Assembly: GCA_016929695.1 (NCBI GenBank) | Contig: JAFGII010000011.1 | Span: forward strand, 1 to 32,599 | Source: Ignavibacteria bacterium | GTDB taxonomy: Bacteria > Bacteroidota > Ignavibacteria > Tepidaquicellales > Tepidaquicellaceae | Reading direction: 5' to 3' | Length of the DNA stretch: 32,599 nucleotides | Shown here: positions 1 to 32,599 of the stretch, piece after piece | Layout: each line of letters begins with the position of its first letter | How positions within the stretch are numbered: position 1 is the first letter of the stretch | Made by a program: the position numbers and the translations under genes | The notes under the pieces: generated by a model | The model's input: the letters and a program-made list of their open reading frames with translations, nothing else | Told to the model about the DNA's origin: nothing | Database searches by the model: none

Positions 1-118
1 TAATAATTATAAAAGCCATTTTTAAAGAACTCATCTCTAAACCAGAAAGAGAATTAACTCCAAAAATGACTTTTTAAGGATTAACTACTTTAATAAGGTT
101 GTGCCTTTAAGTTAAGAA

Positions 119-379
119 CTAATCTTCAAGTTTAAGTTCGACGAGTTTAGATTTTACTCCTTCGATTAATTCCATTTTTCTCGCGAGTTCATCTTTCTGT
201 TCCTGCGTTCCGTAAAGTTCGCAGATTAACAGTCCCTGGTCGGAGCAGTTATCCAGTATTCCGTCGTGTATGCCGAGTCTCGTCTTAATCAGGCAGCCCC
301 AGGCGGTTAATAATTTCTGTACGTTTACGGCGGCGTCCTGTCTCTTGCCGATTAATATTAACAAAATTGTTTTTGACAT
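119..379 (-). CDS. TM1266-like small ACT-fold protein (hydrogenase-associated regulator type)
   Basis: An 86-residue cytosolic protein with no signal peptide or membrane segment. The alternation of an opening beta strand (ILLILIG), a helix with KRQDAAVNVQKLL, a strand with KTRLGIHDG, a strand with GLLICELYG, and a helix ending EGVKSKLVEL fits the ferredoxin-like ACT fold of the TM1266 family, known as putative regulators of iron-only hydrogenase systems. The assignment is by remembered pattern, not by search. It is transcribed leftwards, away from the response regulator and NuoE-like genes; nothing recognisable follows it in the last 118 bases before the window edge. The ATG start has no clear Shine-Dalgarno site. 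A ligand-binding or regulatory role is inferred only; a hypothetical ACT-like protein is the safe reading. Confidence 0.6.
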   Translation of the reverse strand: MSKTILLILIGKRQDAAVNVQKLLTAWGCLIKTRLGIHDGILDNCSDQGLLICELYGTQEQKDELARKMELIEGVKSKLVELKLED

Positions 380-580
380 AAAATATTATTTAAGTTTGGA
401 AATGCTGTTTTACAAAATGAATTATCGGAAACTTGGTGCAATACAATATTACCTCCTGCAGCCGATTAATTCAATGAAAAAGAAAAACACGGAAGGTATC
501 GGAAATTTTTGAATAGAAAATAAGCGGTATATTTTATATGTTATACTTTATGAAAAAATTTATATTACTGGAGGTTATAT

Positions 581-949
581 ATGCCGTTAATTGCCGTCAT
601 TGATGACGACCCCGATATCAGGGAAGCAAGTTTACTTGTATTAAATTCGAAAGGTTATGAGGTTGTTTTAGGAACAAATCCTAAAGAAGGTTACGAAATT
701 GTTAAAAAGCAAAATCCTGATTTAATTATCCTTGACGTGATGATGGATGAACCCGATGACGGATTTTTCCTTGCACAGAAATTCCGAAGAGAAGGAATTA
801 AGACTCCTATAATAATGTACACATCAATTTCCAAGACTGTAGGAATGGATTTTGGTGTAAGTGAAATGGTTCCGGTAGATGATTTCGTCGAAAAGCCGAT
901 TTCACCGGATACATTAATACAAAAAGTAGAAAAGTTATTAAAAAAATAA
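581..949 (+). CDS. CheY-like single-domain response regulator
   Basis: A 122-residue receiver domain with no output domain. The acidic pocket is D8-D9-D10, the phosphoacceptor is D52 in ILDVMM, the switch residue is T81 or S82 in MYTS, and the conserved lysine is K105 in VEKP, so all residues needed for phosphotransfer are present. The loop after D52 carries an acidic MDEPDDG stretch. GGAGG lies just upstream of the ATG, one of the stronger ribosome binding sites in the window. It precedes the NuoE-like gene by 15 bases, so the two are probably co-transcribed. Stand-alone receivers act by protein-protein contact; no histidine kinase is nearby, so the partner is unknown. Confidence 0.9.
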   Translation: MPLIAVIDDDPDIREASLLVLNSKGYEVVLGTNPKEGYEIVKKQNPDLIILDVMMDEPDDGFFLAQKFRREGIKTPIIMYTSISKTVGMDFGVSEMVPVDDFVEKPISPDTLIQKVEKLLKK

Positions 950-964
950 ACAATTTTCAGAACA

Positions 965-1441
965 ATGTTGATACTTGAAAAAAACACATTAACAGAAGAA
1001 ATCGAAGGTTATGTAAAGAAATACGGAAATGACCGCTCCGCCTTGCTGCCGATACTTCAGGCAGTTCAGAGAGAGCATAATTATGTTTCAGATTTCGCTC
1101 AGCAGGAAATTGCACGGATGCTTGATATACACCCCGTTGAGGTATTCAGTGTAATTTCATTTTATTCGTTTTTAAATAGTGAACCGAAAGGCAAAAATAT
1201 TGTACGTTTATGCAGAACTATTATATGTGATATATCGGGAAAAGATGCGGTTGAGAATGCAATCTGCAGAGAATTAAAGATAAAATTCGGAGAAACAACT
1301 AAAGATAAGAAAATCACGCTGGAATATACGAATTGTCTCGGAATGTGTGACCAGGGTCCGGCGATGATGGTTAATAATAAGGTCTATACGAAATTGACTC
1401 CCGAAAGGGCAGTTGAAATACTGAAAAATATAAAGAGTTAA
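965..1441 (+). CDS. nuoE: NuoE-like [2Fe-2S] subunit (complex I 24 kDa / hydrogenase gamma type)
   Basis: A 158-residue protein of the complex I 24 kDa family: an N-terminal helical part (residues 10-60, including LLPILQAVQREHNYVS) and a thioredoxin-like C-terminal domain. The four cluster ligands are C83 and C88 (Cys-x4-Cys) and C124 and C128 (Cys-x3-Cys in NCLGMCDQGP), so a [2Fe-2S] cluster is expected. In complex I, or in NAD-linked FeFe hydrogenases and formate dehydrogenases, this subunit works with a NuoF-type flavoprotein that oxidises NADH. No nuoF or hydrogenase gene follows; a strong terminator comes next, so this copy is separated from its usual partners. It sits 15 bases after a response regulator. 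It may serve a hydrogenase encoded elsewhere. Confidence 0.88.
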   Translation: MLILEKNTLTEEIEGYVKKYGNDRSALLPILQAVQREHNYVSDFAQQEIARMLDIHPVEVFSVISFYSFLNSEPKGKNIVRLCRTIICDISGKDAVENAICRELKIKFGETTKDKKITLEYTNCLGMCDQGPAMMVNNKVYTKLTPERAVEILKNIKS

Positions 1442-1464
1442 ATTTTTGTTTTCATTTTAGGGAA

Positions 1465-1498
1465 GGTGGTTCCGGCTTGCCGGGACTGCCTTTTTTTT
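1465..1498 (+). terminator. Rho-independent terminator after the NuoE-like gene
   Basis: A 12-pair stem (arms 1465-1476 and 1479-1490, some G-U pairs, tiny loop) is followed at once by eight T residues. It lies 24 bases after the stop codon and would end the response regulator-NuoE transcript. Confidence 0.8.
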
Positions 1499-1508
1499 AT
1501 TCATCGGT

Positions 1509-1548
1509 TATCCTTCGTCCGATGAACTTGCTCATCGGACGAAGGATA
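1509..1548. repeat. Perfect 17-bp inverted repeat, ATCCGATGAA family
   Basis: Left arm 1509-1525 (TATCCTTCGTCCGATGA) is the exact reverse complement of 1532-1548, with a 6-base loop. The core TCCGATGA...TCATCGGA recurs at 5101-5144, 27312-27342 and, decayed, at 8768-8799 and 23589-23653. No T-run follows, so it is not a typical terminator. Confidence 0.85.
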
Positions 1549-1627
1549 CAAAAAAAACATTACGCAATCGAAACACGAAACTCACGGAAAAAAACACAGA
1601 ATAACACGGAATGAAAATCTACTGCTG

Positions 1628-1654
1628 CCCCACTTTGGAGGGGGTAGGGGGAGG
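1628..1654. repeat. GC-rich palindromic element, intergenic copy 1
   Basis: The element has a short C-run/G-run palindrome, then a one-to-three-base spacer and GGGGGAGG. Related copies lie at 28157-28182 (intergenic) and at 20928-20955 and 23093-23118 inside mfd. Its G content stands out sharply from the AT-rich surroundings. Confidence 0.8.
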
Positions 1655-1909
1655 AAAATCGGGAGATGACTTTTTGAAAACATTACGCAATCGAACCATG
1701 GAAGACACGAAAAAAAACTGAATCACACGAAAAATATTTTTACTCCGCCAGAAGAGTTAATCTTTGATTAATATAAAATGAAAATCATAACAAAATAATT
1801 TCATAGTAATTAAATGTTAAAATGGTTAAAATTAAGGCTAAATTTAAATATGTTTTATAAATTTTTCAATCACGTCAATTAATATTCTTAACCAAATAAT
1901 TATAAATTA

Positions 1910-4900
1910 ATGAAATCTCTTTTCAGAACAATTTTTGTTCTCATAATTTTAACGTCTGTTTCTTTTGCCGGAATTCCTCCGGAAGGCGTGAAATTAACAA
2001 AAGTCGGGAACAGTTATGTTATTGATTTTAACATTCCCGTTTCCAAAACAACAAGTGTAAAAGTTGAAAACAATATATACACGAAAATCGAAATTCCCGA
2101 ATACGGAATTACATCAGTTGTCGGTCAGCCGATGCTGCCGCAAATTTCTTTCTTTCTTATGATTGGAAAGAATGAAAACACACCGGCTATAAAAGTTTTA
2201 AGTCAGGACAAGAGTCTGACGGTATTAAAAAATAGCATATACCCCGTTCAGCCGCCGAGGGAAAAAGTCCCGAACAAAGTATATCCGTTTGTTATTGATG
2301 AAAATTATTATAATACAAAAGGAAGTATAAACGAGCCTTTCGCGGTAGTATCCGAGCCGTTCATACTCGGCGGAGCAAAGAGTGTTATGGTAACGATATT
2401 TCCTTATATATATAATCCGTCAACGAACGAATTATACACTACATCAAAAGGAAGTTTCAAAATTGAATTAAGCACCGCACCCGTTATCGGTTTCTCTCCG
2501 CGACCTGCAATGGACGAATTTTTCAGCAGTGCATTTGTAAATTATGAAATGCAGAATACAAAAGGCACGAATAATTATTTAATAATTACAACTCCCGCAC
2601 TCGAAAGCGGATTAACACCTTTTGTTACTCATAAGCAGGGACTTGGATTTAATGTAACGGTTGTTAATACTACTGTTACGGGTACTACAAATACTGCCAT
2701 AAAAACTTATATACAGAATTTATATAACAACATTAATACACGACCGGAATTTATATTACTCGTAGGTGACGTTCCTGATATACCCTGCTGGACAGGCGGA
2801 GGTACGGGAAGTCCGAATACCGACTGGAACTACGCATTGCTCGAAGGAAACGATTTATGGGTTGATGCATTTCTCGGGAGATTTCCCGTGCTGAACTTGA
2901 CGCAACTTTCCAACATAATAAACAAAACAATATATATGGAAAGCAGTGTTAACAGTCTCTGGAAGAAAAACGTATTCATGGCGTCAACCGATAATCATAC
3001 AATTACTGAAGGTACACATAATTTTGTAATAGATTCATTCTTCATCCCGAATAATTTTACCGTGAACACAAAGTTGTATTCGTATTACGGTGCAACGACT
3101 CAGCAGGTATCACAATCTATTGATTCGGGTAAAATATTCGCTGTCTATTCGGGACACGGTTCTAATACTTCCTGGGCAGACGGTCCGCCTTTCAGTCAGG
3201 CAAATGTTAATGCTCTTAACAATACAATATTTCCTTATGTATATTCCTTTGCCTGCATAACGGGCACATTTCATTTAACAACGGAATGTTTTGCGGAAAC
3301 CTGGATAAGAAGTCCTAAAGCAGGTGTAATCTTCTGGGGCTCATCCGTTAATTCATACTGGGATGAGGACGATATACTCGAAAGAAGAATCGGCAGGGCA
3401 ATGTTTACTGATAATTTGAAAAGAAATGCGGAAAGTTTTGTTAAAGGGAAAATTTATCTCGTTCAGCATTTCGGAAGTATGACAGGAATGATGCAGAGAT
3501 ACATAGAAATGTACAACTGTATGGGTGACCCGTCAATTTACCAGTTGAGTTACGGACCCGCAATTTCACATACTCCGCTTCCTAATACGGAAAATTTAAA
3601 CGGACCATATACAATTAACTGTGTAGTTACACCTGCATTGAGTCCGATTGTTACAACTAAATTATTCTGGACAAGAACAACTGTATTTGACAGCGTTGCA
3701 ATGATAAATTCAAGCGGGAACAACTGGACATATAACATTCCCGGAAACGGACAACCTGCAATATATAAATATTACATCAAAACAATTGATACGGCAGGAT
3801 TAACATCAATATTGCCTATAGGTGCACCGGTGAATTACTTTGCATTTACCGCATCACCTGATACAGTAATGCCGGTAATCACGCACACCGCACTTGCAAA
3901 TGTTCCGAAACTCCAGTGGCCTGCAACCGTTTCGGCAACAGTCACGGATAACATCGGTGTTGATTCAGTATGGGTAAGATGGTATAAGAATACGACAGCA
4001 AACGGGATAAAGCATTTCAAACTACTCTCGCAGAGCGGCAATTCTTATTCGGCAGCATTTAATTCAGTTCAGGCTGAAGTTGAAGCAGGCGACTCGATAT
4101 TTTACAGAGTATTTGCAAGGGATAACTCTCTGGCACATAATACCGATTCGACTGCATTATACAATTTTAAAATTATCAATCAGGCGACTATCTATATCGG
4201 TACCGGAACTACTGCAATAGGATGGCCCTATTATACATTTTATATGGACAGCAGAACCGATATGCTCTATCTTTCAAGTGAAATCGGTTTACAGGAAGGC
4301 GGATATATTCAGAAAATTGGATTTGATGTTGTGAGTGCAGCATCGCAGGTGATGAACGGATTTATGGTTAAAATGCAGAATACAACAGTCCCTTCCATCT
4401 CCGCTTTCACAAACACCGGCTGGACAACGTCATACAACGGAACTTATGCAGTTCCCGGAACAGGTTGGCAATATATCGAATTACAGACTCCGTTCTATTA
4501 TGAAGCAGGCAAAAACCTGTTAATCGAAATTTGTTATAACAATTCGAGTTATACTTCCAATTCAACAGTAAACGGGACGGCGGCAACTAACAGGAATAAA
4601 CATCAACACTCTGATTTGTCAAGCGGCGACGGATGTGTTCAGTTAACTTCTCCGGGTTCAACTTATACTACACTGCCCAACATCAGCATAGTTATTAATC
4701 CGGGTATTAGCGGCATTTCTCAAAAAGGAAATGAGTTTCCGATTAAATACGAACTTGCACAGAATTATCCGAATCCGTTTAATCCGTCAACAAAGATTAA
4801 CTTTGCAATTCCGAAGCAGGGACTTGTCACACTGAAAGTGTATGACGTTCTCGGCAGGGAAGTTGCCAATCTTGTGAACGAAGTCAAGACGGCGGGAAAT

Positions 4901-5005
4901 TACATAGTTGATTTTGATGCGTCATATCTGGCAAGCGGTGTTTACTTCTACAAACTGGATGTGAACGGATTCAGTGATGTGAAAAGGTTAGTGCTTATCA
5001 AGTAG
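1910..5005 (+). CDS. Secreted gingipain-like cysteine protease (peptidase C25) with T9SS tail
   Basis: A 1031-residue secreted protease. Residues 1-20 form a signal peptide ending SFA. About 21-215 look like a propeptide. The C25 catalytic domain spans roughly 222-545, with the catalytic histidine likely H416 (VYSGHGSNTSW) and the nucleophile C449 (YSFACITGTF); the nearby acidic VGDVPD segment fits the fold. Beta-rich Ig-like modules follow (about 552-760), then a jelly-roll-like module (765-930). A type A sorting domain (about 945-1031, starting ELAQNYPNPFNP) directs export through T9SS and removal at the cell surface. It is followed by a terminator and by a paralogue whose C-terminal half is nearly the same. 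Cleavage specificity cannot be read from the sequence. Confidence 0.9.
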   Translation: MKSLFRTIFVLIILTSVSFAGIPPEGVKLTKVGNSYVIDFNIPVSKTTSVKVENNIYTKIEIPEYGITSVVGQPMLPQISFFLMIGKNENTPAIKVLSQDKSLTVLKNSIYPVQPPREKVPNKVYPFVIDENYYNTKGSINEPFAVVSEPFILGGAKSVMVTIFPYIYNPSTNELYTTSKGSFKIELSTAPVIGFSPRPAMDEFFSSAFVNYEMQNTKGTNNYLIITTPALESGLTPFVTHKQGLGFNVTVVNTTVTGTTNTAIKTYIQNLYNNINTRPEFILLVGDVPDIPCWTGGGTGSPNTDWNYALLEGNDLWVDAFLGRFPVLNLTQLSNIINKTIYMESSVNSLWKKNVFMASTDNHTITEGTHNFVIDSFFIPNNFTVNTKLYSYYGATTQQVSQSIDSGKIFAVYSGHGSNTSWADGPPFSQANVNALNNTIFPYVYSFACITGTFHLTTECFAETWIRSPKAGVIFWGSSVNSYWDEDDILERRIGRAMFTDNLKRNAESFVKGKIYLVQHFGSMTGMMQRYIEMYNCMGDPSIYQLSYGPAISHTPLPNTENLNGPYTINCVVTPALSPIVTTKLFWTRTTVFDSVAMINSSGNNWTYNIPGNGQPAIYKYYIKTIDTAGLTSILPIGAPVNYFAFTASPDTVMPVITHTALANVPKLQWPATVSATVTDNIGVDSVWVRWYKNTTANGIKHFKLLSQSGNSYSAAFNSVQAEVEAGDSIFYRVFARDNSLAHNTDSTALYNFKIINQATIYIGTGTTAIGWPYYTFYMDSRTDMLYLSSEIGLQEGGYIQKIGFDVVSAASQVMNGFMVKMQNTTVPSISAFTNTGWTTSYNGTYAVPGTGWQYIELQTPFYYEAGKNLLIEICYNNSSYTSNSTVNGTAATNRNKHQHSDLSSGDGCVQLTSPGSTYTTLPNISIVINPGISGISQKGNEFPIKYELAQNYPNPFNPSTKINFAIPKQGLVTLKVYDVLGREVANLVNEVKTAGNYIVDFDASYLASGVYFYKLDVNGFSDVKRLVLIK

Positions 5006-5042
5006 ACAGGAGACAGAAGTCAGAAGACAGGAGATTAGAATT

Positions 5043-5080
5043 AAAAAGCCCTTTTCTGAATAAGAACGGGGCTTTTTCTT
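5043..5080 (+). terminator. Terminator after the first C25 protease
   Basis: AAAAAGCCC (5043-5051) pairs with GGGCTTTTT (5069-5077), and the hairpin runs into a T-rich tail. It lies about 40 bases beyond the stop codon, so the two protease genes are probably transcribed separately. Confidence 0.75.
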
Positions 5081-5082
5081 TT

Positions 5083-5104
5083 GACTCCGAAAGAGTCGCA
5101 TATT
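5083..5104. repeat. GACTC-stem hairpin repeat, copy 1
   Basis: A 22-base sequence beginning GACTCCGAAAGAGTC and ending CATATT occurs identically at 5192-5213. The first 15 bases form a stem-loop of five pairs. Looser relatives (ACTCCGCCGGAGT followed by ATAT) lie at 8654-8670. Confidence 0.8.
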
Positions 5105-5144
5105 CTACTCATCCCATGAACTTGTTCATCGGATGAGGAGAATA
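5101..5144. repeat. 20-bp inverted repeat, ATCCGATGAA family
   Basis: Arms 5101-5120 and 5125-5144 match at 18 of 20 positions around a CTTG loop. The core is CTCATCC.ATGAA...TTCATCGGATGAG, the same as at 27312-27342. Confidence 0.75.
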
Positions 5145-5191
5145 CCCGCAGATTTTCAATAATTCATAGCAATTATTTATCAAAAAGACTC

Positions 5192-5213
5192 GACTCCGAA
5201 AGAGTCGCATATT
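5192..5213. repeat. GACTC-stem hairpin repeat, copy 2
   Basis: Identical over 22 bases to the copy at 5083-5104, about 109 bases away in the same orientation. Confidence 0.8.
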
Positions 5214-5226
5214 TATAGCATGATAA

Positions 5227-5297
5227 AAACCTGCGGAGCAGGTTTAATATGTGTAACCCCCGGCGAAGCCGGGGGAAAAATCTCACCCCTCCGGGGT
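5227..5297. repeat. Cluster of three short perfect hairpins
   Basis: Three stems with three-base loops lie in a row: AAACCTGC/GCAGGTTT (5227-5245), CCCCCGGC/GCCGGGGG (5257-5275) and ACCCC/GGGGT (5285-5297). They lack T-tails on either strand that would make a clear terminator. Together with the GACTC hairpins they look like a composite palindromic element. Confidence 0.7.
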
Positions 5298-5391
5298 TTA
5301 ATAAAACGATAAAAAAACTTTTCAAGCTTTATATATTGTATTAATAAAAGAATATATTTAATTTCATAAGTTATATAAAATAAAATAAAAT

Positions 5392-8300
5392 ATGAAAGTT
5401 TCAAAATTTTTACTTCTCATTTTATCTTCCCTTCTAATTACGAGTTTATCATACTCTCAGTATGTTAGTGAAGGGATGACACCGAGAGTTTTAGAAAACT
5501 CCGGTCAGACAATAAAAATCGAATTCACTTTCAACGGTTACAATCAATCGGAAGTGAAAATCAACGGTGAGTCATACATTGCTTTGACTACACCCGGATT
5601 TGCATCAACAATGGTAGCGGGCGAACCTGAAATTCCTATCTTCAGAAAAAGTGTTGTAATACCTGATTTATCTGCAATGAGCTACCGCATTCTGTCCGAA
5701 GAAACAGAAGTTATATCAATAGGAAAGATTATGCCTTCAAAAGGGCATTTTACAAGGGATATAGACCCGAATAGTATTCCTTATACTTTCGGTTCGGTTT
5801 ATTCAACTGATGAATTCTATCCCGGCGATATTGTAAAATTAGACGAACCATATATTGTAAGAGATTTGCGCGGTATGACGGTTCAGATTAACCCTTTGCA
5901 GTATAATCCTGTCAAAGGTCAGTTGAAAATTTATAAAAAATTAACAATCGAAATCTATGTGGACGCAGGAAAAACTGCAGTTAATCCGTTTTACCGGTTA
6001 CGTGCATTGAATAAAGTCAGCGGTGAATATGCTCCGTTTTACAGAGAAATGTTTATGAATTACGGAATGGGTGTAACCAGATTTGATTCTATCCCTGAGC
6101 CGGGAAAAATGCTCGTAGTATGCCCGACTGCATACATGACAACAATTCAACCTTTCATCAGCTGGAAACAGGCAAGGGGAATGGATGTAACAGTTGCTGA
6201 ATATCCTACAATAACAGGTTCAGGTGCGGCAGCAATCAAGACGTACATACAGAATATGTATAATTCGACAGGTTCAGTAACATATATTATTCTTGTTGGT
6301 GATTATGCAGATATGCCGACATTGAGCGGAGTGTATGAAGCAGCGGCTTCCGACCCCTGTTATGTAAAATTAGCAGGTACTGATGCATATCCTGATGCAT
6401 TCATATCGAGAATTTCCTGTCAGAATGCGGCAAGTATTAATTATGTAATTACGAAGTTTATTAAATTTGAAAGAGATATTGTATTTGGTGCCCCTTGGTA
6501 TAATAAAGGGACAGGTGTCGCAGGTCCTGACAATGGAGGTACACCTTCTTATACAGATTCAATAAGAATGAATTGGGTCAGAGATACATTATTGCTCGGA
6601 GGATTCACTCACGTTGATAAAATTAATCATCCTGCTCAGAATGCACAAAGTCTGATTACAGTTCTCAACGACGGCAGATATATTCTGAATTATATCGGAC
6701 ACGGCTCGGGAACGTCCTGGAGCAATACGGGATTCAATGTAACAAATGCATATCAACTGGCAAACGGCTGGATGAATCCGTATCTTGTTGATGTTGCCTG
6801 CTTGAACGGTAAATTTACATTGAATGAATGTCTTGCGGAAGCGCTTTTAAGAGCAGGTGATACGGCAAGTCCAAGAGGTGTTATCGGTGCTTATGCTTCT
6901 TCGACAAACGCAAGTTGGGTACCGCCCTGTGATATGCAGTTATTTGCAAATCATATGTTATCAAGGCAGAAAAGGAAAACCGCAGGTGCGATGAGTTTCT
7001 TCGGAGTTATGTATGCTATGGATAAATGGGGTGGAAGTTCCGGTGAAGGTTTGAAATTAATGGAACAATATAATATTCTGGGCGACTGTTCAGTTCTGTT
7101 AACAAGAGGCGTCCCGCTCGGACCGTCAATATCGCATACACCGTTACCAAATACGGAAAATGTAACTGGACCTTATCCGGTAAACTGTGTTGTAAATACT
7201 GCAAACGCTCCTTTAGTACCGAATTCTACAAAATTATTCTGGTCAAGAAACAGCACAACGGTATATGACAGTGTTTTAATGACAAATACAAGCGGCAATA
7301 ACTGGAGTGCAAATATTCCGGGAAACGGAATAGCAGCAACTTACAGATATTATATTATGACAATTGATACAATGGGAAGAATCGGAAAACTTCCGGGCAA
7401 TTGTCCTGCTGAAGTATTTTCATTTATCGCATCACCCGATAATGTAAATCCGGTAATTACGCACACTGTAATAGGCGAGACTCCAAAATTACAATGGCCC
7501 CCGACTGTTACAGCATCTGCAACAGATAACATCGGGATTGATTCTGTCTGGGTCAGATGGTATAAAAACTCAACATCAAACGGAATTAACCATTTCAAAT
7601 TACTATTCCAGAGCGGAAGTAATTATTCGGCTGCGTTTAATTCACCGCAAAGTTATGTTGAACCCGGCGATTCAATATTTTACAGAATATTTGCAATGGA
7701 TAATTCATCTGCGCATAATACAGATTCAACACAACTGTACAGTTTCAAGATTATCAATCAGGCGACAATCAATATAGGTACAGGAACGACCTCAACCGGC
7801 TGGCCCTTCTATACATTCTATATGGACAGCAGAACTGATATGCTTTATTTGGGAAGTGAAATAAACGTACCTTCCGGCGGTTATATTCAGAAAATCGGAT
7901 TTAATGTAATATCGGCGGCATCACAGACTATGAACGGATTTATGGTGAAAATGCAGAATACAACCGCAACTTCAATAACCGGATTTACATCAACCGGCTG
8001 GACAACTGCTTACAGCGGGACTTATACGGTAACCGGTACCGGCTGGCAATATATTCAATTGCAGACGCCTTTCCATTATGAAGGAGACAAGAATTTGCTG
8101 ATTGAAATCTGTTTCAATAATTCAAGTTACACTTCGAATACTACAGTTAACGGTTCTGCTGCAACCAACAGAAATAAACATCAGCATTCGGATTTATCAA
8201 GCGGCGACGGATGTGTACAACTTACATCTCCGAGTACTTCATATACGACATTACCGAATATCAGTTTAATTCTGAATCCGGGAACCACGGGATTATCGCA

Positions 8301-8583
8301 AATCGGAAATGAACTACCGACAAAATATGATTTGGCACAGAATTATCCGAACCCGTTCAACCCGACAACAAAGATTAATTTTGCAATTCCGAAGCAAGGA
8401 CTCGTTACACTGAAAGTCTATGACGTTCTCGGCAGGGAAGTTGCTAATCTTGTTAATGATGTGAAGGCAGCAGGAAATTACACAATTGATTTTGATGCTT
8501 CGTATTTAGCGAGCGGAGTTTATTTTTACAGACTTGATGTAAACGGATTTACTGATGTAAAACGTATGATGCTTATCAAATAA
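5392..8583 (+). CDS. Second secreted gingipain-like C25 protease with T9SS tail
   Basis: A 1063-residue paralogue of the preceding protease. Residues 1-22 are a signal peptide ending SYS/Q; a propeptide runs to about 235. The catalytic domain covers roughly 238-575, with likely catalytic H437 (NYIGHGSGTSW) and C470 (VDVACLNGKF). From SISHTPLPNTEN (about 579) to the end the protein parallels its neighbour almost residue for residue, including the Ig-like modules, the jelly-roll-like module and the sorting domain (LAQNYPNPFNP to the end). The catalytic halves differ much more, so the two probably cut different targets. No Shine-Dalgarno site is seen before the ATG. A terminator follows. Confidence 0.9.
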   Translation: MKVSKFLLLILSSLLITSLSYSQYVSEGMTPRVLENSGQTIKIEFTFNGYNQSEVKINGESYIALTTPGFASTMVAGEPEIPIFRKSVVIPDLSAMSYRILSEETEVISIGKIMPSKGHFTRDIDPNSIPYTFGSVYSTDEFYPGDIVKLDEPYIVRDLRGMTVQINPLQYNPVKGQLKIYKKLTIEIYVDAGKTAVNPFYRLRALNKVSGEYAPFYREMFMNYGMGVTRFDSIPEPGKMLVVCPTAYMTTIQPFISWKQARGMDVTVAEYPTITGSGAAAIKTYIQNMYNSTGSVTYIILVGDYADMPTLSGVYEAAASDPCYVKLAGTDAYPDAFISRISCQNAASINYVITKFIKFERDIVFGAPWYNKGTGVAGPDNGGTPSYTDSIRMNWVRDTLLLGGFTHVDKINHPAQNAQSLITVLNDGRYILNYIGHGSGTSWSNTGFNVTNAYQLANGWMNPYLVDVACLNGKFTLNECLAEALLRAGDTASPRGVIGAYASSTNASWVPPCDMQLFANHMLSRQKRKTAGAMSFFGVMYAMDKWGGSSGEGLKLMEQYNILGDCSVLLTRGVPLGPSISHTPLPNTENVTGPYPVNCVVNTANAPLVPNSTKLFWSRNSTTVYDSVLMTNTSGNNWSANIPGNGIAATYRYYIMTIDTMGRIGKLPGNCPAEVFSFIASPDNVNPVITHTVIGETPKLQWPPTVTASATDNIGIDSVWVRWYKNSTSNGINHFKLLFQSGSNYSAAFNSPQSYVEPGDSIFYRIFAMDNSSAHNTDSTQLYSFKIINQATINIGTGTTSTGWPFYTFYMDSRTDMLYLGSEINVPSGGYIQKIGFNVISAASQTMNGFMVKMQNTTATSITGFTSTGWTTAYSGTYTVTGTGWQYIQLQTPFHYEGDKNLLIEICFNNSSYTSNTTVNGSAATNRNKHQHSDLSSGDGCVQLTSPSTSYTTLPNISLILNPGTTGLSQIGNELPTKYDLAQNYPNPFNPTTKINFAIPKQGLVTLKVYDVLGREVANLVNDVKAAGNYTIDFDASYLASGVYFYRLDVNGFTDVKRMMLIK

Positions 8584-8908
8584 TCAGAAGTTAGTTATAG
8601 AATTTAGTTATAGAAGAAAAGCCCGAATCATCAGAGATTCGGGTTTTTCTTTTTTACTCCGCCGGAGTAATATGTTAATAAAAAAAATATCACCAAAAAT
8701 ACCGACTCCGTCAGGTAAAAGACTCGCCGTAGAGAGAGTTGTACGTATGCATCCGTAAAAATTTGTTCTCATCCCCTTAACTCTCTTCATCGGATAAGGA
8801 AATTTTGAGGAGATTTAATAATTATTATGAAAAGTTTTGTATTTTTTGTAAGGTTGTTTATTTTATGTTTTATTCATATATTTATTATAAAATAATATTA
8901 ATAATATT
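8584..8908. other. Intergenic region with decayed palindromes
   Basis: No gene is seen in these 325 bases. They hold the terminator, a seven-pair TTACTCC/GGAGTAA hairpin (8654-8670), and a decayed copy of the ATCCGATGAA inverted repeat (8768-8799, with TTCATCGGAT still recognisable). A very AT-rich stretch (8810-8908) follows, where the promoter of the PIN gene should lie. Confidence 0.6.
8617..8655 (+). terminator. Terminator after the second C25 protease
   Basis: CCCGAATC (8622-8629) pairs with GATTCGGG (8636-8643), extended by A/T pairs, and is followed by TTTTTCTTTTTT. It sits about 40 bases after the stop codon. Confidence 0.8.
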
Positions 8909-9358
8909 ATGGAAATATATATAGACACTTCGGTTATCGGAGGGCTTTTTGACGACGAATTTAAATTATGGTCTGAAAAATTGTTTGATGAATTTATTTC
9001 AGGGGAAAAAACCGCTGTAATTTCAGATACTACTTTAGAAGAATTATCTTTCGCTCCCGGACATATACGGAATTCACTGAAAAAAATTCCTGATAATTTC
9101 ATTAAATACGTGTTACTCAATGATGAGGCTGAAGATTTATCATATAAATATATAAAAGAAAAAATTGTAACCGAGAAATCATTATTAGACGCACGTCACA
9201 TAGCCATAGCGACTGTAAATAAAGTTGATATTCTTGTCAGTTGGAATTTCAAACATATTGTGAATTATAAGTTAATCCGTCTGTATAATTCCGTTAATTT
9301 AAAATATGGATATAATATTTTAGAAATTAGAAATCCAAGGGAGGTTTTAAATGTATAA
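8909..9358 (+). CDS. PIN-domain protein, probable VapC-type toxin nuclease
   Basis: A 149-residue PIN-domain protein, the fold of VapC-type toxins and other metal-dependent RNases. Likely metal-binding acidic residues are D6 (YIDTSV), E44 or E45 (TLEEL), D94 (LLDARHIAIA) and D107, followed by the SWNFKHI motif (111-117). The length suits a VapC-like toxin. A 56-residue gene starts eight bases before its stop codon, which suggests translational coupling with an antitoxin in toxin-first order. The start codon has no visible Shine-Dalgarno site, while the partner has a strong one, a pattern that would favour excess antitoxin. The target RNA is unknown. Confidence 0.8.
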   Translation: MEIYIDTSVIGGLFDDEFKLWSEKLFDEFISGEKTAVISDTTLEELSFAPGHIRNSLKKIPDNFIKYVLLNDEAEDLSYKYIKEKIVTEKSLLDARHIAIATVNKVDILVSWNFKHIVNYKLIRLYNSVNLKYGYNILEIRNPREVLNV

Positions 9359-9521
9359 AAAAAAATTCGATTCAGTCAAAATGATGAGAGATATCAGAGA
9401 TAAGTTAACAGAAAGGTATTTGCAAAAACCGGAGTTAGAGAAAAAAGATCTGGAAATAATCAGGAAGAAATATAAATTAAAAAAAGAGGATTCGAATAAA
9501 AAAATCCGGAAAAGTGTGTAA
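9351..9521 (+). CDS. Small basic protein, candidate antitoxin of the PIN toxin
   Basis: A 56-residue ORF that overlaps the PIN gene by eight bases (start ATG at 9351, PIN stop TAA at 9356-9358). The site GGGAGG lies about eight bases before the ATG, far better than that of the toxin. The sequence is charged and helical: an N-terminal KFDSVKMMRDIRDKLTERY segment resembling small partners of PIN toxins I remember, then a lysine-rich tail. There is no recognisable DNA-binding fold. Size, overlap, strong ribosome site and position support an antitoxin role by inference. It could instead be an uncharacterised small protein. Confidence 0.65.
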   Translation: MYKKKFDSVKMMRDIRDKLTERYLQKPELEKKDLEIIRKKYKLKKEDSNKKIRKSV

Positions 9522-9719
9522 GTTTCTTTTTACAAGGGAAAAATAATTACTTCGTTGTAATTGAATCGCCAATAAAAAAATTTTTCGACGGGGTCACACA
9601 TCACATTCTCAGGAAAATGTTTAGAAATAAAATTATTAATATCACCATCCGTATTATCTATGTATTAAACGGATTTTTATCTATCTTCTAATAAACCAAA
9701 CAATTTAAAGGAGACAGAT

Positions 9720-10598
9720 ATGGAATCACAATTGAACTTTGCAATTTTCATAATCATTGCCGTAGTATTCTTTTTATTCCTGTCGGGAGTAAGAATAGTC
9801 AGACCGACAAACAGAGGTCTGATAGAAAGACTCGGAAAATATAAAAAGTTTGCTAATCCCGGATATAACTGGATTGTACCTTTTATAGACAAAATGTATT
9901 CGATTAACATAACGGAACAAATGATAGATGCCGAGCCTCAGGAAATAATAACCAACGACAATCTGAATGCCAGCGTTGATGCTCAGGTATATTTCAGGGT
10001 ACTGGAAGATGAAGAAAACGTGAAGAATTCACAATACAATGTCAATAATTACAAATGGCAGATTGTTAATCTTGCCCGGACAACACTAAGAAATATTATA
10101 GGGACACTGACGCTGAAATCCGCAAACAGCGAAAGAGGAAAAATGAATGCCGAATTACACAAAACTCTTGCCGAGGAAACTAAAACCTGGGGAATTGAAA
10201 TCGTACGTACAGAATTAAAACAAATTGACCCGCCAAGTGATGTTCAGGAAACAATGAATAAAGTTGTAAAAGCGGAAAATGAAAAAATATCGGCAATTGA
10301 TTATGCAACTGCGGCGGAAACGGTTGCAGACGGAGTGAAGCGTTCAAAAATAAAAGAAGCCGAAGGATATAAACAATCAAAAATTTTGCACGCCGAAGGC
10401 GAGGCAGAAGCAATTAAACTTGTGAATGAAGCCGCAGATAAATATTTCAGAGGTAATGCCCAGTTATTGAAGAAACTGGAAACACTCGAAGAATCACTGA
10501 AGTCGAATGCTAAAATTATCGTCCCGTCAGGAACGGAATTAGTAAACGTTATCGGAGAGTTAGCAGGTGTTCTGCCTTTGAAAACTAAGAATAAATAA
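9720..10598 (+). CDS. SPFH/band 7 (stomatin-like) membrane protein
   Basis: A 292-residue stomatin-type protein. One N-terminal membrane segment (about residues 6-27) is followed by RIVRPTNRGLIERLGKY and the SPFH domain (about 28-190, with NPGYNWIVPFIDK and the ARTTLRNIIGTLTL helix). A long charged coiled coil follows (190-270, rich in EAEG and AEGEAEA repeats), then a short C-terminal hydrophobic tail. Such proteins oligomerise on the inner membrane and organise microdomains or control membrane proteases. No NfeD partner is adjacent, so it looks monocistronic. A clear AAAGGAGA ribosome binding site precedes the ATG. It converges on the propeller gene with only 23 bases between them. Confidence 0.9.
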   Translation: MESQLNFAIFIIIAVVFFLFLSGVRIVRPTNRGLIERLGKYKKFANPGYNWIVPFIDKMYSINITEQMIDAEPQEIITNDNLNASVDAQVYFRVLEDEENVKNSQYNVNNYKWQIVNLARTTLRNIIGTLTLKSANSERGKMNAELHKTLAEETKTWGIEIVRTELKQIDPPSDVQETMNKVVKAENEKISAIDYATAAETVADGVKRSKIKEAEGYKQSKILHAEGEAEAIKLVNEAADKYFRGNAQLLKKLETLEESLKSNAKIIVPSGTELVNVIGELAGVLPLKTKNK

Positions 10599-10621
10599 CT
10601 TCATTACTTTAGAAACGGCGT

Positions 10622-12418
10622 TTATTTTTCTACAAACTGGTTTAAATCCCGTTTATAGATTTTCCCTGATTCGGTTCCGGCAAAAACGAAGCCTTTATTA
10701 ATTAACAATGATTTAATATTTAGGTCTTCCAGTCCGTCGTTTATACTGTACCACTCATCACCTTCATCCGTCGAATAGAAAATACCGCCGCCCCAGGAAC
10801 CTACTATAATAATTTCACCCGAGACAACGAGTGAAGTAAGATTCATATTTTTCAACCCGTCGTTGTAATCATCCCAGCCGTTTCCGTCAAGATTTGCTCT
10901 GAAAAAACCGCCGCCGTTTGTAACAGTAAAAAGATAATCTTCATTATAAGCAAGTGCGGGAAATTCATAAGGGCGGTTGAATGAAGTATTATTTATTTCA
11001 CTTCCTTTGTTAATAACTGAATATATGTTACCGCTTATTCCCGCGTAAATATTATTTCCTTTAAGTGCGAGGGAATTTACCTTTCCCATTGATAACGCAG
11101 GATATCCGGTCCGTATCCAGGATATACCGTCATTATTGGAGATATAAACTCCGTTACCTGTTCCTGCATAAAGTATGCTTCTTAAAACTGCAATTGAGTA
11201 AGTAGTTGCAGGAATAAGTCCTGTACTTATGGATTTAAATGTATTTCCGTTATCGAAAGAACGATAAACCCCGTTATCCGTTGCAGCAAAAAGGGAATTT
11301 ACATTCGTTGTTAATGCATATATATTGCCGACAGAAGAAGAAATTTTTCCCTGAGTTTCCTGAACAAGATTTGAATTATTATATGAAAGCCAGACATCAC
11401 CGTTATTAAGAGAAGTAAATATTCTGCCCTGATTTGTACCGGCAAAAAGTATATCTCCGTTAGCGGCAAAGCAGTTTATAGTCTGGTTGTTGCTGATACC
11501 TGCACTGATGTTTGTCCACTTATTTCCGTTATCGATTGAAAAAAATAAACCTCCGAACGAACCCGCAAAAAGATAATTCCTGCTTGCAAATACGGAAAGT
11601 ACTCTCAAACTTGTAAGACCGTTATTTACCGGCATCCACTTAACACCGTAGTTAATTGAAAAGAAAACTCCTGCACCGTCAGTACCTGCGAATATACTTG
11701 AACCGATTACGGCAATTGAGTTAACGGTTGAATATTCAGGTAAGCCGGAATTTGTGGGAAGCCAGTTCCTGCCGTTGTCTTTTGATACGTAAATTCCTGT
11801 TGATTCAGTTCCCGCGAAGAGATTTTCCCCGCTGACAGCAAGTGACTTGGCATTGACGGAATAACTTATTTTAAACCAGTTCTCGCCTTTATCTTCGGTC
11901 ATATATATCCCGTCTTTCGTGGCAGCGTAGAGAACATTATCCTTAATAACCAGAGCTCTTACATTTGAAATTCCCTGCAACGGCTGAAATGAATCACCAT
12001 CATCAATTGACAGGTAAAGTGATTCCCCCGCGGCAGCATAAATATCCGTATCATTTATCAGCAAAGCATTAATTTCTTGGCTTTGCAGACCCCTGTTCGA
12101 GGCTTGCCACGTGTTGCCGTTGTCATTTGAACGGAAAAGCCCTTTGTCTTTTGTCCCTGCAAATATTAAATTTTCCCTTACGGCGAAATGACTTACGTAT
12201 AAATTTATTACGCCGAGATTAATGGAATTCCATGTATTGCCCATATTCAGGGAGCGGTAAATTCCCATCGGAGTACCGACAAAAATCAGATTATCTTTAA
12301 CAAATACCGAATAGATAATCGAATAGGGTTTCCCGGTTTCCTTCCACTGCGAGAAAGCAGCAGAACTGAAACTGACCGACAAAATGAGAATTACAAATAA
12401 AGAAGTTATTTTTTTCAT
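10622..12418 (-). CDS. Secreted Asp-box beta-propeller protein
   Basis: A 598-residue exported protein with a signal peptide (1-24, ending AFSQ). The rest is a repeat protein with about eleven Asp-box motifs (S-x-D-x-G-x-x-W/F type), such as SLNMGNTW, SNDNGNTW, SKDNGRNW and STDEGDEW, each followed by a FAGT or VGT strand. This pattern is typical of sortilin/YCF48-like propellers. Unlike the other secreted proteins here it has no T9SS sorting domain; it ends SGKIYKRDLNQFVEK, so it is probably periplasmic, or its tail has been lost. No catalytic signature is visible, and the role may be binding or scaffolding. It lies downstream of the E1 gene on the same strand, separated by a palindrome. Confidence 0.85.
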   Translation of the reverse strand: MKKITSLFVILILSVSFSSAAFSQWKETGKPYSIIYSVFVKDNLIFVGTPMGIYRSLNMGNTWNSINLGVINLYVSHFAVRENLIFAGTKDKGLFRSNDNGNTWQASNRGLQSQEINALLINDTDIYAAAGESLYLSIDDGDSFQPLQGISNVRALVIKDNVLYAATKDGIYMTEDKGENWFKISYSVNAKSLAVSGENLFAGTESTGIYVSKDNGRNWLPTNSGLPEYSTVNSIAVIGSSIFAGTDGAGVFFSINYGVKWMPVNNGLTSLRVLSVFASRNYLFAGSFGGLFFSIDNGNKWTNISAGISNNQTINCFAANGDILFAGTNQGRIFTSLNNGDVWLSYNNSNLVQETQGKISSSVGNIYALTTNVNSLFAATDNGVYRSFDNGNTFKSISTGLIPATTYSIAVLRSILYAGTGNGVYISNNDGISWIRTGYPALSMGKVNSLALKGNNIYAGISGNIYSVINKGSEINNTSFNRPYEFPALAYNEDYLFTVTNGGGFFRANLDGNGWDDYNDGLKNMNLTSLVVSGEIIIVGSWGGGIFYSTDEGDEWYSINDGLEDLNIKSLLINKGFVFAGTESGKIYKRDLNQFVEK

Positions 12419-12523
12419 TGTGTTTTATAATTTGTGTAAGTTAGTTTTTTTTATATTTATAATAAATTCAAATTGGCTGTTAGTGATTGGCTTTTGATGG
12501 CAGTTGCGGCGGGGATATGTTCG

Positions 12524-12549
12524 TAGAGACAAGGCATGCCTTGTCTCTA
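12524..12549. repeat. 26-bp perfect palindrome after the E1 gene
   Basis: TAGAGACAAGGCA (12524-12536) is followed directly by its reverse complement, with no loop. It starts one base after the stop codon of the E1 gene on the minus strand. It lacks a T-run. It resembles GTAGAGAC...GTCTCTAC palindromes that I recall as abundant dispersed elements in several bacterial phyla; that link is from memory. Confidence 0.85.
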
Positions 12550-14967
12550 TTAGAAAAACATCGGATACATTTTCGGATTTGATTCGTGCATAATTTTATA
12601 AACCTCTTCGAATACTTCCTCGGTGTTTGGTTTTGAATAATAATCACCGTCGTTTCCGTATGCAGGTCTGTGTGCTTTGGCGCTTAATGCACGCGGCGGG
12701 GAATCAAGATATCTGTAACCGCCCTGAACGTCTGTTACCTGCTGCATCATATATGCGGTTGCACCGCCCGGAACATCTTCATCGAGGAAAAGAATCTTAT
12801 TTGTTTTCTTTAACGATTCGAGAATTATACCAAATCTGTCAAACGGTAATAATGTTCTGACATCTATCAGTTCGACAGAAATATTATGTTCCTTGAGTTT
12901 TTCAATAGCAGATGCCGCAATATCTACGCAGGCACCGTAAGTAACAAGAGTAATATCTTTTCCTTCCTTTAATACTTCAGGTACACCGAGCGGTACCGTA
13001 ATTTCGGAAAGATTATCGGGCAGAAGTTCCTTGAATCTGTAAGCGTTAAGTCTTTCGACAATTATTCCCGGGTCATCGCCTTTCAGGAGTGTGTTATAAA
13101 ATCCTGCTGCCTGAGTCATATTTCTCGGAACGCACACGTGCAGACCTCTGAATCCGTGTGTAATCATTCCCATAGGCGAGCCTGAATGAAAAATACCGAC
13201 GAGCCTGTGCCCGCGGGTTCTGATAATTACGGGCGATTTCTGTCCGCCCTTGGTTCTGTAATGAAGTGTTGCAAGGTCATCACTGATAATCTGAAATGCA
13301 TATAGTAAATAATCGAGGTACTGAATTTCAATAATCGGTTTGAGACCTCTCAATGCTGCGCCGATTCCCTGCCCTGCGATTGTTGATTCGCGGATTCCCG
13401 TATCGGTAATTCTGATATCGCCGTACTTTGCCTGAAGACCTGCCATTCCCTGATTCACGTCGCCGAGTTGTCCTATGTCTTCTCCGATAGCAAAAATTCT
13501 CGGGTCGCGCTTGAATGCCATATCAAAAAATGCGAGCAGTATTTCTCTTCCGTCAACTTTCTTTGCGTTATCTTTATAGACGGGCTTGACTTCTTTTATT
13601 CTTAAAGGTGATTCATCAGACTCACTGTAAAGATGCGAGCCGTAATTATTCAAATTAAATTCTTTGAATTTATTTGTCCATTCTACAAGCGGTTTTCTTA
13701 CTTCGTCTTTGTCGTTTACGGTAACTCTTAATGCTTCAAACGCTGCTGCAGATACCACCCTTCGGGTTGTTTCAAGTGCCTTGAACATTGAATCTTGTAT
13801 TTTCTTAAGTTCTTTGCCTGAAATACTACTCGCCGCGGTATCCAGCAGGAGTTTGCTTAATTCCTCTCTGTCTTTTTTTACGGGATTAAGAAAATCATCC
13901 CACGATTTCTGCTGTATTTTCTTGACCTTAACTTTTTCTTCTTCCTCGAGTTTTTTAAGTTCTTCCTCCGAAGCAAAACCTTTTTTAATTATCCATTTTC
14001 TGAATTGTGCTATGCAGTCAAATTCAGCTTCCCACTGCAGTCTTTCTTTTGTTTTATACCTCTCGTGTGAACCTGAAGTTGAATGTCCAAGGGGCTGTGT
14101 TAATTCGGTTATATGAAATATTGCGGGAATGTGTTTTTCACGAACTATTGCTATACCTTCCCTGTAAGTCTTGACAAGTTTTTCATAATCCCAGCCGGGT
14201 ATATCGTATATTTTATATCCCTGCTCGAGTTTCTCGCTGTATTCAAAACCTTTTAATATTTCTGAAATATTGGATTTTGTCATCTGGTAAATGTTCGGAA
14301 CCGAGATTCCGAATCCGTCGTCCCAGATTGACATTGCAAGCGGAACCATCAGTACGCCTGCGGCATTAATGGTTTCATAGAAAACCCCTTCTGCCGTGCT
14401 TGCGTTGCCGATTGTTCCGAAAGCAACTTCGTTTCCGTTATTTGAGAAATTTTTAAGATATTTGAGTTCAGGATTATTTCTGTATAATTTCGACGCATAG
14501 GCAAGCCCGAGTAGTCTCTGCATTTGCGCCGCTGTGGGCGCAATATCGGATGAAGTATTTTTTGAGTTCATCTGATTTTTAAATTTACCTTTTTCATCCA
14601 GAAGCCTTGAACCGAAATGACAGTTCATTCCGCGTCCGCCCGAATGAGGGTCAAAATTTATATCTGTATTGCCGTATAGTTGTGCGAAGAATTCGCTTAT
14701 ATCTGAAATTCCTGTTGCAAATGCAAAGGTCTGGTCTCTGTAATACCCTGAACGGAAATCGCCGTTTTGAAATGTCTTCGCCATTGCAATCTGTGCAAGT
14801 TCCTTGCCGTCTCCGAAAATACCGAAATTTGCTTTTCCGATTAATGCTTCTTTCCGACCGATTATGCTTGCCTGTCTGCTTTTAAATGCTATTTTATAAT
14901 CGTTCAGTACTTCTTCTTTTGTAAAATTTATATTATCGTTTGTTTTATCTTTAATATCTGATTTCAT
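12550..14967 (-). CDS. Fused alpha-beta E1 component of a 2-oxoacid dehydrogenase
   Basis: An 805-residue thiamine diphosphate enzyme in which the E1 alpha part (about 1-340) and E1 beta part (about 465-805) are joined in one chain, as in the single-chain E1 proteins of Bacteroidetes. Alpha carries RSGYYRDQT, the HSGGRGMNCHFGS loop and the cofactor region TIGNASTAEG...INAAGV; beta carries FAIGEDIGQLGDVNQG, the TRGHR loop and LFLDEDVPGGATAYMMQQ. It decarboxylates a 2-oxoacid, probably a branched-chain one, and passes the acyl group to a lipoyl E2, which is not in the window. The usual GD of the cofactor motif reads GN (N188). It follows the globin gene by 37 bases on the same strand. Confidence 0.9.
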   Translation of the reverse strand: MKSDIKDKTNDNINFTKEEVLNDYKIAFKSRQASIIGRKEALIGKANFGIFGDGKELAQIAMAKTFQNGDFRSGYYRDQTFAFATGISDISEFFAQLYGNTDINFDPHSGGRGMNCHFGSRLLDEKGKFKNQMNSKNTSSDIAPTAAQMQRLLGLAYASKLYRNNPELKYLKNFSNNGNEVAFGTIGNASTAEGVFYETINAAGVLMVPLAMSIWDDGFGISVPNIYQMTKSNISEILKGFEYSEKLEQGYKIYDIPGWDYEKLVKTYREGIAIVREKHIPAIFHITELTQPLGHSTSGSHERYKTKERLQWEAEFDCIAQFRKWIIKKGFASEEELKKLEEEEKVKVKKIQQKSWDDFLNPVKKDREELSKLLLDTAASSISGKELKKIQDSMFKALETTRRVVSAAAFEALRVTVNDKDEVRKPLVEWTNKFKEFNLNNYGSHLYSESDESPLRIKEVKPVYKDNAKKVDGREILLAFFDMAFKRDPRIFAIGEDIGQLGDVNQGMAGLQAKYGDIRITDTGIRESTIAGQGIGAALRGLKPIIEIQYLDYLLYAFQIISDDLATLHYRTKGGQKSPVIIRTRGHRLVGIFHSGSPMGMITHGFRGLHVCVPRNMTQAAGFYNTLLKGDDPGIIVERLNAYRFKELLPDNLSEITVPLGVPEVLKEGKDITLVTYGACVDIAASAIEKLKEHNISVELIDVRTLLPFDRFGIILESLKKTNKILFLDEDVPGGATAYMMQQVTDVQGGYRYLDSPPRALSAKAHRPAYGNDGDYYSKPNTEEVFEEVYKIMHESNPKMYPMFF

Positions 14968-15004
14968 ATCTGTTTATTATTTTGATTGTTCAATTAAAAA
15001 TTGA

Positions 15005-15412
15005 TTACTGCTCATTCATTGTTGATGCAAGCAGGTCGTAGAATTTTTCCCAGGATTTTTTAACGTTCGGGGTAAAATCCGTGCCGAGTGTCTGACCGAG
15101 TGCGAACATAAGGGCACTTTTAAATGTGGAATAGTATTTCTCCTGAACTCCATATTCTATGTGCCTTTGCCCCATTTTCTGGATGGCGGGAATGATAATT
15201 TCCGGATGATTTAATCCTTCAACGACAATTTTCATCATCGTCATAATTCTGTGCTGCTGGTCTTTCATATCACCTTTGAATAGTGCGGGTATTTCCTTAT
15301 CGAGTTCGAAAAGTTTTTTATACAATAATTCCCAGCAGTTTGTATCACATACTTTGCCGAAACTGTCCTGTATCAGTTTTATATCTTCTTGTGTTATTCC
15401 GAAATCTTCCAT
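15005..15412 (-). CDS. Single-domain bacterial globin
   Basis: A 135-residue haem protein of the Vitreoscilla-haemoglobin/flavohaemoglobin class without a reductase domain. Likely haem-pocket residues, aligned from memory with Vitreoscilla haemoglobin, are Y31 (B10) in LYKKLF, Q53 (E7) in DQQHR and the proximal H84 (F8) in RHIEYGV. The Tyr/Gln distal pair is usual in proteins that bind or detoxify O2 or NO. AGGAG precedes the ATG at good spacing. Upstream, only about 50 bases separate the start codon from a 9-bp repeat array, so the promoter is either very short or lies within the array. It is probably co-transcribed with the downstream E1 gene. Confidence 0.88.
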   Translation of the reverse strand: MEDFGITQEDIKLIQDSFGKVCDTNCWELLYKKLFELDKEIPALFKGDMKDQQHRIMTMMKIVVEGLNHPEIIIPAIQKMGQRHIEYGVQEKYYSTFKSALMFALGQTLGTDFTPNVKKSWEKFYDLLASTMNEQ

Positions 15413-15462
15413 TTTATATCTCCTGAATTTATGTTTAACCTGTAAATATAATAAAAAGAAAA

Positions 15463-15606
15463 AAGTGTAAAAAGTTCAAATTAGTTCGTAAAGTTTGTAA
15501 AGTTAATAAAGTTTGTAAAATTTGTAAAATTTGTAAAGTTTGTAAAGTTCGTAAAGTTCGTAAAGTTTGTAAAGTTTTTACAGTTCGTTAAGTTTATTAA
15601 GTTCAT
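15463..15606. repeat. 9-bp tandem array (GTAAAGTTY type)
   Basis: About 14 to 15 units of nine bases with consensus GTAAAGTTT/C, perfect in the centre (15516-15575) and decayed at both ends. It lies directly upstream of the globin promoter region and merges at 15607-15613 into a 7-bp array. No ORF crosses it. Confidence 0.9.
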
Positions 15607-15613
15607 AATGTAA

Positions 15614-15669
15614 CTAATCACTAACCACTAATCACTAACCACTAACCACCAACCACTAACCACTAACCT
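15614..15669. repeat. 7-bp tandem array A (CTAAYMA), eight units
   Basis: Eight units in unbroken phase: CTAATCA, CTAACCA and one CCAACCA variant. The last unit (15663-15669) overlaps the coding end of the esterase gene, whose stop codon TAG is the reverse complement of the unit's CTA. The array's top strand has no G. Confidence 0.92.
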
Positions 15670-16262
15670 CCGTATAAGAATCTGTCGATTTCTAAGAGTG
15701 CTTCCTGATATCGGGAGAACTGGTGTCCGCAATTTTCATATTCAACAACTTTACCTGCATTCGGAAAGGCTGATTTAGTGACGGAATGGTCAATCAGTTC
15801 ATCATCTTTTGAAAGTAAAAGAAAAAGATTTGTTTGGTTTATGAATTTAAAATATTCGCTGTAAAGGTTATCCAGTTGTGTTACATATTCCTGAGTCCAT
15901 AAAAATTTTTCATTTGTATCGTAGTTAGTATGTTCTCCGATGTATTTTATAAGGGATTTATGTGCTTCAACTGCGGGATTAACTAAAACGGCTTTCTGAC
16001 CGTAAATTGCGGACAGCAGCATCGCGTAGAATCCGCCGAGAGATGAACCGATTAAATTTGCTTTAAAATCGGCGTCTCTTGTAATGTCTTTCAGAATTGA
16101 AAATGCAAGTTCCGGTTCGACGGGTAAATCAGGGGACAAAACTTTTTTATTTTTAAAATATTTCTTTGTTTCACCTGCTTTTCGGGCATTTCCTGAACTT
16201 GCAAAACCATGGATGTAAATAATCAATTTAATTAAAAATAAGAATGTTAAATCAAATAACAA
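15663..16262 (-). CDS. YqiA-like alpha/beta hydrolase (esterase)
   Basis: A 199-residue alpha/beta hydrolase of the YqiA/UPF0227 type. It has the oxyanion-side IIYIHGFASSG motif, the nucleophile S74 in GSSLGG, an acid D153/D154 in SKDDELID and the catalytic H180 in ENCGHQF. The family hydrolyses small esters; the natural substrate is not known. The coordinates give the longest version, beginning at a TTG. A second TTG at 16226 would give the usual family start (M-IIYIHGF) and is a good alternative; neither has a Shine-Dalgarno site. Both gene ends touch 7-bp arrays: the stop TAG at 15663-15665 lies in array A, and a degenerate array starts one base upstream of 16262. Confidence 0.82.
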   Translation of the reverse strand: MLFDLTFLFLIKLIIYIHGFASSGNARKAGETKKYFKNKKVLSPDLPVEPELAFSILKDITRDADFKANLIGSSLGGFYAMLLSAIYGQKAVLVNPAVEAHKSLIKYIGEHTNYDTNEKFLWTQEYVTQLDNLYSEYFKFINQTNLFLLLSKDDELIDHSVTKSAFPNAGKVVEYENCGHQFSRYQEALLEIDRFLYGG

Positions 16263-16297
16263 CTAATAATTAACGACCAATAACCAAAAACCGGTCA
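16263..16297. repeat. Degenerate 7-bp array before the esterase gene
   Basis: Five units in phase (CTAATAA, TTAACGA, CCAATAA, CCAAAAA, CCGGTCA). It borders the longest possible start of the esterase gene on the minus strand. Confidence 0.65.
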
Positions 16298-16361
16298 ACC
16301 AATAGTCAAATCATTCAATTTCTTCCGTGATTAACTTCTGCAACCTGTCCTGCTTGACTAA

Positions 16362-16393
16362 ATTGTAATTAATAAAGGTAACATTTATATTTG
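16362..16393 (+). promoter_or_regulatory. Candidate Bacteroidetes-type promoter of the acylase gene
   Basis: TATATTTG (16386-16393) fits the -7 consensus TAnnTTTG, with ATTG (16362-16365) 20 bases upstream as a -33-like element. It ends 21 bases before the acylase ATG. The pattern is short, so chance is possible. Confidence 0.4.
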
Positions 16394-16414
16394 TATTGTT
16401 AAAGTAAAATTTTT

Positions 16415-19018
16415 ATGCCGAGATTTTTATTATCAAAAAATACAATAGGAATAATACTGGTAGTTATTGTCTTTTTAATCACATCAGTTTATTTATTTCA
16501 GAATTTATCGGGGAAAAGCGAGTATAGCGAGCAGGGAATATTTATCATAGAAGATTTAGAAGATACTGTCGAAATATACAGAGACGACTTCGGAGTACCG
16601 CACATAGAAGCACGAAATAAAAAAGATATGTATTTTATTCTCGGTTACACGCACGCTCAGGAAAGACTATGGCAGATGGATTTTTCGAGACGGATTGCGG
16701 AAGGGAGACTATCGGAAATAATGGGAAAGGATGTTCTTGAATACGACAAGTTATACAGAACAATCGGAATCGGAAAGGCAGCGAAAAAAATTTACGATAA
16801 TTTACCGGAGCAGACAAAAGAAATTCTGAAATACTATACCGACGGAATTAATTTGTTTTTAAATTCAAATATTAAAAATTTACCGCTTGAATTTGATATC
16901 CTTGATTATAAACCTGATGAATGGAAGCCGGAAGATTGCGTCTCAATAATAAGATTAATGGGCTGGGAGTTAAATATATCGTGGTATGCGGAGTATAATT
17001 TTATTAATATAATAAACAGATTCGGTGTTACGAGAGCAATGGATTTCATACCGGATAATCATCCGGAACAAACCTATACGATTAAGAAAGCGGAGGACAG
17101 TAAGCAGGAGACAGTGGACAGGAGCAATCACCCAATCATCCAATCATTCAATCACCCAAACAGTAATTCAATATCAAGTGCCTCTCTCGATGTGGCAGAG
17201 GGGTTAAAAGATTTTATTACAACCGCGATGGAGTTCCGTGAGAGGTTTGGATTAAAAGGAATGAGAACCGGCAGTAATGCATTTGTAATTAGCGGAGGAA
17301 AAACCGAAAGCAGAAAACCGATTCTGGCAAATGACCCGCATATATCCTTAATGACGCCGTCAAGGTGGTATGAAGTTGTATTAACGGATAAAACAGAAAG
17401 GTTTTTCATATCAGGATTTTCCGTTCCCGGAGTTCCCGGCGTGTTAATTGGAAACAACAATGCAATATCTTGGGGAATAACCTCATTAATGAATGATGAA
17501 ACGGATTATTTCATTTTAAATATTGACAGCATATCGGGTATAAAAATAGACAGTACAATAGAAGACATAAAAATAAAAGGACAGAAAGAGGAATATTCTC
17601 ATCTGGTATTTAATACTAAATTCGGACCTGTAATATCCGGTTTGTCAACAACCGGTTTCGGAAATAAACAAAAAATAAATCCGGGATTAGACAAGATTGT
17701 AGTATTCAAATGGACGGGTTACGAGTACAGTGACGAGGCGGGAGCGATGAATAAAATCAATATGTCAGGGAACTGGAATGATTTTAAGAATGCGTTGAGA
17801 ACCGTCGGGGTACCTGCACTGAATTTTGTATATGCCGATACGGCAGGCAATATTGGATACAAGACGGCGGGAAAAATACCCATAAGAAGATATTCCGGGG
17901 AAGAGGCGGTAATAACAGGTATAAGTCCGAACAGCAGCGGAATGGTATGGAGCGGGTTCGTACCGTTCGAAGAGTTACCGCAGACATATAATCCTTCATC
18001 GGGTTACATAGTAACGGCAAACAACAAACCTCAGAAAGATTACAGATATTTCATTACATACTTATACGAGCCTCATTACAGAGCGGCGAGGATAGAAGAA
18101 CTGCTAAAAGAACGAAATAATTTTTCTGCCGATGAAATTAAGTTAATACAGACGGATGTAACTAATTTAATGTCGAAAGAACTTTGCAATTACCTTTTCA
18201 GGGCAGCGAACATACTGGAAATAGATACTGCAAAAAAAATCAGTCCGCCGGTCAGTTTAACTGAAACGGAAAAAAACTATTTGCACGCTTTAAAAAACTG
18301 GGATTTCAGTTTCAAATCAAGCTCAACAGCCGCAACTCTATTCGCACAGTTTGAAGCGGAACTTTACGGCAATTTATACAGAAAAAAACTCGGTGAAGAA
18401 ATATTTGCAAACTACCTGACGCTGGGGAGCATACCCGTGAGGAACACTTCGAAATTGATGCGAGAAAGATTTTTAAATGTAAAAATAGAAGAGTATAAAG
18501 AATCGACGGGAAGAGGCGTAATAGGAATTATTGACGACTATAATTTTGAAAATTTACGCGATGTTTTATTAAAAAGTTTTAAAGATGCCGTAATTCATCT
18601 GACTAAACACTTTAAAGAGCCGGATGTAAGTAAATGGAAATGGGGTGTTCTGCACAAAGTAAAATTCGGACATATACTCGGAAATATTCAGTCATTATCA
18701 CAGATTCTTGACTTGGGACCGTATGAAGCGGACGGTGCAGGAGAGACTGTTTTCAGTCTTGAATACAGTTTTACAGATGCGGCGGAAAAAGTAAATTTCA
18801 GTTCTTTTCTGGGTACATCTATGCGCTTCATAATTGATATGGGAGATATAAGGTCTTACCTTTCAATTTTACCGCCGGGACAAAATGGTCAGAATATTAG
18901 TCCGCACTACAGAGACCAGGCAAGGCTCTGGCTGAACGGTGAATATAAAAGAGTTCAGACAATTATAGGAAGAATGAGTATGTACGGAATGAAAAAACAG
19001 GTATTCCTGAACGAGTAG
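16415..19018 (+). CDS. Penicillin-acylase-family Ntn hydrolase
   Basis: An 867-residue penicillin acylase family precursor (acylases of beta-lactams, N-acyl homoserine lactones and related amides). An N-terminal hydrophobic segment (about 11-29) acts as signal or anchor. The alpha chain includes VEIYRDDFGVPHIEA (52-66) and YTHAQERLWQMDF (78-90). Self-cleavage should expose S287 as the new N-terminal nucleophile of the beta chain (RTGSNAFVISG, then LANDPHI). The segment before it (about 228-252) is encoded by an 8-bp tandem array and repeat-like DNA; it falls in the linker region that precedes the cleavage site. Substrate cannot be predicted. A 9-bp array begins nine bases after the stop codon. 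Confidence 0.9.
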   Translation: MPRFLLSKNTIGIILVVIVFLITSVYLFQNLSGKSEYSEQGIFIIEDLEDTVEIYRDDFGVPHIEARNKKDMYFILGYTHAQERLWQMDFSRRIAEGRLSEIMGKDVLEYDKLYRTIGIGKAAKKIYDNLPEQTKEILKYYTDGINLFLNSNIKNLPLEFDILDYKPDEWKPEDCVSIIRLMGWELNISWYAEYNFINIINRFGVTRAMDFIPDNHPEQTYTIKKAEDSKQETVDRSNHPIIQSFNHPNSNSISSASLDVAEGLKDFITTAMEFRERFGLKGMRTGSNAFVISGGKTESRKPILANDPHISLMTPSRWYEVVLTDKTERFFISGFSVPGVPGVLIGNNNAISWGITSLMNDETDYFILNIDSISGIKIDSTIEDIKIKGQKEEYSHLVFNTKFGPVISGLSTTGFGNKQKINPGLDKIVVFKWTGYEYSDEAGAMNKINMSGNWNDFKNALRTVGVPALNFVYADTAGNIGYKTAGKIPIRRYSGEEAVITGISPNSSGMVWSGFVPFEELPQTYNPSSGYIVTANNKPQKDYRYFITYLYEPHYRAARIEELLKERNNFSADEIKLIQTDVTNLMSKELCNYLFRAANILEIDTAKKISPPVSLTETEKNYLHALKNWDFSFKSSSTAATLFAQFEAELYGNLYRKKLGEEIFANYLTLGSIPVRNTSKLMRERFLNVKIEEYKESTGRGVIGIIDDYNFENLRDVLLKSFKDAVIHLTKHFKEPDVSKWKWGVLHKVKFGHILGNIQSLSQILDLGPYEADGAGETVFSLEYSFTDAAEKVNFSSFLGTSMRFIIDMGDIRSYLSILPPGQNGQNISPHYRDQARLWLNGEYKRVQTIIGRMSMYGMKKQVFLNE
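17096..17164. repeat. 8-bp tandem array and GACAG repeats inside the acylase gene
   Basis: Bases 17125-17164 are five octamers (CAATCACC, CAATCATC, CAATCATT, CAATCACC, CAAACAGT). They follow AGGAGACAGTGGACAGGAG, which resembles the intergenic run at 5006-5034. They are read in frame as NHPIIQSFNHPNS. The same octamer in reverse orientation lies at 28223-28262. Confidence 0.85.
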
Positions 19019-19027
19019 GCGTAAGTA

Positions 19028-19072
19028 CAAAGTTCCTAAAGTTCCTAAAGTTCCTAAAGTTCCTAAAGTTCA
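19028..19072. repeat. 9-bp tandem array (TAAAGTTCC), five units
   Basis: Five nearly identical nine-base units between the convergent acylase and rsmA genes, followed after one base by 7-bp array B. The order is the same as at 15463-15669. Confidence 0.92.
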
Positions 19073-19166
19073 TCAATCACTAACCACTAATCACTAATCA
19101 CTAACCACTAATCACTAATCACTAACCACTAATCACTAACCACTAACAACTAATAACTAACCACTA
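19073..19166. repeat. 7-bp tandem array B (CTAAYMA)
   Basis: Thirteen units in exact phase from 19073 (first one a TCAATCA variant). The final CTA at 19164-19166 is the reverse complement of the rsmA stop codon TAG. The top strand of the array is G-free. Confidence 0.92.
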
Positions 19167-19994
19167 CACAATCGTGTCAGGCGGCTTATTCAATCTCAAA
19201 TAGACGAGACGGTGAAGCGAAATAAAATCTTCAGGCGATAATTGTTCGGGACGCAAAGAAAAGTCAAAATCGAGAGAAGAGGGTTCAATCGAATATTTGG
19301 CGAAGAATGACGATAAAGAATTCTTCAGAGTTTTTCTTCTTTGATTGAATGCGAGGCGGAGGATTTCCGTAAATAACTTTTCGTCGGGAATGAAAGTAAC
19401 CGGCTGAAAATTAAGTTTGAATACCGTTGATTCAACTTTTGGCTTCGGGAAAAATACCGACGGGGGCAGATTGAAAAGAAGTTTTGCTTTTGAATGAATT
19501 TGTGTCTGCACGGCAAGAATACCGTATTCTTTTGTATTCGGCGAAGCAATTAACCTGTGTGCCACTTCCTTCTGAGCCATTATTACTGCGGAATGCAGAA
19601 GGTAATTGTTTTCGAATAATTTAAATAATATCTGTGACGTGATGTTATAGGGAATATTGCCGGCTATCTTAATATTCCTGCAGGTGAAATTAAATTTGGA
19701 AATTTCATCGGGTATATCGAGTTTAAGAAAATCCTTGTTAATAAGATTAATTTCCGGAAATTTTTCTTTAAGCGAAACAATAAATTTATCGTCGAGTTCT
19801 ATGCCGATATATTTCTTCGTTTCATTTAAAATATATTTCGTGAGCGCTCCGTAGCCGGGACCTATTTCTATAATCAGGTCATCGGGTGTTATATCAATAT
19901 TTTTAACGATTTTTTTTGCGATATTTTCGTCAACAAGAAAATTCTGTCCGAGAAACTTGACAGGTCTGTATTTACGGTATTTTGATTCATCCAT
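19164..19994 (-). CDS. rsmA: 16S rRNA dimethyladenosine transferase RsmA (KsgA)
   Basis: A 276-residue SAM-dependent methyltransferase that dimethylates two adjacent adenines near the 3' end of 16S rRNA during 30S assembly. The protein has the family opening KFLGQNFLVDENI (13-25), the SAM-binding EIGPGYGALT motif (about 45-54), the acidic GIELDD strand end, and the catalytic GNIPYN motif. FFPKPKVEST and the NQRRKTLKNSL segment of the C-terminal helical domain follow. Length is normal. The C terminus (NKPPDTIV) ends at a TAG that belongs to the 7-bp array. No neighbour shares its pathway; transcription probably starts in the short gap before mfd, which is divergent. Confidence 0.96.
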   Translation of the reverse strand: MDESKYRKYRPVKFLGQNFLVDENIAKKIVKNIDITPDDLIIEIGPGYGALTKYILNETKKYIGIELDDKFIVSLKEKFPEINLINKDFLKLDIPDEISKFNFTCRNIKIAGNIPYNITSQILFKLFENNYLLHSAVIMAQKEVAHRLIASPNTKEYGILAVQTQIHSKAKLLFNLPPSVFFPKPKVESTVFKLNFQPVTFIPDEKLFTEILRLAFNQRRKTLKNSLSSFFAKYSIEPSSLDFDFSLRPEQLSPEDFISLHRLVYLRLNKPPDTIV

Positions 19995-20240
19995 AACTCA
20001 GGTAAATTAGTTTTATGCAAATAAATTTAAAAGGCTGAAAAAACCGTCTCTGCAATTAAGATTCATCCTTGTGTAACTATTATAAATTTTTCCGTTATTT
20101 CCAGCGTATATACGTTTCATCGGTGTAATCCGCATCATTGATTCATCCTGTTTAATTTTATGACAGGCAGAATAAAAAAAGGATTTAATAATTCTTATGT
20201 ATTGATTATTTTATTTGCGAGCAGATTTATTGAATATGGA

Positions 20241-23200
20241 ATGTTTGAGAAGATAAAGAGCATATTGTGGAATTCAAATGAGTTTCATATTATCGGGCGA
20301 ATTCTGAATTCGCAGGGGGAAAGTACGTACTTTAATAATCGAGCAGGGGAATTCAGCAAGATAAACGGTTCACTTAAAGCATTTCTGCTCGAATATATTT
20401 TCAGAAAAGTAAGAAAGAAAATTCTGTACATCGGAAATAATGAGGAAGAACTCTCGATGCTGCAGGAAGACCTTTCTATACTTGGTCTGGCTGAAATGAG
20501 TGCAATATACTCTGAAGGGAAACTCAGTGTCTTCGGAGAAAATACAAAAGCAATGGGATTAATGGCTTCTGAAAATGAATACATTGTTTTTGCAACTTCA
20601 GGGAAATTAAAAGAAAAAATTATCGGCAGGGAGCAATATAAATCTTCTATAATGGTATTAAAATCAGAAGCCGAATATCAGTTCGATGAACTTATCTCTA
20701 AACTTGAGCAATATGGTTACGAAAAAAAATATTTGGTTGAAATGCCGGGTGACTATGCGGTCAGAGGAGGGATAGTGGACATATATCCCGAAAATTTCTA
20801 TTCTCCCGTAAGAATTGAATTTTTCGGCGACACAATCGAAAGTATAAGAGAATTTGACATAAACTCCCAGCGCTCGGTAAATTCTCTGGAAATTGTAAAA
20901 ATACCTTTGACAGGACAATCGGATGTTCCCCTTTCGAGGGGGATTAAGGGGGAGGATAACAATACACTCCTCGGGTATGCCGATGAGGATACACTAATAA
21001 TTGTGGAAGACGGCGTTGATACTGAAGAAACGGAATTATCGAAGAAAAATTATTTCTTAATTTCACAATTCACCGGATATAATTTAGTAGAACAGTCTAC
21101 CGGACTGCCTCTTTCGTCAATAAATTTCCGCTCCAGACCCCAGCCCGACTTCCGCGGAAACATCAGGGAATTATATGAAAATTTATTAACACATCTTGAA
21201 AACGAATATCAGATATATATTACCTGCTCGGATAAATATCAGGCAGACAGATTAAAATCACTTATGGAAGAAAATGATGTAGGACAGTCTTCCAGACTGT
21301 CAATAAACAAAATCCACTTCCTCGAAGATTCGCTTCACAGGGGATTCATATTTCCGGGCGGTAAAATAGTTGTTTACACGGAGCATCAAATCTTCGGGCG
21401 GTATTTCAGGCAATATAAAAAGAAAAAGAAAAAATACCGCAGCATCAGTATTGACGAACTGAAACAAATGAAAATCGGCGACTACGTTGTTCACAGGGAT
21501 TTCGGAATCGGAATATTTGCAGGAATGGTTACACAGCAAATAAGATCGGCATCCGAAGGCAGAATGCAGGATTTCATAAAAATTCTTTATGCAAAAAATG
21601 ATACAATGTATTTAAGTCTGAATTACATTAACCTGATTTCAAAATACACTGCAACCGAGGGATACACGCCGAAATTAACGAGAATCGGCGGCGGCGAATG
21701 GGAAGCCATTAAATCAAGAACAAAAAAGAAAGTTCAGGATATTGCCCGGGAACTGATACTGATTTATGCACAGCGGAAAAGTATGGAGGGAATTGCGTTT
21801 GGGGCGGATACTCACTGGGAACGTGAACTCGAAGCAAGTTTTATGTATGAAGATACACCTGACCAGACACGGGCAACACTTGATGTAAAAAAAGATATGC
21901 AGCACGGAAGCCCGATGGACAGGCTCATCTGCGGCGATGTCGGATTCGGCAAAACGGAAGTAGCGGTTAGAGCGGCATTCAAGGCAGTGCTCGGCGGCAG
22001 GCAGGTTGCATTGCTTGTCCCGACAACAATCCTTGCAATTCAGCACTTCAATACATTCAGGGACAGGTTATCCGCTTTCGCCGTTGAAACGGGATGCATT
22101 ACAAGATTCAATTCAAGAAAAGAACAAACGGAAATATTAAAAAAACTTGAAGAGGGGAAAGTTGATATATTAATAGGCACTCACAGACTGCTTTCGAAAG
22201 ACGTTAAATTCAAAAATCTCGGATTGCTTGTAATAGACGAAGAGCACAGATTCGGAGTAAAGCACAAAGAAAAACTTCGCGCAATCAAACCCAATGTTGA
22301 TACTTTAATACTGACGGCAACACCTATTCCGCGAACGCTTAATTTTTCAATGCTTGGTGCGCGTGATTTATCAATTATCAACACACCTCCTAAAAACCGC
22401 AAATCCATTTTCACGGAAATCATAAAACTCAACTGGGACCTCATTGCAGGCATAATCAAAAAAGAAATATCGAGAGGCGGACAGGTTTATTTTGTGAATG
22501 ATAAAGTTACTACGATTTATAAAGTTGCTGAAAAGTTGAAATCAATACTGCCGCTTGCAAGAATTGCAGTAGCACACGGGCAGATGGACAGAGACGGCAG
22601 GGAAGAAGAATTAACGAAACCCGCATTAAAACATTCAAAACTTGAAAATGTGGTTATAGATTTCATCGAAAAGAAAATTGATGTCCTTGTCTGTACGAAA
22701 ATAATTGAGTCAGGGCTTGACATACCGAATGTGAATACAATCATTGTCAACAATGCGGATATGTTCGGGCTGGCAGAACTTTACCAGTTGCGCGGACGGG
22801 TGGGCAGAAGCGAAAAACAGGCTTATGCATATTTTGTATCTCCGCCAATCGGAACCCTTACAAAATCTGCGCTGATGAGACTTGAAGCAATTGAGGAATA
22901 TACTGAACTCGGCTCGGGATTTAATCTCTCAATGCGCGATATGGAAATCCGCGGAGTAGGAAATCTGCTCGGCAGGGAGCAGTCGGGATTTGTCAAGCAG
23001 GTGGGATTCGAATTATATCTCGAAATAATTAATGAAGCAATTGCGGAACTCAACAATCTTAATCCGGAACAAAATGCAGGACAGGATACTATCCCCCTTC
23101 GAAGGGGGCAGGGGGAGGCAATAGAAAAATTATCCAAAGAAATATCCCTCTCCGAACGCCTGCGCAAATCCGGATTCATTTTCGAAAACGATTTCAATGC

Positions 23201-23600
23201 ATTCATTCCGAAAACTTACATCGAAGATGACAACGAACGCCTGAATATTTACAAGGAATTGTATTCGATTATCGAAGAAAAGGAACTGGAAGAAATGCGT
23301 TCCGGAATAACAGACAGATTCGGAAAACTTCCCGAAGAAACGGAAAAACTTTTTGAACTTGTCAGAATCCGCGGGAATGCAATAAAACTGGGACTCGAGA
23401 AAATTTCATTATACGACAATGAACTCACAATGTACTTCCCGAAAGATACAAATCATCCTGTTTACAAATCCGATTTCTACCTCAACCTCGTTGACAAAAT
23501 GTCAAAAGACCGCTCCCGCCGCTACGACATCCTCCCCGACAAAGAACGCCTCATCGTGAAAATCTCCGGCTGGTCAGGTGACCGGACACTCATCCAATGA
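20241..23600 (+). CDS. mfd: Transcription-repair coupling factor Mfd
   Basis: A 1119-residue DNA translocase that removes stalled RNA polymerase and recruits UvrA. An in-frame ATG at 20160 would add 27 residues that do not look like Mfd; I prefer 20241 (MFEKIKSILW). Visible parts: UvrB-homology region (early third), RNA polymerase-interaction domain around GDYVVHRDFGIGIFAG (412-428), Walker A GDVGFGKTE (565-573), DEEH box (666-669), TATPIPRT (692-699) and GRVGRSE (852-858). Two segments, about 228-239 and 950-960, are encoded by GC-rich palindromic elements also found between genes. About 15 extra residues (788-803) follow HGQM. The stop codon lies in a palindrome-family sequence. All motor motifs are intact, so it is probably functional. 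Confidence 0.96.
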   Translation: MFEKIKSILWNSNEFHIIGRILNSQGESTYFNNRAGEFSKINGSLKAFLLEYIFRKVRKKILYIGNNEEELSMLQEDLSILGLAEMSAIYSEGKLSVFGENTKAMGLMASENEYIVFATSGKLKEKIIGREQYKSSIMVLKSEAEYQFDELISKLEQYGYEKKYLVEMPGDYAVRGGIVDIYPENFYSPVRIEFFGDTIESIREFDINSQRSVNSLEIVKIPLTGQSDVPLSRGIKGEDNNTLLGYADEDTLIIVEDGVDTEETELSKKNYFLISQFTGYNLVEQSTGLPLSSINFRSRPQPDFRGNIRELYENLLTHLENEYQIYITCSDKYQADRLKSLMEENDVGQSSRLSINKIHFLEDSLHRGFIFPGGKIVVYTEHQIFGRYFRQYKKKKKKYRSISIDELKQMKIGDYVVHRDFGIGIFAGMVTQQIRSASEGRMQDFIKILYAKNDTMYLSLNYINLISKYTATEGYTPKLTRIGGGEWEAIKSRTKKKVQDIARELILIYAQRKSMEGIAFGADTHWERELEASFMYEDTPDQTRATLDVKKDMQHGSPMDRLICGDVGFGKTEVAVRAAFKAVLGGRQVALLVPTTILAIQHFNTFRDRLSAFAVETGCITRFNSRKEQTEILKKLEEGKVDILIGTHRLLSKDVKFKNLGLLVIDEEHRFGVKHKEKLRAIKPNVDTLILTATPIPRTLNFSMLGARDLSIINTPPKNRKSIFTEIIKLNWDLIAGIIKKEISRGGQVYFVNDKVTTIYKVAEKLKSILPLARIAVAHGQMDRDGREEELTKPALKHSKLENVVIDFIEKKIDVLVCTKIIESGLDIPNVNTIIVNNADMFGLAELYQLRGRVGRSEKQAYAYFVSPPIGTLTKSALMRLEAIEEYTELGSGFNLSMRDMEIRGVGNLLGREQSGFVKQVGFELYLEIINEAIAELNNLNPEQNAGQDTIPLRRGQGEAIEKLSKEISLSERLRKSGFIFENDFNAFIPKTYIEDDNERLNIYKELYSIIEEKELEEMRSGITDRFGKLPEETEKLFELVRIRGNAIKLGLEKISLYDNELTMYFPKDTNHPVYKSDFYLNLVDKMSKDRSRRYDILPDKERLIVKISGWSGDRTLIQ
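20928..20955. repeat. GC-rich palindromic element, in frame inside mfd (first)
   Basis: CCCCTTTCGAGGGGG followed by ATTAA and GGGGGAGG. It encodes roughly PLSRGIKGE in Mfd. It is the same element type as the intergenic copies at 1628-1654 and 28157-28182. Confidence 0.85.
23093..23118. repeat. GC-rich palindromic element, in frame inside mfd (second)
   Basis: The first 16 bases, CCCCCTTCGAAGGGGG, are a perfect palindrome, followed by CA and GGGGGAGG. It encodes PLRRGQGE in a linker-like part of the C-terminal region of Mfd. Confidence 0.88.
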
Positions 23601-23653
23601 ACTTGTCAAAGATCCCGTATGAACGAAGAGAATCGGGATTCATCGTATGAGGG
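23589..23653. repeat. Interrupted ATCCGATGAA-family palindrome at the mfd stop codon
   Basis: CTCATCCAATGAACTTGT (23589-23606) and TTCATCGTATGAGGG (23639-23653) are the two arms of the family, with an extra ATCCCG/CGGGAT hairpin between. The TGA stop codon of mfd (23598-23600) lies within the left arm. Confidence 0.65.
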
Positions 23654-23923
23654 AGAACTATTTTCCACCTTGTAAAACCCTGACTTTGGGAGGTCTCTAA
23701 AAATATATTTTTTTATTTTTAAAAAAATTGTATATTTTATTCTAATAAGTCTAAAAATATTTAAAACTATTGTCTAATCAGAATTAAATATATATGAAGG
23801 TTTATTTTTTAATGGTCGGGAGTTCCACAATCAAAATCCAACCCAATACATCTCTTAAATTTCCCCAAGCAAAAAAATCTTACTTGGAAAATATTATTAA
23901 CAAATTTATAAATAATAAATATT
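23601..23923. other. Intergenic region between mfd and the secreted FnIII protein
   Basis: No convincing gene is seen in these 323 bases. The first 55 hold the right part of the palindromic element at the mfd end. From about 23690 the sequence is extremely AT-rich and should contain the promoter of the downstream gene. A 72-codon ORF starting at 23794 overlaps that gene out of frame and has no family features. Confidence 0.6.
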
Positions 23924-26900
23924 ATGAAAAATTTGTACAACATCTGTTTTATGGCATTATTATTTATATCCCTAACAAATACAGGATGGGGACAGACAAC
24001 AGTTTTTATTGACGATTTTAATCGTACTTCTTTAAGTCCGGGAGGGACCCCTTCTATGACATATATTACAACTTTAGCTAATGGAATAACATCATCAATA
24101 CAATCGAATTATTTAAGAATTGGAAATGGTACAGGAGCCGAAAATGGAATTTCTTATGTTACTGGAAGTGCATCAAATTACAGTATTCCTTATAATGTAA
24201 ATCTTTCTGAAAATACTGATATAATAACCTGGACATTTAATTTTAAATATAACTGTTTAATTTCTAGCCCAAATGGAATATCTGCAGGTGTCTATGGTGC
24301 AGCTATTGTTTTAGCAGGTTCGGATTTAACATTAACCATGGGTTCAGGATATGCGGTTATTTATGGTCAGTCAGGGACTCCAGATCCAATTCGTTTAGTA
24401 AAATATTCAGGTGGGTTATCAAATTCAACTTCGACTAATATTATATCTTCGGGAATTAACGATCTTTCTTCGTATAATAATTGTGCCAGTGTAAGAGTTA
24501 CTTATAATCCAAATGGAGATATTTGGTCTTTGTATATCAGAGATGATAATTTGACTTGGTCTGATCCGTCGTCAGGAGTTACAAATCTGATTGGAACGAT
24601 TATGGATGATGAATATACAAATAACAATCTTGAAGCATTTGGATTTGTTTGGTCTCATCGTACAAATACAGAAACAACAAATTCTACTTATTTTGACAAT
24701 TTTAAAGTAACAATTGGAACCCCGAATCCAACACTATCAGTAAATTCTACAACTTTATCAAATTTTTCGTATGTGCAGGGTTCTGGACCTTCTGCATCAC
24801 AAAACTATACACTTACTGGTTCAAATCTCAACGGAACAGATGTCATAATTACAGGCAGTACAAATTATGAAGTTTCCACAGATGATGTGAGTTTTTCCCC
24901 TTCTATTACTTTTACAGATTATGGCTTTGCAATTGAAGAAACTCAAATTTATGTGAGATTAAAAGCAGAACTGACTGCGGGATTATATGAGAATGAAATA
25001 ATTTCAAATTCAGGAGGAGGTGCAACGTCTGTTAACGTTACAGTTTCCGGGAAGGTTCTATCTCCGGAGCCCACACAACAGCCAACGAATTTAAGTTTTA
25101 CGAACGTAGGGTTAAATACAATGACGATAAACTGGACAAAAGCAGCGGGTACAAATACGATTGTATTGATGAAATCCGGCAGTGCAGTAAATTCAAATCC
25201 GATTGACGGGACTACATATACAGGTAATGCAGTTTTTGGAAGCGGTTCTCAAATAGAGACGGGGAATTATGTGGTTTATACAGGAGATTTGGAAACAATT
25301 GATGTTACGGGATTAAATCAATCTACAAACTACTATATAGCATTATATTCTTACAACGGCTCGGCAAGTTTGGAAAATTATTTAATTACTGCACCCTTAA
25401 CAGGAAATCAACCCACATCTGCTCCTACGTTCGGTTGGCAAATTTCATCGACAAATACAGTTTTTACGATTGATTTTGATAACACAGTTCCTAATGTAAA
25501 CAATGGACAATTTGCAGGTAGTGGATTCACACCAAATCCAACAACAGGTCAGTTAAATTCTAATACATTTAAAGTAAATGGATTAAGCGATGGTAATATG
25601 GAATGGGGGGATAGCAAAACATCAGGTGATTTTGCAAGAGGTTCTTCAACCGGCGGCGTTACAACAGGAGGGATTTATTCGTTTGTTGTCTCCCAAGGGA
25701 ATAATGCTTTAGGAATTCAACCGGCAGGAGATGATTTTACTCCTGGCAATATTTATTTAAGAATTCAAAATAAAACAGAATCAACAATAAATTCAGTAGC
25801 AATTTTATATAAAGTATATGTTAGAAATGATGAAGATAAAAAAAATGTTATTAAATTTTATTATTCAACGAACGATGTTACATATAATCATAGTATTAAT
25901 ACAGATTTAGAATCTTTTGCTGATGTATATAAAAGCCCTGACTGGAAATGTAATATAAGATCTACCACAATAACAGGATTATCAATTGCAAACAATGAAT
26001 ACTTATATATCAAGTGGTACGGAGATGAGATTACCGGTTCAGGAAATATGGATGAGTTTGCACTTGATGATATCGGCATAATATTTAATCCTTCATCTAC
26101 AATTCCATCTTTATCAGGAAATTTTGATGAAGTAATTATTGACTGCAACACTAAATTATCAGGTAATACAACAGTCGATTCCACGCTAACTATCAGAAAT
26201 GGTCTTTTGTTTCTTGGTTCAAATCTTCTTACAGTTAATACACGTATAAATCTAAATGACCCTGGTGTAGGAAAAATGATAGTTCTCGATGATGGGACGA
26301 ATCAGGGAATATTAAAACTTAGAGTGAAGGATATCGGTGAATATTATTATTTTCACATTGGCGATAACGATAACTATGAATCGGTCGAATACTCACCTGC
26401 TTATATTAAATTTAACACCGGGGAATTCAATAATGCATATCTGACAGTGAGTATGAAAAATGAAAAACACCCATACAACAACAGTACTACAAATTTCATA
26501 AACCGATATTGGACTATTATACCTGAGGGGATTACAAATTATTCGTATGATATTGAATTATTTTATACTGAAAACGATGTTGAGGGAGATGAACAATATA
26601 TGATACTGGGGAAATATAATGCACCTGTCTGGCAAACTTATGGCTCTGCTGAACCAAGCAATAATAAATTATCAACAACCGGCTTAACAAGTTTTAGCGA
26701 CTTCACGGGAGGGACACAAACAGGGATGCCCATTAGTCTGTTGGGATTTAGTTCAAGTGTGAATGGCAGAGATGTGAAACTGAACTGGATTACAGAAAAT
26801 GAAGAGAATAACACAGGATTTGAGGTGCAGAAAGCAGAATCAAGGAGTCAGGAAACAGAATGGAAAAATATTGGATTTATTCAGGGCAAGGGAAACAGCA

Positions 26901-27298
26901 ATGAACCGGTGAGTTACTGCTTTGAGGACAGAAATCTGTCGAGCGGAAAATATAAATACAGATTGAAGCAGATTGATTATAACGGGAATTATGAATATTT
27001 CGAACTTGAAAATGAAGTTATAATCGGAGTACCTAAGAAATTTGAACTTGCACAGAATTATCCGAATCCTTTTAACCCTGTTACCAATATAAATTTTGAT
27101 TTGCCGGAGAGCGGATTGGTTTCATTGAAAATATTTGATTTGTTAGGCAGGGAAGTGGCGATAGTTGTTAACGAATTTAAAGAGGCGGGATATTATACGG
27201 TTCAGTATAATGCAGAAGGACTGTCAAGCGGGATATATTTTTACCGGCTTGAGGCATATGGAAATAGTATTGTGAGGAAACTGGCAGTAATGAAATAA
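23924..27298 (+). CDS. Large secreted multidomain protein with FnIII module and T9SS tail
   Basis: A 1124-residue exported protein. Residues 1-23 are a signal peptide (ending TNTGWGQ). An N-terminal beta-rich domain (about 25-265, starting VFIDDFNRTSLSPGG) looks like a concanavalin-type or adhesin module. A choice-of-anchor/Ig-like stretch (270-375) and a fibronectin III domain follow (about 380-490, PTNLSFTNVGLNTMTINW). Another beta-sandwich (500-730), a region with IDCNTKLSGNTTVDS, and the common pre-tail FnIII-like module GFSSSVNGRDVKLNW (about 930-1035) come next. The sorting domain (1041-1124, ELAQNYPNPFNP) sends it through T9SS. No catalytic residues are recognised; adhesion or matrix function is a guess. 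By eye the first 2.7 kb is more AT-rich than the tail. Confidence 0.85.
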   Translation: MKNLYNICFMALLFISLTNTGWGQTTVFIDDFNRTSLSPGGTPSMTYITTLANGITSSIQSNYLRIGNGTGAENGISYVTGSASNYSIPYNVNLSENTDIITWTFNFKYNCLISSPNGISAGVYGAAIVLAGSDLTLTMGSGYAVIYGQSGTPDPIRLVKYSGGLSNSTSTNIISSGINDLSSYNNCASVRVTYNPNGDIWSLYIRDDNLTWSDPSSGVTNLIGTIMDDEYTNNNLEAFGFVWSHRTNTETTNSTYFDNFKVTIGTPNPTLSVNSTTLSNFSYVQGSGPSASQNYTLTGSNLNGTDVIITGSTNYEVSTDDVSFSPSITFTDYGFAIEETQIYVRLKAELTAGLYENEIISNSGGGATSVNVTVSGKVLSPEPTQQPTNLSFTNVGLNTMTINWTKAAGTNTIVLMKSGSAVNSNPIDGTTYTGNAVFGSGSQIETGNYVVYTGDLETIDVTGLNQSTNYYIALYSYNGSASLENYLITAPLTGNQPTSAPTFGWQISSTNTVFTIDFDNTVPNVNNGQFAGSGFTPNPTTGQLNSNTFKVNGLSDGNMEWGDSKTSGDFARGSSTGGVTTGGIYSFVVSQGNNALGIQPAGDDFTPGNIYLRIQNKTESTINSVAILYKVYVRNDEDKKNVIKFYYSTNDVTYNHSINTDLESFADVYKSPDWKCNIRSTTITGLSIANNEYLYIKWYGDEITGSGNMDEFALDDIGIIFNPSSTIPSLSGNFDEVIIDCNTKLSGNTTVDSTLTIRNGLLFLGSNLLTVNTRINLNDPGVGKMIVLDDGTNQGILKLRVKDIGEYYYFHIGDNDNYESVEYSPAYIKFNTGEFNNAYLTVSMKNEKHPYNNSTTNFINRYWTIIPEGITNYSYDIELFYTENDVEGDEQYMILGKYNAPVWQTYGSAEPSNNKLSTTGLTSFSDFTGGTQTGMPISLLGFSSSVNGRDVKLNWITENEENNTGFEVQKAESRSQETEWKNIGFIQGKGNSNEPVSYCFEDRNLSSGKYKYRLKQIDYNGNYEYFELENEVIIGVPKKFELAQNYPNPFNPVTNINFDLPESGLVSLKIFDLLGREVAIVVNEFKEAGYYTVQYNAEGLSSGIYFYRLEAYGNSIVRKLAVMK

Positions 27299-27311
27299 AA
27301 ATCTCGAATCC

Positions 27312-27342
27312 CTCATCCGATGAAGCGAGTTCATCGGATGAG
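27312..27342. repeat. Perfect 13-bp inverted repeat, ATCCGATGAA family
   Basis: CTCATCCGATGAA (27312-27324) and TTCATCGGATGAG (27330-27342) around GCGAG, 14 bases after the stop codon of the secreted protein. It may help end transcription, but no T-run follows directly. Confidence 0.85.
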
Positions 27343-27590
27343 AAATGTGGCAAAAGAGGGGTATTTTTTTACATATTTTTAGCTGAAAGAAGGTTTTAAT
27401 TTTACATATTCGAGGGAAAAAATAAGGGACTAAAAAAAGTATTTGACTTTTAATAAAAAATGAGTAATTTTATTACTCGAAAATGAATTATATGGTTATT
27501 AAAACATATGATATAATACTTAGTAAAGAAGTTTAAATGAATTGATATAGTGATTAGGAAAAGAAGACACTTAGGCAACAAAAAAATTAA

Positions 27591-28121
27591 ATGATAGAAT
27601 CACTTATCACATCAAAGACGAGGGTGAAATTGTTGCTGAAATTCTTTTTGAATTCAGATTCAACCTCATATTTACGAAATCTTGCCTCTGAGTTCGGGGA
27701 ATCATCAAATGCCATCAGGGTTGAATTAAACAGATTTGAAGAAGCGGGGCTTTTAAAAACGAATTTATCCGGCAATAAAAAAATCTACAGAGCAAATACC
27801 AGTCATCCCTTATATTCGGACTTAAATAACATTATCAGGAAATACACCGGTTTAGACCATATCATTGAAAAAATCGTGAAAAAACTCGGTGATGTGGAAA
27901 AAGTGTATGTATCGGGAGACATTGCTCAGGGGATGGATTCAAAAATTATAGATTTAATATTCACGGGAACGAATTTAGATAAAATATTTCTGATGGATTT
28001 AATTGAGAAGGCGGAAAAACTGATTGGACGTAAAATAAGATTTATAATATACGAAGAAAAAGAATTTGAAAAGATTGCAAAAAAAATGAACGGGCATAGA
28101 TTTCTGTTGTGGCAGAGATGA
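27591..28121 (+). CDS. Winged-helix regulator fused to a degenerate nucleotidyltransferase domain
   Basis: A 176-residue protein. Residues 1-75 form an ArsR-like winged helix (RVKLLLKFFLNSDSTSYLRNLASEF, then NAIRVELNRFEEAGLL as recognition part). Residues about 85-176 resemble a minimal nucleotidyltransferase: VYVSGDIAQGMDSKIIDLIF stands where an active enzyme has GSxARGxxxxxSDIDL, so the glycine-serine and metal-binding pairs are altered and catalysis is unlikely. Proteins of this build often stand at the head of polysaccharide gene clusters in Bacteroidetes-like genomes (recalled, not searched), which matches the SLBB and epimerase genes downstream. It probably regulates that locus. A 7-bp array begins on the base after its stop codon. 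Confidence 0.75.
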   Translation: MIESLITSKTRVKLLLKFFLNSDSTSYLRNLASEFGESSNAIRVELNRFEEAGLLKTNLSGNKKIYRANTSHPLYSDLNNIIRKYTGLDHIIEKIVKKLGDVEKVYVSGDIAQGMDSKIIDLIFTGTNLDKIFLMDLIEKAEKLIGRKIRFIIYEEKEFEKIAKKMNGHRFLLWQR

Positions 28122-28149
28122 TGATTAGTGGTTAGTGATTAGTTGTTAG
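28122..28149. repeat. 7-bp tandem array C, reverse orientation, four units
   Basis: TGATTAG, TGGTTAG, TGATTAG and TTGTTAG, the reverse complements of the CTAAYMA unit. It starts directly after the TGA of the winged-helix gene. Confidence 0.85.
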
Positions 28150-28156
28150 TGAATAT

Positions 28157-28182
28157 CCCCCTTTGGAGGGGGCAGGGGGAGG
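28157..28182. repeat. GC-rich palindromic element, intergenic copy 2
   Basis: CCCCCTTTGGAGGGGG, then CA and GGGGGAGG; nearly identical to the copy inside mfd at 23093-23118. It lies eight bases after array C. Confidence 0.88.
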
Positions 28183-28222
28183 TAGCCGATGAGTCAAATG
28201 TGACTCAATTGGCGGAGCCGTG

Positions 28223-28262
28223 CCTGATTGGCTGATTGATTGAATGGATGATTGGCTGAATG
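28223..28262. repeat. 8-bp tandem array ending in a start codon
   Basis: Five octamers: CCTGATTG, GCTGATTG, ATTGAATG, GATGATTG, GCTGAATG. They are the reverse complement type of the array inside the acylase gene. The last three bases are the ATG of the DUF6922-type gene. Confidence 0.8.
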
Positions 28263-28520
28263 AAAAAAATTATGTTACCTGCAGAATTAAAAAAATATTT
28301 TTGGGATTGCAGTTTTGAGGAACTGACAATCGAGAAATATCCTAAATTCATCATAGAAAGAATATTAAACTATGGTAAAGAAAGTGAAATCAAATGGCTG
28401 AGAAAGAATGTTGACGGGGATTATTTCAAAAACATTGCATTAACAAGCAGAAGATTGGACAGGAAAACGGCGAACTACTGGAAAAAATATTTCCGAATAA
28501 ACGAAAAAAATAATAAATGA
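28260..28520 (+). CDS. DUF6922-type small protein, probable antitoxin of the AbiEii pair
   Basis: An 86-residue helical protein. The opening LPAELKKYFWDCSFEELTIEKYPKFIIERILNYG is typical of a family that I recall as DUF6922, which often precedes an AbiEii nucleotidyltransferase gene. It then continues with EIKWLRKN and SRRLDRKTANYWKKYF. Its stop overlaps the start of the AbiEii-like gene by four bases (ATGA), so the two are translationally coupled. This supports a toxin-antitoxin pair with this gene as the antitoxin, although it lacks the winged helix of the classical AbiEi. The ATG is part of an 8-bp tandem array and has no Shine-Dalgarno site. Confidence 0.7.
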   Translation: MKKIMLPAELKKYFWDCSFEELTIEKYPKFIIERILNYGKESEIKWLRKNVDGDYFKNIALTSRRLDRKTANYWKKYFRINEKNNK

Positions 28521-29131
28521 AACTGCACCCGGAAATATTGGAAGAAAATCAACGTGAATTATTCGATAAAATTAAGACCTCAAGTTTGATTGATGACTTT
28601 TATCTTGCCGGGGGAACGGCATTGGCATTGCAAATAGGTCACCGGCTCTCTGAGGATTTTGATTTTTTTACGAATAGAGATTTTAATGTTAATGATTTGT
28701 CATTTCAACTTGCCGAAAATTTAAATTTCAAAAAGGTTTCTGAAGATATAAATACACTGATTGGAGTTATAGATAATATACGGGTTTCATTTATAGGATT
28801 TAAATATAAAACAATAGGGGAATTCCTGTTAAATGATAATCTAAGAATAGCATCTGTTCAGGATATTGCCTGTATGAAGTTATCCGCAATAACACAAAGA
28901 AGTACTAAAAAAGATTTTGTTGACATATATTATTTACTACACACATATTCATTAAAAAAATTATTTGAATATTATAATAATAAATTTGATTTAAGCGAAT
29001 ATGAATCGGTGTTAAAAAAATCTTTAGTATATTTCCGGGATGCGGAAGACGACCCTATGCCAAAAATGATTAAAGATATCAGTTGGACTGAAGTAAAAAG
29101 ATACATAGAAGAAAAAGTGTTTGGTAGTTAG
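28517..29131 (+). CDS. AbiEii-type nucleotidyltransferase toxin
   Basis: A 204-residue protein of the AbiEii/AbiGii nucleotidyltransferase family, toxins of type IV systems that modify tRNA or other targets. Key features are LAGGTALALQIGHRLSEDFDFF (the GGT at 32-34 and the acidic DxD-like pair D47/D49), then KLSAITQRSTKKDFVDIYYLL (121-141), the second conserved block with K121 and D133. Both blocks are intact, so it should be active. The partner gene overlaps its start by four bases. The stop TAG (29129-29131) belongs to the first unit of 7-bp array D. The role in this locus may be defence or simple addiction. Confidence 0.82.
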   Translation: MKLHPEILEENQRELFDKIKTSSLIDDFYLAGGTALALQIGHRLSEDFDFFTNRDFNVNDLSFQLAENLNFKKVSEDINTLIGVIDNIRVSFIGFKYKTIGEFLLNDNLRIASVQDIACMKLSAITQRSTKKDFVDIYYLLHTYSLKKLFEYYNNKFDLSEYESVLKKSLVYFRDAEDDPMPKMIKDISWTEVKRYIEEKVFGS

Positions 29132-29152
29132 TGATTAGTGATTAGTGGTTAG
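29125..29152. repeat. 7-bp tandem array D, reverse orientation, four units
   Basis: TAGTTAG, TGATTAG, TGATTAG and TGGTTAG. The first unit ends in the AbiEii stop codon; the array ends five bases before the next ATG, joined by an A-run. Confidence 0.85.
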
Positions 29153-29157
29153 AAAAA

Positions 29158-29541
29158 ATGGAAAAACTTAATAAGAAAATAGAAAAATTTGAAGATTTAC
29201 TTGTATGGGGAAGAGCACATAAATTAGTATTGGAATTATATGATATGATTAAGAAATTTCCAAATGAAGAAAAATATAGAATAACAGAGCAGTTATTAAG
29301 AGCAGCAATATCAATACCCACGAATATTGCCGAGGGATTTGGAAGGTATTCAAGAAAAGAATTTATACAGTTTTTGATTATATCAAGAGGTTCAGCAGCG
29401 GAAGTAAAATATTTATTAGTATTATCGAAAGATTTGAAATATATCAATATGGAATTATATAATAAGTTTAATTCCGAATTAGATGAAATTGGAAAAATGA
29501 TAAACGGTTTAATAAACTCAATACGTTCAAATAATCACTAA
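29158..29541 (+). CDS. S23-type four-helix bundle protein
   Basis: A 127-residue helical protein of the four-helix bundle (S23/IVS) family: FEDLLVWGRAHKLVLELYDMI, then FPNEEKYRITEQLLRAAISIPTNIAEGFGRYSRKEF, then a helix with RGSAAEVKYLL and a final helix. The family was first seen in intervening sequences of 23S rRNA genes, but here it is a free-standing gene; the molecular role is unknown. It is preceded by array D and its last residues (N-H-stop) are encoded by the opening units of array E, so the gene is enclosed by arrays on both sides. Confidence 0.88.
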   Translation: MEKLNKKIEKFEDLLVWGRAHKLVLELYDMIKKFPNEEKYRITEQLLRAAISIPTNIAEGFGRYSRKEFIQFLIISRGSAAEVKYLLVLSKDLKYINMELYNKFNSELDEIGKMINGLINSIRSNNH

Positions 29542-29726
29542 CCACTAATCACTAACCACTAACCACTAATCACTAATCACTAACCACTAACCACTAACCA
29601 CTAATCACTAATCACTAACCACTAATAACTAATCACTAATCACTAACCACTAACCACTAACCACTAACCACTAACCACTAATCACTAATCACTAACAACT
29701 AATCACTAACAACTAATAACTAAAAT
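29531..29726. repeat. 7-bp tandem array E (CTAAYMA), 28 units in perfect phase
   Basis: From 29531 to 29726 the sequence divides into exactly 28 heptamers without one phase break (CTAATCA, CTAACCA, CTAACAA, CTAATAA; edge units are variants). The stop codon of the S23-type gene is in unit 2, and the ATG of the SLBB gene follows the last unit directly. The top strand has no G. Confidence 0.95.
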
Positions 29727-30281
29727 ATGAAAAAATCAAAACTAAAAGTTTTACTAATCGCAATAATAATAGCAATGACTGCCGGAACTGCATTGAGCCA
29801 GCTCGACAGCGTCAAATTCGGATTGCTGGAAACAATGAAAGCAGGAGCGAATTATTACAATTACTCCGACAAAGACAAAGGAGCCATAGAGGTAATAGTA
29901 TGGGGCGGTGTAAAAAATCCGGGTATGTACCTGATACCTGAAGGAACTTCACTTATGGAGTTAATATCATACACCGGCGGTGCAGCGGATGACAGAATTT
30001 TTGAAAATTTCAAGTTCATTCGCACAAAGGATAAAAATCCGGAACTGAAAACGGATACTGTTATTGTAATAAATTACAGGGATTTCTTTGTTTATGATAA
30101 GAAAAAAAGCGACAGTCTCTCAAAACCAAACCCCACGCTCCTTGCAGGCGACTTAATCGTATTCCCAATCAAACCAGAGGAAGACTTCTGGGTCATAGCA
30201 CAGCGGGTAGCGAGTGTCTTTATAGTACCTTTGCTTTCTATTGCTACCCTTATAGTTTCAATTATCAGATTATCTAATTAG
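29727..30281 (+). CDS. SLBB-domain exported protein, polysaccharide export type
   Basis: A 184-residue protein with an N-terminal signal sequence (about 1-24, ending TALSQ), a single SLBB beta-grasp domain (about 52-145: AIEVIVWGGVKNPGMYLIPEGTS, then LISYTGGAADD), and a C-terminal membrane segment (about 163-181). SLBB domains occur in outer-membrane polysaccharide exporters such as Wza; here the polysaccharide export (Poly_export) domain is missing, so this is an accessory factor, or a partner of an exporter outside the window. It sits between the regulator and the epimerase of the presumed polysaccharide locus. The ATG follows a 196-base heptamer array with no Shine-Dalgarno site. Confidence 0.8.
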   Translation: MKKSKLKVLLIAIIIAMTAGTALSQLDSVKFGLLETMKAGANYYNYSDKDKGAIEVIVWGGVKNPGMYLIPEGTSLMELISYTGGAADDRIFENFKFIRTKDKNPELKTDTVIVINYRDFFVYDKKKSDSLSKPNPTLLAGDLIVFPIKPEEDFWVIAQRVASVFIVPLLSIATLIVSIIRLSN

Positions 30282-30363
30282 TTTACCGGATAGCAGATAT
30301 TTTTATTGTTTGTATAATTCTTTATTAAGAATAGTACATTCCCGATAAAAATAAATCTATGTC

Positions 30364-30412
30364 CAAATCACTAACAACTAATAACTGACCACCAACAACC
30401 AACAACCAACCA
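30364..30412. repeat. 7-bp tandem array F, seven degenerate units
   Basis: CAAATCA, CTAACAA, CTAATAA, CTGACCA, CCAACAA, CCAACAA, CCAACCA in exact phase. It runs straight into the ATCAGT-type repeats before the GxxExxY gene. Confidence 0.8.
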
Positions 30413-30487
30413 GTGTCATCAGTGTACAAAAAGTTAAAAAGAAAAATCTGTGAAAATCAGTTTAATCAGTGTCATCAGTGTGCAAAA
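30411..30487. repeat. ATCAGT-type repeats with left copy of the 46-bp direct repeat
   Basis: A partial copy (CAGTGTCATCAGTGTACAAA, from 30411) is followed by a fuller one at 30442-30487, which matches 30975-31020 at 45 of 46 positions. Internally it is made of nine- or ten-base units ending ATCAGT. Confidence 0.9.
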
Positions 30488-30513
30488 TGTTAAAAATACG
30501 TTTATAATTTATT

Positions 30514-30912
30514 ATGGAAAAATACATACATCAGGAGTTGACGGAAAAAGTAATCAAATACTATTACAAAATATACAATACCTTGGGCTTTGGCTTTCTT
30601 GAAAAAGTATATGAGAAATCATTAATCCTCGAACTGACAAAAAATGGTATTTTCTTTGAAAAACAAAAACCAATTAAAATATACTACGACAGCGAAATCG
30701 TAGGAGATTATATTGCAGATATAATAGTAGAAAACAAAATAATATTAGAAATAAAAGCAACAGAAATACTTAAAGAAGAACACGAACTTCAACTGATAAA
30801 CTATCTTAAAGCGACACAAATAGAATTAGGTTTACTGCTTAACTTTGGGAAAGTTCCCGAAATACGGCGTAAAATCTTCACTAACGATAGAAAAGAACTC
30901 TTTACGAAATAG
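30514..30912 (+). CDS. GxxExxY protein (PD-(D/E)xK nuclease-like)
   Basis: A 132-residue protein of the GxxExxY family, named for G27-x-x-E30-x-x-Y33 (GFLEKVY). The core continues with DYIADIIVENKIILEIKA, where D69, E79 and K81 fit the catalytic D...ExK of the PD-(D/E)xK nuclease fold, followed by Q93-LINY-97, a QxxxY-like motif. A nuclease function is inferred from these motifs; no activity is known to me for the family. The gene is bracketed by 46-bp direct repeats (30442-30487 and 30975-31020), so it may be a small mobile or repeat-associated unit. No Shine-Dalgarno site is seen. Confidence 0.85.
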   Translation: MEKYIHQELTEKVIKYYYKIYNTLGFGFLEKVYEKSLILELTKNGIFFEKQKPIKIYYDSEIVGDYIADIIVENKIILEIKATEILKEEHELQLINYLKATQIELGLLLNFGKVPEIRRKIFTNDRKELFTK

Positions 30913-30974
30913 TACAAAGGAAAATCCGTGAAAAAAATTATGATTTATTTTTTCAGTGTACGAAATTTTTTTAT

Positions 30975-31020
30975 AAAAATCAGTGAAAATCAGTTTAATC
31001 AGTGTCATCAGTGTGCAAAA
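30975..31020. repeat. Right copy of the 46-bp direct repeat
   Basis: Matches 30442-30487 except for one base near the left end. It ends 20 bases before the epimerase ATG, so the epimerase ribosome binding site lies between the repeat and the gene. Confidence 0.92.
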
Positions 31021-31040
31021 AAAGAAATGAGAGGTAAAGA

Positions 31041-31961
31041 ATGAAATACTTAGTTACCGGAGGAGCAGGGTTCATCGGCTCCAACATAGTCGAAGAACTC
31101 TTCAAGCGGGGTGAAAAAGTCCGCGTCCTCGACAACTTCTCCACAGGCAAACGTGAAAACCTCAAAGAATTCGAAAACGATATCGAACTAATCGAGGGCG
31201 ACGTCCGCAGTTACCACATCGTTGAACAGGCAGTAAAAGGAATTGACGTCATCCTTCATCAGGCGGCACTCCCGTCCGTTCCCCGCTCAATCAAAGACCC
31301 CATTACCACAAACGAAGTCAACATAGGCGGAACGCTCAATATGCTCGACGCAGCGGTAAAAGAGGGAATAAAAAGATTCGTCTTTGCATCCTCTTCATCA
31401 GTTTACGGCGACAATCCCGAACTGCCCAAGCACGAAAAAATGACACCCAATCCCTTATCTCCCTATGCCGTTTCAAAACTGGCGGGAGAAAATTATTGCA
31501 GAGTATTTTCAAGTTTATATGAAATCGAAACAGTCTGTTTAAGATACTTCAACGTCTTCGGACCGAGGCAGGACCCGAACTCGCAATACTCCGCCGTCAT
31601 TCCCAAGTTTATAAAACTAATAACCAATAACCAACAACCGACCATTTACGGCGACGGTACACAATCACGTGATTTTACTTATGTTGCCAATGTAGTAGAA
31701 GCAAACATACTTGCTGCGACAATAAAAATAGGAACTCCGGTAATAATGAACTGCGCCTGCCACGGACAAATCACATTAAACGAACTGACTGAAGATATTA
31801 ACACGTTACTGAACAAAGACATAAAACCGATATACACGAAGCCCAAACCCGGCGACATCAAACACTCTTTCGCCGACATCACATTAATAAAGGAGAAACT
31901 CAACTGGTCTCCAAAATACACTTTTAATGAAGGTCTTTCAAAACTAATCACTAACCACTAA
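31041..31961 (+). CDS. NAD-dependent sugar epimerase (UDP-hexose 4-epimerase type)
   Basis: A 306-residue extended short-chain dehydrogenase. TGGAGFIG (6-13) binds NAD, the SSSS-VYGD strand (117-124) holds the catalytic serine, and Y142-x-x-x-K146 in YAVSK is the catalytic pair. RYFNVFGPRQDPNSQYSAVIPKFI and YGDGTQSRDFTYV match UDP-glucose/UDP-N-acetylglucosamine 4-epimerases. It should make a nucleotide sugar for a surface polysaccharide, consistent with the SLBB gene nearby. GAGAGG precedes the ATG. Two segments are encoded by 7-bp repeat DNA: residues 193-201 (LITNNQQPT) and the C terminus LITNH plus the stop. The exact substrate is uncertain. Confidence 0.92.
   Translation: MKYLVTGGAGFIGSNIVEELFKRGEKVRVLDNFSTGKRENLKEFENDIELIEGDVRSYHIVEQAVKGIDVILHQAALPSVPRSIKDPITTNEVNIGGTLNMLDAAVKEGIKRFVFASSSSVYGDNPELPKHEKMTPNPLSPYAVSKLAGENYCRVFSSLYEIETVCLRYFNVFGPRQDPNSQYSAVIPKFIKLITNNQQPTIYGDGTQSRDFTYVANVVEANILAATIKIGTPVIMNCACHGQITLNELTEDINTLLNKDIKPIYTKPKPGDIKHSFADITLIKEKLNWSPKYTFNEGLSKLITNH
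31617..31644. repeat. 7-bp array inside the epimerase coding sequence
   Basis: Four heptamers in phase, CTAATAA, CCAATAA, CCAACAA, CCGACCA, read in the frame in which their TAA triplets are split, giving LITNNQQPT. The same unit variants occur in arrays F and H. Confidence 0.8.
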
Positions 31962-32020
31962 CAACTAACCACTAACCACTAATCACTAACCACTAACAAC
32001 TAACAACTGACAACCGATAA
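31944..32020. repeat. 7-bp tandem array G, eleven units
   Basis: Eleven units in exact phase. The first three encode the end of the epimerase, including its TAA stop (31959-31961); the last base of the final CCGATAA unit is the A of the next ATG. Confidence 0.92.
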
Positions 32021-32574
32021 TGGAAGAAGTAATTAAAACTGAAAAAATTGAAAATTTAATAATTGAAATACATGGAGTAAAAGCAATAATTGATAGTGAC
32101 GTAGCATCACTATATGGAGTAGAAACGAAAAGAATCAATGAAGCAGTAAAAAACAATCCTGATAAATTTCCTGAAAATTATATTGTTGAACTTACGAAAG
32201 AAGAATGGGATAAAATGAAGTCGAAATTTTCGACTTCAATAAAAGGCGGGAAAATAAAATCCCCAAAATTATTTACTGAAAAAGGTCTATATATGCTCGC
32301 AACAATTTTGTAGAGCAAAATTGCGACGAAGACAACAATTTCTATAATTGAAACATTTTCAAAAATCAGAGAATTATCATCAAATATTAATAGATTACCT
32401 CATGTACAAAATGATACAGAAAAGAACAAATTATTGAAAAAAAGCGGAGAAATTATATCAGACATACTTGAAGATAACATGAAAATATCGGATACTGAAA
32501 CTTCAATAGAGCTTAACTTTGCAGTATTAAAATTTAAGCACACAATTAAAAGAAAAAAAACCAACAACCAATAA
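32020..32574 (+). pseudogene. ORF6N-domain protein with an in-frame TAG
   Basis: An ORF6N-domain gene (phage/KilA-N-like DNA-binding family). Residues 1-97 contain IHGVKAIIDSDVASLYGVETKRINEAV, FPENYIVELTKEEW and LFTEKGLYMLATIL; then a TAG at 32311-32313 interrupts the frame. Beyond it the same frame continues for 86 codons that match the rest of the family (TISIIETFSKIREL, KSGEIISDIL, DTETSIELNFAVLKFKHTIKR). Family members I recall have lysine here (LATILKS), so one AAG to TAG change explains the break. It is a recent nonsense pseudogene, or the TAG is read through. The final stop TAA (32572-32574) lies in array H. Confidence 0.8.
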
Positions 32575-32599
32575 CTAACCACTAACCACTAATAACTAA
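32561..32599. repeat. 7-bp tandem array H, running off the window
   Basis: CCAACAA, CCAATAA, CTAACCA, CTAACCA, CTAATAA and a cut CTAA in exact phase up to the last base. The second unit supplies the stop codon of the ORF6N gene. Confidence 0.9.

What the first reader, a model, noticed from the sequence alone, without database searches (positions are those of the whole stretch)
30442..31020. GxxExxY gene bracketed by 46-bp direct repeats
Copies at 30442-30487 and 30975-31020 match at 45 of 46 bases, and the only gene between them has PD-(D/E)xK nuclease-like residues (D69, E79, K81) and a QxxxY motif. The repeats consist of ATCAGT units. A nuclease gene between direct repeats could be a minimal mobile unit or a homing-like element that recognises the repeat; excision would leave one repeat.
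Basis: partly seen in the sequence, partly recalled or inferred. Interest (0 to 1): 0.68.

Follow-up and report, generated by a model that had tools for sequence, protein, structure and literature searches.

The report
Nuclease gene bracketed by matching repeats
A small nuclease-like gene of unknown function, found across many bacterial phyla, sits between arrays of short repeats whose spelling follows the type of nuclease, which suggests that this common gene family drives or maintains its own family of miniature repeats.

Summary
In detail: a 46-bp direct repeat (45/46) brackets a TIGR04256/PF13366 GxxExxY gene. The direct orientation is the exception. In over 200 loci from at least nine phyla, GxxExxY genes are usually bracketed by INVERTED arrays of 3-4 degenerate heptamers (about 65% in Bacteroidota, 26/29 elsewhere; 5% of control ORFs in the same loci). 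The unit inserts sense-oriented inside operons, with filled and empty nuoE-nuoF sites. Arrays also occur without the gene, as short hairpins and tandem clusters, mostly in genomes that carry the gene. The repeat word follows the protein clade: one clade has CRCNRAG, the clade that includes the window has CRCNRAT or ATCCTG, even within one genome. This held in 28 of 29 held-out relatives (one tie). Arm mismatches show no G-U bias, so selection for RNA pairing is not supported. The predicted fold is a Cas4/RecB-type PD-(D/E)XK core. Best explanation: a REPIN/RAYT-like system built on an unrelated nuclease. The protein recognises its own repeats, and the repeats behave as its non-autonomous elements. 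The coupling is shown; cleavage and mobility are inferred. Simple excision or homing that leaves one repeat is not supported. I found no published description.

The parts
30514..30912 (+). GxxExxY gene, 132 aa, PD-(D/E)XK nuclease-like (D69, E79xK81, Q93xxxY97); non-GPG clade (LGFGFLEKVY)
   Evidence: TIGR04256 131.7 bits and PF13366 134.4 bits; invariant residues; AlphaFold pLDDT 90.7; best PDB match 4ic1 SSO0001
30442..30487 (+). upstream 46-bp copy: four T-type units (ATCTGTG AAA ATCAGTT TA ATCAGTG TC ATCAGTG TGC). It reads in the orientation of a 3' arm, so it is reversed relative to the usual 5' arm
30408..30440 (+). partial further copy (CCAGTGTCATCAGTGTAC), same orientation
   Evidence: family D5
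30975..31020 (+). downstream 46-bp copy = canonical 3' arm; its reverse complement GCACACTGATGACACTGATTAAACTGATTTTCACTGATT resembles the arms of relatives such as L377 and L403
30920..30965 (+). decayed array between the stop codon and the 3' arm (ATCCGTG ... TTCAGTGTACG), 67% to the 46-bp copy
   Evidence: family D4

Best explanation
The locus is a copy of a two-part repeat system: a small PD-(D/E)XK nuclease (GxxExxY) and arrays of 3-4 degenerate heptamers that it recognises. The autonomous form is [5' arm - GxxExxY ORF - inverted 3' arm], about 500 bp, inserted mostly sense-oriented between genes of operons. The non-autonomous form is the same arms around a short loop, or arrays alone, scattered through the genome. 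Most likely the nuclease binds the heptamers and nicks or cuts at the arms. That lets the arms, and rarely the gene, be copied or moved by recombination or replication, and keeps the two arms alike. In this window the 5' arm has been replaced by a copy in the orientation of a 3' arm, probably the remnant of a neighbouring unit, which gives the direct repeat that was noticed. SHOWN: the association, its inverted geometry, insertion as a unit, ORF-less hairpins, the link between arrays and presence of the gene, and co-divergence of repeat word with protein clade across phyla and within genomes. INFERRED: sequence-specific binding, cleavage, and nuclease-driven spread.
For: Inverted arms (score >= 28) at 89/137 GxxExxY loci against 5% of 219 control ORFs in the same loci, p = 1.6e-32; 109/168 after adding loci; 26/29 in lineages outside Bacteroidota, non-cognate pairs 4.8%. 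Heptamers are polar: upstream sense 2.31 per 150 nt against antisense 0.62, mirrored downstream. Arm architecture CRCNRAG-N(1-3)-CRCNRAG-N(1-6)-CRCNRAG(-N(2-3)-CRCNRAG), outer end TTNA(A/C)C. nuoE-nuoF spacer is -1 to 44 bp in every family genome measured except four of genus g3, where a sense GxxExxY unit with arms fills it. ORF-less hairpins and tandem clusters. Arrays in 65/185 genomes with the gene and 4/210 without; in the own genus 28 array hits in the genome with the gene, 1 and 0 in two without. Word class changes 8 times on the protein tree against 31 in shuffles, minimum 27 of 1000. In same-family genomes clade II has 22 T/CCTG and 0 G, clade I has 19 G and 2 T, p = 2.6e-10, with both types in the same genomes. 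The residue between the two glycines predicts the word (122/6 vs 4/27). Held-out window-like relatives: T > G in 28, tie in 1 of 29. Between-phylum Mantel p = 0.001. The fold resembles SSO0001 (Cas4), Z 10.3.
Against: No transposition event, target-site duplication or excision product was found. Within a genome the nearest relative of a GxxExxY gene is rarely another copy in that genome (4 of 61), so the gene itself does not spread in bursts. About a quarter to a third of genes have no detectable arms. Within GTDB families the gene-array association is weaker (Mantel-Haenszel OR 3.7, p = 0.04), and the match between dispersed words and gene-arm words per genome was not significant (p = 0.16). 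The window's own copy lacks the inverted geometry. The clade I/II split has low tree support (29).
Confidence: 0.6

Rival explanations
1. RNA-level intervening element. The arms pair in the operon transcript and RNase III cuts the stem, so that the ORF is removed or processed, as for the S23-encoding intervening sequences of 23S rRNA. This lets a selfish gene sit inside operons without harm.
For: Strong sense bias between co-oriented neighbours (70 against 11). Insertions lie inside operons (nuoE-nuoF; fabD-fabG and radA). The S23 family shows the same bracket of inverted heptamer arrays (21/28), and rRNA IVS with S23 ORFs are excised by RNase III (PMC4990558).
Against: Mismatches between arms are not biased to G-U (109 G-U-compatible, 118 A-C-type, 290 transversions). 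Word type tracks the protein clade, which a pure pairing requirement does not predict. ORF-less hairpins and solo arrays also exist.
Confidence: 0.15
2. Passive association: the arrays are host repeats or recombination hot-spots, and GxxExxY genes merely landed between them, or were copied with them.
For: Solo arrays outnumber genes in many genomes (for example 11 against 1 in G208, 18 against 2 in G397). Dispersed words are not significantly matched to gene arms per genome.
Against: Two protein clades in the same genome carry different words. Distant phyla share the word with the same clade. Genomes without the gene rarely have arrays.
Confidence: 0.12
3. Regulated nuclease (toxin-antitoxin-like or defence gene) whose arms are operator sites for autoregulation, later scattered.
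For: Small PD-(D/E)XK nuclease; AbiEii-type and, by eye, restriction-type neighbours occur; arms lie directly next to the ORF.
Against: No partner gene is conserved. Arms lie on both sides, inverted, and also exist as ORF-less hairpins and tandem clusters. No phage or IMG/VR matches.
Confidence: 0.08

Closest known systems
REPIN / REP elements with RAYT (TnpA-REP) genes (PMC2817692, PMC3116915)
   Same: A resident nuclease gene flanked by two short repeats in inverted orientation; repeats scattered as hairpin-forming doublets and tandem clusters without the gene; repeat type follows protein clade; here, too, the gene does not spread in bursts.
   Different: RAYT is a tyrosine transposase related to IS200/IS605; here the protein is a PD-(D/E)XK Cas4/RecB-type core. 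The arms are arrays of 3-4 degenerate heptamers (CRCNRAG/T), not a GTAG- or CGTC-headed palindrome. Found across many phyla rather than mainly Gammaproteobacteria.
23S rRNA intervening sequences encoding S23 four-helix-bundle proteins (PMC4990558)
   Same: A gene of about 120 codons between complementary arms; heptameric repeats next to the ORF.
   Different: Unrelated protein, not in rRNA, arms without G-U bias. The S23 genes outside rRNA (including the one in this window) look like a parallel case.
Insertion sequences and MITEs
   Same: ORF between terminal inverted repeats, with ORF-less derivatives.
   Different: No near-identical multicopy bursts, no target-site duplication shown, arms differ from locus to locus while staying alike to each other.
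Intergenic heptamer repeats of Xanthomonas/Nostoc (PMC4692102) and Beggiatoaceae (PMC4679880)
   Same: Short-unit intergenic arrays; in Xanthomonas some form inverted pairs and they are enriched between aligned ORFs.
   Different: In the passages read, described without a linked gene family; different words.
Rpn/YhgA recombination-promoting PD-(D/E)XK nucleases
   Same: Same nuclease superfamily, tied to recombination (own knowledge, not tested).
   Different: Different family (no such Pfam or NCBIfam hit here); no bracketing repeats are known to me.

Membership tests
TIGR04256 GxxExxY / PF13366 PDDEXK_3 | Profile score over the curated cut-off | tested here: met
   131.7 bits (cut-off 35) and 134.4 bits (cut-off 22)
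PD-(D/E)XK nuclease superfamily | Conserved D ... E-x-K and restriction-endonuclease-like alpha/beta core | tested here: met
   D69, E79, K81 invariant in 43 sequences; predicted model pLDDT 90.7 matches 4ic1 SSO0001 at E 1.2e-4, Z 10.3, aligned 98, rmsd 3.8
PD-(D/E)XK nuclease superfamily | Metal-dependent nuclease activity | not testable with these tools
   needs a purified protein
RAYT/REPIN system | Gene flanked by two repeats in inverted orientation | tested here: met
   109/168 loci, 26/29 other phyla; the window's own copy has direct repeats instead
RAYT/REPIN system | Repeats scattered as gene-less hairpin doublets | tested here: met
   L321-L328; 69 of 395 genomes with arrays
RAYT/REPIN system | Gene encodes a tyrosine (IS200/IS605-related) transposase | tested here: not met
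   PF13366/TIGR04256 only; restriction-endonuclease-like fold
RAYT/REPIN system | Repeat class tracks the clade of the protein | tested here: met
   8 changes against 31 shuffled; held-out 28/29 with one tie
Insertion sequence | Several near-identical copies in a genome | tested here: not met
   nearest relative in the same genome for only 4 of 61
Insertion sequence | Target-site duplication at filled sites | tested here: inconclusive
   filled and empty nuoE-nuoF sites are too diverged to read the junction
rRNA IVS (S23) element | Lies inside 23S rRNA and encodes an S23 four-helix bundle | tested here: not met
   protein-coding neighbours; no PF05635 match for the GxxExxY protein
rRNA IVS (S23) element | Stem cleaved by RNase III in the transcript | not testable with these tools
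   no RNA data; absence of G-U bias speaks against selection on RNA pairing
Homing endonuclease | Insertion inside a conserved allele that the nuclease cuts when empty | tested here: inconclusive
   insertions seen are intergenic; cleavage not testable

The most novel reading that the evidence does not exclude
GxxExxY proteins, a very widespread family of unknown function, are the nucleases of a pan-bacterial class of miniature repeat systems in which each protein clade recognises its own heptamer code (CRCNRAG, CRCNRAT, ATCCTG). It would be a REPIN-like system that evolved on a Cas4/RecB-type nuclease, and possibly the source of many anonymous intergenic repeats in bacterial genomes.
Probability: 0.58. 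Interest if true: 0.85.

Novelty: new variant of a known kind. Interest (0 to 1): 0.74.

Why it matters
It gives a testable function to a family annotated only by a motif (GxxExxY) in a large share of genomes: 185 of 395 in this phylum sample. It also explains a class of intergenic repeats that turns up across phyla with no known owner. The coupling of protein clade to repeat word provides a natural set of matched and mismatched protein-DNA pairs for binding and cleavage tests. It would be a second, independent route to a REPIN-like resident nuclease and repeat system, and the S23 genes suggest a third.

Tried and rejected
RNA-stem selection: arm mismatches show no G-U excess. Flipping of the unit between inverted arms: suggested at first by loci shown in contig orientation, and withdrawn once strands were corrected. 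Word identity between dispersed arrays and gene arms per genome: positive but not significant (p = 0.16). Phage or plasmid carriage: none in phages or IMG/VR, 8 of 72,556 plasmids. Element ends from pairs of similar genes in different contexts: homology ran from just before the ORF to near its end, or through shared neighbours, with no clean junction. Concerted evolution of arms at orthologous sites: arms matched their cognates about as well as their orthologues in small samples, undecided. Literature: two papers hold the word GxxExxY, the one opened does not discuss repeats in the passage found; the repeat words gave nothing relevant. The library holds open-licence papers only, so an earlier description elsewhere is possible. 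Rpn-type nucleases and homing endonucleases were considered from memory only.

Full report
1. Observation. The 46-bp copies at 30442-30487 and 30975-31020 match at 45/46 and bracket a single gene, 30514-30912 (+), which is TIGR04256 GxxExxY and PF13366 PDDEXK_3. The units recur about every 9 nt as ATCNGTGNN; the window holds 5 pairs of such units against 0.04 expected. A further partial copy lies at 30408-30440 and a decayed one at 30920-30965. The own genome has two GxxExxY genes and 28 matches to ATCAGTGNNATCAGTG with up to one mismatch, none for the reversed pattern. Most of these are solo copies, many of which share a tail (CGTAATGCTGG...) beyond the 46 bp.

2. The general rule is inversion, not direct repetition. 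I collected GxxExxY loci from the same GTDB family, the phylum, named genomes and nine genomes of other lineages. A local alignment of the upstream flank with the reverse complement of the downstream flank scored 28 or more at 89 of 137 loci, against 5% of 219 other ORFs in the same loci (Mann-Whitney p = 1.6e-32). A second batch brought it to 109 of 168. Outside Bacteroidota it was 26 of 29, in Cyanobacteriota, Chloroflexota, Acidobacteriota, Alphaproteobacteria, Planctomycetota, Verrucomicrobiota and Elusimicrobiota; flanks paired between different genomes reached that score in 4.8%. A Fusobacteria plasmid adds a further phylum. The arms are arrays of 3-4 heptamers CRCNRAG with spacers of mostly 1-3, 1-6 and 2-3 nt and an outer end TTNA(A/C)C. 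They read one way upstream and the other way downstream, often starting within 10 nt of the stop codon.

3. It is an inserted unit. In the same family the nuoE-nuoF spacer was -1 to 44 bp wherever both ends could be placed, except in four species of one genus, where a sense-oriented GxxExxY gene with its arms fills the gap; a fifth species of that genus is empty. Other units sit between fabD and fabG in Sphingomonas and next to radA in Bacteroides. Between co-oriented neighbours the gene is sense 70 times and antisense 11 times.

4. Arrays without the gene. Several genomes contain the arms around a short loop with no ORF, or tandem clusters of such hairpins. An array pattern was found in 65 of 185 phylum genomes with a GxxExxY gene and 4 of 210 without (OR 28, p = 6e-20); within four well-sampled families the association is weaker (OR 3.7, p = 0.04). 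In the window's genus the genome with the gene has 28 array hits and two without have 1 and 0. The gene does not multiply inside a genome: the closest relative lies in the same genome in 4 of 61 cases.

5. The repeat word follows the protein. On a tree of 186 proteins, word class (CRCNRAG, CRCNRAT, ATCCTG) changes 8 times against 31 in shuffles (minimum 27 of 1000). Among loci of the window's family, clade II has 22 T/CCTG and no G, clade I has 19 G and 2 T (p = 2.6e-10), and nine genomes carry both types with the expected words. The residue between the two glycines of the motif alone (P or not) predicts the word (122/6 against 4/27). Clade II was chosen as the best T-rich clade and its branch support is low, so I tested the rule on 29 newly fetched relatives of the window protein: T exceeded G in 28 and tied in 1. 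Between-phylum pairs alone give a positive Mantel correlation (r = 0.17, p = 0.001). The ATCCTG-type repeat is roughly 80-89% alike over about 44 nt between Anabaena and loci of the window's family in the same subclade.

6. The window's direct repeat. The window protein's relatives mostly have inverted T-type arms (19 of 31; 8 direct). The downstream copy in the window is a canonical 3' arm; the upstream copy is the same sequence in the wrong orientation for a 5' arm. The nearest plasmid relative, from Fusobacteria (60% identity), also has direct repeats that align with the window's. In tandem clusters a gene can be flanked by the 3' arm of one unit and its own 3' arm (L330), which is the simplest origin; this step is inferred.

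7. Level of action. Mismatches between arms are not biased to G-U pairs (109 G-U-compatible, 118 A-C-type, 290 transversions), which speaks against selection on RNA pairing and for recognition as DNA. The predicted structure (pLDDT 90.7) is a compact PD-(D/E)XK core nearest to SSO0001 (4ic1; that SSO0001 is a Cas4 protein is from my own knowledge), with invariant D69, E79 and K81 and near-invariant Q93 and Y97. A shared fold shows no function.

8. Known parallels. RAYT genes flanked by inverted REPs, with REPIN doublets elsewhere (PMC2817692, PMC3116915), share the layout but use an unrelated tyrosine transposase. S23 intervening sequences (PMC4990558) share the layout with an unrelated protein, and the S23-family genes of this GTDB family, including the one at 29158-29541 in this window, also have inverted heptamer arms (21 of 28). 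I found no paper that links GxxExxY genes to repeats, within a library of open-licence papers.

9. Verdict. The coupling of gene and repeats is well supported; the nuclease-driven mechanism is an inference at about 0.6. The system works like REPIN-RAYT but is not a member of it.

Noticed in passing
window 29116-29716: S23-family four-helix-bundle gene (29158-29541, TIGR02436/PF05635) bracketed by inverted heptamer arrays (AGTGATT.. / ..AATCACT). 21 of 28 S23 loci in the same GTDB family show the same, with locus-specific words: a parallel system on an unrelated protein.
   Followed up: partly
window 15613-15668, 19075-19166, 28122-28152, 31943-32008: Further heptamer arrays (ACTAACC/CACTAAC type) scattered in intergenic sites of the window, like the arms of the S23 gene.
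   Followed up: no
window 15483-15603 and 19029-19071: Other tandem arrays with 9-nt units (AGTTTGTAA; AAAGTTCCT) next to the heptamer arrays.
   Followed up: no
window 28260-29131: DUF6922 gene followed by an AbiEii-type nucleotidyltransferase gene, a likely toxin-antitoxin-like pair.
   Followed up: no
window 32020-32313: ORF6N-domain gene that reads as a short ORF (97 aa), next to a heptamer array.
   Followed up: no
L328 (genome G135): About ten array matches in tandem hairpin clusters in a genome where no GxxExxY gene was detected: a gene-less relic, or a gene missing from the assembly.
   Followed up: partly
L049, L308, L367: A ~44-bp repeat TTGTCTGAATCAGGAT..CAGGATT.. in many copies and both orientations around GxxExxY genes in genomes of the window's family and in Anabaena, roughly 80-89% alike across phyla.
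   Followed up: partly
L045 (G027): GxxExxY gene directly upstream of what looks like a type I restriction specificity (HsdS) gene, by eye from the sequence.
   Followed up: no
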